Below, piece after piece: positions 1 to 64,000 of a stretch of DNA of 64,000 bases. The position numbers and the translations under genes were made by a program. Positions within the stretch are counted from its first letter, which is position 1. The number at the start of each line of letters is the position of its first letter. Source of the stretch: Fodinicola acaciae (GTDB lineage Bacteria; Actinomycetota; Actinomycetes; Mycobacteriales; HKI-0501); contig NZ_WOTN01000003.1 in NCBI RefSeq assembly GCF_010993745.1, positions 930,001 to 994,000 of the forward strand, read 5' to 3'. Below the pieces are notes generated by a model that saw only the letters and a list, made by a program, of their open reading frames with translations, was not told the origin of the DNA and did no database searches.

Positions 1-620
1 ACCAGGCGCTGGGCGTGGAGTCCTGCCGCCACGGCTTCCTCGGGTGTGCAGTGAAATGGTTGCTGCTCGCTTGCGCCGGCCTCGCATAGGAAGACTTCGA
101 CGCCGTTGGCGAGCTCATTGAGCGCTGGGCAGGCTCCCGAATCAGCGGAATACGCCAGAGACCCGCTGTCGCTGGTGACGCGGAGGCCGTGGGTCGGCAC
201 AGAATGCTGGACTGGTACGGCCGTGACGTGGAGGTCCCCAACGTCGTACCCGCTCTCCGAGTGCTCGCGGGTGTCGAGTACCCGGCGGATTCGGTCCGGC
301 CCGTCGTCGTACGGCAAGGCTGCGCCAATCCGGTCCACCCACCCGGCGGGGCCGTAGATCGTGACCCGGCGGGCATCGTCGACGTTGCCTGCCCATTGAT
401 AGGCGGCGAAGAGATCAGCGCAATGATCCGGATGAAGATGGGAAATCCACACAGCATCAAGATCGTTAGGATGGGCATAACGAAGGAGTTCAGGCCAGAC
501 CGCGTATCCGAGATCAATGAGCATTTTCGTGTGTGGCGTGGTAAGCAGGTATCCAGATCCCGGACGGCCTGGCGCCGGGAAGGGCGTGTTGTTGCCGAGG
601 ACGCGTAAAGTAGTGGTCAT
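1..620 (-). CDS. MBL-fold metal-dependent hydrolase (3' end outside the window)
   Basis: The reading frame starts with ATG at 618-620 and stays open to the left edge, so about 206 residues are visible and the C-terminus is missing. An N-terminal strand (TLRVLGNNTPFP) is followed by SHLHPDH near residue 60, which is the HxHxDH zinc signature of the metallo-beta-lactamase fold. Later come VQHSVPTHG and YSADSGAC, the positions where this family carries further metal-binding His and Asp residues. The ATG overlaps the TGA of the upstream Xre/TPR regulator by 4 nt, so the two are probably translationally coupled. The layout resembles the RNase Z/AtsA-like branch of MBL hydrolases. The substrate cannot be inferred. 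Confidence 0.85.
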   Translation of the reverse strand, partial: MTTTLRVLGNNTPFPAPGRPGSGYLLTTPHTKMLIDLGYAVWPELLRYAHPNDLDAVWISHLHPDHCADLFAAYQWAGNVDDARRVTIYGPAGWVDRIGAALPYDDGPDRIRRVLDTREHSESGYDVGDLHVTAVPVQHSVPTHGLRVTSDSGSLAYSADSGACPALNELANGVEVFLCEAGASEQQPFHCTPEEAVAAGLHAQRL

Positions 621-1978
621 CGCCTGCTCCCAGTTGCGGTGAGCTGCTTCTCGGTCGTTTGCCAGCCGTTCTTGTGTGCACTCAAGAAGGAAGTTACTTC
701 CTCTGTAAGCTGGCGTGCCTGCACCGACTTCACGAGGCGCCCACCGCGCAACTTCTCCAGGATGACAGCACCACGCCGCACGGCACCACCGAGATAGTGC
801 CCGTTAGACGCTTCCGTCAACAATGGTTGCAATGTCGCGGCAGCGGCGTCAAGGCTTTCGATGCATAGGTATGCTGTTGCGAGATCCATGCGGGTGGTCG
901 CCGAATGCCATATCGAGTTGAATTCCGCCGCCTGTCGGTCCAGAGACTCGGACAGCGTGGTCCGCGCGCGATCCGGGTCCCCGATCCAGAGGTACGCCGT
1001 TCCGGCGATCCGAATCTGATTGGAGATTGGGAAAGCCATCACTCCCTCCCCCACGGCAACCCCTGGATAGCTCCGTGCCGCCGCAGCATGGTTGAGTGCA
1101 TTCTTCATTGCTCGGGCATCGCCAATTTTGGCCCAAGCCCGAGCTTCCAGCGTTGCCAGCCGGGCAGACTCAAGTCCGACTGGTGCCGCTTCGCGGGCAC
1201 GCGCGGCGATCGCAGCCGCTGTCTTGAATCTGCCCTGCCAGAAGGCGGCACTACTTCGAATGGACCCGATCCACGCGATGAGCGCGGGCTCTTCAGCTAG
1301 ATTCGCCGCAATGGCCGCGGCGTGTGCATGGCGAGCGGCGGCGATCGGGCGGCGAAGGCGGTCAGCGGCTATGGTCGCCAGCAAGCCACACGATCGCCCA
1401 GCGATCGCGTACAGCTGGCGACTCTGACGTGGATGCTGGCGCCCTTCAAGAGCGTGAAAGGCTTCGTCTCGTATCCATTTGATCTCATGCATGACCGGGA
1501 CAAGCGGTCCGGCGAGCAGGTCGTTGGCACTCCGGTGAAGAGCCTCCTCAAGCTCGTCAATCCGCGCCTCGCTGATGTTCGTACTGTCAGCAAGACGGCC
1601 AAGCTGAGTCGACTCCTTCGCGACGACGTCGATGACGTCTTCGACCGACCCGACAGCTCGGCTATGCGTTGGAGAGGCACCCTCCGGAGCACGTTGGGAG
1701 GCCGCACCAGGTCTCTCAGTGCCGATCAATGCTTCAAGGTCGTCGAAGGCTCGCAGAAGTTCACCACGGGCCTCAACGCGCCGGTCGACGCTTTCCCAGA
1801 AGTCGCGAGTTACGGCTTGACGTCCAGTCTCGACCATGGCAACGGTGGATCGGCCGTAGTGGGTAGTTGGCGCGAGATCCTTCTGTCTGAGGCCAGCCCG
1901 CTGGCGGTACTCGAAGAGCATGCGCCCCAACTCGTAGCGCGCGTCGGCAACGACTTTCGAGTCCTTCACCAGGACCAA
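617..1978 (-). CDS. Xre-family regulator with helical (TPR-like) C-terminal domain
   Basis: This 453-residue protein has a helix-turn-helix at about residues 14-68 (LRQKDLAPTTHYGRSTVAMVE) typical of Xre/Cro repressors. A long, alanine-rich, all-helical region follows, organised like TPR repeats (for example ARLATLEARAWAKIGDARA). Actinomycetes have many such HTH-TPR proteins, and the helical part is thought to sense a ligand or peptide. It overlaps the gene upstream (stop at 1966) by 13 nt and the MBL hydrolase downstream by 4 nt, so it is the middle gene of a three-gene operon. The target of regulation is unknown; autoregulation of this operon is the simplest guess. Confidence 0.8.
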   Translation of the reverse strand: MVLVKDSKVVADARYELGRMLFEYRQRAGLRQKDLAPTTHYGRSTVAMVETGRQAVTRDFWESVDRRVEARGELLRAFDDLEALIGTERPGAASQRAPEGASPTHSRAVGSVEDVIDVVAKESTQLGRLADSTNISEARIDELEEALHRSANDLLAGPLVPVMHEIKWIRDEAFHALEGRQHPRQSRQLYAIAGRSCGLLATIAADRLRRPIAAARHAHAAAIAANLAEEPALIAWIGSIRSSAAFWQGRFKTAAAIAARAREAAPVGLESARLATLEARAWAKIGDARAMKNALNHAAAARSYPGVAVGEGVMAFPISNQIRIAGTAYLWIGDPDRARTTLSESLDRQAAEFNSIWHSATTRMDLATAYLCIESLDAAAATLQPLLTEASNGHYLGGAVRRGAVILEKLRGGRLVKSVQARQLTEEVTSFLSAHKNGWQTTEKQLTATGSRR

Positions 1979-2547
1979 CCTCCCCGCTGCCCTCGGATGA
2001 TCGCCTCGAATTCACTCAGGGATTTGCCGTTGAATTTCACCCTTGCGAGCACGAGACGAACAATCTCAGCGTAGTCCTCGATCCGGTTTGTCGTGTTCGC
2101 ACGGTATGCCGCGGCAGTCAAGCCTCGGACCAACGAGAGATCAATCTCGTCCCAGTCGGCCGTACGAACCGCAACAGTCGCTTCTTCTGCAGAATCATCA
2201 GCCCGCCGCCTTGCTTTAGTCGGCGTAGCAGCAAAATCCTCGACGGCGATGAGCGTTGAGTTCACGACAAGAGGGCCCGGTGAGCAAAGTTCTTGATTTT
2301 CCAGGTAGAAAAGCTGAGTGGCACCGCTGTGGCCGTGTATGGCGAGAACATCCGCAGCACTGTCCCAGTCGCTGGTTTGCCAAATTCCGCTACTCTCACC
2401 GTTCCACTGAGTGGTCGCCCGACCGTTCGGCCACTTCACGCCCCATGCGACGAGCCCGCACCCGGAGACACCGCTGACATCGGCTGTACGCCACAAATAG
2501 AAGACACTTGGCTGGTCGGACGGTGCTGTCGGGACTCGCGTCGACAT
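1966..2547 (-). CDS. Conserved hypothetical protein, first gene of the Xre/MBL operon
   Basis: The frame could be extended upstream, but I chose ATG 2547 because AAGGGAGAG lies just before it and the upstream extension is rich in Arg, Cys and Ser, like non-coding translation. The resulting 193-residue protein starts MSTRVPTAPS. It has an aromatic-rich N-terminal half (FYLWRTADVSG, WDSAADVLAIHG) and a C-terminal half of charged helices (AEIVRLVLARVKFNGKSL). No enzyme motif, signal peptide or membrane segment is visible. I do not recognise the family. Its 13-nt overlap with the Xre gene implies co-expression, so it may be a partner or sensor for that regulator. Confidence 0.65.
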   Translation of the reverse strand: MSTRVPTAPSDQPSVFYLWRTADVSGVSGCGLVAWGVKWPNGRATTQWNGESSGIWQTSDWDSAADVLAIHGHSGATQLFYLENQELCSPGPLVVNSTLIAVEDFAATPTKARRRADDSAEEATVAVRTADWDEIDLSLVRGLTAAAYRANTTNRIEDYAEIVRLVLARVKFNGKSLSEFEAIIRGQRGGWSW

Positions 2548-2760
2548 CGCGCTCTCCCTTTCAAATGCTGACGTCCAGCTCACGTGGCCGCAAGGTGATC
2601 TGCCGCCCCGGCACGGCATCGACGATGGGGGATCTGAGGCCGCCACGCCGGGACATCTGTGCCTGGCCCGCAAACTGCCGCGTACGACCTGGCGAGACCA
2701 AACGATCCCGCGCAACCACACTGCGTGATCACACACGTGCATGATTGCACATGACGTAGG

Positions 2761-2807
2761 CACCGTGCAATTGCACCGTGCGTTTGAACGGAGCATGCGC
2801 ACCGTGC
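2761..2807. promoter_or_regulatory. Operator-like cluster: CACCGTGC repeats on a 13-bp grid plus a palindrome
   Basis: CACCGTGC occurs at 2761-2768, 2774-2781 and 2800-2807. The spacings of 13 and 26 bp make a 13-bp grid; the vacant slot at 2787 holds a 5/8 match. The perfect 12-bp palindrome GTGCAATTGCAC spans 2765-2776, and a related inverted repeat (GTGCA-TGAT-TGCAC) lies about 25 bp upstream at roughly 2739-2752. The cluster sits in the divergent intergenic region 45-90 bp upstream of the Xre/DUF5753 start. It is a good candidate binding site for that regulator. Binding itself is inference. Confidence 0.5.
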
Positions 2808-2851
2808 TTAACTCAACGTGCGATGGCACGGGCACCTGCCAGACTGCTCCC

Positions 2852-3700
2852 ATGGCGCGAAGCAAGATGACACCACTGGAACGTCGGCAGCTTGGAACCG
2901 CCCTTCGAGCTCACCGCGAAGCGGCGAACCTGACGCTCGCAGACGTCGCGCAGCATTTCGGCTGGTCGACCTCGAAGCCTTCGCGCATCGAGGGTGGCAA
3001 GAGCGAAGCCACGGCTCGTGACGTGCGCGACTTGCTCGACCTGTACGAGGTCACCGACGACTCGGAGCGCGCCCATCTCATCAGGCTGACGCAAGGCTCT
3101 CGCGGGTCCGATGATTCGTACTACCAGTTCACCGATCTGCTCCCCAGGCAGTTCACGAACTTCCTCGGCCTCGAGGCGGCGGCGAGCGTGCTGCGGATGC
3201 ACGATCCCGTTCTGGTGCCCGGCCTGTTCCAGACTGAGGAATATGCACGGGCCTTGATCACCGCTTACCGGATCGACGACGACCCGGAGACGATCGAGCG
3301 GTGGGTCCAGACCCGGATGACACGCCAGGAGCTCCTGAGCGCTGACCACACTCCGGAGATCTGGGCGATCCTCGGCGAGGGCGCATTGCGCTGCAACATC
3401 GGCGGCGACGCGGTCATGGCGGCACAAAACCGGCATCTGTTGCACCTGGCGAAGCAGAAGCGCGTACGTCTGCAGGTCGTTCCGTTCCGGGCTGGCGCGT
3501 ACATTGGGATGGACACCGGCTTCGTTATCCTTGACTTCGTGGACGCACCCAGCGTTGTCACGGTTGACGGGCTGACGCGGAACTCGTACCTGCACCACAA
3601 GAATGAAGTGGACAGGTACAGCGTGGCGTTCGACCACATGCGCGCCGTCGCGCTCAGCCGGGCAGACAGCCGCGCACTGATAGAGGAGATGGCAACATGA
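2852..3700 (+). CDS. Xre-family regulator with DUF5753 domain
   Basis: I start this 282-residue protein at ATG 2852 (MARSKMTPLERRQLG); the longer in-frame version would translate through the operator repeats. Residues about 10-65 form the Xre HTH (LTLADVAQHFGWSTSKPSRIEGG). The remainder is the DUF5753 domain, with its hallmark PGLFQTEEYARALI near residue 125 and NSYLHH near the end. These proteins are a large actinobacterial family related to WhiJ/AbaA-type developmental regulators and are normally paired with a DUF397 protein. That is the case here: the stop overlaps the DUF397 ATG by 4 nt (3697-3700). Regulation is probably through the repeats upstream. Confidence 0.9.
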   Translation: MARSKMTPLERRQLGTALRAHREAANLTLADVAQHFGWSTSKPSRIEGGKSEATARDVRDLLDLYEVTDDSERAHLIRLTQGSRGSDDSYYQFTDLLPRQFTNFLGLEAAASVLRMHDPVLVPGLFQTEEYARALITAYRIDDDPETIERWVQTRMTRQELLSADHTPEIWAILGEGALRCNIGGDAVMAAQNRHLLHLAKQKRVRLQVVPFRAGAYIGMDTGFVILDFVDAPSVVTVDGLTRNSYLHHKNEVDRYSVAFDHMRAVALSRADSRALIEEMAT

Positions 3701-3912
3701 TCGGCCCGCGGCCAGCGACCACGAGCGGGATCAGCTGGCGTAAGAGCTCCCGCAGCAACGGCAACGGAAGCAGCTCGTGCGTCCAGATCAGCGACACCCT
3801 GGCCGGACGCACACTCGTCCGCGACAGCAAACTCGGCGAGGCGTCACCGGTCCTGGTTTTCGCTCCGGCCGAGTGGCGGACCTTCGTCGCTGGGGTCAGA
3901 ACGATCCGATAG
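3697..3912 (+). CDS. DUF397 domain protein
   Basis: This 71-residue protein carries the DUF397 signature: ISWRKSSRSNGNGSSSCVQIS, then VRDSK, then FAPAEWRTFVAGVR. DUF397 proteins are small partners of Xre/DUF5753 regulators; in Streptomyces such pairs modulate differentiation and behave like antitoxin/regulator modules. The ATG lies inside the stop of the regulator gene (ATGA), so the two are coupled. No other domain is present. Family assignment is firm; which function the pair has here is unknown. Confidence 0.9.
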   Translation: MIGPRPATTSGISWRKSSRSNGNGSSSCVQISDTLAGRTLVRDSKLGEASPVLVFAPAEWRTFVAGVRTIR

Positions 3913-4291
3913 TCGGCCGAGGCCGCCTAGCGTATCGACGATCGCTCGTAGTTCCCGCGAGACGCGAGGTACGCAGTAGGCATTGACGGGTTCTGGCGGT
4001 TCACCTGAACACCAAGGATGGCCACCGGCCATGCTCGATTCCGATTCAAGTGCGGCGACCGCGCGATGTCCGTCTTAGCCAGGGCGGCTCTGAGCCATTT
4101 CCTTCCTCGGCGACAAACCTGATCGCCAGCGTTCCGAGTCCTCATAGCTCCTCACCTGCTCGATGTGCCCGGCGCATTGTCAACGAATTGTCAATGCTTC
4201 CTGTCACCACCTCCGACATGCACCGCCATGGGGTGGAGTCGAAACGGTCGGGGCGGTTGGAACCCCGCGCTACCGCACAGGAGGCCCGGGA
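3913..4291. other. Intergenic region upstream of the lanthipeptide-associated operon
   Basis: No gene is supported in these 379 bp; the short frames have atypical composition. The region must hold the promoter of the operon beginning at 4292. A repeated ATTGTCAA/AATTGTCAAT element near 4177-4196 is the only local AT-rich feature. I see no strong hairpin. Confidence 0.4.
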
Positions 4292-4441
4292 GTGACGACA
4301 AGGCCCCTCCCGTACGCCGTTCGGCGGTATGCGGATCTCCATCGCGCTGATGACCTGCAGCCAGTCCTGACAACGTCGTCGCACTGGCTGCAGGCCCAGA
4401 CGTCGAATCGCGCAGCCGTCGAACGTAGGAGTGGTCAGTGA
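4292..4441 (+). CDS. Short coupled protein (49 aa), unknown
   Basis: A GTG start at 4292 is preceded by a perfect AGGAGG at 4279-4284 with a 7-nt spacer, the best ribosome-binding site in this part of the window. The product starts VTTRPLPYAVRRYADLHR and ends ERRSGQ. It is basic, with no cysteine pairs, membrane segment or recognisable motif. Its TGA overlaps the GTG of the next gene (GTGA at 4438-4441). The excellent ribosome-binding site and the coupling are the evidence that it is real; it may also act as a leader peptide that recruits ribosomes to the operon. Confidence 0.55.
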   Translation: MTTRPLPYAVRRYADLHRADDLQPVLTTSSHWLQAQTSNRAAVERRSGQ

Positions 4442-4980
4442 TCAGCTACCGTGCCGCACTACAGATGCGCGCAGCCGAGTACGCGAGTCGCGGCTGGCCG
4501 GTCGCGGCGATGCGCAATGACGGCGGCGACGCTGCCGATCATCCGTTTGCCAACTGGGTACCGGTTTTCTCAGATCCGTCGACAGACCCGCGAGTCGTCA
4601 CCTCGTGGTGGCGCAGCGAGACGTACGGCATCGGACTGGTGACGGGTGAGCAATTCGCATTTCTCGATGTTCCCGCTGGGCGCGTTGCACAAACACATGC
4701 CGTATCAGGCCGACATGTCCCGGTCATCGCTGGCGTCAAGGATCGCTGGCTGTTCATGGTGGGCGTTCACGACGCTCTGAACAACAGACGAGAAGCCTTG
4801 TGTAAAGCCGACGTCCGTGTTCATTGCGAAGGCGTGATTGTGTTGGCGCCTCCGACGCGGACAACCGCCGGTTCATTGTATTGGCATCTGCACCCCGGCG
4901 AGTCTGCGTGGGTTCCGGCGGACAGCGCGGCAGTCATCGATGCACTTCTTGACGAATCTGCGTCGGATGGTTCGTCATGA
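4438..4980 (+). CDS. Primase/polymerase (prim-pol) N-terminal-like protein, reduced
   Basis: This 180-residue protein resembles a minimal N-terminal domain of bifunctional DNA primase/polymerases. Like them it has AAEYASRGWPVAAM at the start, a WWRSETYGIGLVTG segment near residue 58, and a late LAPPTRTTAGSLYWHL strand. The acidic catalytic DxD expected after the GIGLVTG region is not evident (FAFLDVPAG follows), so catalysis is doubtful. Full prim-pols are longer and often carry a helicase. It starts with a GTG overlapping the upstream stop, and its TGA overlaps the next ATG (4977-4980). It could be a degenerate replication protein recruited into the operon. Confidence 0.6.
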   Translation: MISYRAALQMRAAEYASRGWPVAAMRNDGGDAADHPFANWVPVFSDPSTDPRVVTSWWRSETYGIGLVTGEQFAFLDVPAGRVAQTHAVSGRHVPVIAGVKDRWLFMVGVHDALNNRREALCKADVRVHCEGVIVLAPPTRTTAGSLYWHLHPGESAWVPADSAAVIDALLDESASDGSS

Positions 4981-5243
4981 CCGAGCCGATCGTCGACGAC
5001 CGGTTAAGCGTGCCAGCACAAATCGAGGAGCTGGGCACGTCCGATCTCGGCATCCGGGCTGTGGCGCGCCGAAGACGGCGGAACGCTCTTCCGCAGTGTC
5101 GACCGCCAAGGGAATACCAGCCTCGTCACCAACGCGAGTCGGTCGAGTCTGACATCAATCCTCGGCAACACGTCATGATCGCTCTCGCTTGGTGTGACAA
5201 CCGTCTTCGCGTCGTCTACGTGAAAAGCGGGGCAGGAGCGTGA
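4977..5243 (+). CDS. Hypothetical protein (88 aa), coupled
   Basis: The ATG overlaps the preceding stop by 4 nt. The product begins MTEPIVDDRLSVPAQIEEL, has an arginine-rich middle and ends with a short hydrophobic strand (HVMIALAWCDNRLRVVYV). A TTA codon encodes the leucine at residue 10. No family is recognised. Support comes from the coupling and the gap-free fit between flanking genes; the composition of the middle is unusual, so the frame is not certain. Confidence 0.5.
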   Translation: MTEPIVDDRLSVPAQIEELGTSDLGIRAVARRRRRNALPQCRPPREYQPRHQRESVESDINPRQHVMIALAWCDNRLRVVYVKSGAGA

Positions 5244-5261
5244 CAAATCGTCGTTACCGGC

Positions 5262-5921
5262 ATGAGCGGCCGTCCGGGCCGACCACTACCTTGGCCGCCC
5301 TCTATCGTCCTGCCGATCGGGTTCGATCTTGGCGCGATGTGGACGCCGCGACGGTTGTCTGGACCGTCGTACGGCGAGGTTCGGGTCAACGCGAGTCGTT
5401 TGTATCGACTCGACCACTCGGCCTACATGACGTGGCTGGCGGCCTTTTACGATCCCGATCGGCACGCAGCTCTCACATTCACGCGGGAGCACTTGGCTGC
5501 GTTGGTACGCCGTACTATCGGGGCACATCGACCGTTTCGGGAGGTCGACCGGCTGCTGGCGTCAGGTCTGCTCGCGGAGCTGCGGCCAGACCAGCCGTGG
5601 GAGTTTCTGCGCAGGTACCAGATGTTTCCCGCCGCGGACGGGCAGGGCAATCGTCCCGACGACCTCGACAGCTTCGTCATTGGACGCGCGGGACTGCCGG
5701 GCCTGATCACGGATTGGCATGTCTACACGATCTGGTCAACAAGCGGTACGAGTCGCAATCTCGCGGAGGCCCTGACCCATCACGCCCGCGATCAGGGACT
5801 GACGGGCAATCGGTTCGAGCGGACGACTGCGGCGGTGGCCTCGGCGATCCCAGCCATGGTTTCGACACGATGCGCGTATCTCCAGGACACGTACCACTGG
5901 CTGCCCGGAACGGCAGTCTGA
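5262..5921 (+). CDS. Hypothetical protein (219 aa) of the lanthipeptide-associated operon
   Basis: I chose ATG 5262 because the in-frame triplet at 5241-5243 is a stop and no other start lies between. A longer overlapping frame (5240-5956) is Arg/Ser-rich and was rejected. The protein starts MSGRPGRPLPWPPSI and continues with mixed alpha/beta sequence (YMTWLAAFYDPDRHAALTF, FREVDRLLASGLLAEL). It ends in an alanine-rich helix and QDTYHWLPGTAV. There is no signal peptide or membrane segment. I do not recognise it. It is followed by a 36-nt gap containing a good GGAGG for the next gene. Confidence 0.65.
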   Translation: MSGRPGRPLPWPPSIVLPIGFDLGAMWTPRRLSGPSYGEVRVNASRLYRLDHSAYMTWLAAFYDPDRHAALTFTREHLAALVRRTIGAHRPFREVDRLLASGLLAELRPDQPWEFLRRYQMFPAADGQGNRPDDLDSFVIGRAGLPGLITDWHVYTIWSTSGTSRNLAEALTHHARDQGLTGNRFERTTAAVASAIPAMVSTRCAYLQDTYHWLPGTAV

Positions 5922-5957
5922 CCGCGAATTCGCGTTGCGACACCGCACGGAGGTGAA

Positions 5958-6665
5958 ATGATGTACGGAGTACCACGATCACCGCGTCGACGGTTGCTTC
6001 TGTGCGCTGCATCTGCTGCATACCTGTTGGCGTTTCTCGCAGCCCTTTACGCGGCAGAGATAACGTGTGGCAACGTCGTCGACCTCGCGTCATGGTCAAC
6101 GCCTGCGATTGCGGGTGGTCTGCTGGTTTTACACGTCAGCGCCTACTATCAGAGCGTCGTACGCCGACGACCGTACGCACTCTCCGGGTGGCTGAGCGAC
6201 GCTGTCGCCGCCGTAGTTCTCGGAGCGGCCGTCGGTTTTCAATGTGGACCAACGGTGTTTGCCGCTGCGGCCGTCGCTTTGATCGTCCGATCAGCTGCGG
6301 CGATCTGGACTACACATGATTGCGTACGGTCGGATTTGAAGCTGATTTCCGAACGGCTGCGGGTCGCCGACATCCGGTACGAACACGCCTGCCAGCTCAT
6401 CCAGCATGCCACTGGATTTCACAGCGAGCTGGTAAGAGACTTACGGCTGTTGAACGCATTGATTGAGTCCGGTGTCCACGCGTTCGGAGAGGACGTCTCA
6501 CTGCCGGCTCGCGGTCGCTTCGCGGAAGAGGCGACGGCTGCGCAGGTCGAGATGATCGCTCGACTTGAGCAGATGCTACGGGGTATGCCGCGGGCAGAGC
6601 CCAGCGCTCTCATTATGCGCCGCGCTGTAGACAAGGGAAAGCGTCCAGTCGGAGCGCATCTGTGA
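5958..6665 (+). CDS. Membrane protein with cytoplasmic helical domain
   Basis: CGGAGGTGAA precedes tandem ATG codons at 5958 and 5961. The 235-residue product has about four hydrophobic segments, near residues 12-33, 47-66, 83-99 and 100-115 (the last two may be one hairpin). A soluble, largely helical C-terminal half follows, from about residue 120 (LKLISERLRVADIRYEHA...). It includes a TTA leucine codon. No transporter or kinase motif is seen. Its position between soluble unknowns and the lanthipeptide precursor makes it a candidate for export, immunity or sensing. That is inference from position only. Its TGA overlaps the next GTG. Confidence 0.65.
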   Translation: MMYGVPRSPRRRLLLCAASAAYLLAFLAALYAAEITCGNVVDLASWSTPAIAGGLLVLHVSAYYQSVVRRRPYALSGWLSDAVAAVVLGAAVGFQCGPTVFAAAAVALIVRSAAAIWTTHDCVRSDLKLISERLRVADIRYEHACQLIQHATGFHSELVRDLRLLNALIESGVHAFGEDVSLPARGRFAEEATAAQVEMIARLEQMLRGMPRAEPSALIMRRAVDKGKRPVGAHL

Positions 6666-6868
6666 CGTACGAACCCGCGTTACTCCGCGGCACCTGCGCC
6701 AGATGCGGCCTGCCACTCATTCCGAGCGACTATGTCGACAACGAACTCTGGTGGTGCCCGCACTGCAGAACGGCGACACACCTGGTCTCGCTGCCACGAA
6801 CGCCGACATTCCCCACAGCAAATGTGCGTACGCGACCCGACACAACAAGGGAGCTTAGACGGACGTGA
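6662..6868 (+). CDS. Small zinc-ribbon protein
   Basis: This 68-residue protein starts with GTG overlapping the upstream stop by 4 nt. It contains TCARCGLPLI near residue 11 and WWCPHCRTATHL near residue 31, a pair of CxxC knuckles that define a single zinc ribbon. The C-terminal third is Arg/Thr-rich and probably disordered. A TTA codon occurs at residue 7. Its TGA (6866-6868) overlaps the ribosome-binding site of the lanthipeptide precursor, so precursor translation is probably coupled to it. Role unknown; nucleic-acid or protein binding is typical of such ribbons. Confidence 0.65.
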   Translation: MTYEPALLRGTCARCGLPLIPSDYVDNELWWCPHCRTATHLVSLPRTPTFPTANVRTRPDTTRELRRT

Positions 6869-6875
6869 GGAGGTG

Positions 6876-7100
6876 ATGCCGCTGGACAACCAATTAGAAC
6901 CTCAGCTGTTTCTTCTACTGCGAAGGGATTTTTCATTGGACACGCTCGAAGATGCGACAACCGCAGATCTCAAGGATCTGTTCAACCTGAACGTGCGGGT
7001 GATCACAAGTGATCCGAGTCAACACGGTGTAGAGCCGCCGTGCAGCACCAACGACGGATGCGCTGGAAGCTGCGCCTCCGCTTGCGCCAGCCGCGGATAA
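6876..7100 (+). CDS. lanA: FxLD-type class I lanthipeptide precursor
   Basis: The 74-residue peptide has an acidic, Leu-rich leader (MPLDNQLEPQ...), the leader box FNLNVRV at residues 36-42, and a C-terminal core with cysteines at 56, 62, 66 and 70. The core ends in CSTNDGCAGSCASAC followed by ASRG. This is the FxLD-family layout, except that the box reads FNLN instead of FxLD. D60-G61 in the core is a likely site for the cluster's isoaspartyl-type methyltransferase. The start is ambiguous: AGGAGG at 6868-6873 lies only 2 nt before ATG 6876, while CTG 6882 has ideal spacing and a GTG is in frame at 6873. Codon 7 is TTA, which suggests bldA-type control. Confidence 0.85.
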   Translation: MPLDNQLEPQLFLLLRRDFSLDTLEDATTADLKDLFNLNVRVITSDPSQHGVEPPCSTNDGCAGSCASACASRG

Positions 7101-7127
7101 CCGAACCGCGATTTCATTATCGCCACC

Positions 7128-7163
7128 GTACGGGGCCTGTGCCATCTGGCTCCGGCCCCGTAC
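7128..7163 (+). terminator. Hairpin between lanA and lanB (attenuator or processing site)
   Basis: GTACGGGGCC at 7128-7137 and GGCCCCGTAC at 7154-7163 form a perfect 10-bp stem with a 16-nt loop, 28 nt after the precursor stop and 45 nt before lanB. There is no U-tract. In class I lanthipeptide operons, partial terminators at this position typically let precursor mRNA exceed enzyme mRNA; that role here is inferred from placement. Confidence 0.6.
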
Positions 7164-7207
7164 TTGGTTGACAAACGGTCGGAACCTCAGTAAAGGGAGA
7201 GGTTTTT

Positions 7208-10200
7208 ATGAGCCACGGGGCTCCCAATGGTCACTATCGCCATACCGGAGTGGCACTGGCGCGAGTCGCCGTGTGGCCCGTTCTGGACTCTGCCACATGG
7301 TGGCCCCAGGCCGACGACACCGACGAATGCGTGACCTGGCTGAGGAAGACCTGGGCAGATAATGAGATGGCCGAGGCGATACAGCATGCCAGCCCGTCGT
7401 TGGCTGCCGCCGTACGCTCGTTGCTGAATGCCCATGTGCCGGGTGACGCGGATCCGCTAGGAGCCAAGCGAATCCGTCGAGCGACCGAAGCGACCGCTCG
7501 TTATGTCTTGCGCGCGACCGGGCGACCAACGCCGTTCGGTTTGTTCGCCGGCGTGGCGACAGCGGAAATCGGAGGCACGGCCCAGTCTTGGTGGGGCTCT
7601 GAACATCGCGCCTTCGCCCGAGTTGACACCGAGTGGCTCTCCGATGTCGTCGACCAGCTCGAGTCCAATCCTGCGGTGTTGGAGCGGGTTGAGGTCGTCG
7701 TCAACAATCTCGTGACCCGGCACGGCGACCGACGTGAGATTCCGTACGGGCCGGATCGAGTGTCGATCCGCGCAACCACGGCCGTACGCCGGATCCGGCA
7801 ATTGGCGGCGACGCCAATCCGGTTCGACGACCTCGCAACCGCGCTCATCGAGGCTTTCCCTGCCGACAATCGCGAGATCGTCGTAGCTGCATTGACCGAA
7901 CTGATCCATCACCGGTTTCTGATCACGTGCCTACGCGCACCCCACACCACCACTGATCCACTTGGCCGTCTGATCACTCGCCTGGTTACAGCCGGCGCCG
8001 AAGAACTGCCGAAAACTAGCGAAATGCTCGCCGAGCTCCAAGCAATCCATGCCGAACTCGACCGCCACAACCAGCTACCTGCCGCACCGAACCCGGAACA
8101 TACCAACGAGACCGCGGCCGATCTGCGGACAACAGTCACGAACCGACTGCGACTGCTGTCGATGGCGGGGCGAATTCCACTCGCGGTTGATCTGTCGCTG
8201 GACACACGCATTCGGCTTCCCGCTAACGTGGCGGAGGAGGCGGCGCGGGCGGCGAGCGCGCTGCTGCGTCTGACCCGACACCCGACCGGCCTTCCGGTTT
8301 GGCGTGAGTACCACGCGGCATTCCTCGACCGTTACGGCCTCGGCGCACTCGTACCCGTGACCGAGGTGCTCGACCCGACCGCAGGGCTGGGTTACCCGGC
8401 CGGCTATTCAGGAAGCCTGCTGCCAACCTTGTCCGATGCCCGGGTGACCGAGCGGGATCAACGGTTCCTTGCGCTGGCCTGGCAAGAAGTGGGCGCTGGC
8501 AGCAGCGAAATCATGCTGACCGACGACATGATCGACACGATCGCGGGCAAGCCGATCGAGTCGACCCGAGTGCCACCGCATGTGGAGATCGCAGTACGGG
8601 TGCACGCCAACAGCATCCGGGCGATCGACCGAGGCGAGTATTTGCTGACTGCAGCTCCCGCTCGCGCTGGCGGCGTGTTGACCTCGCGGTTCACGTCCAC
8701 GACGACCGGCACGGGTTTGGAGAGGGTGTATCGGGATCTGCCTGTGGGTACCGCTGGAGCATTGCCCGTGCAGCTCTCGTTTCCGCCGGCGTATCCGCAC
8801 GCCGAGAATGTGTGTCGGGTGCCGGCGTACGTGCCTGACCTGCTCTGCCTCGGAGAGCATCGTGACCCGGATCTGGAATCGGTTTCGCTGGCTGACGTGG
8901 CTGTGTACGCGACCACCGACCGGTTGCACCTGGTCAGCGTGTCTCGCGGGCAAGTCCTTGAGCCGCAGGTCTTTCATGCTCTCGACTTGGACAAGCAACC
9001 GCCGCCGCTGGCCCGGTTCCTCGCGCATCTCACTCGCGGCTACCGCGCGGCGTTCACGGTGCTCGACTTTGGTCCGAACGCGGATCTGCTCCCCTACTTG
9101 CCCCGTGTTCGGTATGGCCGCACGATTCTTGCTCCCGCTCGGTGGCGCCTTGATCAGAGTGAATTCCCATCTGCCACGGCCACAGTGGACTGTTGGAGGG
9201 TCGCATTGGACAGATGGCGACAGCGGTGGCACTGGCCAGTCACCGTTGATCTCCGCGACGACGATCGTACGGTTCAGCTCACGCTCGACGAGCCACTCCA
9301 CACCGCGATCCTGCGCAATCACCTCGCCCGCGCCGGCCACGCCGTGCTCACCGAACCTGTGCCGCGGGCCGCGTATCACTGGCTCGACGGGCATGCGCAC
9401 GACATCGCGCTCCCACTGGCCAGCACCCACACGCCGGCGCCGTCACCCCTCAACGGCGTGCCAGTCACGGCCGCCAACTGGAACACGGCGTACGTACCAG
9501 GGGCGCCTGGATCACCTTGGTTTTCAACCAAACTCCACACTCACCCCGATCATGTGAACACCATCGTCACCCAGCATCTGCCCGATCTGTTGGCAAAGTT
9601 GCAGACCGACGGTCGAGATCCGGCGTACTGGTTCGTGCGCTACCGCAGCCAGAACGAGACCGATCACCTGCGACTTCGCTTGCAGGTCGCGGATTCCGGC
9701 GCGTGCGACCGCTTCACGACCGCGCTTGGAACGTGGGTGACCGAGCTGCGCGACAACGACCTCGCCGGACGATTCGTTGTCGACACTTACTTCCGGGAGC
9801 TTGGCCGGTACGGTCCCGGCGCTGCCATGGACGCGGCCGAAGCCGTCTTCGCCGCTGATTCGCGCGTCGTCGCTGACCAGCTCCGTCAGTCACCAGACGA
9901 CGCCGTCGATCGGACCGTGCAGGTCGCGGTCAACATGGTCCACATCGCCGTCGGATTCCTCGGCACCGACGCAGGATTGACCTGGTTGGCTGCGCGATCT
10001 GCTGCGGCTGCCAACCCGCCGTCGCGAGACGCGGCGGACCGCGTCGCACGGCTGATTCGCAACGGACAACTGTTGGACCAACCGGAGTCCGCAGGTCCAG
10101 CGTGGTCTGAACGACGTACGGCTCTGGCGGCGTACCGCCGGCAACTGGCGATGTCGGTGGGCGTCGATACGGTGCTGGAATCGCTACTGCACATGCACCA

Positions 10201-10312
10201 CAACCGGGCCATCGGTATCAACCGCGACCACGAGCAGACCTGCCGGCGACTCGCCCTGCGTGCTGCCCGCGCGTACCGCGCCACGCATACCGTTGCGGCG
10301 GCCGCGCCGTGA
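7208..10312 (+). CDS. lanB: Full-length lantibiotic dehydratase LanB (with SpaB_C elimination domain)
   Basis: The product has 1034 residues, the normal size for a full-length class I dehydratase. LanB uses glutamyl-tRNA to glutamylate Ser/Thr of the precursor and then eliminates to give Dha/Dhb. GRPTPFGLFAG at residues 105-115 is the hallmark of the glutamylation domain. The C-terminal roughly 270 residues form the elimination (SpaB_C) domain, starting near GSPWFSTKLHTHPDHVN and including YRSQNETDHLRLRLQ. It follows the precursor by about 107 bp and overlaps the LanC GTG by 4 nt. ATG 7208 is preceded by AAGGGAGAGG. No truncation is seen. Confidence 0.95.
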   Translation: MSHGAPNGHYRHTGVALARVAVWPVLDSATWWPQADDTDECVTWLRKTWADNEMAEAIQHASPSLAAAVRSLLNAHVPGDADPLGAKRIRRATEATARYVLRATGRPTPFGLFAGVATAEIGGTAQSWWGSEHRAFARVDTEWLSDVVDQLESNPAVLERVEVVVNNLVTRHGDRREIPYGPDRVSIRATTAVRRIRQLAATPIRFDDLATALIEAFPADNREIVVAALTELIHHRFLITCLRAPHTTTDPLGRLITRLVTAGAEELPKTSEMLAELQAIHAELDRHNQLPAAPNPEHTNETAADLRTTVTNRLRLLSMAGRIPLAVDLSLDTRIRLPANVAEEAARAASALLRLTRHPTGLPVWREYHAAFLDRYGLGALVPVTEVLDPTAGLGYPAGYSGSLLPTLSDARVTERDQRFLALAWQEVGAGSSEIMLTDDMIDTIAGKPIESTRVPPHVEIAVRVHANSIRAIDRGEYLLTAAPARAGGVLTSRFTSTTTGTGLERVYRDLPVGTAGALPVQLSFPPAYPHAENVCRVPAYVPDLLCLGEHRDPDLESVSLADVAVYATTDRLHLVSVSRGQVLEPQVFHALDLDKQPPPLARFLAHLTRGYRAAFTVLDFGPNADLLPYLPRVRYGRTILAPARWRLDQSEFPSATATVDCWRVALDRWRQRWHWPVTVDLRDDDRTVQLTLDEPLHTAILRNHLARAGHAVLTEPVPRAAYHWLDGHAHDIALPLASTHTPAPSPLNGVPVTAANWNTAYVPGAPGSPWFSTKLHTHPDHVNTIVTQHLPDLLAKLQTDGRDPAYWFVRYRSQNETDHLRLRLQVADSGACDRFTTALGTWVTELRDNDLAGRFVVDTYFRELGRYGPGAAMDAAEAVFAADSRVVADQLRQSPDDAVDRTVQVAVNMVHIAVGFLGTDAGLTWLAARSAAAANPPSRDAADRVARLIRNGQLLDQPESAGPAWSERRTALAAYRRQLAMSVGVDTVLESLLHMHHNRAIGINRDHEQTCRRLALRAARAYRATHTVAAAAP

Positions 10313-11505
10313 ATCCATCCCCGCTCATCCCGGAGACACCTCCGGCTGGCGAACCGTGGCGCGGTTGGTACGAGGATCTCTACAACGGAGCACCCGGCAT
10401 CCTGCTCTGGCACGCCGCCCGCGCACACGCCGACGAGGCCAGTTGGGAGACGGTTCACAGCTGGGCGACCGCGATCACTCGCCGTCGCCTCACCTCCGAC
10501 ACGGTCGCCGGTGGCCTGCACCGCGGGGTCGCCGCCGTGGCGTACGCACTCCACGCCGCCGGAGACCCATCCTATGAACCGGTGCTGAACACGCTCGACC
10601 ATCTCGTCGTCAATCTGACGCGGAATCGCCTACGGCACGCGTACGAGCGACTCGCCGCCGGGCAACTGCCGCAGCTGCGCGAATTCGACCTCATCCGCGG
10701 GCTGACAGGACTCGGCGCCTACCTACTCGCCCGTCGCACCTCCACGACGATCGAGGCCCTGCTCGGTGTACTCGACTACCTCGTACGACTCACTGAACTG
10801 CGCACGATCGACGATCTCCCGCTGCCTGGTTGGTGGAGCTCTGATCCACCGTCCGGTCTTTCGCCCGCAGATGCCGACGGCGGACATGGAAACTTTGGTC
10901 TAGCCCACGGCATCAGCGGGCCGCTCGCGCTCCTGTCGCTGTCAGCCCGCCGTGAGATCGTCGTAGACGCTCATCTCGATGCCATCCACCGGATCTATGC
11001 CTGGCTCGATGATCAAACCTGCGGATCCGGCGACCTTGTCTGGTGGCCCGAGTACGTCACGGTCGCCGCCCCTGCGTTGCCGACCAAGCCCGGCCGTCCG
11101 TCCTGGTGCTATGGCACACCGGGCATTGCCCGCGCCATGCAGTTGGCCGGCATCGCTGTCGGCGAGCAGGCTTGGCAGCGACGCGCGGCACAGGCGATGG
11201 CGGCCTGCGCCACCGACGAGCGGCAGCGCACGCTTATCCGCGATGCCGGCATCTGCCATGGCTGGGCCGGACTCGTGCACACCGTGCGGCACATGACGGC
11301 CGACGGAGCCGCGCTCGCGACCGTACTACCCGATCTCCGTTCTCGACTCGAGCGTCAATTGCAGCGCGAACCGCCAGTCGATGACGGGCTGCTGACCGGA
11401 ACCAGCGGCATACAGCTCGTCCTGAATAATCGCGCCGCCGCACCCGCCTGGGACAGCTGCCTCCTGCTCGACAGCGCAACCCGCCCTATGGAAAGGACAC
11501 CATGA
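10309..11505 (+). CDS. lanC: Lanthionine synthetase C-family cyclase
   Basis: This 398-residue protein has the LanC toroid signatures. GLAHGISGP (His200) is the catalytic-base region. WCYGTPG (Cys267) and CHGWAG (Cys316, His317) supply the three zinc ligands. LanC activates precursor cysteines for Michael addition onto Dha/Dhb to form lanthionine rings. The GTG start overlaps the LanB stop by 4 nt, and the stop overlaps the methyltransferase ATG by 4 nt. The length is typical and all zinc ligands are present, so it should be active. Confidence 0.95.
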   Translation: MNPSPLIPETPPAGEPWRGWYEDLYNGAPGILLWHAARAHADEASWETVHSWATAITRRRLTSDTVAGGLHRGVAAVAYALHAAGDPSYEPVLNTLDHLVVNLTRNRLRHAYERLAAGQLPQLREFDLIRGLTGLGAYLLARRTSTTIEALLGVLDYLVRLTELRTIDDLPLPGWWSSDPPSGLSPADADGGHGNFGLAHGISGPLALLSLSARREIVVDAHLDAIHRIYAWLDDQTCGSGDLVWWPEYVTVAAPALPTKPGRPSWCYGTPGIARAMQLAGIAVGEQAWQRRAAQAMAACATDERQRTLIRDAGICHGWAGLVHTVRHMTADGAALATVLPDLRSRLERQLQREPPVDDGLLTGTSGIQLVLNNRAAAPAWDSCLLLDSATRPMERTP

Positions 11506-12710
11506 ACAACACTGTTGCCTCCTCGCCGGAGCAGCTCCGGACTCGGATGGTCGACAAGATCATGCGTGGCGCCTGGCCGCCGTCAGCTCGGGTCGCCGAG
11601 GCGATGCGAACCGTACCGCGGCACGAATTCGTCCCGCACGCGTCGGCCGAAGATGCGTACGACGACCGCAGCGTCATCACCAAAACTGCACCCGACGGGA
11701 CCGCGCTCAGCTGCGCGTCAACACCGATCATCGTGGCAATGATGCTGGACCAACTGGACATCCGGCCTGGCCAACGTGTCCTCGAAATCGGCGCCGGCAC
11801 CGGCTACAACGCCGCGCTCCTCGCCAACCTCACCGGACCGAGCGGACACGTGACCACCGTCGACATCGACCCCGAGATCACGGCCGGTGCCCGCAAAGCA
11901 CTGGACGCGACCGGTTACGGGCACGTTCATGTCGCTGCGCGCGACGGCGCGCTGGGCGACAAGGAGCATGCCCCGTACGACCGAATCATCGTCACAGTCG
12001 GAGCGTGGGACCTGCCCGCCGCCTGGTGGTCGCAACTGAGCCAGGGCGGGCGGCTCGTCCTGCCGCTGCGCTGGCGCGGCCAAACCCAAAGCGTGGCCTT
12101 CACCCATCGCGGCGACAACATGATCTCCGAGTCGATGGGACTGTGTGGCTTCGTACCAATGATTGGCCAAGAAGGCGAACGCACCGGCTATATCGACGAC
12201 TCCGGTCACGTCTCGCTCTATTGGGATGCCGACCAACCCATCGAACCGGCACGGCTGCAAGGCGTCCTCGGCTACCGGAAGACCGAGGCTTGGTCAGGCG
12301 TCACCGTCGGCCCCCTCGACCCTTTCGACGGCATCTGGCTCCGCCTCACCGCTACCGAATCCGGCACCTGCCGAATCGCCGCCGACCAAACCGCGATTGA
12401 CCGCGGCCTGTGCACGCCCGCGGTCGGCGTACGCAGCCCCGCCATCGTCAGGGACAAATCCATCGCCTACTTCGCCCTTCACCGGCCCGCACGACACGCG
12501 GATCCGGGCAACCCACGCTTCGAGCTCGGCGCCATCGGCCACGGTCCGGCAGGACCTGAGCTCGCCGACCGCCTCTGCGCCCAGATCCGGGCCTGGGACA
12601 ACGACCGAACTGCCCAGCCCACCCTCACCGCGTACCCCGACAAAACCACACCATCCGGTGGGTCCTACTCGATCCAAAAACAAGAGAGTCGACTCACGAT
12701 CACCATGTGA
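11502..12710 (+). CDS. FxLD-system methyltransferase (protein isoaspartate O-methyltransferase-like)
   Basis: The 402-residue protein begins with a PCMT-like domain: CASTPIIVAMMLDQLDIRPG, SAM motif I VLEIGAGTGYNAALLA at about 93-108, and VDIDPEI. A roughly 190-residue C-terminal extension specific to the lanthipeptide-associated family follows. Related enzymes (LanS_A, OlvS_A type) methylate an Asp side chain in the modified peptide so that it cyclises to succinimide and opens to isoaspartate. The Asp60-Gly61 pair in the precursor is a plausible target. It is the last gene of the coupled lanB-lanC-methyltransferase block and is followed by a hairpin. Confidence 0.88.
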   Translation: MNNTVASSPEQLRTRMVDKIMRGAWPPSARVAEAMRTVPRHEFVPHASAEDAYDDRSVITKTAPDGTALSCASTPIIVAMMLDQLDIRPGQRVLEIGAGTGYNAALLANLTGPSGHVTTVDIDPEITAGARKALDATGYGHVHVAARDGALGDKEHAPYDRIIVTVGAWDLPAAWWSQLSQGGRLVLPLRWRGQTQSVAFTHRGDNMISESMGLCGFVPMIGQEGERTGYIDDSGHVSLYWDADQPIEPARLQGVLGYRKTEAWSGVTVGPLDPFDGIWLRLTATESGTCRIAADQTAIDRGLCTPAVGVRSPAIVRDKSIAYFALHRPARHADPGNPRFELGAIGHGPAGPELADRLCAQIRAWDNDRTAQPTLTAYPDKTTPSGGSYSIQKQESRLTITM

Positions 12711-12791
12711 GATGCGGCGGCTGGTGGCTGACGCGGCCGATCAGTGCCGATGTCGGCCGCGATCTAGTTGCGGGCCCAGCCTCATCTTATT

Positions 12792-12811
12792 TGCGCCGCT
12801 AGTTCGGCGCA
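12792..12811. terminator. Hairpin between convergent methyltransferase genes
   Basis: TGCGCCG at 12792-12798 pairs with CGGCGCA at 12805-12811 across a 6-nt loop. CTCAT (12781-12785) and ATGAG (12811-12815) can extend the stem imperfectly. It lies 81 bp after the lanthipeptide methyltransferase stop and 81 bp before the stop of the opposing fragment, a suitable place for a bidirectional terminator. Confidence 0.5.
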
Positions 12812-12892
12812 TGAGGCCGGCGACCAGCGCGATGTCGCCGGCGCGTGCTTGGTTTCCGACGGTTGATCCGCCGCACGTTTTCCAGAAACCAG

Positions 12893-13486
12893 TCAGCTGG
12901 GACTGGTGATTTTGGTGGCGGCGTCTGTGGTTCGCTCGGAGAAGTCGACCGTGACGACTTCGACGCGTGGCCGGATGCCGCGCCAGTCGGCCCCGTAGTA
13001 GGTGGTGTCGATACCGCAGTTGGGGTGTAGGTCAATGCCGGTTGCGGTCGTGAAACGGTGGTATTCGGCGTCGCCTTGACCGTCTTCGAGTCGTCGTTTG
13101 CCTGAGTAGTGGAAGGGCGCGGCACTTTGGGGGATGATGAATACGCCGCGACGTGCGAGGGTCGCTGCGACGGCGATCAGGTGGTATTCGAATCGGTGTC
13201 CGGTGTAGCCGCCGGGCGAGTTTCGCTTGCGTGGCACCGGACCAAACGGCGGGTTGCTGATGGCGCAGTCGAATTCTCCCAGAACCTCGGCCATGTCGGG
13301 TAGGTCGAGGACGTCGGCCTGGATCCAGCGGGCTTCGGGCATGACCCGGCGGCCAACCGCCACGTACTGAGGATTGTTTTCGACGCAGACCATGTCGGCA
13401 GGCTCGAATTGAACCTGTCGAAGTTGCCGCCGAACCAACGCGGCCTCGTGGCACGCATCATCGAGGCTGCTGTGGACGGGCCACTC
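12893..13486 (-). pseudogene. C-terminal part of a NPPF-type SAM methyltransferase (N-terminus missing)
   Basis: The frame opens after a stop at 13487-13489 and has no good start. It contains MVCVENNPQYVAVGRRV (the acidic SAM-binding segment), then ADVLDLPDM, then FDCAISNPPFGPV, the catalytic NPPF motif of N6-adenine or N4-cytosine type methyltransferases. A complete C-terminus follows, with SERTTDAATK near the end. Motif I (the GxGxG region) is absent, so it cannot bind SAM as a stand-alone protein. A fragment with exactly the missing part lies at 46105-46449 on the same strand. It may be the other half of this gene or the relic of a paralogue. Confidence 0.75.
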
Positions 13487-13769
13487 TCATTGCCTGCCGC
13501 AGTGGCCGAGGACTAGCAGGCACGGCCGCTGGCGTGCCACGGCACCCGGATATCGTGCGGCCATCCCGATCCTGATGTCCGGTTCAGGCCGTTGGCCTGG
13601 TTCGACAGATCGTCTGTCTGGTTGCGCTGTGTGACCGGTTGGCTGGCGGACCTGCAGAGGAGTCCCCGCTACGCTCGATCCTCTGAACTCAGCGGGTCTG
13701 TGGGTGTGAGGACGTACGTCAATGGTCTACATGCGATCGTGCAAGCCTGAAGTGTTGTGAGCTTTTGCG
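13487..13769. other. Intergenic region before the Avs-like gene
   Basis: These roughly 280 bp hold the end of the broken methyltransferase frame and the promoter region of the gene at 13770. No convincing short gene is present. CAGAGGAGTCC...GATCCTCTG near 13655-13685 is the only modest inverted repeat seen. Confidence 0.35.
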
Positions 13770-16700
13770 ATGACTGTGCTACCTGAGATCAATTTTCATC
13801 AGATTCGTGGCAGAGCCCCGTCGGGTTCACAGCGGGACGGTTTCGAGGAGTTGTGTTCCCAGCTGATGATCTCCGGGGACCTCATCGAGTGGCCACCAGA
13901 CGTCGTGTTCAGCGTCTTCGGCAACCCAGACGGCGGTCGAGAAGGCCGTGGTCTGCTGCCGGATGGCACGACGTGGTGCTGGCAAGCAAAGTATCTATTC
14001 AACCTCGGCGCTGCCGAGTTCGGACAGATCGACGAGTCCGTTCGAACCGCGCTCAAATCCGAACCGCAGCTCGCTCGCTACTACGTCGTCCTGCCCTACG
14101 ATCGCCCTGCGAGCGATCGCCTCGATGCGAAGAGCGCGTTCACGAAATGGGAAGAACACGTCAAGAAATGGAAGGCAGCAGCCGTACAGGATGGAAGGTC
14201 TGTCAAGTTCTTCTACCTGGGTGAGCATCAGTTAAAGGAATGCCTGATCAAAAGCTCACAGGTTGGGCGGTTGTTGTACTGGTTCGACATTGACGGATTT
14301 TCCGAGGAGCGGTTCCGTGACATCGCCGCACGAGCAGAGTCCGCCGCTGGGCCACGGTACAGCCCGGAACTGAACGTTGAACTTCCTGTCAGTGAGGTTT
14401 TCGATGGGCTGGGGCGAACGGAGGCGTTCCAGAACGGCATCCGATCCAAGCTCGGTGCACTGCGCGCGGCGCGCGACGCATATGGATTGTCGATCCCGGA
14501 AGTCGAGAAGGAGCAGTTTCGAACGGCGATCGACGATCTTGATCGCCGCCTGGACCAGCTTGACGACCTCCTCCAGCAAGCGATAGCTCGAGCGTCGTTG
14601 CCGGACACCACGATGCCGGATCTCGCTCCTGCCATCGAACCGGTGCAGCAGGCCCTCAGCGTCGCAGTGATGCTGTTGCAGGAGCATTGTCTGCGTGACA
14701 ACCATTACGTCGACAACGCGGCGAGCCTCGCGACGAGCATCAACAAGATTAGGTCAGCCGTTGGCCGGCTCGTCCGTTTCACGGAGGACCGCATGTGGCG
14801 GAGCGCGGACCAACAAGCAATCCTGGTGACCGGGACGGGTGGTTCGGGAAAAACTCACCTGTTGTGCGACCTCGCGAAAATACGCATCGCGCAGAGGGCA
14901 CCCACACTGATCGCACTCGGAGAACAGTTCACCCGCGGCCCCGTCGAGGACGATCTCAGCAAAATAGTTGGGTTCGCAGGCCCGTCACGGCACCTTCTTG
15001 CCGCCTTCAATGTCGCGTGCCAGACCGCAGGCCGAGCGGGCTTGGTGATCATTGATGCACTCAACGAGGCGCCCGATCGGCAGATCTGGCGTCGCTATCT
15101 CGGCAGTTTCCTCAATGAGTTGGCCAAACACTCGCATCTTCGCTTGATTGTGTCGTGCCGGACTGAATTCCTCGCCGACACACTGACCAGTGAACTGCGG
15201 ACCCGGATGACCGACGTGACGCACACAGGGTTCTCCGAGGTCAGCCGCGAAGCGATTCAGCAGTTCCTGGACTGGTATGGCATTCAACGTCCATCATTCC
15301 CGCTGCTGGACCCCGAGTTCACGAACCCGCTTTTCCTGAAGCTGCTCTGTACAACGCTCCGGCAATCCGGACAGCACAGGTTCCCTCGCGACGGCGTCGG
15401 CACGACATGGATCTACGACGGCTTCTTGTCGGCGATGGATGCCCGTCTCGGTGCGGAGAATCGATGCGACTACGACTCCACGCGTGGCCTAGTTCGCGCC
15501 GTAGTCGAACAGATCGCATCCACGATGATGGCGCAGGGCCGGAGGCTGCCCCGGCAACGCGTCGAGCCGATCACATCCCAGCTACTGCCCGGCCGGCCGT
15601 GGAGTTCAGACTTGCTCAACGGGCTTCTTAAAGAAGGAGTGCTCGCCGAAGGTGTCGTCGATGGCACACGCTATGTGCGGTTTGGGTACGAGCGGCTAGG
15701 AGATGTCGCCATTGCCCGTTTGATCGCAGCGCGGGGTCTTCCGGAGGTTGAAGCTGCTTGTCGGACGATGGCGCAGACGTGGTACCGGCACGCCGGCGAG
15801 TTACAGGCGTTGGCTTCGGTGTTGCCCGAGACCCACGGCGTAGAGCTGATGGATGTCCTAGAAATCTCGACGGACACGCGCGATTACAACGTGACCAGAG
15901 ACTTTCTCGGAAGTTTGGCCTACAGGCGACCGGAATCGGTCACCGGCCGTACGGTCGAACTTGCGCGAGACCTGCTCGGCAACCACGAAACCTACGATGA
16001 TGCGGTCAAAGCTCTCGTGCAGGTCGCGTCTGTACCTGACCACGCGCTCAACGCGATATGGCTTCACCATCACCTGAAAAGCATCCCTTTGCGGGAGCGT
16101 GACGCCACGTGGTCATTCTTCTGCACTCAGCAAGCCGAAACTGACGGGCCGATTTCTGCCCTCATCCTGTGGGCGTGGTCAGACGCCAGCGAGACGGTCG
16201 AGGACGACGTGCGGTACCTGGCAGCGTTGCTGATGTCTTGGGCACTGTCATCCTCACATCGCCCAACGCGAGACAACAGCACCAAAGCGCTCGTCGCGTT
16301 GCTAGAGAAAGTACCAACCACCTACCAGCGTATTCTTCACAGTTTCCACGACATCGACGACGACTACATCGAAGAGCGGCTATTGGCAGTCGGCTGCGGC
16401 ATCGCTCAACGAACCATGAACCCCGACGTGCTCTTCCCTGTGGCTGACGCGATACGCGCGTTCACACTCGATCGCAACTACTGGCCCGAGAACCTGCATA
16501 GTCGCGACTACGCCCGTCGAGCGATCGAGGCGGCGCTAGAGCAAGGCTGGAACATGCCCGCCGCCGGTATCGCGGCTCAGATTCAACCGCCGTACACCTC
16601 GGTCTGGACTCAAGACAGCCGGTCGATCGAAGACATCAGAGCCTTGGCCGGGCCACCGGGCTACGCGTACAGCGCCGTCAGTCACCCGCTGATGTCGAAC

Positions 16701-17981
16701 TTTGACGACTTCCGTAAGCATGTCGTCGACCCAGCGGTTCGCAGCTTCGACCTACGTGGCGAAGCCGATGCCGATCTGGTTGCCCGGCTCATCTTTGACC
16801 ACGTCCTGACGCTTGGCTGGACACCCGAGATCTTTCAGAACATTGACAAGTACGTGTCACGCCGATTCGCAGATCAAGAAAAGCAATATGAGACCTTCGC
16901 GCAAAAATACATCTGGATAGCCTTCAAGCAGATACTCGGCCGTCTCACCGACCACTACCAGCTCAGCACCAAACCATGGGGGCAAGATCGCACCCAATAC
17001 CAGACGCCCCTCGATGTCCACGGTCACGACATCGACCCCACTCTGCTGCTCCGTCGGACAGAGAACCGCGTCTACGACGACACCCCGTCGACCTGGTTCG
17101 CTCCCATGCAGGCAACGTTCCCGCAGAGTCTCGACGCGGCATGGGCCACCAACGACGCCTACGCCCCACGCGTCGATCAACTCCTCTTCGCCACAGACCA
17201 AGACGGATCTCAGTGGTTGCCGCTAGAAGGCCACTATCAGTGGTCTCAACCGCAGCATCCCGAAGACGCCGCCACAGGCACACCTCACCACCAGGCCTGG
17301 GCTCAAATCCGCTCCTACATCATCAACGCTGACGACGCCCGTCTGTGGGCTGCCTGGGCTCGCGGGCAGGACTTCGACGGACGGTGGATGCCAGAATCTG
17401 CTGGGCCCACAGGATTGTTACTCGCCGACCATCCATACAAATCTGATTGGCCGGACATCGAAGGCCGCGATGGGCACTACTACGACAAGACTCCGCCGCC
17501 GAACGGCTATACGATCACGACAGTGCAATATTGCGGCCTGGACAACGATTGGGACCAATCCGATAGTAAACACCTGCATGCGTTGATGCCCGCGACAGCG
17601 ATGTGCAAGCTAATGGGATTGCAGCGGGCCGACGATTTCCGATGGGAAGCCGCAGGCGATGTTCAAGCGGAAAACTTCGCAGCCCGCGAGGTAGGTCCTG
17701 ACAGCGTCCATATGCGTGCAGCGACATTAGTCAAGATGCTTCGCCGCGAGCACCGATGCCTGATCTGGACGATCCTCGCGCGCAAAGAGACCACCAGCGG
17801 GCTGCACGATTGGCCCCGCGATGGCCGACCAGTCTTTCGAACCCTGTCAGCCTCTTACCTCTTTGACGGCACGACCATACGACTGCTCGACGCCAACTCC
17901 CGCACACTTCACGCTGGCGGCGGCGAATCGAACCCAACCTCCTGGGCACTGCCAACCGAAGTGTCTATAAATGACGCGTAA
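13770..17981 (+). CDS. STAND (NACHT-like) ATPase with N-terminal Mrr-like nuclease domain; Avs-like defence candidate
   Basis: The protein has 1403 residues. Residues about 20-110 look like a PD-(D/E)xK/Mrr nuclease, with FEEL (25-28), NPDGGREG (52-59) and WQAK (71-74) in the expected order. A helical linker leads to a STAND ATPase with Walker A GTGGSGKT (355-362), Walker B LVIIDALNEA (425-434) and sensor IVSCRTEF near 460. About 800 further residues form a C-terminal sensor-like region. This nuclease-STAND-sensor order is that of AVAST (Avs4-like) proteins, which recognise conserved phage proteins and then cut DNA. At least four TTA codons and visibly more AT at third positions than its neighbours suggest recent acquisition. 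No partner gene is adjacent. Confidence 0.8.
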   Translation: MTVLPEINFHQIRGRAPSGSQRDGFEELCSQLMISGDLIEWPPDVVFSVFGNPDGGREGRGLLPDGTTWCWQAKYLFNLGAAEFGQIDESVRTALKSEPQLARYYVVLPYDRPASDRLDAKSAFTKWEEHVKKWKAAAVQDGRSVKFFYLGEHQLKECLIKSSQVGRLLYWFDIDGFSEERFRDIAARAESAAGPRYSPELNVELPVSEVFDGLGRTEAFQNGIRSKLGALRAARDAYGLSIPEVEKEQFRTAIDDLDRRLDQLDDLLQQAIARASLPDTTMPDLAPAIEPVQQALSVAVMLLQEHCLRDNHYVDNAASLATSINKIRSAVGRLVRFTEDRMWRSADQQAILVTGTGGSGKTHLLCDLAKIRIAQRAPTLIALGEQFTRGPVEDDLSKIVGFAGPSRHLLAAFNVACQTAGRAGLVIIDALNEAPDRQIWRRYLGSFLNELAKHSHLRLIVSCRTEFLADTLTSELRTRMTDVTHTGFSEVSREAIQQFLDWYGIQRPSFPLLDPEFTNPLFLKLLCTTLRQSGQHRFPRDGVGTTWIYDGFLSAMDARLGAENRCDYDSTRGLVRAVVEQIASTMMAQGRRLPRQRVEPITSQLLPGRPWSSDLLNGLLKEGVLAEGVVDGTRYVRFGYERLGDVAIARLIAARGLPEVEAACRTMAQTWYRHAGELQALASVLPETHGVELMDVLEISTDTRDYNVTRDFLGSLAYRRPESVTGRTVELARDLLGNHETYDDAVKALVQVASVPDHALNAIWLHHHLKSIPLRERDATWSFFCTQQAETDGPISALILWAWSDASETVEDDVRYLAALLMSWALSSSHRPTRDNSTKALVALLEKVPTTYQRILHSFHDIDDDYIEERLLAVGCGIAQRTMNPDVLFPVADAIRAFTLDRNYWPENLHSRDYARRAIEAALEQGWNMPAAGIAAQIQPPYTSVWTQDSRSIEDIRALAGPPGYAYSAVSHPLMSNFDDFRKHVVDPAVRSFDLRGEADADLVARLIFDHVLTLGWTPEIFQNIDKYVSRRFADQEKQYETFAQKYIWIAFKQILGRLTDHYQLSTKPWGQDRTQYQTPLDVHGHDIDPTLLLRRTENRVYDDTPSTWFAPMQATFPQSLDAAWATNDAYAPRVDQLLFATDQDGSQWLPLEGHYQWSQPQHPEDAATGTPHHQAWAQIRSYIINADDARLWAAWARGQDFDGRWMPESAGPTGLLLADHPYKSDWPDIEGRDGHYYDKTPPPNGYTITTVQYCGLDNDWDQSDSKHLHALMPATAMCKLMGLQRADDFRWEAAGDVQAENFAAREVGPDSVHMRAATLVKMLRREHRCLIWTILARKETTSGLHDWPRDGRPVFRTLSASYLFDGTTIRLLDANSRTLHAGGGESNPTSWALPTEVSINDA

Positions 17982-18046
17982 TGCTTTCATCTCTCCCCGG
18001 GGCGCGGGTCCGACTCGGTTTCTCCGTGGCTTGAGCGGCGCGATGC

Positions 18047-18433
18047 CGGCCGGTTCACTGATTAGTGTAAGGGCCAGGTCGTCGAAGTTGGCGAAGCTGA
18101 ATTCGTGTGTGTCGTTGATAATTTCGCGAATGTGAAGGATGTGGCTGACGATGGTCGGTAGGTTCGTGCAGTTAGCCGTCTGATAGAGGCTCGGCGTGTC
18201 GTGGGCATGAGGGTCGATTCCCGGCGCGGACGATGACGTCGTCGATTTCGCGGGTAGCTGTCGGCCGATTGCGTGGCCAGGACGACGGTGCCGCTGGGCC
18301 TGAGACAGCGTGCGATTTCCCTGACGACGTGGGCCGGTTCAGCTGCGTGATAGAGGCAGAACGCCGCGACAGCGGTGTCGACGCGGTCCCCCGCCGACGC
18401 GAACGCCAGAGGTCCGACGCGGTCAACGATCAA
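18047..18433 (-). pseudogene. Decayed class I methyltransferase fragment
   Basis: In one frame the minus strand reads VDTAVAAFCLYHAAEPAHVV, REIARCLRPSGTVVLATQ and SADSY, a typical post-motif-I methyltransferase segment. The sense then moves to other frames (REIDDVIVRAG, then IVSHILHIREIINDTHEF and FANFDDLALTLI). At least two frameshifts and the absence of the N-terminal SAM motif mark it as dead. It lies between the Avs-like gene and the peptidase; nothing else supported is found from 18440 to 18788. Confidence 0.6.
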
Positions 18434-18788
18434 CGCGCCAGCTCATCTAGCGCTTGGCCAAAACGACCTTACCATTATTGACTTCTGTATCACTATCGAA
18501 GTGCGCAAGGGCAATGGGATCGATGGCTTTGACGATACTGGCATCGACGAAGCAACCGCTGCCTGAGTCGACGTCGTATCCGTAGAACACGCTGCTGTCA
18601 GCACGTCATCGGCACACTATGGGCCGTTTGGGACGACGCACCCGCCGACGGCAGACATGGTCCTGAGCACCGGCTATAGGGGCAGACCCTCTACCGCCTG
18701 CTGCTCACCCGCCGCACGGTCTTCGGCTGACGCCGATTTTGGCGCCCAAACCAGAGTCCTCGCCGCGTACGAAGCTTCTGACGATCAC

Positions 18789-18849
18789 CGCGAGGGTGAC
18801 GTTTTGATGGTGCGTTGGCGCCTGACGATCGCCAAACGTCACCCTCGCG
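18789..18849 (-). terminator. 16-bp inverted repeat downstream of the secreted peptidase gene
   Basis: CGCGAGGGTGACGTTT at 18789-18804 is matched perfectly by AAACGTCACCCTCGCG at 18834-18849, with a 29-nt loop. It begins 17 bp past the stop of the minus-strand peptidase gene, so it probably ends that transcript. The long loop can fold further (GGCG/CGCC). Confidence 0.6.
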
Positions 18850-18865
18850 AGGTTGGTACGCCAGG

Positions 18866-20308
18866 TCAGGGCTTGCAGACCGTGCCCTTCGGCGGCAGTG
18901 TGCCGTCGATCAGGTAGCGGTCGCCGTAGGCGATCATGCAGGTCACACCCGAGTCGTACATGCCGTGGCCGTCGTGGTCGTAGAGCACCGACACCGAGCC
19001 GGGCACCTCACTGACGATGTGTTCCGGTCCAGTGTGATCGCGCCAAGCGCCAAGGCCGAGCACTGCCGGCAGTGTCACGTGGGTCAACGGTGTACGAGGG
19101 TTGACGATGCGGTTGGGCCAGCCCACGCACGCCAGTGGATCCCGCAGAAACGCGCCCGGCATGTCCGGGGCGAGCCTGGCACCCCGCGCACGCGATTGCC
19201 GATATTCCGCGTAGTCGCGGACTCCGTAGCCGTCCGGACACATCACCGTGTACGTCGCCGGGGCCGCCAGTGGTTTCAGGTCGGTGCTGCCCGGCGGGAG
19301 GTCGGCGATGAATCCCGAGGCGTCACCGTGCAACGCCTTGTCGATCATGCGAGCCAGGTCGGGCCAGCCGTCGGAGTTTTGGGCGTACAAACTCGCGACT
19401 TGGACCATGTCGAAGCCGCTGTAGGCGACCGGTTCGTGGCCGACGACCGGCACCGGTTTGCGATCCGCGCCGGCGAGCAGCTTGCGCCAGACGGTCTTGA
19501 CGTCCTTGCCATGCAGCGCGCACTGCGTGTTTTCGCCACACCACTGCACGAAACGCGAGAACTGTCGCTCGATGAGTGGATAGACTTCCCGGTCGATGGT
19601 CGCGGGGTCGGCCGTGTGGTCCACGGCGCCGTCGAGTACGAGCGCCCGCACCCGTTGCGGAAACAGGGTCGCGTAGGTCGTCGCGGGCACGCCACCGTAC
19701 GACGTGGCGATCATGTTGACTTTCGGCTCGCCCAACGCGATCCGGATCGCCTCTAGGTCACGGGCGACGGACTTGGAGTCGAGATGATCGAAGAATTCCG
19801 GGTCGTGGCGCCGGCACTCCTGGGCAGAGCGCCGGTTCGTGGCGCCTTGCTTGGCGTATTCCGCTGGACCGTTCGGTTGGCTGACGACCACTCCGCCTGT
19901 CCAGCAGGTGATCGGCAACGGCCCGGGAATGTCCGGACTCTCCGGCGGGTTCCAGCGGGGATCGAGGCTGACGATGTCGAATCGCTTGCGGGTGTTCTGG
20001 TAGTTCTTGGCGCTGGCTGCCAGCGCGTCGACGCCGGAGGCAGCCGGACCGCCGGGTACCGCGAGGACGGTCCCGATCCGGTGGCTGGGGTCGGTGGCCG
20101 GCAACCGGCCGATACGCAGGGTGATCTTGCGGCCGCCGGGTGCCGCCCAGTCGACGGGTACGTCGATCGTCGAGCACTGCATACCGGCCGGCATGCCCCT
20201 GCCGGCGCAGGTTTTCCAATCGGGCGTTGTCGCGGCAGCGGCCGGCAGGCCGGCCACCGCGAGGCCGATCGCGGTCGCTATTCCAGTGATATAGGTAAAA
20301 GATCGCAT
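18866..20308 (-). CDS. Secreted alpha/beta hydrolase, tripeptidyl aminopeptidase-like
   Basis: The 480-residue precursor has a signal peptide (hydrophobic core about residues 7-20, cleavage probably after the AAAA near 25). The fold shows VPGGPAASG near 85, nucleophile segment ATSYGG (Ser203) near 201-206, and a late HDGHGM segment that supplies the catalytic His. The C-terminal part matches the TAP-like domain of Streptomyces tripeptidyl aminopeptidases. Two deviations are visible: the usual GxSYGG begins with Ala, and the normal DPRGxGxS motif reads DPRWNPPES. It may therefore act on other substrates. A single gene, it is followed by a 16-bp inverted repeat. Confidence 0.82.
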   Translation of the reverse strand: MRSFTYITGIATAIGLAVAGLPAAAATTPDWKTCAGRGMPAGMQCSTIDVPVDWAAPGGRKITLRIGRLPATDPSHRIGTVLAVPGGPAASGVDALAASAKNYQNTRKRFDIVSLDPRWNPPESPDIPGPLPITCWTGGVVVSQPNGPAEYAKQGATNRRSAQECRRHDPEFFDHLDSKSVARDLEAIRIALGEPKVNMIATSYGGVPATTYATLFPQRVRALVLDGAVDHTADPATIDREVYPLIERQFSRFVQWCGENTQCALHGKDVKTVWRKLLAGADRKPVPVVGHEPVAYSGFDMVQVASLYAQNSDGWPDLARMIDKALHGDASGFIADLPPGSTDLKPLAAPATYTVMCPDGYGVRDYAEYRQSRARGARLAPDMPGAFLRDPLACVGWPNRIVNPRTPLTHVTLPAVLGLGAWRDHTGPEHIVSEVPGSVSVLYDHDGHGMYDSGVTCMIAYGDRYLIDGTLPPKGTVCKP

Positions 20309-20504
20309 AGTCGTGATCCTTCCTCGTAGCCAGTGGTCGATGGACCCTAGCTAGAGTTAGGTGCGGACCACGTCTGCCCGCAGGCATATCTTCAGCGGCG
20401 CCGCCGGCGGCGCACAGCGGCGGCGACGACGGCCGCACCGGTCAGCAGGCCGGCTCCGGCGAGCGCCGGAGCGCCGACCTTGATGGCTTTGCGGCCGGCA
20501 CGAT

Positions 20505-20993
20505 TTGCTGACCGCATCTCCCGCGCGGACGCGGGAAGAGTGCACGTTCTTGTCGCGACACGGCGAAGGTGTCGCCGCGCTCGTGCCGGCCGGTCTCCAG
20601 GAACAACTGCTCGCGGCGGTGACGCAGGCGCGTACCGCTTCCGACCAGCGAGTCCACCTGCCGCTGGGCCTGGACGGCAATGCCTTGCGCGCCGGTACCG
20701 TACACGTCACCGAACGAGAGCCCGCGCCTGGGCAAGAGCCTGCACCGAGCCCGGAACCGGAGCCTAAGCCAGCCCCCGCCCCGCGCCTGCTCTCGAGCTC
20801 GCATCGGCACCCCTTGTCGCCGAGGAGGATCCGGCTTCCGACCCGAGCTCGGCACCCGTGCGAACCTTGACTGCGGCGGAGGCGCAGGCGCTACCAGACC
20901 GCCGCTGCCGAGCTGCGCACCGCCGAGCAGGAGGTCTTCCACGATCCGCATCTCTGGCTGGCCGTTTACCTGCCTTTCGTCACCGGCGGATGA
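20505..20993 (+). pseudogene. Possible frameshifted protein-coding remnant
   Basis: Coding-like sequence appears in three successive frames. The first is ECTFLSRHGEGVAALVPAG with RVHLPLGLDGNALRAGTV and a Pro/Glu-rich linker. The second is LELASAPLVAEEDPASDP with VRTLTAAEAQAL. The third is AELRTAEQEVFHDPHLWLAV with YLPFVTGG and a stop. The SRHGEGVAALVP stretch is reminiscent of Phd-type antitoxins, but the match is weak. If real, the gene has at least two frameshifts. Small ORFs on the opposite strand make the region ambiguous. Confidence 0.35.
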
Positions 20994-21150
20994 GCAGCCG
21001 CCTCGCGGATTGTCATCACGATGACCGCGATGGCGATCTGGACGCATCCCCACAGCAGCAAGGTGGGATGTGTCCAGGCGGTCAGCCCCGGACGGCGCGT
21101 GATCCTCATTGGCGACGTCCAGGGTGGAGTGCGATCCTCCCCTCACGCCG

Positions 21151-22092
21151 TCAGCCTGAACGACCCGTCAAGGTGTCCAGAACGGACTCGATCTCCGCAC
21201 GTGCGTGCCCTTCGGTCCTGGCGCGCAGTTCCCGCATTGGCTCGACGGCTCTGTGCACACCCAACGTGGCCGCGGCCCGGACGGCGCGGCGGTCGACGTC
21301 CAGGCGCAGCAACACGAGGTTGTCCACGAGGGTGCGTTCGCGGCCGGTCACCTCGTCCAATCCGTGGGTGCTGAGGTTGGCCTTGCGGCTGTCGATGCTG
21401 TTGACCAGCCGACGTATCGCTTTGTTGGTGGAGCGCCAGGTCAGGCCCAGGTCCTCGGCCGTCTCGCCCGCCTCCCATCGGGCGATGATCTCTCGTAGTT
21501 CGGCAAGTGCCTCGGTCTTCACGGTTGTCAGCGACGACAGCAGCCGTCCGCTGACGCTCCTGAGCACCTCACCCGACCTCGCCTGGTCATCATCCAGTCC
21601 GACGAGGGTGATCAGCGCGCGTGTCGCCTCGGACCGCGCGGTGGGATCGGGGTCGGTCGAGGTCACTTCGAACAGGATTTCCCGGTCCGCGTTGGGGAAC
21701 TCGGCCAGCAGCCGGGCGGCAGCGCCCCGGTTGAAGCCGGTGCCCTCATGCATGCGCAGTAACCGGATCATGGCCGGTTCACCGGAGTAGTCATGCAACT
21801 CAAACAGCGTCCTCGCGGCGGCCACACGCATAGTCGGCGCGGCTCGCTCGGAGGTCGCCTCAATGAGCGCCGGGATGGCGCGATAGCAGTAAACATTGGC
21901 CAGTGCCGTGGCCGCGCGGCCGTCGTAGGTGGCGAGCTTGGCGATGAGGACGAGCTCCGCCTCCTCCCGCTCCTCGCCGGTAAGGTCGAAGATCGCGCTG
22001 ACGCCGGCGATCTCGTCGAGGGAGTCTCTCGTAAGCCTGACGGGGGTGGTCACCGCAGACAGGAACCGCTCGAACGCGGCCGAACGTGCCAT
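21151..22092 (-). CDS. HEAT-repeat-like protein
   Basis: I start at ATG 22092 (MARSAAFERFLSAV); longer in-frame starts exist but add a Pro/Arg-rich stretch unlike the rest. The 313-residue protein is built from paired helices with conserved Ala/Leu (AIPALIEATSERAAPTMRVA, GFNRGAAARLLAEFPNADRE, ARSEATRALITLVGLDDD). It ends RAVEPMRELRARTEGHAR. This is the pattern of HEAT/armadillo repeats used for protein or nucleic-acid binding. No catalytic motif or signal peptide is visible. Context gives no clue: a pseudogene region lies downstream and an IS3 remnant upstream. Confidence 0.65.
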   Translation of the reverse strand: MARSAAFERFLSAVTTPVRLTRDSLDEIAGVSAIFDLTGEEREEAELVLIAKLATYDGRAATALANVYCYRAIPALIEATSERAAPTMRVAAARTLFELHDYSGEPAMIRLLRMHEGTGFNRGAAARLLAEFPNADREILFEVTSTDPDPTARSEATRALITLVGLDDDQARSGEVLRSVSGRLLSSLTTVKTEALAELREIIARWEAGETAEDLGLTWRSTNKAIRRLVNSIDSRKANLSTHGLDEVTGRERTLVDNLVLLRLDVDRRAVRAAATLGVHRAVEPMRELRARTEGHARAEIESVLDTLTGRSG

Positions 22093-22253
22093 CGGCCTGA
22101 TGGTACAGAACCCGTCAGCATGCTCGTTATGTGAACGGAAGCCACTATGCGGCATGAGCGGGCGTTCGTATGGCGCGATGATGGCAAACGGCTTTTCTGT
22201 GAATCTCGAAGGTTGGTGCGGGCACGGTTTTCGTCCCTTGGTTGGCCTGGCCG

Positions 22254-22650
22254 TGGAGGGTTCCCGCTTTTGTTTACACAACTTAAGCGGCGTTATTTCC
22301 TTGGTTCATGAATCTGTTCTCGTACTCGACGGGTGTGAGATATTCGAGCGCGGAATGGATTCTCCGGGTGTTGTAATACCCCTCGATGTATTCGAACGTG
22401 CCGCGTTTCAGTCTAGCCACAGTGTCGAACGGGTGCAAGTGAATGTACTCCTTTTTCAACGTTGCCCAGAAAGATTCCGCGGCCGCGTTGTCGCAACAGA
22501 TCCCGGTCCGCCCCACCGAGTTCCGGACACCATTCTCCTGGCAGAAGTCGACAAATTCCCGGCTGGTGTACTGGCTGCCCCGGTCGGCGTGGAGTACCAC
22601 CCCGTCCGCCGGCCGGCGGACGGTTATCGCCATCGAAAGGGCGGCCGTCA
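22254..22650 (-). mobile_element. IS3-family remnant (3' end only)
   Basis: The terminal repeat TGGAGGGTTCCCGCTT begins at 22254 and matches the left end of the IS3 copy at 42570 (TGGAGGGGCCCCGCTT). Inside are the C-terminal roughly 130 codons of an OrfB transposase, from TAALSMAI through HADRGSQYTSREFVDF to EYENRF. Homology to the other copy stops near 22650, where host sequence begins. The 5' two thirds of the element are missing. Confidence 0.8.
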
Positions 22651-23164
22651 CCTCAGGATGTTTTTCTTCCAGTGCCACCATTATCCGACTGGCCGATGTG
22701 AGCGTCGCCCAATCGGTCAGGTTGAACGGATGCCGCGTGATCCACATAAACTCGCGCCGACCGTCTTGTCCGGTCTTTATGTCCTGGGCAGTGATGCTGT
22801 AGGCGTTGGCGAGGAACTCCCAATACTCGACGTTTTGCTTGCCGCCGGCCGAGTCGTAGTTTTTGACTTCGACGTACAACGGCGTTGGTGGATTTGTATG
22901 AATCCCGCCAAACAGGTCGTAGCGTTTGACCTTGCCATCGAGTCGTTGAAGTGTACAGACCGCCGGGTTGGTGTACACGTTGAAGGGAAGTTCAATCCAT
23001 GTCGTGCTCTCAAGCCATCGCTTTGCGAGGTTGATGCCGTCAATCCCGTCCCGCTGTACAGACTCGGCGGCAGACATCTTGACATCGTATAGCAGCCGCC
23101 TACCCTCTGCACTGAGATCTGCGCGCTCAGTGCCTATGACGCCCGATCGCCGGCTCCAAAGCAT
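22283..23164 (-). pseudogene. Chimeric ORF: truncated host gene fused in frame to IS3 transposase C-terminus
   Basis: Residues about 1-167 (possible start at ATG 23164 or 23077) form an alpha/beta protein of unknown family with ELPFNVYTNPAVCTLQR, LYVEVKNYDSAGG and MWITRHPFNLTDW. The EVKNY strand after an earlier acidic residue is reminiscent of PD-(D/E)xK nucleases. From about residue 168 the sequence is IS3 OrfB, with the DRGSQYT and NAAAESFWATLK regions that carry the last two catalytic acids. The transposase part lacks the first Asp and the DNA-binding domain. The fusion arose where an IS3 copy and the host gene were joined by deletion. Any function would come from the host half. Confidence 0.7.
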
Positions 23165-23318
23165 AAAAGAGCGACCATTCTCGCGGGGCAGCTACGTCCG
23201 CGTGTGTAGCGACGCCGTACCGAGTGGTCGGTCAGGCGAAGACACGGCTGACTGACCACACACTCCCCGACCGGGACATGGGTTGCACTAGACCACCAAT
23301 GTGGGCGATAACCTTCCC

Positions 23319-25211
23319 ATGACACGACGGTCGCTTATCGAGCTCCTCGACGACGAGGCGCCACCGGCCAAGTTCTACGAGCAGCTGCGTCTCGCCGAAC
23401 GCGACACCGATGCAAGTGAGCTGGAACGGCTCCGGGAGGAGTTCGCTGTCGCGATGCGCGTCCGGTCGAGAATGGCGTGGCAACGTCAGCACGAGTCCGA
23501 GCTGCGGGCACTCTACGAGACCGCCAACGACCTGACCGCGCTCCGTGACGTCGATGCGGTGCTGTCAGCGATCGTGCACCGCGCGAGACAGCTGCTGGCC
23601 GCCGATCTCGGCTATCTGAGCCTGATCGACGAAGCACAGCATGACTGCTACATCCGCACAACCGACGGCTCGCAATCGGCCGCGTTCCCCACGTTGCGGC
23701 TACCGCTGGGCACCGGAGTGCTCGGCATGGTGATTCACAATCCGACCCCCTACGCCACCGACGACTATCTGGCAGAAAAGGGGATTGTCCACCTGGAACA
23801 CGTCGACGCAGCAACCGTCACCGAGGGAATCCGCGCGGTACTCGGTGTTCCGCTGCTGCTCAACGGAGTCGTGACAGGGGCGCTGCTGGTTGCCAATCGC
23901 AGCAAGCGGACCTTCTCCCACGACGAGGTCGCGCTGTTGAGCTCACTCGCAGCGCATGCTGCCGTCGCGCTGGAGAACGCGCGCCTTTTCGAGGAAACCC
24001 GTTCCGCAGTCCGTGACCTGAACCAGGTCAACGCCGAAGTCCGGGCGTACACGGTGTCGCTCGAGCTCGCCTCAAGCGCACACGACCGGCTCGCCGACGT
24101 ACTCCTGCAGGGCGGTGGCATCACGGACGTCGCCCGGGTGCTCGCCGATGTGCTCGCCGGGCAGGTGTGGGTGTTCGACCCAAGTGGGCACAATTTGGCA
24201 GTGGCAAGTGGAGCTTCGGAGCCCGGTGTTTCGCTCGACGCCGCCGTTGCAGAAGCGCTGAAGACCGGGCATTCGGCCGAGGTCACCACAGCTTCTGGCG
24301 ATGTCCGCGCAGTCGCCGTCGCCAGGGCAGGCTCCCAGCATCTCGCGACCGTTGTGCTCGGTCGCAGCGTCCCCCTAGGCGACGTCGACCGGCGCATCCT
24401 CGAACGCACGGCCGTCGTGACCGGGCTGCTGCTGATGTTCCAGCGAACGGTCGCGGAGGCGGAGCAACGCGTCCGAGGTGACCTCCTCGACGACCTTCTG
24501 TCCGATCCGCACCGCGACCCGGACAGCTTCCGTGAGCGGGCGCGGCGACACCGCGCCGATCTCGACGCTCCACAGGTCGTTATCGTCGCTCGAGTGCACG
24601 CCGTGGAGCGGCACCGAGGAGCCGGTGTCGCAGCCCGGCTGGTCACCGGTTACCACGGGCTCTCCGGGCTGCGCAACGGCGACGTGGTACTCGTCGTTCC
24701 CGGAACCGACCCCCTCGGTACGGCCGACAACATCATCGGCAGGCTACGCGGTGCCATCGGCGAGGACGTGACAGCCGGGGTGGCCGGCCCAGCCATCGGG
24801 CCCGGCCGGATCGTCGAGTCTTACCGCGAAGCACAGCAGTGCCTCGCGGCGTTGCTCGCTCTCGACCGGCACGGGGAAATCGCAGACGCTCCCACTCTCG
24901 GCTTCGCCCGGTTTTTACTGTGCCGCGCCGATGCAGCCGAGGTCGACGACTACCTGCAGCGGGTGCTGGGCCCGGTGCTGACCTATGACGCCAGGAGGGG
25001 CACCCAATTGACCGCTACCCTCGACGCGTGGTTCGCCGTTGGGGGCGGCCTCAACGCGGTCGGCGCGGGCCTGCACGTCCATCCGAACACCGTCGCGCAA
25101 CGCCTGGAAAGAGTCGGAGCCCTGCTCGGGAACCAGTGGCGCAGGCCCGATCGTGCACTGGACATCCAACTCGCCCTGCGGATGTGGCGCATGCGTCAGG
25201 ACCGCGACTGA
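23319..25211 (+). CDS. GAF-domain PucR/CdaR-type transcriptional regulator
   Basis: ATG 23319 (MTRRSLIELLDDEAPP) is preferred; a GTG six codons upstream is also possible. The 630-residue protein has an N-terminal helical segment, a GAF domain at about residues 60-220 (LYETANDLTALRDVDAVLSA, LGVPLLLNGVVTGALLVA), a central ligand-binding-like region and a C-terminal PucR HTH (GLHVHPNTVAQRLERVGALL). Such regulators control catabolic genes for purines, aromatics or glycols. It sits immediately upstream of the acyl-CoA ligase and SDR genes on the same strand, so it probably controls them and perhaps the facing transporter operon. Confidence 0.85.
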   Translation: MTRRSLIELLDDEAPPAKFYEQLRLAERDTDASELERLREEFAVAMRVRSRMAWQRQHESELRALYETANDLTALRDVDAVLSAIVHRARQLLAADLGYLSLIDEAQHDCYIRTTDGSQSAAFPTLRLPLGTGVLGMVIHNPTPYATDDYLAEKGIVHLEHVDAATVTEGIRAVLGVPLLLNGVVTGALLVANRSKRTFSHDEVALLSSLAAHAAVALENARLFEETRSAVRDLNQVNAEVRAYTVSLELASSAHDRLADVLLQGGGITDVARVLADVLAGQVWVFDPSGHNLAVASGASEPGVSLDAAVAEALKTGHSAEVTTASGDVRAVAVARAGSQHLATVVLGRSVPLGDVDRRILERTAVVTGLLLMFQRTVAEAEQRVRGDLLDDLLSDPHRDPDSFRERARRHRADLDAPQVVIVARVHAVERHRGAGVAARLVTGYHGLSGLRNGDVVLVVPGTDPLGTADNIIGRLRGAIGEDVTAGVAGPAIGPGRIVESYREAQQCLAALLALDRHGEIADAPTLGFARFLLCRADAAEVDDYLQRVLGPVLTYDARRGTQLTATLDAWFAVGGGLNAVGAGLHVHPNTVAQRLERVGALLGNQWRRPDRALDIQLALRMWRMRQDRD

Positions 25212-25319
25212 CCTTCCAGTAAACGGCGCGTGCGGACGTGTCGCGACCACACAGAACACCCGGCACTGTGCCGCTGCACCACATGGCGCGGTGCGTACGC
25301 CTTGCATACCGTCAGGGAC

Positions 25320-26963
25320 ATGACGCCCGAGCATCGCATCGAGACGTTTCGTGCCGACTACGACTCCGCATCGGCTTGCGCCGCAAGGTTTCTCTGCGAT
25401 ATCCACCCCGCTGATCGGATCGCCTTCACCATTGTCGACAGCTATCTGAGCGGCCGCGACGTGACTTACGGTGAGTTGGCCGACCAGTCACGTCGTTTCG
25501 CCGCCGCGCTCACTGACCTGGGGGTCGGGCCGGGCGACCGGGTAGCCACGTTGATGGGCAAATCGCTTGAGCTTGTGGTGGCATTGCTGGGAATCTGGCG
25601 GTGCGGCGCAGTGCACGTCCCGCTGTTCACCGCCTTCGCCGAGTCGACTGCAGTGGCGCGAGTCCGAACGTGCGGTGCCAAGGTGATCGTCTGCGATATG
25701 GCGCAGCGCCCCAAACTGGCATCGGTGACCGCATCGCGTGTCATCGTCGCCGCAGAGGTGAACGAGTACGAAAGGCCGCACGGCAGCGACCTGATTTTCG
25801 CCGAGCTGCAGCGCTCCTACCGGCCGGAGGATGCCACCACGTTCGTCGGCGGGGGTGACGCCGTACTGGTCCAGCTCTATACGTCCGGCACGACAGGCTT
25901 GCCCAAAGGCGTCCCCTTGCCGATCAAGGCGCTCGCGGCGATCCGCACGTACGTCGAGTACGGCCTCGATGTACACCGTGACGACGTGTACTGGAACGCC
26001 GCGGACACCGGCTGGGGATACGGCCTTTTCTACGGTCTGCTCGGCCCGTTGACGGCAGGCATGAGCAACCTGTTGCTGCGGTCGTCGTTCTCCCCTGAGC
26101 TGACTTGGCGGGTGATGTCCCGCTACCAGGTCACCAATTTCGCGGCCGCTCCCACGGTGTTCCGCGCATTGCGTGGCTGCCCCAGCCCATCCGGTGAACG
26201 ACTCGCACTACGCCGCCTATCCTCGGCGGGCGAGCCGCTTACCGCCGATGTGGTCGAATGGTCGCGAAAAACTTTCGGTGTCGAGGTCCGCGACCACTAC
26301 GGACAGACAGAGCACGGCATGGTGATCGTCAACGGATGGCATCCCGACGTGCGGGGACCGTTGAAACCGGGTTCGATGGGACAGCCGATGCCTGGCTGGA
26401 CCACCAGCGTCCTGTGGCCGGATCGCGACGAAATCGCGCCACCTGGCACACCGGGCCGTATCGCGATCGACGTTCCTGGCAGTCCGTTGTTCTGGTTCCC
26501 CGGTTATGTGGACGCGCCGGAGGCGACCGCGGAACGGTTCAGCGAGGACGGACGCTGGTATTACACCGGCGACGTCGGGTGCCTCGACGATGATGGCTAC
26601 TGCTTCTTCTCCGCGCGTGACGACGACGTCATCATCATGGCCGGCTACCGGATCGGCCCCTTTGAGGTCGAAAGCGCGCTCACGACGCACCCCGACGTGT
26701 CCGAGGCGGTCGTGGTGGGCGTCCCGGACAACCTGCGCGGCGAGGTGGTCGAAGCATTCGTCGTACCGCGTCCCGGTGTGGCTCCTTCGGATGCCCTCGC
26801 CGCGGACCTCAAACTCCTCGTCAAGCAAACCTATGCTGCCCACGCGTATCCACGCAAGGTCCATTTCCTCCCCGAATTACCGAAGGGGCCGAGCGGCAAG
26901 ATCCAGCGCTCGTTGCTGCGGACACGGCGCCGCGAGCAACTGGCTGGCAGCGGTGGTGCGTGA
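25320..26963 (+). CDS. Acyl-CoA synthetase (AMP-forming)
   Basis: ATG 25320 gives 547 residues (MTPEHRIETFRADYDS). The adenylate-forming core is complete: YTSGTTGLPKGV near residue 198 (P-loop), SSAGEPL, YGQTEHG, WYYTGDVG, the hinge region FSARDDDVIIMAGYRIGP, and a C-terminal GPSGKIQRS carrying the catalytic lysine. It activates a carboxylic acid to acyl-AMP and then acyl-CoA. The overall look is of the medium-chain acyl-CoA or benzoate-CoA ligase branch; the exact acid cannot be read. The stop is 3 bp before the SDR gene. Part of the PucR/ligase/SDR/Liv module. Confidence 0.88.
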   Translation: MTPEHRIETFRADYDSASACAARFLCDIHPADRIAFTIVDSYLSGRDVTYGELADQSRRFAAALTDLGVGPGDRVATLMGKSLELVVALLGIWRCGAVHVPLFTAFAESTAVARVRTCGAKVIVCDMAQRPKLASVTASRVIVAAEVNEYERPHGSDLIFAELQRSYRPEDATTFVGGGDAVLVQLYTSGTTGLPKGVPLPIKALAAIRTYVEYGLDVHRDDVYWNAADTGWGYGLFYGLLGPLTAGMSNLLLRSSFSPELTWRVMSRYQVTNFAAAPTVFRALRGCPSPSGERLALRRLSSAGEPLTADVVEWSRKTFGVEVRDHYGQTEHGMVIVNGWHPDVRGPLKPGSMGQPMPGWTTSVLWPDRDEIAPPGTPGRIAIDVPGSPLFWFPGYVDAPEATAERFSEDGRWYYTGDVGCLDDDGYCFFSARDDDVIIMAGYRIGPFEVESALTTHPDVSEAVVVGVPDNLRGEVVEAFVVPRPGVAPSDALAADLKLLVKQTYAAHAYPRKVHFLPELPKGPSGKIQRSLLRTRRREQLAGSGGA

Positions 26964-26966
26964 AGT

Positions 26967-27728
26967 ATGCGGATCGAGAACGCGGTGGCGCTCGTAACTG
27001 GGGCGTCCTCGGGTCTGGGTGAGGCGACCGCGCGGGCATTGGCTGAAGCCGGGGCCAGGGTCGTGTTGCTGGACCGCGATGCCGATTCCGGACAAGCGGT
27101 CGCCGACTCCATCGACGGCAAGTTCGTCCACGTGGACATCACCGATCGGACCGAGGTGGCCGAGGCGGTGAATGCCGCGGCCGATCTGGGGCCGCTCCGC
27201 GTCGCGGTCAACTGTGCCGGTGTCGGCGACGGCTGCCGGGTGGTCGACCGCAAGGGCAGACCACACGATCTCGCCCTGTTCGAGCGGATTGTCGCGATCA
27301 ACCTGACCGGGTCTTTCAACGTGCTGCGCCTGGCGGCCGCGGCGATGGCCTCGCTCGCCGCTACCGAGGACGGTGAGCGAGGCATCGTGGTGAACACAGC
27401 GTCCATCGCTGGTCTCGAAGGCCAGACGGGCCAGGCCGCCTACGCAGCCTCCAAGGGCGGAATCGTCGGGCTCACCCTCGCCGCGGCGCGGGATCTGGGT
27501 CCGCACGGCGTGCGGGTGGTGACCATCGCGCCGGGTATCTTCGGAACAGCCATGGTGGGGTTGCTTCCTCTCGCCACGCGTGCCGACCTCCTGGAGAATC
27601 TCGCCTTCCCGCCGCGTACCGGTCATCCGGAGGAGTTCGCCGATCTTGTGCTGAGCGCCGTGCGTAACCCGTATCTCAACGGAGAGACGATCCGCCTCGA
27701 CGGCGGGCTGCGCATGACCAACCGCTGA
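26967..27728 (+). CDS. Short-chain dehydrogenase (3-hydroxyacyl-CoA dehydrogenase-like)
   Basis: The 253-residue SDR has the NAD(H) motif TGASSGLGEA at about 11-20, NCAGVG near 80, catalytic Ser in NTASIAG, and YAASKGG with the Tyr/Lys pair. The acidic VVLLDRDAD after the second strand favours NAD over NADP. The pattern RIENAVALVTG with NLTGSFNVLRLAAAAM resembles type II 3-hydroxyacyl-CoA dehydrogenases, which would fit oxidation of an acyl-CoA made by the preceding ligase. It follows the ligase stop by 3 bp. Confidence 0.85.
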   Translation: MRIENAVALVTGASSGLGEATARALAEAGARVVLLDRDADSGQAVADSIDGKFVHVDITDRTEVAEAVNAAADLGPLRVAVNCAGVGDGCRVVDRKGRPHDLALFERIVAINLTGSFNVLRLAAAAMASLAATEDGERGIVVNTASIAGLEGQTGQAAYAASKGGIVGLTLAAARDLGPHGVRVVTIAPGIFGTAMVGLLPLATRADLLENLAFPPRTGHPEEFADLVLSAVRNPYLNGETIRLDGGLRMTNR

Positions 27729-27859
27729 CCCGCTTCTCTTCTTGCTCTCACAAGTCCTTTCCCCAGCCTCCAGGGTTTGCCCGACTCGAGTCTGTTCGTC
27801 CCAGGTGGCGCGGTGCTGGGACACCAGCGCGCAGGGGAGGACAAGGCCAGCCATGAACG

Positions 27860-27877
27860 AGGGGGCCGAAACCCCCT
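27860..27877. terminator. Small hairpin between the SDR gene and convergent livF
   Basis: AGGGGG at 27860-27865 and CCCCCT at 27872-27877 flank a 6-nt loop in the 215-bp gap between two convergent genes. The stem is short but pure G-C. Placement suggests a shared terminator. Confidence 0.4.
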
Positions 27878-27943
27878 GCGGCCGGAATTCACCGAGGTTG
27901 ACACTCGGTTGCGGCTGGTCAGTTCGCCAAGTGGAAGTGCCCG

Positions 27944-28648
27944 TCACGTGAAGTAGGCGGCACCGAGCGCTCCCCTCGACAAGTCCGCGCCTCGCTCGAG
28001 ATAGCTGAGCCTGCCCCCTGCGACCACCGCGACGCGGTCACAGAGCCCCCGCACGACGTCCGGCCTCTGTTCGGCGATGACCATGCTCGACTGGCCGGCC
28101 AGCTCGTCGAGTGCGGTACGGACATCGGCGAGCACGATCGGTGCCAGGCCTGCCGATGGTTCGTCCAGCAGCAGGCAGCGTGGTCCGAGTGCCAGTGCCA
28201 TGGCCAGCGCAAGCATCTGCAACTCCCCGCCGGAGAGCGTGCCCGCATGCCGGCGGCGTCGCTCGCCGAGCTGGGGAAACACTGCGAACGCGTCGAAGGC
28301 AGCTGCCGGGCGGCGCCCGGCGGCAAGGTCGAGGTTCTCGGCGACCGTCAAGCCGCGCAGCACATTGGCCCGGTGTTCGCCGACAAGTACCAGGCCGTTC
28401 CGGGCGTGGACGTAGACCGGCGCCGCGCCGACCGGATCGCCTCGGAACGTGAGCTCACCGGCCAGCGGGCGCAGGACTCCGGCGAGTGTCTTCAGCAGTG
28501 TGCTCTTGCCGACGCCGTTGGGTCCGACAAGCGCCAGCGTGCCCGCGGTGCCCAGTGCGAAATCGAGCGGGCCGAGCACCGGCCGACCGCCGTACCCTGC
28601 GACCAGACCCCGCGCTCGGAGTAGGGCAGCGTTGCGCGGGTCAGTCAT
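27944..28648 (-). CDS. livF: Branched-chain-type ABC transporter ATP-binding protein (LivF-like)
   Basis: The 234-residue ATPase contains Walker A GPNGVGKST, Q-loop region, signature LSGGELQ, Walker B CLLLDEPSAGLAP and the switch-region AEQRPDV, where LivF proteins normally have Glu-Gln. LivF energises uptake by the LivKHMGF system for branched-chain amino acids or, in related systems, amides, urea or aromatic acids. Its ATG overlaps the stop of the LivM-LivG fusion by 4 nt. It is the last gene of the transporter operon. Confidence 0.88.
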   Translation of the reverse strand: MTDPRNAALLRARGLVAGYGGRPVLGPLDFALGTAGTLALVGPNGVGKSTLLKTLAGVLRPLAGELTFRGDPVGAAPVYVHARNGLVLVGEHRANVLRGLTVAENLDLAAGRRPAAAFDAFAVFPQLGERRRRHAGTLSGGELQMLALAMALALGPRCLLLDEPSAGLAPIVLADVRTALDELAGQSSMVIAEQRPDVVRGLCDRVAVVAGGRLSYLERGADLSRGALGAAYFT

Positions 28649-30462
28649 ACGAGAGCCTCCGATGATCCCAGGTACGCGGTGACGAAAACCGCGTCGGTGA
28701 ACACGGCTTCGGGCGTGCCCTGCGAGATGATCCGGCCGGCATCGAGTGCGACGACCCGGTGCGCAACCCTGCGGATGAACGCTGTGTCGTGGTCGACGAG
28801 CACGATTGCCAGTCCGTCAGCCGCCAGTGCCCGCAGCGTGTCGGCCAGCTGCCGCCTTTCGTCCGGGGTCAGTCCAACCGTGGGCTCGTCCAGTAAGAGC
28901 ACCTGACTGGGAACGGCCATTGCCATGCCGATCTCGATAAGTCTCGCAGTGCCTGCGGACAGCCCGGCTACGGGTGTCTCAAGGTCGGCCCGGGAGAGTC
29001 CCAGCTGCTGCGTGACCCTGTCCACGACCTCGTCGCCGGACATGCCGCGGCGCACGTGCGTACCTAGGCGCAGGTGCTCGAAACCCGGTTCCGCGGGCAG
29101 GTGGCCGCCGGTCTGGAACGTGCGGCGCAGCCCGAGCATCGCGCGACGATGCGCGGGTGTCCTGGTGATGTCGCGTTCGGCTAGCCAGACCGTGCCGGAA
29201 TCAGGATGGCGATGCCCGCTGAGCGCGTTCAGCAGGGTGGTCTTGCCTGCTCCGTTGGGTCCGACGAGCGCCAGTACCTCGCCTGTTCGCACCTCGAGAG
29301 ATGCCGCGCCCACCGCGACCAGCCCGCCGAAGGTGACGTCCACCTCGGAGCAGCGCAGCGCCACGGGTGCGTCTTTCGGTGGGGGCGGGCCTGCGGGCGG
29401 CACCTCGTTGCCGGTGTCTTTGGCGGGGCAACTGGGGGTCCGCGCCGTGGCATACGCCTCGGCGGCCGGTGGTCCGTTGTCGCGAAAGCGGTGGCCAAGT
29501 CTCGCGGTCAGCGCCCGCAGGGCACTTCCCGCCACCGTGATCTGCTCATTGAGGCCGCTGGGATGCTTGATCAGCACGAAGATCAGTACTATCGGCGCGA
29601 AGAAGGAGACGATGGTGCCGTAACCGCCCAGCAGTCCGGTCAGCACGCTCATACCGAGGGCGGCGGCGACCGGCCCTGTGACGCTGCCTCGGCCCCCCAG
29701 CAACACGAGCGTAAGCAGCAGTAGCGATGAGGCGTCGGTGAACGCCGATGGTGCGACCCCGTGGTGCAAGATCGCCCACATCGCGCCCGCGACGCCGGCG
29801 GTGCCCCCAGCCACCGTGTAGGCGGCCGTCCGATACCACGACACCGGAACACCGGCTGAGCGGGCGAGTTTCTCGTTGGCCCGGATGGCCCTTAGCCCGA
29901 GTCCGAACCGACCGCGACGAAGCGCCTGCACGACAAGCACGACGACTACGGTGAGCACCGTCAACAAAACGACCGCATCGATGTCGGTGCGGGGCAACCA
30001 GTCAGCGGAGCGCAGCCGCAGCCCTCCTGACCCGCCGACGAAATCGGGAAACCGCAGCACGAAATGAAAGATCGCGGCGTTGAGCAGCAGGGTGACCACG
30101 GCGACCGCAATCCCACGCAGCTTAAGCATGGGAATCGAGACAATCGCCCCGGCCAGCGCCCCGGCCAGGACCGCTCCGGCCAGGAGCAGTACAGCTCCAA
30201 GTGGTCCGGACACCAAAGGGAACAGCTGCGCCCCGACGAAGGCGCCGAGCGCCACCTGACTGCCCTGTGCCAGGGAGATGTCTCCGCAGTCGTTGACGAG
30301 CAGGTGCAGCCCGAGCGCGGCCGTGGCGTAGACCAGGCCAAGGCCGTACAGGTAGACCACATAGGTGTTGCCCTGCGCAGCGAGCAACCAGCAGGCTGCG
30401 AGCAGCAAGGCGAAGATCGTGACGGGCGTGACGACGTTTCGGAGTCTACGGGTGCGGATCAT
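28645..30462 (-). CDS. LivM-LivG fusion: permease plus ATP-binding domain
   Basis: This 605-residue protein joins a LivM-type permease (residues about 1-325, some eight to ten membrane segments, with RAIRANEKLARSAGVPVSWY) to a LivG-type ATPase (about 365-605). The ATPase has Walker A GPNGAGKTT, Walker B VLLLDEPTVGLTP and DHDTAFI in the switch region. Its signature is LSAGTARL instead of LSGGQ, a conservative change common in LivG. A polar Pro-rich linker separates the halves. The fusion fixes subunit stoichiometry. It overlaps its neighbours by 4 nt on both sides. Confidence 0.88.
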   Translation of the reverse strand: MIRTRRLRNVVTPVTIFALLLAACWLLAAQGNTYVVYLYGLGLVYATAALGLHLLVNDCGDISLAQGSQVALGAFVGAQLFPLVSGPLGAVLLLAGAVLAGALAGAIVSIPMLKLRGIAVAVVTLLLNAAIFHFVLRFPDFVGGSGGLRLRSADWLPRTDIDAVVLLTVLTVVVVLVVQALRRGRFGLGLRAIRANEKLARSAGVPVSWYRTAAYTVAGGTAGVAGAMWAILHHGVAPSAFTDASSLLLLTLVLLGGRGSVTGPVAAALGMSVLTGLLGGYGTIVSFFAPIVLIFVLIKHPSGLNEQITVAGSALRALTARLGHRFRDNGPPAAEAYATARTPSCPAKDTGNEVPPAGPPPPKDAPVALRCSEVDVTFGGLVAVGAASLEVRTGEVLALVGPNGAGKTTLLNALSGHRHPDSGTVWLAERDITRTPAHRRAMLGLRRTFQTGGHLPAEPGFEHLRLGTHVRRGMSGDEVVDRVTQQLGLSRADLETPVAGLSAGTARLIEIGMAMAVPSQVLLLDEPTVGLTPDERRQLADTLRALAADGLAIVLVDHDTAFIRRVAHRVVALDAGRIISQGTPEAVFTDAVFVTAYLGSSEALV

Positions 30463-31319
30463 TTCACCGTCCTGAGCGCGGCGGGGGGTTTGACGAGCAG
30501 TACCGCGACCGCGAAGACAAGCAGGAGCGCCTGGTCGATCCCGGCGATACCGAACTGGAAGCCGACGACGCTTCTGAGAATGCCGATCAGTACGGCGGCA
30601 CCCATGGCCACCGGAAAGGAACTGAATCCGGCGAGTAGCGCGGCCACCAGGGCACTGGTCATGACGGCGAACATGAAGTGGGGATCAAAACGGGTGAGCG
30701 GCGCGATCAGCAGTGCGGCCGCCGCGCTCATCATGCCGCCGAGTAGCCAGGCATAGCCGCTGATGCGCTTGACGGGCACCCCGAGAGTGGCCGCGGCCTG
30801 GCGGCTCTCGGACACCGCGCGGAGTTGGAGTCCCAGGCGAGACCGCTGGTAGAGCACTGACCCGGCGACTACGAAGAGCAGACTCACACCGAGCGCGAGC
30901 ACTTCGGGTCCGCGCAGGGTGAGGCCACCGATCGTCACCCCGGCCCAGCCGCCGATCCATGGCGGGAAGTGATACGCGGAGCCGCCCCAGATCTGGAGCG
31001 CGACTAGTTGCAGGATCGACGCCAACGCGAGTGTCACGACGAGCCCGGTGCCCTGGTCACGCTCCCCGAGGGAGCTGATCACAAGGCGGTTGATCAGCCA
31101 CCCCAACAGGCCACCGCAGGCCAGCGCCGCCGCCACGCCCAGCGGATAGGGCACGTCACCGTGAACGCTCAGGGAGAGAAAGACGAACGCGGCCACCATG
31201 CCGATGTCGCCCTGGGCCAGGTTGACGACTCGGCTCGCGCGGTAGACGAACACGATCGCGCAGGCGACGAGACCGTAGATGAGGCCAGCGACGGTGCCAC
31301 TCAGAACCAGGGTGCCCAT
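30459..31319 (-). CDS. livH: Branched-chain-type ABC transporter permease (LivH-like)
   Basis: The 286-residue integral membrane protein starts MGTLVLSGTVAGLIYGLVAC and contains FVYRASRVVNLAQGDIGMV, the N-terminal signature of LivH permeases. About eight hydrophobic segments follow, with VSESRQAAATLGVPVKRI, the EAA-like cytoplasmic loop region that contacts the ATPase. It lies 15 bp downstream of the binding-protein stop and overlaps the LivM-LivG ATG by 4 nt. Confidence 0.88.
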   Translation of the reverse strand: MGTLVLSGTVAGLIYGLVACAIVFVYRASRVVNLAQGDIGMVAAFVFLSLSVHGDVPYPLGVAAALACGGLLGWLINRLVISSLGERDQGTGLVVTLALASILQLVALQIWGGSAYHFPPWIGGWAGVTIGGLTLRGPEVLALGVSLLFVVAGSVLYQRSRLGLQLRAVSESRQAAATLGVPVKRISGYAWLLGGMMSAAAALLIAPLTRFDPHFMFAVMTSALVAALLAGFSSFPVAMGAAVLIGILRSVVGFQFGIAGIDQALLLVFAVAVLLVKPPAALRTVK

Positions 31320-31334
31320 GTCGTGCCTGCCTCG

Positions 31335-32531
31335 TCACTTGAACCGGCTGGCCGGGTTACCGGTGATGACCCAGTGCCCGCCGCGGACCATGCTGGGCAT
31401 CGCGGCGGCGCTGCCGTACCGACGGTCAGGCCCGTACCAGATCGGCGGCAGTGAATCGATCCGGATCGGGTTGGCCTCGGACGTACCCGACTTGAGCTCA
31501 TCGAGCAGCCGTTGCCGGGTCAAGTCACCGCCGAGGCGGCGCAGCAGTTGCTCGATGAGCTTCGCCCCGGCCCAACCCGAGTAGCCGAGTTCGTCGGTCG
31601 GCGAAGGCTTTCGTGTCTTGTGCAGCCGGGCGAGGAAGTCCTTGTAGTCCGGTGCGTCGGCAACCGGGCCCGCACGCAGCGCCTGGACGCCCTCCATGAG
31701 GCCTCCGGACGCCGCGTTCATCATGTCGAAGGTCCAGGCCCCGGCACCGGTCCACGTCGGGGCGTAGCCGATGGTCTTGGCCGCTTTGAGCACCTCCGGC
31801 ACCGCCACGCCACCGAGCAGGACGACGAGGTCGGCTCCGGCGTCGCGAACCCGTTTGACGTTCTGCACGTACGACGCGGCGTCCCGGTCAAAGCTCTCCG
31901 TCACGACGATGTCGAGTCCCGCCTCCTTGGCCACCGCGGTGAAGTGATCGCGCATCTCACGCATCAGATCCTGGTTCTCCCACATCAGACCGACCTTCTT
32001 TGTTCCCTGCGGATCCAGCGAGGTCTGGGTGAACGACGGAACGGCTTCGGCCAGCAGTTCAAGCGGCGTTGGGAAGATGAACGCCACCTTGCTTTCCTGA
32101 GCGAGTTCGAGCGGCGCGGCGACGGTCAGGTAGGGAGTGCCCTGTCGCTCGAACTCGGGTAGCGCGCCGATCGCCGGGTCGGCGCCGATGATGTTGTAGG
32201 CGAGGAAAACCTTGTCGCCCAACTGGCGGGCGGCCGCAGCGCCTCCGGAGACGGTGTACTGATCGTCCGCCTCGACGATCTCGATCGTTCTTCCCGCGAT
32301 GCCGCCCTGGGCGTTGATCTGGTCGATGTAGAGGCGGAAGCCCGCGATCGCCCCCTCGGTGAACGCTGCCGCCGGACCCGACTTCGGCCCGTGAACGCCG
32401 ATGACGATGTGCTTGGCGTCTACGCCGGTGCCGGAGCCGTTCGCGCCGCAGGCCGCCAGGGCGACCGAGGCGCTGAGTGCGACCGCCAGCCGGCGCAGCA
32501 CGGAGCGTCGGGTATGTCGGAGGGGCCTCAT
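31335..32531 (-). CDS. ABC transporter substrate-binding lipoprotein (LivK-like)
   Basis: The 398-residue protein has an Arg-rich signal sequence (RRSVLRRLAVALSASVALAAC) ending in the lipobox LAAC, so it should be a lipoprotein anchored outside the membrane. The mature part shows the type I periplasmic-binding fold: IVIGVHGPKSGPAAAF, GGIAGRTIEIVEADDQ, KKVGLMWENQDLM, GADLVVLLGGVAVP. This is the ligand-capturing component of the Liv-type importer that follows. The ligand cannot be deduced; the hydrolase and CoA ligase nearby suggest an organic acid, ester or amide. It overlaps the hydrolase stop by 4 nt. Confidence 0.88.
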   Translation of the reverse strand: MRPLRHTRRSVLRRLAVALSASVALAACGANGSGTGVDAKHIVIGVHGPKSGPAAAFTEGAIAGFRLYIDQINAQGGIAGRTIEIVEADDQYTVSGGAAAARQLGDKVFLAYNIIGADPAIGALPEFERQGTPYLTVAAPLELAQESKVAFIFPTPLELLAEAVPSFTQTSLDPQGTKKVGLMWENQDLMREMRDHFTAVAKEAGLDIVVTESFDRDAASYVQNVKRVRDAGADLVVLLGGVAVPEVLKAAKTIGYAPTWTGAGAWTFDMMNAASGGLMEGVQALRAGPVADAPDYKDFLARLHKTRKPSPTDELGYSGWAGAKLIEQLLRRLGGDLTRQRLLDELKSGTSEANPIRIDSLPPIWYGPDRRYGSAAAMPSMVRGGHWVITGNPASRFK

Positions 32532-33409
32532 CGTGTGAACTCCTCGATAGCGCGGGCGACGGCGCGGGCACCCGGGACGGACAGCAGGATCGTGTGGTGG
32601 TTAGTGCCGGGAACATCGACGACGAGCGTCTTCGGCACCTTCGCGGTGATGATGTCCCGCACATGGTCGGTGACCACCTCGTCACCGGTGCCGGTCAGTC
32701 CGCCGGGTGCCCGAATGAGCAGCAGGGGAACGGTGACGGCCTCCAGTCGCGCGCCGACCGCCTCCCTATCGAGCAGTTCTCGCCAGTCATCGCGAACAGC
32801 TTCCATGGATACCCGTGCCCTCATCTCCGGCTCCTTGCCGATGAGGTCGTAGCCGAAGTGCGCTCGCCCGTATATGTCGACGCCGTTCGAGTACACCGGG
32901 GTCTGTTCGTAAAACGCCACGTACTCGTTCAGGTTCGTCCAAGACCTGCGCAGCTTCGTGAGATAGAGGGCGAGGCTGGCGTCGAGCAGTTGGTCGGGGG
33001 TGACACCGGCGGGCACGTCCTGGGGGTAGCCACCGTCGACGAAGACGAGTCGCTCGACCCGGTCGGGATACCGTGCGGCGAAGGCACCGGCGATGTAGGA
33101 GCCCATCGAGTGGCCGACCACGGTGGCCCGTTCGACACCCCTGCTGTCGATGGCGGCAGCGAGGTCGTCCGCATGACGCGTCAGACCGAACGGTCCTTTG
33201 GCGGAGGACTGTCCACGGCCACGGCAGTCGATCGCGAGGATCCGGTGTTCACGCAGTTCCGTCGCGAGTCCGGCGAAGGCACGGGAATGCGAGGTAAGCC
33301 CGTGTACACACACGAGCGCGCCTCGCGAGCCGGGCCAGTCCGCGACGGCGAGTTCGGCACCGTCCGCACCCGGCACCATATACTGGTCGGGAGATCGAGT
33401 TTCTGTCAC
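32528..33409 (-). CDS. Alpha/beta hydrolase
   Basis: I place the start at GTG 33409 (VTETRSPDQYMVPG), preceded by GAAGAAGG; an in-frame start at 33493 would add 28 residues. The protein shows VCVHGLTSHSRAF (oxyanion-hole HG), DCRGRGQS, nucleophile elbow VGHSMGSYI, and a C-terminal GTNHHTIL with the catalytic His. The sequence type is that of small cytoplasmic esterases and C-C bond hydrolases of catabolic pathways. It is the first gene of the hydrolase-Liv operon. It may act on the imported compound before CoA activation by the enzyme encoded at 25.3 kb. Confidence 0.82.
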   Translation of the reverse strand: MTETRSPDQYMVPGADGAELAVADWPGSRGALVCVHGLTSHSRAFAGLATELREHRILAIDCRGRGQSSAKGPFGLTRHADDLAAAIDSRGVERATVVGHSMGSYIAGAFAARYPDRVERLVFVDGGYPQDVPAGVTPDQLLDASLALYLTKLRRSWTNLNEYVAFYEQTPVYSNGVDIYGRAHFGYDLIGKEPEMRARVSMEAVRDDWRELLDREAVGARLEAVTVPLLLIRAPGGLTGTGDEVVTDHVRDIITAKVPKTLVVDVPGTNHHTILLSVPGARAVARAIEEFTR

Positions 33410-33574
33410 GCCCACAACGCCTTCTTCATTGGAGGTCGCCCGGGAAACTGGCCACGGGCCGTCGTCGACGACGGTAGGCAAGCGCTTGACCACAGGCTAT
33501 GTGATCGACCGGCACAGTCCCGGCGGTTCTATGTGGTGGCGGTACGCCCCCGGGAACCGAGGGAGCGGCTGGCA

Positions 33575-33617
33575 AAGGGCTGTGATCGCCGGCTTATTTC
33601 CGGCGATCACAGCCCTT
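33575..33617. terminator. Strong perfect hairpin, 18-bp stem
   Basis: AAGGGCTGTGATCGCCGG (33575-33592) and CCGGCGATCACAGCCCTT (33600-33617) form a perfect 18-bp stem with the 7-nt loop CTTATTT. It stands upstream of the hydrolase operon and about 390 bp downstream of the PHB-depolymerase-like gene (minus strand), which it could terminate. The rest of 33618-34003 holds no supported gene. Confidence 0.65.
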
Positions 33618-34003
33618 CAGCTCACTAACGCATTCCGCTCACGCCGCGTTCCAAAGAGGCACTTCCGGCGGGTCACCTGCCGGAATACACCAGGAATCGT
33701 CCCGGTGACAGCTCACTGAGTCATACTGCACTTCATGATCAAGAGCTGGATCAACCTGGACACTCACGGTCGATAATCGCATGCGTTACTTACTTTTGGA
33801 ATCGTGACAATTCACTTGCGCCGGATAACTCTATCTTTGCCGAATTCAAGGTGATGCCGCCGAGACCGCACCCGAGGCCGAGACCCACGAGCATCGCACC
33901 CGTGCCGACTTGCGCGCTGCCGCTGTCCGAGCTCGCCAGCACGCAGCCATCCCGCAGGGCCGTCGGGGAAACATGATGTCGGCATCACCCCACACCGCCC
34001 GTG

Positions 34004-35047
34004 TCACCCCGCGAGGCCGAAGAACCGTGCCAGGTAGTAGGCGGCGCAGATATTCATGTCGGTCATCCCAGCGCCACCGGCAACCCCGCACTGCTCGGTA
34101 CCGCTTCCGGGATCGATTGGCTGGCCGTGCGGTTGCCCGGTCAGGTTGTACGTCTCGACGACCGGCTCGCCGGATGAGTCGTAATAGACCCGATGCGGGT
34201 AGCCGCGGACTGTGTCCTGCACATTCGGCATCTGGTCCGCACCGTGGACATTGGTCCACTGGTCCATACTCTCGGTCAGATTCATGACGTTGACCGTGCG
34301 ATCGGCCCCACCGTGCCAGATGGACACCTTCGGCCAGGGGCCGCGCCAGGACGGATACATGCCACGAGCAAGATCTCCCCACTGCTGAGGCGATTTGATG
34401 ATGCCGGGGTTCATGCAGAGCAACGCGGAGACGGAGTCGGATGCGCACCCAGCGGGCCCGCCCGCGACGATCCCTCCGCCCGCGAACACGTCCGGGTAGG
34501 CGGCCAGCAGGTTGGACGTCATGAAACCGCCGGCGGAGACCCCGGTCACATAGACACGCTTGGTGTCGATTGAGGACTCGCCCTTCGCGCGGTCGACCAT
34601 CTGCTTGATGGACAACGTCTCCCCGCTGTCGCGTGTGGTGTCCCCAGGCTTGAACCAGTTGAAGCAAGCCAGCGGGTTGTTCGCAATCTGCTGCTCCGGG
34701 AACACAAGCGCAAACTTGTAGGTGTCCGCCATCTTCGTCCAGCCACTTGCGTCGTCATAGCTGGAGGCGGCCTGTGTGCAGCCGTGCAAGGCCACGACGA
34801 GCGGCATGTTCGCCGGCGCGGCATCGGGGATGTATATGTACATCCGCAGGTTGCCGGGATTCGAGCCGAAGGCCAGAACCTGGCGGAGCGTCGCCGCCTC
34901 GGCGGCGGATGCCGCTACCGTGGCCGAGATAAACCCAGCGATAAGCAACAATACGCCCAGGAAAGCGACAAGGAAACTTTTCGGGCGCTCTACGTTCAAT
35001 CTTTTCGTCGTGTACACCACAACTCCTTTGGTTGACGGAACGTACAC
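34004..35047 (-). CDS. Secreted PHB-depolymerase-family esterase
   Basis: The 347-residue precursor has a membrane-spanning signal at about residues 25-45 (FLVAFLGVLLLIAGF). The catalytic domain shows LVVALHGCTQ (oxyanion hole), FPEQQIANNPLACFNWF, nucleophile GVSAGGF, WHGGADRTV with the Asp region, and a late QPHG segment for the His. This is the Esterase_phb fold found in extracellular PHB depolymerases, feruloyl and acetyl xylan esterases. There is no substrate-binding domain after the catalytic part, so a soluble ester or hemicellulose side chain is as likely as PHB. It is divergent from the SDR at 35416. Confidence 0.85.
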   Translation of the reverse strand: MYVPSTKGVVVYTTKRLNVERPKSFLVAFLGVLLLIAGFISATVAASAAEAATLRQVLAFGSNPGNLRMYIYIPDAAPANMPLVVALHGCTQAASSYDDASGWTKMADTYKFALVFPEQQIANNPLACFNWFKPGDTTRDSGETLSIKQMVDRAKGESSIDTKRVYVTGVSAGGFMTSNLLAAYPDVFAGGGIVAGGPAGCASDSVSALLCMNPGIIKSPQQWGDLARGMYPSWRGPWPKVSIWHGGADRTVNVMNLTESMDQWTNVHGADQMPNVQDTVRGYPHRVYYDSSGEPVVETYNLTGQPHGQPIDPGSGTEQCGVAGGAGMTDMNICAAYYLARFFGLAG

Positions 35048-35415
35048 CCCCGCACGAACGGACCGTACAGTATGTTTTCACCTGGACATATGGGGCCTGA
35101 GAACATAGCGCCCCCCATACTATGTGTTGTCGACACTCTGCCAAATCACTTCTTTGCATCTGTCGATTTGCGTTTATATATTCGATATGATCACAGTATC
35201 AATTTACGAGAGCGATTAAAATCGCGTGCATGCATTCCCTGTCGACACTTTTGCATATTCACAATTCTTGTTCTCCGCCCCGGGGCGACCCATGGGCTGA
35301 ATGGCCTAACGGTTCCGCTATGGGATCGGCTCGTTCTCTTTTCTGATGTACCGGACGGGCCGCGCTGCCGCAGGATGTGACGAGAACGTAATTCTCAGCG
35401 CGGACAGGAGCGACT
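35048..35415. promoter_or_regulatory. AT-rich divergent promoter region with a 14-bp palindrome
   Basis: This 368-bp spacer is conspicuously AT-rich for the window (GTTTATATATTCGATATGAT near 35170). It contains GCGATT-AA-AATCGC at 35212-35225, a perfect inverted repeat fit for a dimeric regulator. It separates the esterase gene (minus) from the SDR gene (plus). No ORF in it is convincing. Confidence 0.5.
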
Positions 35416-36156
35416 GTGCGATTGCAGGACAAAGTAGCGGTCATCACAGGAGGAACGGGCGGACTGGGAAGAGAGATTGCAGAACGTTACCTCACCGAAG
35501 GAGCCCGGGTGAACTGTGCATCCCGGCACGACTGTAACGTCAAGCAATTAATCGACGACTTTCCGGATCGCGCCAAGTTCCACCCGGTCGACGTCAGAAA
35601 CCAGGAGTCGGTCGCAGAACTCATGAAGTTCGTCGCTGACGCATTCGGCGGAATCGACATCCTCCTGACGACTGCAAGCATCGGTCACGACGCCCGGATC
35701 GAGCGGTTCGATCCCGCGCGATGGGATGAGGTGATCTCCACTCACCTCACCGGAACCTTCCTGTGCGTTCGCGAAGCCATCCCCTACTTGCAACGATCCT
35801 CGTCCGGACGGATCATCACCATGTCCTCGGTGTTCGGTTCACGGCCCACGATCGGGGCCGTAGGGTACTGCGCGGCCAAGGCTGGAATCGAGATGCTGAC
35901 GCGCGTCGGTGCGATAGAACTCGGCCGCGAGGGCATTCTGGTGAACTGTATAGCTCCCGGCTTCATCAGCACCGGAATGGGATACGCCGTCGAGGCCAAC
36001 GCCAAAGTATGGCCAATATATCGCCGGAAGATGGTGCGTGGCCGAACAGGCCACGAAGCAGAAATCGCCGACGCTGCCGTATTTCTTGCCGGCCCGGAAA
36101 GCACCTACATCAATGGACATGTACTCGAGGTCAGCGGAGGACTGTCATGGGCTTAG
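35416..36156 (+). CDS. Short-chain dehydrogenase/reductase (FabG-like)
   Basis: A GTG start at 35416 gives a 246-residue SDR with TGGTGGLGREI at the nucleotide site, TTASIG in place of the usual NNAG, catalytic MSSVFGS, YCAAKAG (Tyr/Lys) and a C-terminal INGHVLEVSGGLSWA. RHD after the second strand suggests NADP preference. A TTA leucine codon occurs near residue 44. The substrate is unknown. It is divergent from a secreted esterase and may share its regulator. Confidence 0.82.
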   Translation: MRLQDKVAVITGGTGGLGREIAERYLTEGARVNCASRHDCNVKQLIDDFPDRAKFHPVDVRNQESVAELMKFVADAFGGIDILLTTASIGHDARIERFDPARWDEVISTHLTGTFLCVREAIPYLQRSSSGRIITMSSVFGSRPTIGAVGYCAAKAGIEMLTRVGAIELGREGILVNCIAPGFISTGMGYAVEANAKVWPIYRRKMVRGRTGHEAEIADAAVFLAGPESTYINGHVLEVSGGLSWA

Positions 36157-36210
36157 CGCAGGAACCTGATTTCATCGTTTTAGCACTGCAGTGTCCGTGG
36201 CCAGTGAATA

Positions 36211-36270
<60 letters not shown>

Positions 36271-36358
36271 CAAAGTTCGTGATGGGTTGCCCCCCCGACA
36301 GCTGGCAGATCGCTGACGTAGTTGATCATGCAGCTGGTGCGACGATCGTAGTCTGAAT

Positions 36359-36438
36359 GTGTTGTTCCCCGACCTCGCTCCGCTGTGCATCGGACGGATC
36401 ATCCGGCGCGGAGCACGGCTTGAGTTGCATGCGGACGT
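36359..36438 (+). pseudogene. N-terminal stub of an ISL3-family transposase
   Basis: From GTG 36359 the frame reads LFPDLAPLCIGRIIRRGARL and ELHADV, which resembles the first residues of ISL3 transposases. It is cut by the left end of the IS21 element at 36439. No continuation is recognisable right of the IS21 element, so the rest was lost. Confidence 0.5.
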
Positions 36439-36561
36439 TGTCAACGGCGCGCGAATTTTGGTTCTGGCCCACTTTCCGTGATCAGGTTGGCCCCGGGCGG
36501 GCTGGTTTGTGGGGTTCTGTGATCATCTTCGCGGTGCGGTGATCATGGCGTTGTCGGGGTT

Positions 36562-38100
36562 TTGTTGCCTCATCTTGTGGGCGTGGCGATCGAGTCGGTT
36601 GGGCGAGCCGGTGGCCAGGTGGTCATCGTGGCGCGTCCGCGGGCGGAAACGGGGCAGTGTCCGGCGTGCGGGCGTGACTCGTCCAGGGTGCACAGTCGTT
36701 ATGAGCGCCGGCTCGCCGACGCTGCGGTGGCTGGGCAGCAGGTGCTGATCAGGCTGAAGGTGCGCCGGTTCTTCTGCGGCAACGCCGGCTGTCCCAAGCG
36801 GACGTTCGCCGAGCAGGTCACTGATGTGGCCGAACGATACGCCCGTAGAACCCCGAAGTTGACGAAGATGCTGGAATCGATCGGGCTCGCGCTGGCTGGC
36901 CGTGCTGGATCTCGTCTGGCTGCCCGGTTGGGGCTTCCGGCTGCCCGTCACAGCCTTCTGCGCCTGGTCCGAGGTCTGGCCGATCCCGAGATTGGCGCAG
37001 TGCCGCCGGCGACGGTGATCGCGGAGCGGATCGGCTGGTCTCGGTCGATCCGGGTGCTGTCGGCGCGGGTGGCGGAGTTGCGGCCGGCGTATCTGCCGCC
37101 GGACCCGGCGTCGCGTGCTGGCTATGTCGCGGGTGATATCGCGCAGTGCGATTTCTGGTTCCCGCCGATCAAGGTGCCGGTCGGGTTCGGGCAGATCCGC
37201 GGACCGAAGCAGTTGCCGGTGTTGACCATGGTCTGCGGATACTCCCGAACGTTGGCAGGGCTGCTGATTCCCAGCCGCACGGCTGAGGATCTGTTCGCCG
37301 GCTGGTGGCAGCTGCTCCAGGCGCTGGGTGCCGTACCACGCACCCTGGTCTGGGACGGCGAGGGCGCGATCGGCCGCTGGCGCGGCGGACAGGTCGAATT
37401 AACCAAAGAATGCCAGGCATTCCGCGGAACACTGGGCACGAAGGTGATCGTCTGCCGCCCGGCTGACCCGGAGGCGAAGGGAATTATCGAACGAGCGCAC
37501 CAATATCTGGAAACCTCGTTCCTGCCAGGACGCCAGTTCACCTCACCAGCGGACTTCAACACCCAGCTCCGTGATTGGTTGGCCGTGGCGAACACTCGGA
37601 CCCGTCGAGCGCTGGGATGCGCGCCCAGTGACCGTATCGCCGCCGACAAAGCGGCGATGCTGAGCCTGCCGCCGGTGCCGCCGGCGACCGGGTGGCGATC
37701 CTCGCTGCGGCTGCCGCGGGATTACTACATTCGCTTGGATTCCAACGATTATTCGGTGTCCCCGGTCGTGATCGGCCGCCGCATCGAGGTCGTAGCGGAC
37801 CTGGAACGGGTCCGGGTGTTCTACGACGGCAAGCTCGCCGCCGACCACGAACGGATCTGGGCCTGCCACCAGACCCTCTCCGACCCCAACCACGTGACAG
37901 CGGCCAACATGCTCCGCCAAGCCCGCACGGCGCGTACTCGCCGGCTCCGAGCGGTCAACGAGCCAGAGGTGGAAGTACGGTGCCTGGCCGACTACGACAC
38001 CGCCCTGGGCGTCGAAAGCGACCACAACAGCGGTCACAACAGCGGTCACAACAGAACGACTGATGGCGCGATCGGCGGCGCGAACGGTGGTGTGGCGTGA
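36562..38100 (+). CDS. Chimeric transposase: ISL3 N-terminus fused to IS21 IstA catalytic domain
   Basis: Residues 1 to about 147 are ISL3-type: zinc knuckles CPAC (33-36) and CGNAGC (72-77), SRVHSRYERRLADAAVAG, then an HTH-like segment. From about 148 the sequence becomes IS21 IstA: PATVIAERIGW, then DDE-type rve with GDIAQCDFWF (first Asp), LVWDGEGAIG (second Asp) and KGIIERAHQYLE (Glu), then the C-terminal beta barrel. The normal IstA N-terminal HTH is absent. The start is TTG 36562 or 36559. The stop is coupled to istB. All three catalytic acids remain. Whether the zinc ribbon can replace end recognition is unknown. Confidence 0.85.
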   Translation: MLPHLVGVAIESVGRAGGQVVIVARPRAETGQCPACGRDSSRVHSRYERRLADAAVAGQQVLIRLKVRRFFCGNAGCPKRTFAEQVTDVAERYARRTPKLTKMLESIGLALAGRAGSRLAARLGLPAARHSLLRLVRGLADPEIGAVPPATVIAERIGWSRSIRVLSARVAELRPAYLPPDPASRAGYVAGDIAQCDFWFPPIKVPVGFGQIRGPKQLPVLTMVCGYSRTLAGLLIPSRTAEDLFAGWWQLLQALGAVPRTLVWDGEGAIGRWRGGQVELTKECQAFRGTLGTKVIVCRPADPEAKGIIERAHQYLETSFLPGRQFTSPADFNTQLRDWLAVANTRTRRALGCAPSDRIAADKAAMLSLPPVPPATGWRSSLRLPRDYYIRLDSNDYSVSPVVIGRRIEVVADLERVRVFYDGKLAADHERIWACHQTLSDPNHVTAANMLRQARTARTRRLRAVNEPEVEVRCLADYDTALGVESDHNSGHNSGHNRTTDGAIGGANGGVA

Positions 38101-38945
38101 TGGCTGCTCGAATGCCAACAAGAACATCATCAGGAACGCCAACAAAAACAGCGGCGAAGACGGCTGCGGCAGGCCGGGACATGACCGCGGAGATCGCGTT
38201 TTTGACGCGTGCGTTGAAAGCACCCACGCTACGCGAGTCCGCCTCTCGGCTGGCTGACCGCGCGCGAGCCGAATCCTGGACGCATGAGGAGTTTCTGGTC
38301 GCCTGCCTGCAACGCGAAGTGTCCGCGCGAGAGTCCCATGGCGGCGAAGGTCGAATCCGCGCGGCCCGACTGCCGGCCCGCAAATCGTTGGAGGAGTTCG
38401 ACTTCGACCACGCTCGTGGTCTCAAACGGGACGTGATCGCCCACCTCGGTACACTTGATTTCGTCACAGCAAAGGAAAATGCTGTTTTTCTCGGACCACC
38501 TGGGACCGGTAAAACGCACCTGGCGATCGGGTTGGCGATACGGGCCTGCCAGGCCGGACACCGGGTTCTGTTCGCCACCGCCGCCGAGTGGGTCGCCCGG
38601 CTCGCCGACGCCCACCACGCCGGGCGGCTACAGGTCGAACTGACCCGGCTGGCCCGGTACCCGCTGCTGGTCATCGACGAGGTTGGCTACATCCCGTTCG
38701 AACCCGAAGCGGCGAACCTGTTCTTCCAGCTGGTCTCGTCCCGATACGAGCGCGCGAGCCTGATCGTCACCAGCAACAAGGTCTTCGGCCGCTGGGGCGA
38801 GGTCTTCGGCGACGACGTGGTCGCCGCCGCCATGATCGACCGCCTCGTCCACCACGCCGAAGTCATCGCCCTGAAAGGAGACAGCTATCGACTCAAAGAC
38901 CGCGACCTCGGCCGCGTCCCCGCGGCCACCACCAGCGAAGACTAA
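38097..38945 (+). CDS. istB: IS21 helper ATPase IstB
   Basis: The 282-residue protein (GTG 38097 or ATG 38100; ATG 38181 is a possible later start) is a AAA+ DnaC-like ATPase with Walker A GPPGTGKTHLAIG, Walker B LLVIDEVGYIPF and sensor IVTSNKVFGRW. IstB assists IstA in target selection and strand transfer. The start overlaps the istA stop, as usual in IS21. No defects are visible. Confidence 0.9.
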   Translation: MMAARMPTRTSSGTPTKTAAKTAAAGRDMTAEIAFLTRALKAPTLRESASRLADRARAESWTHEEFLVACLQREVSARESHGGEGRIRAARLPARKSLEEFDFDHARGLKRDVIAHLGTLDFVTAKENAVFLGPPGTGKTHLAIGLAIRACQAGHRVLFATAAEWVARLADAHHAGRLQVELTRLARYPLLVIDEVGYIPFEPEAANLFFQLVSSRYERASLIVTSNKVFGRWGEVFGDDVVAAAMIDRLVHHAEVIALKGDSYRLKDRDLGRVPAATTSED

Positions 38946-39017
38946 CCACCAAACCGTACACACAGAGGGTCAAAATTCAGATGCCGAAAGTGGGTCAAAA
39001 TTCGCGCGCCGTTGACA

Positions 39018-40017
39018 CGTTTCGCGAACTGACCCAGTTCCAGCAGTGAGCGTTCTCGTTCTCCTGCCGCGCGATCGAGACGAGCTCCTCGTTCTCGCTT
39101 GGCGCATTCTCGTCGCCCCGCTCTGGCGCCATTCGTGCTGACCAGAGTGGGACTGAGCGAGAAGCGGACCGAGAGAGCCGGCGAGATAAGTCTCTCGACG
39201 AGCGTTTTTGAACAAACACGAGCGCAACCTCCGTGAGCCCAAGTCGTACGCGTTTGCTTACGTCGACCAAGGGCCGCCGCAGGCCCGAGAAAGTCACACT
39301 CCTGCTCAAAACTTGCCGAGAAGTGTCGGTAGCACCGTCCGCGGGCTGTAGAAAACGTTCTCGTCGTGTACGCCACCTCTGGGCGACGAGACGGTATCGA
39401 ACCGACATTCGAACCATACTTTGGCTGCGCGTCGACGCCCGGCCGTCTACCTCGCTCGCGAGACGAGGAGGCGCCGCAACCTTGAGCACCAAGGAGTCGA
39501 TACGGCGGTGTTCGCGAAGTCCCCCCGCAGCGTCGCCTACACCGCCCACCACCACCTACCCGCCGGCGGCGGCGCCCGCATCGTCGGCCGACGCGTCCCG
39601 GGCGTCAACGGCATCAGCTGGGCCGTCCGCTACGACAGCGACACCGACCCGAACGACCCCGCAACCGGACGAAGGTCGAACTGTTCACCGCCGCCCGCCA
39701 ATCCCTCGGCAGACGCGGCCGTACAGGGTCCGTACGTCCGCCTCAGCTTGGGCCGCTGGGCTGCCGCGGTACGCCGTTGATGCCGAACCGCTCCGCGAGC
39801 ATCTCACCCGCCGAAGTGTGCGACAGGCGCTCGTCGCCGATGAGCGCCTCGGCCGTAGCCATCACCTCTCGCTTGTCGGAGGCGCGCAGGCTGGTTTGGG
39901 AGATCGCGTGTGGCATGGAACCGGATGGGTCTGCCAGCTGACATACCCGGTGACATTGACGGCTTACGGAGACTGCGCTGGGTCAGGCGTTTCCGTCTGA
40001 CAGTTGACGGGAAGAGG
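39018..40017. other. Degenerate region between IS21 and the sigma-factor gene
   Basis: No intact gene is supported. From about 39505 to 39700 the plus strand reads VFAKSPRSVAYTAHHHLPAG, then GRRVPGVNGISWAVRYDSDT, which looks like authentic protein. It runs into a different frame at KVELFTAARQSL near 39690, so it is probably a frameshifted remnant. A short frame at 39781-39942 may be its tail. The remainder (39018-39480) has no recognised content. Confidence 0.4.
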
Positions 40018-40548
40018 ATGAGCGATTCCGACGCCGATCTGGGCCTCGACGAGATCTTCCGCGCCACGTATCGGCGGCTGGTGGTGAGCGTGTACGCGCT
40101 GACCGGCAGCATGGCCGAAGCGCAGGATGTGGTCTCCGAGGCGTTCGTTCAGGCGGTTTCCCGACCGGAGAAGGTCCTGGCGGCGCAGAGCCCGGAAGCG
40201 TGGCTACGTACGGTGTGCCGCCGTATCGCGGTCAGCCGGTGGCGGCGTGCGCGGCTGCACTCTCGGCTGCTGCGGCGGGTGGCCGTCGACCGTGACCCGG
40301 TGGTCGAGGACATTTCGCCGGATCGGGTGGCGGTGATGACGGCTATCCGCCAGCTGCCCGCCGCGCAGGCGGAGGTGTTGGCGTTGTTCTACATCGCCGA
40401 TCTGCGGGTCGGCGAGATCGCGGCCACGCTCGGTGTATCCGACGGCACGGTCAAATCCCGCTTGTCCAGAGGTCGTACGGCGCTCGGTCCGCTGCTGGCG
40501 GATGAGGCGGTTGCGGCGACGGTCGTTGATACGAAGGCAGGTGCATAG
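40018..40548 (+). CDS. ECF-type RNA polymerase sigma factor
   Basis: ATG 40018 follows GGGAAGAGG. The 176-residue protein has region 2 (IFRATYRRLVVSVYALTGSM with AEAQDVVSEAFVQA) and region 4 (QLPAAQAEVLALFYIADLRV, then GEIAATLGVSDGTVKSRLSR). It has the normal two-domain size. The gene directly downstream encodes a membrane-anchored protein in the position of an anti-sigma factor, so signalling from the cell surface is likely. Confidence 0.88.
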   Translation: MSDSDADLGLDEIFRATYRRLVVSVYALTGSMAEAQDVVSEAFVQAVSRPEKVLAAQSPEAWLRTVCRRIAVSRWRRARLHSRLLRRVAVDRDPVVEDISPDRVAVMTAIRQLPAAQAEVLALFYIADLRVGEIAATLGVSDGTVKSRLSRGRTALGPLLADEAVAATVVDTKAGA

Positions 40549-40550
40549 CG

Positions 40551-41909
40551 ATGGTTAGTCCCGCTGATTTCACCGACGTGCGAGAGCGGGCCGGCGAGCT
40601 TGCTGGCATGCCGGATCTCGTCGCGATCCGCCGCCGCGGCCGTAGCCGGCGGCGGCTGCGGCGGACCGGCGCGCTGATGGCTCCCGCCGCCGCCGCGATC
40701 GTGGTGGGAGCGGTTCTTGCCGGCACGATCGTGGTCACACATCCAGGCGATGGCGCCACCGAACGGGAGCTGCCGGCAGCGACCGCGCCGTGGACGGCGC
40801 CGGCCGGCAACCCGCCCAGCCTGCCCGCTCCCATTCACGGTTCGCTGCGTGGCGCTCCCGTCGACCCGGGTCAGCGGATGCAACTGCTGCAAACCAGCAC
40901 CCCCGACGCATGGCGGTCGTACTCGCTGGCCAAGCTGCGCAACGCTCACTTCGCGCTGATCCGGACACTGGACGGTGGCCGCAGCTGGCAAGGATGGACG
41001 CTGCCGGCGGCCGTACCGATGGCGGTCACCGTGAACGCGAGTGAGTCCTCGATCCCGCCGCCGTCGGAACCGGCCGGCCCGGTCGCCGGCCCCGGACAGA
41101 CGGTTGTCGTCGGCGAGCCCCGGACCGGTGAGTTCGTCAGCCGGGACGGCGGCCAGAGCTGGGCACCGATGCCGAAACCCGGTGCACCCGTGGCCGCCGT
41201 CCCGCCCGGCTGGGCGGTCATCGCGCACGCCGAGGACCCGAACTCCACACAGCTACGCGCGATCGACCCGACGACCGGGACACCGCATCCGCTGCGGAAC
41301 CAGATCGGCGGTTCCCTGGTCACCCAGGGGCCTGATGAATACCTCCACCCCAGCACGGACGGCACGTACTGGGCGATCACGACCCGCAACCCGAACCGGA
41401 CCGAGCTGGTCATCAGCCGTGACGGCGCCAAGAGCTGGACGGTCGCGTTCAGTCAACGGCAGCTGATGCACGTGGACGCGTACGACACCGAGCACGCTTA
41501 CGCTGTCGGGACGGTCAGCGCTCGACCTGCGGTTTTCGTCGCGCACGATCGGGCGACCCGGTGGTCGCCGGCCGCTGCGCGGAATCTGCCCGCGGGAACG
41601 CTGACCGGTGTGGTCGCCCTTCCCCACGGTGGGCTTGTCGTCGCGTTGCAGACCGCTTCCGGCAGAACACAACTGTGGACCAGCCACGACCAAGGCGAGT
41701 CCTTCCGACGCGTGTACGAAGGTGGCGACATCGTGTGGTTCGGCCGCACAGCCACCGGCGGGCTCGCCGCACAAGTCACCACCCGGTCGGGCGACAAGTA
41801 CGCACCGGCAACCTGGATCGTCTCCGAGAACGGCACAGACTGGCACGCCGGCCTGGAGCCACCAAACGTCTTCGTCGTCCCCTACACCAGCCGCGGCCAA
41901 GGCGGCTGA
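40551..41909 (+). CDS. Membrane-anchored propeller-like protein paired with the sigma factor
   Basis: The gene begins 2 bp after the sigma-factor stop. The 452-residue product has a short Arg-rich cytoplasmic segment (DLVAIRRRGRSRRRLRRTG), a single membrane helix at about residues 40-62, and a large extracytoplasmic domain. That domain has recurring BNR/sialidase-like strands ending in SxDGGxSW-type motifs (RTLDGGRSWQGW, SRDGGQSWAPM, SRDGAKSWTVAF, TSHDQGESFRRV), consistent with a beta-propeller. The topology matches an anti-sigma factor whose outer domain senses a ligand. However, the cytoplasmic part is too short to hold a standard anti-sigma domain, so regulation of the sigma factor is unproven. 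Confidence 0.75.
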   Translation: MVSPADFTDVRERAGELAGMPDLVAIRRRGRSRRRLRRTGALMAPAAAAIVVGAVLAGTIVVTHPGDGATERELPAATAPWTAPAGNPPSLPAPIHGSLRGAPVDPGQRMQLLQTSTPDAWRSYSLAKLRNAHFALIRTLDGGRSWQGWTLPAAVPMAVTVNASESSIPPPSEPAGPVAGPGQTVVVGEPRTGEFVSRDGGQSWAPMPKPGAPVAAVPPGWAVIAHAEDPNSTQLRAIDPTTGTPHPLRNQIGGSLVTQGPDEYLHPSTDGTYWAITTRNPNRTELVISRDGAKSWTVAFSQRQLMHVDAYDTEHAYAVGTVSARPAVFVAHDRATRWSPAAARNLPAGTLTGVVALPHGGLVVALQTASGRTQLWTSHDQGESFRRVYEGGDIVWFGRTATGGLAAQVTTRSGDKYAPATWIVSENGTDWHAGLEPPNVFVVPYTSRGQGG

Positions 41910-42280
41910 CCCCCGATCCCTGATGGGCCAACAGAAACACGCCAGGCCCATCAGGGACCACCGCCGCCACAAATCGCGACCAGATTCCGCAGCCCACCAA
42001 AACCACAATGATGGGCGGAATGACGGCGGTCCCCGCTTCAGCTCTTTGTCGGAACCGCCCCGAAACAGCAGTGCAGAAGCTGACCCGGCTGGTGTGTCGA
42101 TGGGGAGCACATCGATCCCGCGTCGCTGATGTCAAGACTTAATCCCTTCGCGCCACCACCCGAGGTGCCAATACACGCATGCGAGATTTGTCGGCGCGTA
42201 GTTGATCTGCGCGTGTGGTGACAGAGTTTTTCAGTGTGGTAATAGGCGTATTTACTGTTCACTATCGAACTGAAGTACAC
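41910..42280. other. Intergenic region after the propeller gene
   Basis: CCTGATGGGCC (41920-41930) and GGCCCATCAGG (41945-41955) form a perfect 11-bp stem just after the stop, a probable terminator. The remaining sequence up to 42280 becomes AT-richer and should contain the promoter of the truncated secreted protein. No gene is seen. Confidence 0.55.
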
Positions 42281-42592
42281 ATGTCCAAGTCCACCATGGT
42301 GGGCGCCGCAATGGCGCTGGCCTCCGCCGTCGTGCTCGTACCGTCTGCCGCTCAGGCCGGAAGTACCAGCATCACCTGCCATGCGCCGAGAAGCACTCCT
42401 TGCCAGACTCCTCGCCCCAACAACAATCTCGGTGTTCATTTCCCGGGCGGAACGCTGAGAGTCACCGTCGACCTTTCGGACGCGCCCGGCCACACCCTGA
42501 ATTCCGCCGTTCTTCTCAACGGAGACTGTACGAACTGCAACGCATCCGGAATTCCGGAGGCCGAGGGACTGGAGGGGCCCCGCTTCCGTTGA
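42281..42592 (+). pseudogene. Secreted small protein truncated by an IS3 insertion
   Basis: ATG 42281 gives MSKSTMVGAAMALASAVVLV, a clear Sec signal peptide ending in PSAAQA. The mature part has cysteines in ITCHAPRSTPCQTP and GDCTNCNASG and a strand-rich segment. At about 42570 the IS3 terminal repeat begins, and the frame then ends in element sequence after GLEGPRFR. The C-terminus is lost. I do not recognise the family; it resembles small secreted actinomycete proteins of unknown role. Confidence 0.65.
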
Positions 42593-42634
42593 CAGTGATC
42601 TTGATGTTCACTGGTCGTGATCGGGAGGATGGGA

Positions 42635-42922
42635 ATGGGGACTCGGCGGAAGTTCACTCCGGAGTATCGGGCTGAGGCTGTGGCTTTGGTTACTGATTCG
42701 GGGCGTGCCGTGTCGGATGTTGCTCGGAGTCTTGGTGTTCATGAGAATACGTTGGCTAATTGGGTGGCCAAGGCGAAAGAGCAGGGTGAGGTGCCGGATA
42801 AACCGTTGTCGGTTTCTGAGCGTGCGGAGTTGGAGAAGCTCCGCAAGGAGACCGCTCAGTTGCAGATGGATAACGCTTTCCTGAAAAAAGCGGCGGCCTG
42901 GTTCGCGAAGGAAAACAGGTGA
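42635..42922 (+). CDS. IS3-family OrfA (transposase HTH subunit)
   Basis: ATG 42635 has GGAGG 6 nt upstream. The 95-residue protein shows RRKFTPEYRAEAVALVTDSG, SLGVHENTLANWV (HTH) and a leucine-zipper-like tail (ELEKLRKETAQLQMDNAFL) ending KKAAAWFAKENR. The GTG of OrfB overlaps its stop. OrfA alone can bind element ends but not transpose. Confidence 0.9.
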   Translation: MGTRRKFTPEYRAEAVALVTDSGRAVSDVARSLGVHENTLANWVAKAKEQGEVPDKPLSVSERAELEKLRKETAQLQMDNAFLKKAAAWFAKENR

Positions 42923-43631
42923 AGTTCGAGTTCATCGCGGATCAGGCCTACGAGAAAGCGTTTCCGGTGGATTAGATGTGCCGGATGCTCGAAGTGTCCC
43001 GGGCGGGTTACTACAAGTGGCGCAAGCGTCGCCCGTCGAAGCGGGACCGGGACGACTCGGTGCTGGAAACGAGGATCACGGTGCTGTTTGCGCTGCATAA
43101 GCGCCGGTACGGGATCCGGCGCATCCACGCCGAACTGGCGCGCGCCGATGTGCGGATCTCCCGCAAGCGGGTACGGCGGCTGATGCGCAAGCCGGGGCTC
43201 AAATCTATGCATCCGCGGCCGCACCGGCGGACAACCGTGCAGGCAGCTGAGCCGAGCACCCTGGTTGACCTGGTCGGACGCCAGTTCAGCCCGGCGGCGC
43301 CGGACATGGTGTGGTACGGCGACATCACCTACGTCAAGACCTGGAACGGGTGGGCCTACATCGCCTCGGTGATCGACGGATACTCCCGCAAGGTGGTCGG
43401 CTAGGCGATCGAGAACCACATGCGTACCGAGCTGGTCACGGCCGCCCTGGCGATGGCGATCGCGCAGCGACAGCCACCGGACGGAGTGATATTCCACGCC
43501 GACCGCGGCAGTCAGTACACCAGCCGAGAATTCGTCGACTTCTGCCAGAAGAATGGTGTCCGAAACTCGGTCGGAAAGACCGGGATCTGCTACGACAACG
43601 CGGCCGCGGAATCTTTCTGGGCAACGTTGAA
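42919..43631 (+). pseudogene. IS3-family OrfB with two internal stops, truncated
   Basis: Sequence from VKFEFIADQAYEKAFPVD is interrupted by TAG at 42973-42975. It continues MCRMLEVSRAGYYKWRKRR, RRYGIRRIHAEL, MVWYGDITYVKTWNGWAY, is interrupted by TAG at 43402-43404, then shows HADRGSQYTSREF and NAAAESFWATLK. Two nonsense codons and the missing 3' end make it inactive. Confidence 0.9.
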
Positions 43632-43634
43632 AAA

Positions 43635-43988
43635 TATTGATGACTGTCCACACGTAACCGGCTGTCCGTGGGCGGTTTATCTCAACGACCCGCCGGCGAG
43701 ACGGCTGGCGGTACGTCACCCGAGGCCGGACAATGTGGCGCAGAGCAGTTTCGCGCGGCGACGGGTCGAGATGCTCGGAATTGACCCTGTGTACCGCGGT
43801 CCCAAGCGTCAGCTAGCCACGCGTGTGCGTCGCCTCCGTCCACCACCGCCGATCACGGACGTCGATCTGCGTGCGGCCGAGCAGACGCAGTTGTTTTAGG
43901 CAGCCTCAGATCCGTTGTCTATCGTCCTGGTCAGCGATTGGTGCGGGCAATACCTAAGTTCGAGTGATAACTATAAAACGCGGGTCGA
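43635..43988. other. Tail of an unidentified gene beside the IS3 break
   Basis: In the plus frame continuing out of OrfB, 43635-43899 reads ARRLAVRHPRPDNVAQSSFA, RRRVEMLGIDPVYRGPKRQL and ATRVRRLRPPPPITDVDLRA, ending EQTQLF and a stop. It looks like a genuine protein C-terminus, so the IS3 3' end was replaced by the end of another gene. I do not recognise it. From 43900 to 43988 nothing is seen. Confidence 0.45.
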
Positions 43989-45149
43989 TTATTCGACCGA
44001 TTCAGTTCGCGTATGCCCCTCGGGGTGGCGGAGCCACGCACCGAGCGCTTGGACTGCGGCCGATGTTGAGTCGAAGAGGCGCTGCCGAAATGGTTGGCGC
44101 AATCTTCCTGACCCCAGGCCGGAGGCACGTACGATTCGGGCGAGGACTGCACACTGCCGATCAGGCAGCGGGAATCGCCCGTGCTGGCGTCGCAATATCT
44201 CTCGAGCCGCGTACCCATCGCCCGACTGGATCGTCTCCTCGGTGACCTGGGTGAGCACCTGGTCGGCTGCCTTAGTGTCGACTGTCGCGGCGAGCGTCGC
44301 TACCGATATTCCGAGTTGGGCGCGGAAGAAGGCGTAGCCAGGCTCGGGTTGACGCTCGACGAATCTCGTGACCATCGCGTTGATAGCGGGATACCTCGCC
44401 ACGTTATCCGGATCAGCGCATATGACCGTGAGGCAGGAGGCGACCTGGATTTCCCACGGCTGCAGTGGAGTGCTGTCGGCGAGTGCCGCCCGCGCGCCCG
44501 CAAGGTCGCCCTTGATGCACCGAGCAAGGATGGTAGCCTGCCGGCCCTCCATGAGGTGCGTGCCTATTCCGCGATGAGCGTCGGCGTGGCTGACCGCATC
44601 GTCCCAACGTCCGGCGAGCGCCAAGGCTCGGACGCCGTCGCCGACAAGGTGCAGCCACACCCATTCACGGAGCTTGTGATGCTCAGCGCGGGTGCCCGCG
44701 AGATCAGCCAGCGGCAGGATCTGTTCATCGACGACCGCGTCGGCGTTCGATCTGACTGCCCGGTACATCTCGGTGAGAAGCTGGAGGGCGTGGTCTGCGT
44801 GGTGAGCTCGAAGCTGGAGCCGAGCCAGGTTGAGTACGGGTTCGAGCATATGGCGGGCCTGGAGGACGGTGAGCGGGTGTGCGCCGGCGCGATAGAGGTT
44901 GATGTGTTGCCAGCACAGGCGACGAGCCAGATCGGGCAGACCGCAGTCGCTGGCGATGAGCGCGGCCTTGTTCAGGGCGTGCGTGCCTTCGGCCAATACG
45001 TCTGCGCCGGGTCGTCCAGCGGCTTGGGCTATGTCGGCGATCTCGTGAACTCGTCGCGGTAGCGATGGGCAGAACGGTCGGGGCCGGCCGAGCAGCGGGA
45101 AGCGGCGAAGTACGGCGGTGAGCGCAGGTGATGCGGTCGTGGCGTGCAC
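43989..45149 (-). CDS. Helical-repeat protein associated with thiopeptide-type biosynthesis gene
   Basis: GTG 45149 lies 2 bp after the SpaB_C gene and gives 386 residues. The in-frame extension upstream is Arg-rich and rejected. The protein is all-helical with repeated pairs: GTHALNKAALIASDCGLPDL, RHMLEPVLNLARLQLRAH, ALQLLTEMYRAVRS, WDDAVSHADAHRGIG. This suggests a TPR-like solenoid without catalytic motifs. Such proteins recur next to stand-alone SpaB_C proteins in actinomycete RiPP-like loci. It is the last gene of the minus-strand series that begins in the conjugative module. Confidence 0.65.
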   Translation of the reverse strand: MHATTASPALTAVLRRFPLLGRPRPFCPSLPRRVHEIADIAQAAGRPGADVLAEGTHALNKAALIASDCGLPDLARRLCWQHINLYRAGAHPLTVLQARHMLEPVLNLARLQLRAHHADHALQLLTEMYRAVRSNADAVVDEQILPLADLAGTRAEHHKLREWVWLHLVGDGVRALALAGRWDDAVSHADAHRGIGTHLMEGRQATILARCIKGDLAGARAALADSTPLQPWEIQVASCLTVICADPDNVARYPAINAMVTRFVERQPEPGYAFFRAQLGISVATLAATVDTKAADQVLTQVTEETIQSGDGYAAREILRRQHGRFPLPDRQCAVLARIVRASGLGSGRLRQPFRQRLFDSTSAAVQALGAWLRHPEGHTRTESVE

Positions 45150-45151
45150 GG

Positions 45152-46132
45152 TCAGCTCCGGGGCAGCAGTGCAGCGGTCGCCGCGCGCGCCAGAATGCCT
45201 TGGCTCTGCGCCGACAAACCGAGTCGGTTCCAATGGAAGATCACCACTTGGGTGAGAATCGCTCGTAGGCCGCGGCTGAGTCGGCCGTCCGCGGCGTCGC
45301 GGCCAAGCTGTCGACCGGCGGTCTGCCAGGACGCGAGCCACGACGCCGCGTGCGCGGCCGGTCCGCTGGGTACGAGCAGCTCGCTGTCGGCCAGGTTGGG
45401 AATCGACAGGAGCAGACACACGTCGTCGGCCAACCGGTTGACGCGCGCGGTGTCGGTGGGTGCGGGACGCAAGTGGGCGACCCGGTCGAATACGTCTGCG
45501 CACTCGAACGTGTCGAGGTTGGCGGTGCGCATGAGCCCGCCAAGCAGCAGGAGGGATATTTCGCGGCGGCCGAGGGCAGGATTGTCCTGGCGGAGATATT
45601 CCAGTACGCCAAGGCTATCGGCGCAAAACAGGTCGTGGACGGTCTGCATTCCTGTCGCGCCGCCGAATGCGGCGGTCTCTGCTTCGTACACCGTCGGCCA
45701 CCACCGCTCGATCGCACCGGCACCCACCCACTCATTGAGGACCTTGTTGACTGCGGCGGTATCGGCGCTGAGCAGGCGCAGCCGCCAGCAGGGATGCTTG
45801 CGAAGAAACCACCATCCTGTGACAGCCCCGGCAGCTCGGAGCCGGTCCAGCGATGGACCGATCGTCTCCGTACCGACGGTCTCGGCGGTCGACCAGTCCG
45901 CGACGCGGACACGAACGTCGTACCAGGTGCGTTCGGCGCGGCGCTCCAGCGCCGCCAGACCGGCGGCCTGATAGGTGTGGACAGCGTCGGTGAGTTCGGC
46001 CGGATCCAGCGCGTGACCGGCCGCGACCGCAGCGGAGTCAGCGCCCGCAAGAATCGCCTGGATCGCCGCTGCGAGGTGAAGGGTGGTGATCGGCGTGGGG
46101 GTGGTCAGGTGATCAGCAAGCATGCGTCCCAT
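45152..46132 (-). CDS. Stand-alone SpaB_C (thiopeptide-type bacteriocin biosynthesis) protein
   Basis: The 326-residue protein starts MGRMLADHLTTPTPITTLHL. It contains WYDVRVRVADWSTAETVGTE, GWWFLRKHPCWRLRLLS and RWWPTVYEAETAAFGGATGM, with FCADSLGVLEYL later. These are hallmarks of the SpaB_C family. That domain carries out glutamate elimination in lanthipeptide and thiopeptide dehydratases, or pyridine formation in thiopeptides. No LanB glutamylation domain or precursor is nearby; the closest RiPP genes are more than 30 kb away. It follows a methyltransferase fragment whose end it overlaps by 28 nt. Confidence 0.82.
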   Translation of the reverse strand: MGRMLADHLTTPTPITTLHLAAAIQAILAGADSAAVAAGHALDPAELTDAVHTYQAAGLAALERRAERTWYDVRVRVADWSTAETVGTETIGPSLDRLRAAGAVTGWWFLRKHPCWRLRLLSADTAAVNKVLNEWVGAGAIERWWPTVYEAETAAFGGATGMQTVHDLFCADSLGVLEYLRQDNPALGRREISLLLLGGLMRTANLDTFECADVFDRVAHLRPAPTDTARVNRLADDVCLLLSIPNLADSELLVPSGPAAHAASWLASWQTAGRQLGRDAADGRLSRGLRAILTQVVIFHWNRLGLSAQSQGILARAATAALLPRS

Positions 46133-46449
46133 CCCGTGTGAGGCGGCGTGTTGGTGCGGGAGGGTGCTGGGTTGGGCCAGCGGCTCCACAGGTCGCGATT
46201 GTGGAAGGCGAGGCGCCCGATGCCGGCGCCCAGATCGATGATTCTGTTGCCGCTGACCTCGATCGACATGTCGCGCGCCAGTCCCGCCGGCGTGAAGTGG
46301 GCGCGGTCGCAGGCGTTGGTGCTCGTCGATGATTCTTGCCAGTTGTCGAGGACGAATGTGCGTTCGTCCTCGGTGAGGTCCCGGCCGAGGTTGATCAATT
46401 GGCATGCCTGAGCGTGTAGTCGCTCCTGTTGACGCGTCAATTTTCCCAT
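46105..46449 (-). pseudogene. N-terminal part of a NPPF-type SAM methyltransferase (C-terminus missing)
   Basis: ATG 46449 is preceded by GAGGAG. The frame reads MGKLTRQQERLHAQACQLIN, LTEDERTFVLDNWQESSTST, HFTPAGLARDMSIEV and RIIDLGAGIGRLAFHNRDLW, i.e. a DNA-methyltransferase-like N-terminus with SAM motif I (GAGIG). After SRW it turns into PNPAPSRTNTPP and stops, before the acidic SAM segment and the catalytic NPPF. Those missing parts are present at 12893-13486 on the same strand. The gene follows DUF3560, a usual neighbour of this methyltransferase type in actinomycete mobile elements. Confidence 0.75.
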
Positions 46450-46590
46450 TGAAAACTCCTCGTGCATGGTGGTCCGAATGAGCATCAAATTGACTGCGGA
46501 GTCCGACTACGACGCGTTTCGCTCCGTCCCCAGCTCTGGAGGAAAGATGGCCTTTCAACATCGAGCCAGATACCTCTGGCCGGTCCGCAC

Positions 46591-48144
46591 TCAGACGGGC
46601 TTGCTGGATTCGTTCGCGCTGGACGAGTGCGGCGAATAGTTGGGGAAGATGGCGAGCCATCGGTGGGTCTTGAAGGGGTACTCGGCGCCGTCTGTGAGTG
46701 TGATGGTGATCCAGGTACCGGCTTCGTGCCGATCGATCGGCTCGGATACGGCTGCGACCAGTCCGGTGATGGAGCGGTGGACGTACGAGTCTTGTGGGCC
46801 ACGTTCCCAGGACCCCTTGATGAGATCGCCCGGGCGTACGTCGGTGACCAGCCGCAGGGTTGGCTCGCTGGCAGGGATCCGCCAGTCCGCGTCCAGGTCG
46901 ACGATCGTGAGGGACACTCGAATGTCGGGAACGGGTTCGCCGGCCTCCAGCCGGCGGTAGACGGCCAGGTAGGTCGCGGCGAGGCTTCGTTGTGCGTCCA
47001 CGTCGAGGCGGTCGCGGTGCAACGCCGCAAGTTCGGCGTCCGGTGCAGTGAGGTCCAGGCCGTGTACGAGCCGTTGGGCGTATCGCATGTGCCGCAGCAG
47101 GTCGGTGTGGTCGCTGCTGCGGGAGTCGGCCTCGCGGTGCAGTTGACGCCAGGCCGCGACCTTTGTGGCCAGTTCGACCGGCCAGGGCTGGCCGTGCGGG
47201 GTGTCCCATTGTTGGCCATCTCGGCGCCGGCCGGTGATCTCGTCCATCGGCGCGGTGCGGGGCCCGCTGGTGCTGTTCAGGCTGAGGGTTTTCTTGTTGA
47301 CTCTGGTGACGGCGTACCAGCGATGGAGGACCCGTACGTGGTCGCCTGGGGTGAAGTGTGCGGGTGTCCAGGCAACGAATGTGCCGTCGCTGGCCATCTG
47401 CGCGAGTTTGTCCCGCTGGTGGCCGATGTCGTCGGCCAGCCGGTCAATCTCCCGCTGCGCTTTTTGCTGTCCCGGCGAGCCGTCGGCGCATTGATCACGG
47501 TAACGCTGAATTTTGCGTTGCTCGGCTTCCAGTTTGTCGATCCGTCGCATGATCGCCGGCCCGCTGGCTTTGGCTGCTTCGTTGGCGGCGGCGCCTTCGG
47601 CGCGCTGGCTTAAGTGTGCGGCGTACGCGGCTTCGTCCCAGCCGCGACGGTCGCCAGCATTGATACGTTCCTGGTCGCGGCGCGATCGTCGTTCGGAATG
47701 GTGACCGACCTGTGTTGGCTGGCCGAGGGGACGTAGATCGGCGATCGCTTGGGCACGCGCGTGGCTGCGCGCGCTTCGGTAGGCGGCGCGGTCCGCGCGC
47801 TCGGCCAGCCGCTCGACGCGGGCGTCGACTCTGGCGGCGCGGTCGGCTTCGCGTTCGGCTGCCGACCGCCACGTGTTGTCGATTTCGATCTCGACGCGGT
47901 GGCCTACGGCGCGCAGCGCGTCCGCGAGGCCCTGGATGGCGGGCTGGTTGGCGTCCTTGTCGCGGCTGCCCCGGATGAATATTCCGACGGAGCGTCGATA
48001 CGTGAATCCGTGTTGGTAGGCCAATTCGAGAACACCATCGCCTTTGCTGGACCCGTGGATGAGGGTGCCGTCGGCGTGCGTATGGGTGATGACGATCGTT
48101 GACGCGGATTCGGAGGCATTGTCACGGTGCGGATGGGTGGACAT
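46591..48144 (-). CDS. DUF3560 domain protein of the mobile element
   Basis: I start at ATG 48144 (MSTHPHRDNASESAS); the longer frame adds a Pro-rich non-coding-like extension. The 517-residue protein has a DUF3560 N-terminal half: GSSKGDGVLELAYQHGFTYR and SVGIFIRGSRDKDA, followed by a long Arg/Ala-rich coiled coil (RAARVDARVERLAERADRAA) and EAEQRKIQRYRDQC. The C-terminal part contains small beta segments (DHVRVLHRWYAVTRVNKKTL) and EWRIPASEPTL-like strands. DUF3560 proteins accompany plasmids and integrative elements of actinomycetes; function unknown. Confidence 0.78.
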   Translation of the reverse strand: MSTHPHRDNASESASTIVITHTHADGTLIHGSSKGDGVLELAYQHGFTYRRSVGIFIRGSRDKDANQPAIQGLADALRAVGHRVEIEIDNTWRSAAEREADRAARVDARVERLAERADRAAYRSARSHARAQAIADLRPLGQPTQVGHHSERRSRRDQERINAGDRRGWDEAAYAAHLSQRAEGAAANEAAKASGPAIMRRIDKLEAEQRKIQRYRDQCADGSPGQQKAQREIDRLADDIGHQRDKLAQMASDGTFVAWTPAHFTPGDHVRVLHRWYAVTRVNKKTLSLNSTSGPRTAPMDEITGRRRDGQQWDTPHGQPWPVELATKVAAWRQLHREADSRSSDHTDLLRHMRYAQRLVHGLDLTAPDAELAALHRDRLDVDAQRSLAATYLAVYRRLEAGEPVPDIRVSLTIVDLDADWRIPASEPTLRLVTDVRPGDLIKGSWERGPQDSYVHRSITGLVAAVSEPIDRHEAGTWITITLTDGAEYPFKTHRWLAIFPNYSPHSSSANESSKPV

Positions 48145-48199
48145 TGGCCTTCTCTTTTCTGGGAATACTCCGGATTGGCGGGTCGATGGGCGCGGTTGT

Positions 48200-48685
48200 T
48201 CAGCTGTCCGGCCGGATGTGTTGGGGTCGTCGGCGGGGTCGGCCGGCGTTGGCGGCAAAGGAGCGCCAGTCGGCGTACGCCCAGACGGTGCCGCGCCGCC
48301 AGCACCGACCGGCCCGGCCGTTTGGCGTCGGTTCGTGGTCTTGTTCAGCAAGCGCAAGTAGGCCGGGCGGAAGGCAGCGGTGGGTTCGGTAATGGAGGAT
48401 GCGAGCGACGGCGGTGGCATCCAGGAGGTCGTCTGGGTCGCCGCTGCGGTCGACTGGCGTGAACCGGGAACGGTTGGCCGCCTGGTGGCCGCTCCACCAG
48501 GCGTCGGCAGCCACCGCGTCCCACCACCGCCGCGGACCCTCGCCCTCGATCGGGACCGGTTCGGGAAAGCCCGTGGTGTCGCGGCGTGCGTACCAGGAGG
48601 AGACGGTGCCGGGAACGACGCCGAACCGATCGGCCAGGCCGGTACGGTCGAGCAGCAGTCGGCCAGCGACCATTCTGTGGCTCAT
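48200..48685 (-). CDS. Helix-turn-helix DNA-binding protein
   Basis: ATG 48685 gives 161 residues. LADRFGVVPGTVSSWYAR near residue 20 is an AlpA/MerR-like HTH. A second similar segment follows (LLDATAVARILHYRT ... RAGRCWRRGTVWAYADWRSF), so the protein may contain two winged-helix-like modules. Proteins of this type act as excisionase-like or regulatory factors in integrative elements. It lies 55 bp upstream of the DUF3560 gene. The 290 bp between it and the DUF2637 stop hold no supported gene. Confidence 0.68.
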   Translation of the reverse strand: MSHRMVAGRLLLDRTGLADRFGVVPGTVSSWYARRDTTGFPEPVPIEGEGPRRWWDAVAADAWWSGHQAANRSRFTPVDRSGDPDDLLDATAVARILHYRTHRCLPPGLLALAEQDHEPTPNGRAGRCWRRGTVWAYADWRSFAANAGRPRRRPQHIRPDS

Positions 48686-48972
48686 CACGGCCTCCATCGG
48701 AGGATCGACGGGATTTGGTGGTCGGAGTAGAGGCAGCCGGGGTGGAGGTCGTGCGGGGTGGGCTCGTAGGCTGGCTGCTACGACCGCGCGTTAACGGCTT
48801 TCCGTTCCGGTTGCCGGGTGGGCGCGCGGTCGAGGTGGCCGGCGGCGGTTTGCGGCGTCCCTCGGGGCGTTTCCGTCGTCGGCTGCCGACCACCTCAGGC
48901 GTTCCGACTCGCCTCTGTTTGTTCATGTCCTGATGCGGTCCCGGATACAGCCTTCTCGGCGGAGTCCGAGGT

Positions 48973-49923
48973 TCAGGCCGTGCGGGCGTACCCAACCGGT
49001 TCCAGGTCGGGCTCCTGTGTCTGGTCGGACTCGGGGTCGGAGTGCTGGCGCAGGTGGGCGGGTAGCTGCATGAGAAGTTCGCGGCGTACGGCGCGGGCGT
49101 GGCTGCCGGCTGCGTCAGCGTCGTCGGCCATCTCCTGACCTGTGGGGACACGTCCGTGCGCGACGGTCCGCCAGAAGAAGACGGACATCCGGTCCTTCTT
49201 GATGATCTTTTCCTCAGCATCCGGTGTCGCGGGGTTGTTCGGGTCCACGGCGGCGTCATCGCTCGACGTTCCGGTGCGCTGCACGTCTGTGGCGACCGCC
49301 TTGATGTCGGCGCTGTCGGTGGCGCGCTGCTGTGCGGTCACGAGGCCGCGCAGGTGAGCGATGCCAGCAAGCATCAGCGGCGGGAGCGCGGCCGTGATCA
49401 TGGCGATCCACCACCGCAAATCCAGGATTCCCGCCGAGCCCGCTGGCAAGGTAAGAGCGTGGTACGCGGCGTTCGCCGCGATGCTGGCGGCCATCGCTGC
49501 GAGCGCGTACCCGCGGGCGAATCCGCGTACATGATCCGGCGCCGACTCGGTCGAGGCCGCACCGTTTTTCGATGGGTGCGGAGGCTGGCGCTGCCAAATG
49601 CGGATGGCCGTCACAAGAAAGACTTCCACTGCGATGGGCAGCAACCAGGCCAGCGGCACCTCAAAACTGAACAGCGGCAGCGCGCCTCTCATCCCAACCA
49701 TTTCGGCGAGGTGCGACCACGCGGCCCAGGACATCAGACCGGCGGTCAGGCCAACGGTGACGATGCCGGCGTCCGCCCACCGATCCCTGATTTTCCCTGT
49801 GTCGTCGCCAGCCTGGGAACGGCATTCGGCGGCGCGATGGGAATCGTGACGGGCAGGAGGTGCCGAATTGGTGTCGGGGATATCGGACGTGTGCGGGTCG
49901 TCGGTGGCGTGTGCGGTGTCCAC
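48973..49923 (-). CDS. DUF2637 membrane protein (conjugative-element transfer type)
   Basis: The 316-residue protein has about four membrane helices: ADAGIVTVGLTAGLMSWAAW, ALPLFSFEVPLAWLLPIAVE, YALAAMAASIAANAAYHALT and WWIAMITAALPPLMLAGIAH. The sequence SWAAWSHLAEMVG is characteristic of DUF2637 proteins, related to spread (Spd-like) proteins of actinomycete plasmids and integrative conjugative elements. The C-terminal cytoplasmic tail is acidic and includes a short helical DNA-binding-like part (GRVPTGQEMADDADAAGSHA). Expression is separated from the upstream gene by a 14-bp hairpin. Confidence 0.85.
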   Translation of the reverse strand: MDTAHATDDPHTSDIPDTNSAPPARHDSHRAAECRSQAGDDTGKIRDRWADAGIVTVGLTAGLMSWAAWSHLAEMVGMRGALPLFSFEVPLAWLLPIAVEVFLVTAIRIWQRQPPHPSKNGAASTESAPDHVRGFARGYALAAMAASIAANAAYHALTLPAGSAGILDLRWWIAMITAALPPLMLAGIAHLRGLVTAQQRATDSADIKAVATDVQRTGTSSDDAAVDPNNPATPDAEEKIIKKDRMSVFFWRTVAHGRVPTGQEMADDADAAGSHARAVRRELLMQLPAHLRQHSDPESDQTQEPDLEPVGYARTA

Positions 49924-50531
49924 GAGGGCTCCCTTTGTCGCAGGACCGCACCAAGGCGGTCAGGGTCGGCGGAATCGAGGGGCGGTGGCCTGACTCCCCC
50001 TCGTGGTCAGGCCACCGCCGGTCTCGCACACCGCAGCACTCGATTCCACGAACCCTTGACGCATCGTCCATTGCTCTCGCATTTCCCTGTCAGGGCAGGG
50101 GTTCTCCGATGCGGGACATCGGGACTGCATGGGCATGGCGCGAATGTGTCAGCCGTACGCGGCATGAGAAATTCGTGCGCTTGCGACCCGCAGCCTGCCG
50201 GCCGAGTGATTGGCGATCATTCCGTTGCCGGCGGGATGTCGTGGTTCCGGTATTGCGGTGGTGTCCGGTGAAGCGGGTTTGCGGTTCCCGTTTCGCCGTC
50301 GAGAAGAAACGTACCGACCCACACGCCGTGTGCCTAGAGGAAACCGAGGGTAATTATGTGCCACCACTGGTTGCACACGGTGACGTCTCGGACCCCTGCG
50401 CGAACAAAGGAATTCCTGGCTTCGACGATGTGCAATTCACAGCGGTACGTGATCACGACCGCGCCCCCTTCAACGCCGCCGCAGTCGAACCGGCTGCCTT
50501 TCAATTCCGAAACGCCGTTCAGGCGCAACCG
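49924..50531. other. Intergenic region upstream of the DUF2637 gene
   Basis: A perfect hairpin occupies 49981-50019. A minus-strand frame at 50334-50528 (64 aa, MRLNGVSELKGSRF...) begins 3 bp after the replication-relaxation stop. It has moderate GC bias at third positions and could be a small coupled gene, but no family supports it. The remaining 50020-50333 should contain the DUF2637 promoter. Confidence 0.4.
49981..50019. terminator. 14-bp perfect hairpin upstream of the DUF2637 gene
   Basis: GGCGGTGGCCTGAC (49981-49994) and GTCAGGCCACCGCC (50006-50019) flank an 11-nt loop, 57 bp before the DUF2637 start on the minus strand. It may terminate the replication-relaxation transcript or act as a leader attenuator. 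Confidence 0.6.
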
Positions 50532-51380
50532 CTAGGCCACTTGGTCAGGTTTAAACGACGTATTCCGCGCGGTCGGGAGATCGATGAGCCGCCGACGTGT
50601 GTCGGCAGCGGCGCCGCTGTCGACAATCCTCCAGACCGCGCCGGCAGCGCCCTCGCTCAGGCTCCCGATCGTGGTCGCCACGATCAACCCGTCCGGCACA
50701 CGATCACTGAATACGCGATGCAGCGTGTTCTCTCGTGTCGGCGACGGCAGCCGGAACAAGACCGGGAAGTTCCACGGCGTGTCCACCAGGCGGAGATAAC
50801 CGGGCAGCTTGTCGGCCAGCTGGCGCATGCTTTCAGTGCCAGTGTCGTACTCAAGCCAGAACGGCGCGCGATGGCCGTCGGCGGACCAGATGCCGTGGCC
50901 GTCCGGGCGGGCGACGCCGCCGATCGCCGCGGTTGCTCGTCGTTCCGACCACCATCGCACCAGCGTTACCTCGGGTTCGGATCGCGCGTACGCGGCGAGC
51001 TGCACAAAGAATTCGTTGCAGCCCAGTAAATGATGGATCATCGGCGAGCTGGCCAGCCGATCGGTGCCTGCTCGTACAGCCGACGGCGCTGGTACCGGCC
51101 GGCCCGCGGTCTGAGCAACCAACGCAGCGCCCAACGGGCCGAGCGTCCACCTCCAGGATTGTGAGCCCGGCCGCACGTGGTATCGCCATCGATCCAACAA
51201 TCCGCGCCGATACAGCAGAACCAATCTCTTGCGCGCGCGGTGCGATGACGAAAACGCCAATGCCGTGATCTGTTCGGTGGTGAGTGTGCGATGTTCGTCC
51301 AGCACACCCAGCAGCCACCGATCCCGCCCGGTAATGCGAATCAGCTCATCAGCCAGCCGCCGCGGCGGATCCTCATGCAT
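50532..51380 (-). CDS. Replication-relaxation family protein
   Basis: The 282-residue protein starts MHEDPPRRLADELIRITGRD and has a winged-helix N-terminus (WLLGVLDEHRTLTTEQITAL, RARKRLVLLYRRGLLDRW). It continues with SSPMIHHLLGCNEFFVQLAA, WWSERRATAAIGG and the acidic strand FWLEYDTGTESM. This order is typical of the replication-relaxation family found on actinomycete plasmids and integrative elements and implicated in initiation or strand nicking. The D/E-rich strand followed by YLRLV resembles a restriction-endonuclease-like core. It is transcribed after the cargo block and before DUF2637. Confidence 0.82.
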   Translation of the reverse strand: MHEDPPRRLADELIRITGRDRWLLGVLDEHRTLTTEQITALAFSSSHRARKRLVLLYRRGLLDRWRYHVRPGSQSWRWTLGPLGAALVAQTAGRPVPAPSAVRAGTDRLASSPMIHHLLGCNEFFVQLAAYARSEPEVTLVRWWSERRATAAIGGVARPDGHGIWSADGHRAPFWLEYDTGTESMRQLADKLPGYLRLVDTPWNFPVLFRLPSPTRENTLHRVFSDRVPDGLIVATTIGSLSEGAAGAVWRIVDSGAAADTRRRLIDLPTARNTSFKPDQVA

Positions 51381-51495
51381 TCGGTCTCTCTCCCCTCAAT
51401 ACGTACGATCGAAATGGACAGCGATCGGCGCTTCGGTCACATGACGCCACCAACGAGGACGGAACGGCGCCGAGACGAGCACCAGTTACGGCCGA

Positions 51496-51525
51496 GAGCC
51501 GACTACCGGGACGGGTAGTCGGCTC
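51496..51525 (-). terminator. 12-bp perfect hairpin after the cargo gene block
   Basis: GAGCCGACTACC (51496-51507) and GGTAGTCGGCTC (51514-51525) flank the 6-nt loop GGGACG. It lies between the last small cargo gene (stop 51743) and the replication-relaxation start (51380), so it probably ends the cargo transcript. The rest of 51381-51742 contains one copy of the 13-bp repeat and no supported gene. Confidence 0.65.
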
Positions 51526-51742
51526 AGCATCCTTGTCATTCTGCCTCATCGGCAGATGTTCTATGGGGGCATAGAAATAGGAGCCACGGCCACGGAAAAT
51601 GGCGGGCTGGTGGGTGACAGGAAGACCAATGCCGCCGCGACTGCTTTGTGCAGGAGGGTGGCGCTCTCAGCGATATCCACTCAGCGTACGGACTTCGACG
51701 CCATCCGTCTCGCTCATCCGCTCGCGGATCGTCTTCACGACG

Positions 51743-52171
51743 TCAATTCCGATCACGGTCACGTACGGCGAAGACGAGGTCTCGCGCGTCGATCAGCCCG
51801 AGGCGCTCAGTTTCCCACAGGTCCCGCACGGCCTTTATTCCCATAATCGGTTGCACCTTGGGGTTGATGTCTTCATCCCGGAGGATCTTCGCCGCCTTGA
51901 GCAGCTCCGCTTCCGTGAAGGCGCGCGGCTCCGGCTTTGATCGTTCCGGAGCGGGGACCACCGTGACGACCGTCGTCCCGGAATGCTTCGGGCAGTAGTC
52001 CCGACCGCCGTTTCGCCCCTTGTAGACGCGCATGAACCCCCAGCCGGCCGCTGCCGCGTCTCGACGTGTCTCGGCGAGCGTGCGGTTTACGATGCCGGTG
52101 TACTTGGCGATGCAGACACCGTAGGTGCCGTCGTCGGAGTCGCAGAGCAGTTCCTGCCGCGTGACGTTCAT
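51743..52171 (-). CDS. Small cargo protein (142 aa) of the conjugative element
   Basis: ATG 52171 has AAGGAG 6-11 nt upstream. The product begins MNVTRQELLCDSDDGTYGVC with IAKYTGIVNRTLAETRRDAA. It then has WGFMRVYKGRNGGRDYCPKH, whose Cys/His residues could bind metal together with the earlier Cys pair. It ends with an acidic helical part (FTEAELLKAAKILRDEDINP). I recognise no family, though small Cys-containing proteins like this are common in actinophages and mobile elements. Its 5' leader is shared with the gene at 52794. Confidence 0.7.
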   Translation of the reverse strand: MNVTRQELLCDSDDGTYGVCIAKYTGIVNRTLAETRRDAAAAGWGFMRVYKGRNGGRDYCPKHSGTTVVTVVPAPERSKPEPRAFTEAELLKAAKILRDEDINPKVQPIMGIKAVRDLWETERLGLIDARDLVFAVRDRDRN

Positions 52172-52232
52172 GGTTCGCTCCTTTCTGGCTGCCAACACCA
52201 CCACCCACGTATGCGGGCGATGATGTAAGCGG

Positions 52233-52433
52233 TCAAGGTGCCGTGTGGGCCAATCCGTTACGCCACCGCGCCCCCGGTCGGAGCCACCAGACGTTGCACT
52301 CGTGGCCATGGCCTAGCGCGCCGCCGCACATGGGGCCGCTGTAGTCGTAGTCAGACGGTTTTCCGTGTGCCGCTCGATAACGCTCGTTGCAGGCGTCAGA
52401 GCAGTCTTGGTGTGTGTCAGTGTCGGTCGGCAT
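52233..52433 (-). CDS. Small Cys-containing cargo protein (66 aa)
   Basis: ATG 52433 follows GGAAAGG. The product MPTDTDTHQDCSDACNERYR has cysteines in DCSDAC, MCGGALGHGHEC and ends WWLRPGARWRNGLAHTAP. The CxxxC and CxxxxxHxHxC spacing suggests a small metal-binding fold. No family is recognised. It shares part of its upstream leader with the neighbouring cargo genes. Confidence 0.55.
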   Translation of the reverse strand: MPTDTDTHQDCSDACNERYRAAHGKPSDYDYSGPMCGGALGHGHECNVWWLRPGARWRNGLAHTAP

Positions 52434-52491
52434 TTGCCAGCCTTTCCGTGAGCCTTGTCTGCCATCCAATGCGATCTGGGCGGCGTCCACC

Positions 52492-52794
52492 TCAGTAATC
52501 GCATCCGGCGACCGATCCAAGCTGACCGGTCACGGTGTTGAGGCGGACCCGACCCGGGAATCCGGTCACCCAGCCCAGGTTGATCCCGCATGCGGTCGCA
52601 ATGGCGTTGACGGCTTCCTCGTGGGTCGCGTAGTTCCCGACCACGGTGTACGAGATCCCGGTCGTGTCGTGGTTGTCGACCATCGCCACGAACAGTTTCG
52701 ACGCCGTCATCTCTTGCACCTTGCCGAGCGCCTTTCCGGTGCCAGCCCTGACCCGGGTCTCGGTGGCGTTTAACGGTTCCGTGTGGTACGGCAT
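52492..52794 (-). CDS. Small cargo protein (100 aa)
   Basis: ATG 52794 has AGGAGA 6 nt upstream. The protein begins MPYHTEPLNATETRVRAGTG, then has SKLFVAMVDNHDTTGISYTV and VGNYATHEEAVNAIATACGI, ending in a strand-rich part (GRVRLNTVTGQLGSV). The YATHEEAVNAI segment resembles short DUF-type domains with a beta-strand/helix pattern, also visible in the protein at 54160-54423 (YETYDEAAAVLDQAI). Function unknown. Confidence 0.65.
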   Translation of the reverse strand: MPYHTEPLNATETRVRAGTGKALGKVQEMTASKLFVAMVDNHDTTGISYTVVGNYATHEEAVNAIATACGINLGWVTGFPGRVRLNTVTGQLGSVAGCDY

Positions 52795-52855
52795 GTTCGG
52801 TCTCCTGTCTGGCATCCAACGCGACCACCCGCAAAGCGAGGGGCCACGCAAGAGG

Positions 52856-53110
52856 TCAGGCGGCGTATTCCTCGGCCTTTTCCGCGGCGTACTGGCAGTG
52901 CGCGTATTCGCAGAACTTGAACGGCCCTGTGTGCAGTTCATCATGCAAATCACGGACGAAGTGGACCAATGCGCGTACGTCGTCGCACACGGCGCCGTAG
53001 TCGCTCTGCATCGCCTTAAGCTCCTCGCGACGTTCTTCTTTGCCAGGCTTGTCATCGCCTAACCACTCGCGATAACCGCGCATTGCGGGACCGTACTCGT
53101 CTTGGCTCAT
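52856..53110 (-). CDS. Small acidic helical cargo protein (84 aa)
   Basis: ATG 53110 (or 53116) gives MSQDEYGPAMRGYREWLGDD. It continues with two amphipathic helices (EERREELKAMQSDYGAVCDD, VRALVHFVRDLHDELHTGPF) and CEYAHCQYAAEKAEEYAA. It looks like a compact helical protein with one Cys pair. No family is recognised. One copy of the 13-bp repeat lies upstream. Confidence 0.65.
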   Translation of the reverse strand: MSQDEYGPAMRGYREWLGDDKPGKEERREELKAMQSDYGAVCDDVRALVHFVRDLHDELHTGPFKFCEYAHCQYAAEKAEEYAA

Positions 53111-53211
53111 TTTCAACTCTCGGTCTAGTCGTGATTTAGAAGTGCCTTGCTACTCGTCCTCATACTCCGCACCGAGGGTGGCGCTCTCGAGCAAATACGG
53201 CGACCTCCCGT

Positions 53212-54048
53212 TTATGTGATCCAGAAACGAACCCGACCGGTGGCGCACTCTGGACAGGCGATCGTGCCGTCTCCGCGAAAATAATGCATGGCGTCCTGGT
53301 AGTACCAGTCCTTCTCGGCCTTTCGGTTGTGCGGTACGAATCGGGACTGGCCTCCGATGCCAATCCATCGTCGGCCACAACTAGTGCAGGTCGCGCGACA
53401 CGTGGAAGCGTCCAGGCCACGCACCTGTTCGACCTTGTCTTGATACCAAGACTCGGGCGGATGGCCGGCCGGTGAGGGGTCCACCTCGGCGACCGTGAGT
53501 GGGGTCGCTGTGCCGTTGAATTCGCCGACTTCAGCAAGGACGTACAGTCCGGTCCGGACGATCGGGAGCGTGCCGGTGACACGCGATGGATCGGCGATAA
53601 ACGGTACGTCATAATGATGGTCCCGCTTGGGTTGACGCATCTCGACCGGCAGAATCGGCCGGGCGACCGTGAACAAGGTAAGGGCTCGATGGTCGGATGC
53701 GTAGCTGCGGCCATCGTCGTGCCATAGCCACTCGTACGTACAGGCTTGACAATCAAGCCGCATCGTCCGGATCCGCCGCTGGAACGGCCCGGTCTCTTGA
53801 AGAGGCACGAGACAACCGGGGGCTTTCTCACCTGTGAGCAACTGTTTAAGCGACGCGCCTGGCGTCGGGTCCACGACGAGGAACAGCCAATGCCCGGGCG
53901 CGTCCCACGTCAGAACGGCTCGCATCGCTTGCGCGGCAGCCGTGTCGGTCCGGCCGATCTTCTTCAAGGTGTGCCGAAGTGTTGCGGCGGCATCGACATA
54001 AAGCCGATCTGGCGCGGCAATCGGTCGGTGAATCGATCGATACATCAT
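53212..54048 (-). CDS. Cargo protein with C-terminal zinc ribbon; paralogue of 55076-55879
   Basis: This 278-residue protein starts MMYRSIHRPIAAPDRLYVDA. It has central LDCQACTYEWLWHDDGRSYA and RALTLFTVARPILPVEMRQP, then ATCTSCGRRWIGIGGQSRFV and a terminal CPECATGRVRFWIT. The Cys pairs CxxC, CTSC and CPEC form one or two zinc ribbons. The protein at 55076-55879 has the same plan: RALTIVRVPQTVIPVEVRY, CDTCGMRW and CPHCSTGRVGFLIS. The shared motifs show an internal duplication in the cargo region. Function unknown. Confidence 0.7.
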   Translation of the reverse strand: MMYRSIHRPIAAPDRLYVDAAATLRHTLKKIGRTDTAAAQAMRAVLTWDAPGHWLFLVVDPTPGASLKQLLTGEKAPGCLVPLQETGPFQRRIRTMRLDCQACTYEWLWHDDGRSYASDHRALTLFTVARPILPVEMRQPKRDHHYDVPFIADPSRVTGTLPIVRTGLYVLAEVGEFNGTATPLTVAEVDPSPAGHPPESWYQDKVEQVRGLDASTCRATCTSCGRRWIGIGGQSRFVPHNRKAEKDWYYQDAMHYFRGDGTIACPECATGRVRFWIT

Positions 54049-54065
54049 CGTCTCGTTTCTGGTTG

Positions 54066-54101
54066 AGGCGGGCGCACCTGAAAATCATTGGGCGCCCGCC
54101 T
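54066..54101 (-). terminator. 10-bp hairpin between cargo genes
   Basis: AGGCGGGCGC (54066-54075) and GCGCCCGCCT (54092-54101) flank a 16-nt loop in the spacer between the stop at 54160 and the start at 54048. It may be a terminator or leader structure. Confidence 0.5.
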
Positions 54102-54159
54102 TGACGTGGCGATTACGCGAGGGAGCACTGCGGGGTGGCGCTCTCTGGCCTGGCCGGGA

Positions 54160-54423
54160 CTAGCTGAGCCGGTCGTTCAGCTTTCCAGCCGGAAGGCTGT
54201 GGCCAGGTCGCGGCTGGACTCTGACGACCCCTCGGTCGTACATCGGCGCGTAGCTGTTGATTGCTTCAGCAGCGGTGATCGCCTGGTCGAGAACGGCCGC
54301 GGCCTCGTCGTACGTCTCATACGGACCAGCCAAGAGCGCAGTACGTGCGCCGCTGCGAAGTCCGGCGTAGAAGCCGATGATCGTGTCGTGAGTGCTGGCT
54401 GTTTCCGGGATGTTGGTAGTCAT
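54160..54423 (-). CDS. Small cargo protein (87 aa)
   Basis: ATG 54423 gives MTTNIPETASTHDTIIGFYA with LRSGARTALLAGPYETYDEA and AAVLDQAITAAEAINSYAPM, then a Arg/Pro tail. The YETYDEAAAVLDQAI pattern is a small beta-alpha unit similar to that in the protein at 52492-52794. No family or catalytic residue is recognised. It follows the ArdA gene by 42 bp, with one 13-bp repeat between them. Confidence 0.65.
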   Translation of the reverse strand: MTTNIPETASTHDTIIGFYAGLRSGARTALLAGPYETYDEAAAVLDQAITAAEAINSYAPMYDRGVVRVQPRPGHSLPAGKLNDRLS

Positions 54424-54465
54424 CGCATATTCCTCAGTGGTCGAATTTCGTTTTGGGTGGCGCTC

Positions 54466-55011
54466 TCACAGTCGCGGGTCGAAAATGTGCAGGCTGCCGT
54501 CACATTCGACGGTGGTAATGTCGCCACCGAGTTCCAAGTCGCGCGCGAACGCGGCTACGTCCAGGTAGCTTTCTGAGATTCCGGCATCAGCCATTGCCGC
54601 GTACCAACCCATGTCATCGGCGAGGGTTTCGGCGTAGTCTTTGACGCTGTCGAAGGTGCCGAGGTACGCGTCTTGGAATGAGTCGAGGTCGTCCTCGAGG
54701 TTGATGCGGTCGCGGGTGGTGACCCATGCGGCGAACGCCGGGCCGTGTTCGGCGATGCCGCGCGCTATGCCCGCTACGGTCGCGATGTCTTCATACTCGC
54801 CGAGGGTGACCGGTCCGAATCCCTCGTAATCGTGGATGGCGTACTCTTCTCGCCGGACGTTGCCGCCGGTGTCTTCGTCGGCAAGCATGGACTTGATTTC
54901 AAGGTGGATGTCTTCCGGATCCTGTGTGGCGTCAATCCAGACGCCACGCAGTCGGCCGGCGACGTAGGCGGCAAGATCGGCAACGTAGATCTGCGGGCTA
55001 TCAGCGGACAT
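54466..55011 (-). CDS. ardA: Antirestriction protein ArdA
   Basis: The 181-residue protein (ATG 55011, MSADSPQIYVADLAAYVAG) matches ArdA throughout: RLRGVWIDATQDPEDIHLEI, AIHDYEGFGPVTLGEYEDIA, GIAEHGPAFAAWV and a strongly acidic middle. ArdA mimics B-form DNA and blocks type I restriction-modification enzymes of a recipient during conjugation. The length is typical for the family (about 165-180 residues). Its presence supports the region being a conjugative element. Confidence 0.92.
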   Translation of the reverse strand: MSADSPQIYVADLAAYVAGRLRGVWIDATQDPEDIHLEIKSMLADEDTGGNVRREEYAIHDYEGFGPVTLGEYEDIATVAGIARGIAEHGPAFAAWVTTRDRINLEDDLDSFQDAYLGTFDSVKDYAETLADDMGWYAAMADAGISESYLDVAAFARDLELGGDITTVECDGSLHIFDPRL

Positions 55012-55075
55012 TGTCAACACCTGCAAAAGAGTCGATACGGCGGAATGGTCAGACGGGGTCAGGTCGCTACTCCGG

Positions 55076-55879
55076 TTAGCTGATCAGGAAGCCGACCCGG
55101 CCGGTGCTGCAGTGCGGACACGTGATGCAGTCGTCAACGTCGAAACCGTCGGCGTCATCGAAGTCCCAGGGCGCGGCATCGTATCCCCAGTCAGGCACGA
55201 AGTGCCAGGATCCAGATTCAGCTGCCCACCGCATGCCGCACGTGTCGCATTCGGCCATACAGTGCGACGCAAGGAAGCCCTCGACTTCTGCGGCATGGCA
55301 ACCAAAATCGTCACTGATGCCGTTTACGTTTCCAAGACAGGAGACTCCGACGGTGCGCATCCGGTAGTCGCCTTCCTCACCGATGAGGTACCACCCCGCA
55401 GGGACAGGGTCGAGTTGTTCGGTGATCCGCCAGCTGGACGCGTACGTCCATCCGGACGGTTTGATGTAGTCCGGCATGGTGTATCGCACCTCGACCGGGA
55501 TCACTGTCTGTGGAACCCGAACGATGGTCAACGCCCGACCGTCCGACAAATACGTGTCGTTTGACGTTTCGTACCACTCCGTACGCACATCCGTGAGGAT
55601 GCCGAGCTTCTCCAGCTCGAACAGTCGCGACCCACGGTCGGGATACTTGCCGACCGATGGAAGGTCGGTGTTCCACGGTTCGAAGTCTTCCAGCTGGATC
55701 CGATGCAGGAGCGGGAGAATAAACAGCGAGTCCGTGGGGTAGCACTCCAGGACTTCGGAAAATGCCGCGCTCGCGTCTGCGTCCGTTTCGAATGCTTCCA
55801 GTACGGCGCGCACGGTGTCGGCGCTGTCCACGGTGATGCTGAACTGTTCCACTTGCGGGAAGTGGAGATCGGTAGACAT
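55076..55879 (-). CDS. Cargo protein with C-terminal zinc ribbon; paralogue of 53212-54048
   Basis: ATG 55879 (MSTDLHFPQVEQFSITVDSA) gives 267 residues; an in-frame start at 55930 is also possible. It has FETDADASAAFSEVLECYPT, FELEKLGILTDVRTEW, RALTIVRVPQTVIPVEVRY, AECDTCGMRWAAESGSWHFV and the terminal CPHCSTGRVGFLIS. The plan matches the gene at 53212. Two CxxC knuckles imply zinc binding. The function is not known; location beside ardA suggests a role in establishment after transfer. Confidence 0.7.
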   Translation of the reverse strand: MSTDLHFPQVEQFSITVDSADTVRAVLEAFETDADASAAFSEVLECYPTDSLFILPLLHRIQLEDFEPWNTDLPSVGKYPDRGSRLFELEKLGILTDVRTEWYETSNDTYLSDGRALTIVRVPQTVIPVEVRYTMPDYIKPSGWTYASSWRITEQLDPVPAGWYLIGEEGDYRMRTVGVSCLGNVNGISDDFGCHAAEVEGFLASHCMAECDTCGMRWAAESGSWHFVPDWGYDAAPWDFDDADGFDVDDCITCPHCSTGRVGFLIS

Positions 55880-56445
55880 ACGAGTCTCCCAGGGTTCCGG
55901 GTAGGTGGGTGATTGTCGAGCGACCGTCATTTGCGGTTTCCGGTCGCTCGAACAATGAAAAAGCTACCGACCTCAAAACCAGGTGCCAAGACTTTCCGGC
56001 TCGTAATTTTGTGCCATGACCCTTGGCTCAGCGTAATGGAAAACAATTCGCGGCGGAACGCCTTGGCACTGTCACGCAGTCGTCGTAAAATGGAATCACG
56101 CTCGCGCGGGATTCCTATTTTGAGCGTCCGCGCACACGAATGGATCCATCCCCGCCGGCGCGAACCAGGCTGCGGGCTAGCCGGCCGGACGCGCCGGCGC
56201 AGATGTAGGAGTGCCGCAAGCGTGGGCGATGAGCGGACGGGAACGGAGTCTGCAGCGTGGGGATGAAACCCGTCCGTGAACGGGTTTCACACCGCGCCGC
56301 GGGCTTCGTTCCCGTCTGGTCGTAGACCAGTCAGGGCAGCCGCCCGCGCTGTACGCGGCCGGTGACCTGGGGAAATACGAGTGAGCGGGTAGCGTGTTCC
56401 GTGGCTACCCAGTGAGCTACCCAACGCGCCACTGAATGAGCGGGT
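55880..56445. other. Non-coding region with hairpins and GCTACCC repeats (possible oriT or promoter)
   Basis: No gene is supported. TGAAACCCGT (56264-56273) pairs with ACGGGTTTCA (56280-56289) over a 6-nt loop. GGGTAGC (56387-56393) is inverted relative to GCTACCC at 56404-56410 and 56416-56422. The segment stands between the VirD4-like gene and the ardA block, the kind of place where origins of transfer or early promoters occur. That role is unproven. Confidence 0.45.
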
Positions 56446-57987
56446 TTACCAGCTGGTGAAGTCGCCGTCCCATCCGCCCAGTAGACCGTTCATATCATTC
56501 ATGGGGTCCAGGGTCGCGGACGCGGCGTTGGGGTCGTCTGAGAGATCGTCGACCGCAAGCAGATTTGCAGCCAACGGTACGTAGAGACGTTCCCGTTCCG
56601 AGGGGGAAATCCCGGTCCTTTCACGCGCCGTTTTTCGCAGCTGCTCGGCGCGTCCGGGCACTGGCGGGATCGGCGGCAACGTACGCAGCGTGACCGGTGG
56701 TAATGGCCGTGCGTGCGCGATCGCGCGTAATGCGATCGTGTACGCGTCCATTCGTCGCAGATCAATCTCGTCCAGGAATGGCCGAACGTGCCTCGCCATT
56801 TCGGCGGCGTCTTTCTGTTCCAGAGTGAAGAATATCTTGTTGCGCGCGTTTCCGTCTACCGCTGCTTGCATATTCTCGGTGAATTGGTCGATCAATTGGT
56901 GGGCGATGACGAGGGACACGTGGAATCCGCGCATTTGTGCGAGCGCGTCGTCCACGCCGATGGGTAAGTGCAGGAAATTTTGCGCCTCGTCCAGGATCAG
57001 GGTCGCGTCCAGCCGAGCGGATTCGGATTGTCGCGCCCGGCCGCCGGCGGCCTGCAGCAGACCGGTCAGCAGCATCGAGCCGACTAGACGGGCGGTGTCG
57101 GCGCCGATGTCGTCGGTCGGTAGGCGCGCGAGCAGGATGCCACCATCCAGGATCTCGTCGAAGGAGAACGTCGTACGCGGGAGCCCGAACAGTCCGGCCG
57201 GCAGGGGGTGGCCAAGGACAGCGCGGAGTTTGGCCTGAAGCGGCGCGGCGAGCGTCAACCGCGCTCCGGGCGGGAGCTGGTCCCACATGTTCCAGAATTC
57301 GCCGAGGGTGCTCTCGCGCGGGCCGAGACGGGTGCGGACGGCCCGGACCTGACCGCGTCGCCAGACGTGGTCGGACAGCAGCCGGGACATCTGGCCGAGG
57401 GTGCCGCCGTCGGCGTGGGCGAGCGTCAGGGCGGCGTGGTAGGCGATGTCGCCGGAGCGGTGGCCCCACCAGCGGTGCCAGAGTTTGGCCATCACGGCGG
57501 TCGTCGCGCCGGCGGCCCGGTACGCCGATCCGCCCGCCACTGTCAGGTCGAGCAGGTTGATAGCCGGCAGCGCGGCCTCGTCGTCCGGGTCGATCAGCAC
57601 CAGCCGGTCCCCGCAGGAGGCCGGCAGGCGATCCAAAATGTCGCGCACCAGGTCCCCTTTTGGGTCCAGCACGGCGATTCCGCGGCCAGCGTCAGCCTCT
57701 TGCAGGGCCAGATTCGCTAGCAGCGTGGACTTTCCGACGCCAGTCGGGCCCAGGACGTGGAGGTGATGACGGGCATCGGCCTGCGAGATCCCGGCCGCCA
57801 CGCGGCGGCCGATCGTGGTGTGGCCGAGCACTTTCCCAGCTGGACCTCGGCGCTGCTGTGGCGGTACGAGGTGCAGCCGGCGACGATCCGATGGCGCCTG
57901 CTCGCCGGTCTCGGCGGTCGCCAAGCGAGGGCGTGGAATGGCCGGGCGCGGGCTCGGCGCAGGATCGGGCGCGGGATCATCGGTCAC
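56446..57987 (-). CDS. VirD4/TraG-like conjugative coupling ATPase
   Basis: GTG 57987 overlaps the upstream stop by 4 nt (GTGA) and gives 513 residues; a longer frame would overlap the neighbour by 91 nt. Motifs are Walker A LGPTGVGKSTLL, DPKGDLVRDIL, and Walker B TLILDEAQNFLHLPIG with LVIAHQLIDQFT, typical of coupling ATPases that deliver DNA to the secretion channel. There is no obvious N-terminal membrane helix, so anchoring is probably by the membrane protein encoded just upstream. Confidence 0.85.
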   Translation of the reverse strand: MTDDPAPDPAPSPRPAIPRPRLATAETGEQAPSDRRRLHLVPPQQRRGPAGKVLGHTTIGRRVAAGISQADARHHLHVLGPTGVGKSTLLANLALQEADAGRGIAVLDPKGDLVRDILDRLPASCGDRLVLIDPDDEAALPAINLLDLTVAGGSAYRAAGATTAVMAKLWHRWWGHRSGDIAYHAALTLAHADGGTLGQMSRLLSDHVWRRGQVRAVRTRLGPRESTLGEFWNMWDQLPPGARLTLAAPLQAKLRAVLGHPLPAGLFGLPRTTFSFDEILDGGILLARLPTDDIGADTARLVGSMLLTGLLQAAGGRARQSESARLDATLILDEAQNFLHLPIGVDDALAQMRGFHVSLVIAHQLIDQFTENMQAAVDGNARNKIFFTLEQKDAAEMARHVRPFLDEIDLRRMDAYTIALRAIAHARPLPPVTLRTLPPIPPVPGRAEQLRKTARERTGISPSERERLYVPLAANLLAVDDLSDDPNAASATLDPMNDMNGLLGGWDGDFTSW

Positions 57988-59291
57988 GGGATCGTTGGTC
58001 CTTCCTTCTCCGCGTTGACCCGGCCACCGGCCGCTTCCGTCGGGTCGCTCCACGTCCCGGCCGCCGGGCTCCATAGGCCGGTGGTAGCCGGCCGATGCCG
58101 CCCGGACGCGGTCGGCATTCCATAGAGGGCCGGTTCAGTGGGGATCGGGGTGAGCGCGGCGGTTTCGGCCGCGGTCGCCAGAATCGCCCACCGGCCGGGC
58201 GCCGGCCGGCGAGCAGTCGCGCGTGCCGCGGGCCACCACGGGATCGGGATCACGGCGTGCGTGAGCGCCGCGTAGCCGCGGCTGATGTCCGCGACGAACG
58301 TCGATGCCGTTCCACGACTCCGCGCGGCGACCGTCGTCCGGATGTCGACGAGAAAATGCGGCGCCGCAGCGAGTTTCGCCCGCGCCGTACGCACCAGCGC
58401 CGGATCGACCACCGCCGCGCCACCAGCGGCGTGGTCGTCGCCAGCTCGTCCGCGGGCAGCGTCGCGGGCCGGGCCAGGACTGAGCAGGTCGATGACCACC
58501 TCGACCGCGAGCTGCAGCATGATCAGCGGCACCCTCCCGACCGCGCCCAGCAGCGGCGTACCGGCTCGTTCTCCCGCGGCAGCGGCGCGTAGAGCGTTCA
58601 ACCTGCTCGTGGTCGGCCGGGCTACGACGAGTTGAAGTACGGCGACGCCGGAATGGCCGGCGGTGGTAAGCGCGTCCAAGACCGCGTGCGCGTCCTCAAT
58701 ACGAGCCGGCTGCCGGCCTGGCATGGCCGCGGGGTCAAGGCGAGTGTCATCACGGACGGCATCGAAACCGGATTCCCGATATCGCAACCGCCGCCCGACC
58801 ACCTGGCGGCCGGTCGGCAGATCCGGCGGATCGGTGACACGAACGTGTGCGCCCGGCCAGGCCCGTACGATCGCCCGCATCGTCGGCTCGACATGGACCG
58901 CCGGCGGCAGCCACAGGCCACACCGCACCTGATCCCCGTACGCCCACAACTCCACCACCAGATGCCCGGGACGCAAACGCCACCACCGCGCGGCGGGAAG
59001 AATTCCCCCGAGCAGACGCCAAAGTCCGGTCACCTGCCGGGCACCGAGCCCTTCCGGGAAGGTGATCTGTACCCACCGAGCGCGCCGCCGCGCGCGGCCG
59101 GCCGCCAGGGCGCGAACGATTGTCCACAGCAGCGCACCGGCCACCACCAGGACGGCCACAGGCCACAGCACGCGAAGGTCGATTTCCGCCGGCGACCAGC
59201 CACAGGTCACGGCCTGCCCGGTCGCCATCGCCTCCATCCATGCGCGGACGCAATCAAACGGTGACAACGGTGCGACAACAACCGTCCACAT
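57984..59291 (-). CDS. Membrane protein of the conjugation module
   Basis: ATG 59291 (MWTVVVAPLSPFDCVRAWME) gives 435 residues. A hydrophobic segment at about residues 38-62 (LRVLWPVAVLVVAGALLWTI) is followed by basic sequence and a large cytoplasmic domain with VQITFPEGLGARQVTGLWRL and HSGVAVLQLVVARPTTSRLN. No ATPase motif is present. It is coupled to the VirD4-like gene and so probably recruits or anchors that ATPase. Arrangement matches conjugation loci of actinomycete plasmids, but I cannot name a homologue with confidence. Confidence 0.68.
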   Translation of the reverse strand: MWTVVVAPLSPFDCVRAWMEAMATGQAVTCGWSPAEIDLRVLWPVAVLVVAGALLWTIVRALAAGRARRRARWVQITFPEGLGARQVTGLWRLLGGILPAARWWRLRPGHLVVELWAYGDQVRCGLWLPPAVHVEPTMRAIVRAWPGAHVRVTDPPDLPTGRQVVGRRLRYRESGFDAVRDDTRLDPAAMPGRQPARIEDAHAVLDALTTAGHSGVAVLQLVVARPTTSRLNALRAAAAGERAGTPLLGAVGRVPLIMLQLAVEVVIDLLSPGPARDAARGRAGDDHAAGGAAVVDPALVRTARAKLAAAPHFLVDIRTTVAARSRGTASTFVADISRGYAALTHAVIPIPWWPAARATARRPAPGRWAILATAAETAALTPIPTEPALYGMPTASGRHRPATTGLWSPAAGTWSDPTEAAGGRVNAEKEGPTIP

Positions 59292-59376
59292 GAGACGACC
59301 CTGCTTTCGGGAAAGGCAGCAACGGCTGAGAAGAAGGCGGCAAACCGCGCACCTCACATCGGCCCGCCGCCGGGAC

Positions 59377-60243
59377 CTATGCCGACGGCCTGGTGGTCGA
59401 GCGATGCAGCGGTGAGCGAAGACCGCCCCTGGTGCCGGTTCGGCGAGAACCGTCGCGACGTCCGTGCGGTGTCCCGAAACGGTGGTCGGTGGCCGTGGCC
59501 AGGAGGGAGCCGAGCAGCTCGGTACGCCAGCGCAGCGCGTACCGGACGCAGTTGGCGCAACTGGCGTGCCCGCGACAACCCGTCAACGGTGGCCGGCGAC
59601 GAGCAGACAGAGACCAGGCGAGACTGTCGCTGCTTGCGAGTTCATGGCCGTACCGCGCGAGGCCGGTGGTCTTGACGCCGAATCCGTGCAACCGGACCGT
59701 CGGTATCCGCGTACGGATGGCGTCGAAGATCGCGGCGGCCTCCGTGGTGCCTTGCCGGCGGCAGACCGATCCGACACCAACGACCGGGACGGCAGTCAGG
59801 TTCACGCCGGCGTCTTCGTACCGTTGGATGCAGTCCAGGTAGTCGCTGGCCGCCCAGCCTTGTAGTACGGGGATGAACGGCAGGTCCGGCGCGAGTTCAC
59901 TGAGTTGGAGGTAGTTGGCCACGGTACGGCGTTGGTGCTCTGCGACCGTCAAACCGGTGGCCGCGAGGACCTGCGGTTCGACCATCCAGTCCTGCGGCGC
60001 GGCCCATTGCAGCTTCCCGATGTCGGCGGCGTAGCGGCGAACTCGGTCGGCGTACGCGCGTGGGCTGACCTGGTGCCAGCCGCCGTAGGTAGACAGTTCC
60101 GTGAACCCGCCGGAGTCCAACGCCCATGGCCCGGCCGCGACCGGGAGAGTCCGGTAGCGGCGCAGCCGCCGGTCGGAAACGAACAACGGCACGGTGAGAG
60201 TGCGCAGCCAGTGCGGATGATGCGTTCCCAGGTAGAACCTCAT
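59377..60243 (-). CDS. DpdA-family deazapurine DNA modification protein (TGT-like)
   Basis: ATG 60243 overlaps the transporter stop by 4 nt. The 288-residue protein has the TGT-type barrel signature ALDSGGFTEL at about 41-50, with Asp43 in the position of the TGT active-site aspartate. It continues WAAPQDWMVEPQVL, RTVANYLQLSELAPDLPFIP, VVGVGSVCRRQG, LHGFGVKTTGLARYG and CANCVRYALRWRTELLG. These are traits of the DpdA relatives that exchange guanine in DNA for a 7-deazaguanine base. It is short relative to full TGTs. The function as a DNA rather than RNA modifier rests on family knowledge. Confidence 0.8.
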   Translation of the reverse strand: MRFYLGTHHPHWLRTLTVPLFVSDRRLRRYRTLPVAAGPWALDSGGFTELSTYGGWHQVSPRAYADRVRRYAADIGKLQWAAPQDWMVEPQVLAATGLTVAEHQRRTVANYLQLSELAPDLPFIPVLQGWAASDYLDCIQRYEDAGVNLTAVPVVGVGSVCRRQGTTEAAAIFDAIRTRIPTVRLHGFGVKTTGLARYGHELASSDSLAWSLSARRRPPLTGCRGHASCANCVRYALRWRTELLGSLLATATDHRFGTPHGRRDGSRRTGTRGGLRSPLHRSTTRPSA

Positions 60244-60818
60244 CCGCGCCGGATCCGATACTCGACCACGGTCGCCAGCACCCGCTGCCCCAAGTCCAGA
60301 ACAAGCGCGGCCGTGATCGCACCGAGCGCCTTGCCGAGCAGTTGACCTGGCAGCAGATTCCAGGTTCCAAACGCAGCCCCGACAAACACAACGCTGTCGA
60401 CGACGCCGCCCGTCGCGACGGCGAGCAGTGCACCGATCGTGCGCCGGCGGCCGGCCAGCCGTGCGTACACGGCGAAGGCTGCTCCTTCGGCGAGGACGAA
60501 CGCTGCGGCGCTGGCGGTGGCGATGGTCGGTCCGGCGGTCGCGTACGACAACGCAGCGCCGGCGGCCATGACCGTCCAGGTGCCACAGGTGCCGAATGCG
60601 CGCTGGACGAGATTGCGCAGCACCAGCAGGACGCCGACGGCGTAGACGCCGGCGGGCGCGGTCAACCCGAACCCGATCGGCACCGCCCCGCACCAAGCGG
60701 TGAGGGAATTGGCTGCCACGACCGCCGCGGCATATCCGACCGCGGCAACGACACCGCTGCTCGTACGGATCCGGGCGGTCGATGCACCGGCAGCTGGCAG
60801 GGCGGCGTACGAAGGCAT
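60240..60818 (-). CDS. VUT/YhhQ-family transporter (queuosine precursor type)
   Basis: ATG 60818 gives a 192-residue protein with about five or six membrane helices. It shows VVAANSLTAWCGAVPIGFGL, GVYAVGVLLVLRNLVQRAFG, FVLAEGAAFAVYARLAGRR and VVDSVVFVGAAFGTWNLLPG, the arrangement of VUT/YhhQ membrane proteins, which import preQ0/preQ1-type queuosine precursors. Its stop overlaps the ATG of the DpdA-family gene, so import and DNA modification would be coupled. An RNA hairpin at 60910-60950 separates this pair from the conjugation genes upstream. Confidence 0.82.
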   Translation of the reverse strand: MPSYAALPAAGASTARIRTSSGVVAAVGYAAAVVAANSLTAWCGAVPIGFGLTAPAGVYAVGVLLVLRNLVQRAFGTCGTWTVMAAGAALSYATAGPTIATASAAAFVLAEGAAFAVYARLAGRRRTIGALLAVATGGVVDSVVFVGAAFGTWNLLPGQLLGKALGAITAALVLDLGQRVLATVVEYRIRRG

Positions 60819-60909
60819 GGCGGTGGTCTCCACAGGTGGGCGTGACGACCCGTGGGATGGGTCCACGAGGCAGGCGGCGGGGATAGGGGGACTGGCTGGC
60901 TACACGGAG

Positions 60910-60950
60910 ATCGGTGGTGGTGTCGCGCATGGGTCTGCGCCACCACCGAT
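60910..60950 (-). terminator. 11-bp hairpin separating conjugation genes from the transporter/DpdA pair
   Basis: ATCGGTGGTGG (60910-60920) and CCACCACCGAT (60940-60950) flank a 19-nt loop, 21 bp past the stop of the small membrane protein gene. Placement suggests a terminator, making VUT-DpdA its own transcription unit. Confidence 0.6.
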
Positions 60951-60970
60951 CGACTGGGGACTGCGACGAC

Positions 60971-61222
60971 TCAGCGGATGTAGGAAAATCCGGGGAACCT
61001 CGGGAAGCCGATCCACGGCAGATACGCGCCGAGCGCCAGATACGGCAGCAGTCGGATAACCAGGAAGAACCCGACGGCCAGCAGCACGACGGTGGTGATG
61101 GTGCCGGCCACAGCCGCAAGGACGTACCAGCCGCTGTAGGGATCGCGCGACGGCGAGGACGGGGCGGGAGTGGTCGACGGCTGCGGCGTCGTCGGGAGAG
61201 ACGAGATGGGAGTGGTGGGCAT
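60971..61222 (-). CDS. Small membrane protein of the conjugation module
   Basis: The 83-residue protein begins with a Pro/Ser/Thr-rich segment (MPTTPISSLPTTPQPSTTPA). One long hydrophobic stretch follows (WYVLAAVAGTITTVVLLAVG, then FFLVIRLLPYLALGAYL), most likely two membrane passes, ending FPRFPGFSYIR. It lies 14 bp downstream of the VirB4-like gene. The size and place fit a minor subunit of the transfer channel. Confidence 0.68.
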   Translation of the reverse strand: MPTTPISSLPTTPQPSTTPAPSSPSRDPYSGWYVLAAVAGTITTVVLLAVGFFLVIRLLPYLALGAYLPWIGFPRFPGFSYIR

Positions 61223-61236
61223 GGCGGATTCCTCTC

Positions 61237-63078
61237 TCAGCGGGGCCGACGGATGGTCGGTGGCACTGACGGTTGGTCGGGATTCCTGAACTCCGGGTCA
61301 GTCCGGATGACGGCCTGTTCCTCGGGCGAGGCGAGGGCGTGGACGCCGACGCGGTGGCGCCCGGCGATCAGGAGCGCGTGGCCGCGTTGGGCGGTGGCCA
61401 GGAAGCTGCGTTCGCCGGCAGTCAGCCGAAACGCGGCGGTGATGGCGTCCAGCGCCTGGGGCGCCTGCCCGAGCAGGACGTGCGTGGACGCGTTGTTGAG
61501 GACGGCCTTGCCGAGATCGGACTGCAACACGTCGTCCACGTCCTGAGTGGTGACGGTCAGTGCCCCGTTGTTCTTGCGAATGGATTTCGCCAGGCGGTAC
61601 AGGAATTGGGCGCCGTGGCCGTCGCGGAGCAAGGTCCAGGCTTCGTCGACGTACACCAGGTGCCGCCGGCCACGCTGCCGGTCGGTGATGGTGCGCCAGA
61701 CCGCGTCCAGCACTAGCAGGGTGCCGGCGGCATGCAGCTCGGGCGGCAGCCGGCGCAGCGAGTAGACGGTCAGATGCCCGCCGGCGCGCGCGGTGGTCGG
61801 GCCGGCGAACAGCATCGAATGGCTGCCGGTGACGTACGGCGCGAGCCGTTCGGCCAACTCGGCGCCGATGTCGCCGACCGCGCCGCCCTGCTCGCGCAGG
61901 GCGGTGGCGAGGTCGGCCATCAGCGGCGCGGGGCGGCGCCAGGTGCGCGGGTCGCTGTTGATCCCGGCCGCCCGGTAGGTGGCCATGATCGCCGTGTCGA
62001 GAACGGCGGACTCGGCGGCCGTCAAGGGCTGGCGCAGCAGGGTGTTGATCAGGGTGTGCAGGAACAGCACCTGTTCGGTCAACCCGTCGGTGTCCGGTGT
62101 CGGTGCGGGGAGATCGAACGGGTTGAGGTGCACGCCGCGCTGTCCGAGCGCGATGGTGATGCCGCCGACCATGCCGGCGAGGTCGACGTACTCGTCCTCC
62201 GGGTCGATGACGGTGGCATCGGCGTCCTGATACAGGTGCCGCAACAAATCCAGCTTGGTCAGGTAGGACTTGCCGGCGCCGCTGCGACCGAGGACGACCA
62301 TGTTGGCGTTGTCCTGCCGCCACCGGTCCCACACCACGACACCCGGCGAGGACAGGTTTGTGCCGTACAGCACCCCATGGCCGAGGTCGGTCGGCCGGGT
62401 CGGATCCGGCGCCGGCAGGTCCGGCGACGTGAACGGCATCGCCGATGCCAACGCGGACGTGTCCATCGTGCGGGTCAGACGGAGGTGGTCGACCGCGACC
62501 GGGAGGGTAGAGGTCCAACCGGCCAGAGCACGCCACGTGGTGGGAGTGGCGCGCAGCAGGAGGGACTCGGCCAGCGCGGTCACCTCGGCCACGTCCTGTT
62601 CCAGCTGCTCGACGGTGGTCGCATGGACGGTGAGGTAGAGGCCGAGCCGGAACAGCCGATCCTGACCGCGGGCGAGCCGGTGAGCGAGGTCAGCGGCGTC
62701 AGTGGCGGCGGCCTCGATCTCGGGATCGTCGAGGTGCCCGTGGTCAGCGGCATAGCGCCGGTTGGCTTCGAACTTCTCCCGCTGTTTCTTCAGTTGACGC
62801 GCGGCGGTGGCCGCATCGATCGGGTCGATGTGCAGCGTCACGTCCAGGTGGGCGGGAAACGCGGCCAGTGGCTCCAGCCAGCCGGCGCCGACCTCCGCGG
62901 GATAGCCCGTGACCGCGAGCACGGCGGCATATCCGTGGCCGGCGCGCACATGCCGGGCGGCGACAGTAATCCCGTCCGGCGCGAGCCGACCCCCTGCCTC
63001 TTCCCCGGCCTTTGAGGCGTCGTCGATCGTGTTGCTGGCCAGGCGTCGGCCATGTAGTAGCAGGTCGCGCAGCATCAC
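61237..63078 (-). CDS. VirB4-like conjugation ATPase
   Basis: GTG 63078 (ATG 63075 is the next codon) has AGGAGG 7 nt upstream, overlapping the stop of the PrgI-like gene region. The roughly 613-residue protein has LRDLLLHGRRLASNTID, an N-terminal VirB4 domain, Walker A VVLGRSGAGKSYLTK, IDPEDEYVDLAGMVGG and Walker B HLVYVDEAWTLLRD, followed by TVTTQDVDDVLQSD. VirB4 energises assembly of type IV secretion channels. The ORF reaches further upstream, but the Shine-Dalgarno fixes the start. Confidence 0.9.
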   Translation of the reverse strand: MMLRDLLLHGRRLASNTIDDASKAGEEAGGRLAPDGITVAARHVRAGHGYAAVLAVTGYPAEVGAGWLEPLAAFPAHLDVTLHIDPIDAATAARQLKKQREKFEANRRYAADHGHLDDPEIEAAATDAADLAHRLARGQDRLFRLGLYLTVHATTVEQLEQDVAEVTALAESLLLRATPTTWRALAGWTSTLPVAVDHLRLTRTMDTSALASAMPFTSPDLPAPDPTRPTDLGHGVLYGTNLSSPGVVVWDRWRQDNANMVVLGRSGAGKSYLTKLDLLRHLYQDADATVIDPEDEYVDLAGMVGGITIALGQRGVHLNPFDLPAPTPDTDGLTEQVLFLHTLINTLLRQPLTAAESAVLDTAIMATYRAAGINSDPRTWRRPAPLMADLATALREQGGAVGDIGAELAERLAPYVTGSHSMLFAGPTTARAGGHLTVYSLRRLPPELHAAGTLLVLDAVWRTITDRQRGRRHLVYVDEAWTLLRDGHGAQFLYRLAKSIRKNNGALTVTTQDVDDVLQSDLGKAVLNNASTHVLLGQAPQALDAITAAFRLTAGERSFLATAQRGHALLIAGRHRVGVHALASPEEQAVIRTDPEFRNPDQPSVPPTIRRPR

Positions 63079-63082
63079 GGGC

Positions 63083-64000
63083 TCACCTCCTGTAAGCCGC
63101 CGGAGGCGACGCGCACGCCGCTGGCCCGGTTGCGGCGGTGATGATGGCGTCGGCACTCGCGTATCCAGCGCTGTTGTCGGTCCCGTCCTGGTACGGCCGG
63201 TAGGGGTCGGCGGCCTCGGCGATCACCCGCGCCGCCCGCGCTCCGTCCAATACCTGGGCGGTGACTTCGCACCCGGCCAGCGCGCTGGCAGTGCGGGCGG
63301 CGGTGTGCGTGACACGGGCGGCGGCGGCCGGACCGGTGCCTGGTTGGCGAACGGCGACCAGGACGCCGCGGTGCAGTAACTCGTGCCGCTGCGCCAACTC
63401 CCGGACGAACGTGGCGTGGCCACGCGCCGCGGCCTCCAACGCCGGGTGCGCGAGCGCCGGCGCGGTGGCCTCGATGCGGTCGGCGACACCGGCCAGGTCG
63501 AGCCGGTGGGTACGCACCACGATCTGCGCTGGCGCGTCGAGCGCGTTCAGCCAGCCGGCGAACCCGGCCACCAACCCGTCCTGCTCGGCCGCGGTGCGCA
63601 GCTGGAAGTTGACGGTGGATGCGGCGGTGATGATCGCGTACCCGTCGCGGCCGAGATCGATCACGCCGGCGTCGGCGACATCTCGTACCGGCATCCGCAG
63701 TAGCCCGGCAGCTGCCGGCCGTACGCCTGCCGAGTCAGAGTGTTGGGCGACATTCACCCAGCCCGGCGCTGCTTCCGAGGGCGTGCTGCCCGCCGGGGTG
63801 AGATGGCGACGCCGCAGCCGGTGTCGGGCGGCTGCCAGCAGCCACTGGTCCAGGGTCAGGCCGTCGCGGCGACCGACGACCAGCGCGAGAGCGGCGGCGC
63901 CGGCGGGAAGTGTGATCCCACCGAGTAGCCACATCGGCAGGTGCCTGGAGGCGAGCATCCATAGCCCCCACAGCCCCATCCCGGCGATCGCCAGGACCGC
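63083..64000 (-). CDS. PrgI-like conjugation protein (5' end outside the window)
   Basis: The frame is open to the right edge, so the N-terminus may lie beyond 64000; the ATG at 63979 sits inside an apparent membrane helix. The visible roughly 305 residues have two hydrophobic segments (GMGLWGLWMLASRHLPMWLL, GGITLPAGAAALALVVG) followed by RRDGLTLDQWLLAAARHRLR, the signature of PrgI-family proteins found next to VirB4. A large cytoplasmic domain follows, with RMPVRDVADAGVIDLGRDGY and AEQDGLVAGFAGWLNALDAP. Its stop precedes the VirB4 start by 4 bp. Confidence 0.78.
   Translation of the reverse strand, partial: AVLAIAGMGLWGLWMLASRHLPMWLLGGITLPAGAAALALVVGRRDGLTLDQWLLAAARHRLRRRHLTPAGSTPSEAAPGWVNVAQHSDSAGVRPAAAGLLRMPVRDVADAGVIDLGRDGYAIITAASTVNFQLRTAAEQDGLVAGFAGWLNALDAPAQIVVRTHRLDLAGVADRIEATAPALAHPALEAAARGHATFVRELAQRHELLHRGVLVAVRQPGTGPAAAARVTHTAARTASALAGCEVTAQVLDGARAARVIAEAADPYRPYQDGTDNSAGYASADAIITAATGPAACASPPAAYRR

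Follow-up and report, generated by a model that had tools for sequence, protein, structure and literature searches.

Within a type IV secretion gene block of Fodinicola acaciae, on the minus strand at positions 59377-60818 of the window (the whole 64,000-nucleotide stretch of DNA that was analysed), a DpdA-family base-exchange enzyme is encoded side by side with a VUT-type transporter. The pair is real and conserved, and its mechanism is testable. The novelty lies in a minimal unit that recurs in conjugative elements and that sits here in a host with neither QueC nor TGT; a search of the open-access literature found no account of such elements carrying DpdA together with a transporter. The simplest and most likely account of the two genes is that preQ0 is imported and then inserted into DNA. 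We therefore favour, as a probable though far from assured explanation, a salvage-only DNA modification module that combines import by VUT with insertion of preQ0 by DpdA and brings an anti-restriction benefit. The identity of the base, the direction of transport, DNA (not tRNA) as the target and the benefit against restriction are all points that we infer.

The preliminary description had proposed two open reading frames with a 4-nt overlap at this locus, bracketed by conjugation genes, and both proposals were confirmed by the ORF list and the sequence (Table 1). The stop codon of the VUT gene shares ATGA with the start codon of the DpdA gene. Upstream, the nearest gene to the pair is a small hydrophobic ORF, followed outward by a VirB4-type ATPase and a PrgI protein; downstream come a protein with no Pfam match and a TraG-type coupling ATPase, with ArdA and Replic_Relax farther out. 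Given the Pfam matches for PrgI, the VirB4-type and TraG-type ATPases and Replic_Relax, this is a putative conjugative element. An integrase is found approximately 17 kb past the VUT gene, outside the window. The small ORF of 83 amino acids was present in the window copy alone among the loci searched by tblastn, and the record L035 of Table 1, named F. feengrottensis, carries a DpdA locus. No tRNA genes were found within the 64-kb window, and promoter and terminator signals in 55000-64000 showed no excess in comparison with shuffled sequence.

Table 1. Features of the VUT-DpdA locus and of the surrounding element, in window coordinates.
Feature	Position	Strand	Basis
DpdA-family base-exchange enzyme, 288 aa	59377-60243	-	PF23859, phrog_1279, predicted model
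Asp43 of DpdA (DSGGF)	60115-60117	-	D in 74/74; DSGxF aligned with two phage DpdAs
His186 of DpdA (HGFG)	59686-59688	-	H in 74/74; aligns to phage 9g His196
Asp206 of DpdA (SxDSxxW)	59626-59628	-	D in 74/74; DS--W aligned with two phage DpdAs
Cys223-His226-Cys229-Cys232 of DpdA, possible zinc site	59548-59577	-	conservation
VUT-type transporter, 192 aa	60240-60818	-	phrog_4899; TIGR00697 and PF02592 below cut-off
Small ORF, 83 aa, hydrophobic stretch	60971-61222	-	ORF; no Pfam match over cut-off
VirB4/TraC-type secretion ATPase	61237-63156	-	PF19044 8.5e-22
PrgI-family protein, continues beyond window end	63083-64000	-	PF12666 4.5e-7
Conserved element protein	57984-59357	-	no Pfam match; homologues in sibling element and L035
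TraG/VirD4-type coupling ATPase	56446-58074	-	PF10412 4.3e-6
ArdA antirestriction protein	54466-55026	-	PF07275 1.7e-38
Replication-relaxation protein (Replic_Relax)	50532-51380	-	PF13814 7e-45

The assignment of the enzyme to the DpdA family, also made earlier, was borne out by the profile check. The protein matches PF23859 with 337.8 bits against a cut-off of 27 (E 5.6e-101, residues 2-244) and phrog_1279 with E 7.3e-105, and it contains the motifs ALDSGGFTEL and CANCVRYALRW quoted in the preliminary description. Against the bacterial-island model NF041059 it scored 10.6 bits, with a cut-off of 200; PADLOC returned no match for either protein of the pair, and sequence searches of the PDB returned no TGT or DpdA. 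The predicted model (pLDDT 88, built from 74 sequences), in which residues from about 250 to 288 are unconserved and of low confidence, was compared with the DNA preQ0 insertase structure 7ui4 (Z 19.2, rmsd 3.3, 232 aligned), with archaeosine TGT (Z 19.8) and with Zymomonas TGT (Z 18.8). Structure had been put forward as a means of placing the protein between DpdA and TGT, and the outcome is mixed: the fold is DpdA-like, but the TGTs tie with 7ui4, so that the fold cannot separate a DNA from a tRNA enzyme.

In alignment A3, which comprises 73 of 80 sampled bacterial loci and the window protein (four duplicates and three sequences with frame or length problems were left out), Asp43, Gln84, Asp85, Gln128, Gly158, His186, Asp206 and Cys232 are invariant in 74/74 sequences. 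Judging from motif order, Asp206 is probably the nucleophile, the counterpart of TGT Asp280, and Asp43 probably the counterpart of TGT Asp102, the roles of the TGT residues being those given in the accessible part of PMC6165067. A Cys/His cluster, in which conservation ranges from C232 (74/74) and H226 (73/74) to C229 (53/74) and C223 (35/74, with His in 27), possibly binds metal. In profile comparisons with hhalign, the motifs DSGxF, HGxG and DS--W fall in register with those of the Rosebush-type DpdA from phage Arbiter (probability 73%, E 3e-5) and of phage 9g DpdA (probability 14%, E 0.0019), while the Salmonella phage 7-11 protein gave E 0.13, without significance. The histidine at position 196, with which His186 aligns, is described as conserved in DpdA and absent from DpdA2 in the accessible text of Hutinet and others (PMC6884629).

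These data also bear on a different target, namely that imported preQ0 or a relative is placed in the tRNA of a TGT-less host. Such a salvage tRNA modifier would fit a fold as near to tRNA TGTs as to 7ui4 and a host genome in which the TGT family PF01702 has no match. However, that same genome contains both DpdA copies, so PF01702 misses DpdA, which PF23859 catches; His186 and DS--W match positions in phage DpdAs whose substrate is DNA, and the enzyme travels on mobile elements and phages. We consider a tRNA target quite improbable.

The second protein had been called a VUT-type transporter, and the description holds by phrog_4899 (E 1.8e-28), with weak agreement from the curated models: TIGR00697 gave E 1.9e-4 and 21.3 bits, under the cut-off of 50.95, and PF02592 (Vut_1) gave 24.2 bits, under the cut-off of 27.2, with 28.2 bits for the sibling copy described below. 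The match to the superfamily of YhhQ/VUT queuosine precursor transporters is stronger for relatives of the window protein, as a member from a dpd island reached 5e-10 against TIGR00697. Taken with profile A1, built from DpdA-linked VUTs, phrog_4899 supports a real homology, though one that is weak by curated models. Across the 26 DpdA-linked VUTs of alignment A1, 13 columns are invariant, including R53, E96, D126 and K148. A tblastn search of phage and plasmid records with the VUT protein gave no match, probably because of the BLAST low-complexity filter, as phrog_4899 matches and two plasmid records annotate VUT and DpdA side by side.

The company kept by this transporter subfamily points towards 7-deazaguanine metabolism. 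Profile A1, which favours DpdA neighbours by construction and contained no dpd-island or QueF neighbour, matches 13/298 genomes of the order at E 1e-5. Strong matches (E below 1e-20, a limit chosen after the match lists had been viewed) come from nine genomes and ten loci, seven of which adjoin a PF23859 DpdA. In genome G145 (L129/L148) an A1-type VUT stands beside QueD, QueE and QueC with DpdE near, and in G149 (L130/L147) another occurs with a FolE2-like gene, QueD, QueE, QueC and two DpdB genes; both loci are actinobacterial dpd islands that carry the VUT subfamily of the window. When the search was widened to the phylum (396 genomes), it yielded three more loci, of which two adjoin QueF (TIGR03139) and the third lies at the end of a contig. 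Thus 11 of 13 A1 loci, from which the weak hits in G236, G240, G252 and G065 were left out, adjoin a gene of 7-deazaguanine metabolism or insertion (seven DpdA, two dpd islands, two QueF). The tenth of the strong loci in the order (G247, L131:5157-6053) is a VUT gene split between two reading frames close to a methylase; its genome yielded no DpdA match, and the locus may be what remains of a decayed copy of the element.

Dpd islands, according to the available portion of PMC11888242, consist of dpdA-C with dpdD-K and carry YhhQ in about 9% of cases, so the combination of DpdA and a transporter was already known. The islands share with the window pair a proposed DNA base exchange and, in the two islands above, the VUT subfamily; they differ in that the window DpdA falls far under NF041059 and has neither dpdB-K nor Que genes beside the pair. 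Islands join the mark to restriction genes (PMC11888242, in the part available), and it may be asked whether the pair belongs to a defence island of this kind, in which marked DNA counts as self and DNA without the mark is attacked by a partner nuclease, the model proposed for dpd islands. The shared VUT subfamily would agree with this, yet PADLOC was empty for both proteins, no restriction gene was present among the window neighbours given to Pfam (a subset of the element genes), and the element carries ArdA; we judge a defence role very unlikely.

The host genome offers a setting for salvage. The genome, rated 100% complete, measures 8.86 Mb, and the window is part of a contig of 1.88 Mb. 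Of the queuosine-pathway genes, the whole-genome profile searches covered QueC and TGT, and gave no match for either. It had been suggested that the base is imported or made by the host. The first part stands in a host without QueC and TGT, and the second, for which QueC was the sole test, is not supported. Within the order, TGT was found in 61/298 genomes, in 2/20 genomes with DpdA and in none of the nine with a strong VUT match, which makes it unlikely that the transporter serves tRNA queuosine there; the window host likewise has no TGT for queuosine.

The same genome holds two DpdA genes and only two Vut_1 matches, each of which adjoins a DpdA. Contig C1 carries the second pair, within a sibling element whose genes run PrgI, VirB4, VUT, DpdA, H457, TraG, H284, ArdA, Replic_Relax, as in the block of the window. 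As this second copy keeps the gene order, the pairing of the enzyme with VUT is not a chance arrangement. Identity between the copies is 180/247 residues for DpdA and 95/181 for VUT, and dN/dS by the Nei-Gojobori method is about 0.20 for DpdA (dS about 1.0) and 0.27 for VUT (dS about 1.4), values that are rough at such dS. By this estimate, both genes are under purifying constraint.

The pair recurs among the best 80 of 101 confirmed bacterial DpdA loci. A VUT gene lies upstream of DpdA in 25/80 of them and no VUT is beside DpdA in 55/80; in 22 of the 25 paired loci the DpdA start codon overlaps the VUT stop (RTGA). PrgI/VirB4 homologues occur within 10 kb in 15/25 paired vs 1/55 unpaired loci, and in 17/25 vs 1/55 when homologues of H255, another protein encoded by the window's element, are counted too. 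These loci are non-independent, as one DpdA is common to L067, L069, L070 and L071 and another to L095 and L096, and the sample also includes near-duplicates and some short contigs. Mapped onto a tree of 83 DpdA proteins, the presence of VUT requires at least five changes, two of which are forced by well-supported branches. No QueC, QueD, QueE or FolE was found by tblastn in the flanks of the 80 loci with proteins of a single phage (Arbiter) as queries, by which distant homologues may be missed. The preliminary description had further seen DpdA and ArdA as a two-part strategy. This fails as a rule, since tblastn placed an ArdA homologue within 10 kb of none of 80 other bacterial DpdA loci, but the combination does occur again in the sibling element.

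Further genes were observed around these loci. An N6/N4 DNA methylase (PF01555) belongs to the window's element approximately 10 kb past VUT, outside the window (L117:6844-7875), and its homologues flank 7/25 VUT-bearing DpdA loci (L054, L056, L058, L060, L063, L072 and L076) vs 0/55 others; such elements may carry several self-modification enzymes. At 45152-47209 of the window, an ORF with a lantibiotic dehydratase C-terminal domain (PF14028, 1.7e-24) overlaps a DUF3560 ORF at 46591-48420 on the same strand. The unpaired DpdA loci L047, L082 and L091 adjoin Prim-Pol genes, and a large neighbour in L078 is weakly FtsK-like; these loci may represent another class of mobile element that uses DpdA, perhaps a conjugative one. 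Directly upstream of a VUT-less plasmid DpdA, a gene of the phosphoadenosine phosphosulfate reductase family was seen (L127:1088-2188).

Among the best 80 of 253 DpdA loci on viral contigs, VUT was found at most 1 kb from DpdA in 25, on the same strand in 23 of these, and QueC in two; 55 have no VUT beside DpdA. Neighbours of the VUT-bearing loci, scanned for 61 of 107 called proteins of at least 250 aa from 21 of the 25 loci, include matches to terminase, portal and capsid proteins, so at least some of these loci are real phages. By tblastn, DpdA of the window type is present in 399 phage records, of which 391 are named Mycobacterium phages, and in 78 plasmid records.

At the level of genomes, PF23859 was found in 20/298 members of the order (19 over the cut-off, some as fragments only, and one under the Pfam cut-off), and strong QueC (E below 1e-15, likewise a limit set after viewing the lists) in 19/298, two of them partial and one with an internal stop. 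Strong QueC occurred in 7/20 genomes with DpdA vs 12/278 without (p 6e-5) and strong VUT in 7/20 vs 2/278 (p 7e-8); within family f14, for which 53 genomes are listed, strong QueC was present in 7/11 genomes with DpdA vs 2/42 without (p 7e-5), kinship being included in all of these figures. Neither strong VUT nor strong QueC is seen in 11 of the 20 DpdA-bearing genomes.

The closest known relatives of the window enzyme are the singleton DpdAs of mycobacteriophages, with which it shares the family PF23859/phrog_1279. Murdoc gp20 was used in comparisons as a stand-in for the DpdA of Orion, a phage that we take to be of one group with Murdoc. It is 55% identical to the window DpdA over 250 aa, and neither the singleton type nor the window enzyme has genes for preQ0 synthesis as neighbours. 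In the Murdoc record, the 17 features shown around gp20 include no annotated transporter, whereas the window gene is coupled to VUT and surrounded by genes for conjugation. The Rosebush type shares the motif order DSGxF, HGxG, DS--W and the predicted base, but it is not PF23859, has only 28% identity with the window DpdA over 126 aa, and carries its own synthesis genes QueC, QueD, QueE and FolE. Phages with DpdA and a YhhQ homologue, mentioned in the accessible part of PMC6884629, combine the same two functions, which here are encoded within a conjugative element, and twice in one genome. The YhhQ homologues are encoded by some phages and are described there as uncorrelated with phage group.

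Hutinet and others reported that the DNA of Orion, with its singleton DpdA, is unmodified in M. smegmatis, as expected without a source of preQ0, since neither phage nor host makes it; the accessible text leaves open the functionality or divergence of these singleton DpdAs (Hutinet et al., 2019; PMC6884629). The singleton type may be diverged or inactive, or use a base other than preQ0, with the transporter importing something else. The Orion result, the functional divergence of a subset raised by the same authors, and the 11 genomes with no strong VUT or QueC agree with this, whereas key residues invariant in all aligned sequences, purifying constraint on both genes, and a transporter subfamily that is found in dpd islands and beside QueF speak against it, and we hold it to be unlikely.

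In favour of the salvage module are the PF23859 score, the fold shared with 7ui4 and TGT, the invariant Asp43, His186 and Asp206, the host without QueC and TGT whose only Vut_1 matches adjoin its DpdAs, the recurring pair with its frequent RTGA overlap, the Que-linked transporter subfamily, and the enrichment of strong VUT and strong QueC among DpdA-bearing genomes. Against it stand the unmodified DNA of Orion, the indecisive fold, a VUT under curated cut-offs, the modest hhalign probabilities, the unpaired majority of bacterial and viral loci, and the DpdA-bearing genomes without a visible base source. Under the module, VUT would bring in a free 7-deazaguanine, and the likeliest one is preQ0 given off by other microbes. 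The preQ0 base is named as a metabolite of Streptomyces qinglanensis 172205 in a reference title in PMC8306585, and another strain of that species (L101) is among the loci with a VUT-DpdA pair. The translationally coupled DpdA would then swap guanine in DNA for the imported base, so that the DNA of the element, and probably that of the host, would bear dPreQ0 whenever the base is available. The mark would help the element to evade restriction enzymes during or after conjugation, a role drawn from phage work: dPreQ0 replaces about 28% of G with the Rosebush type, the modified DNA of Rosebush resists several enzymes, and CAjan without dpdA loses restriction resistance (PMC6884629, in the part available).

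A transporter coupled to the same type of enzyme offers a testable answer to the question of singleton DpdAs raised in the accessible part of PMC6884629. Whether a mobile element with importer and inserter and no synthesis, in a host without QueC, has protection that switches with the surrounding preQ0, and whether such a transporter explains the base source of phage singleton DpdAs, is a matter on which we are evenly divided. The pair would carry 7-deazaguanine DNA modification beyond phages and dpd islands to conjugative elements, and it suggests that such a modification can rely on a base that members of a microbial community share.
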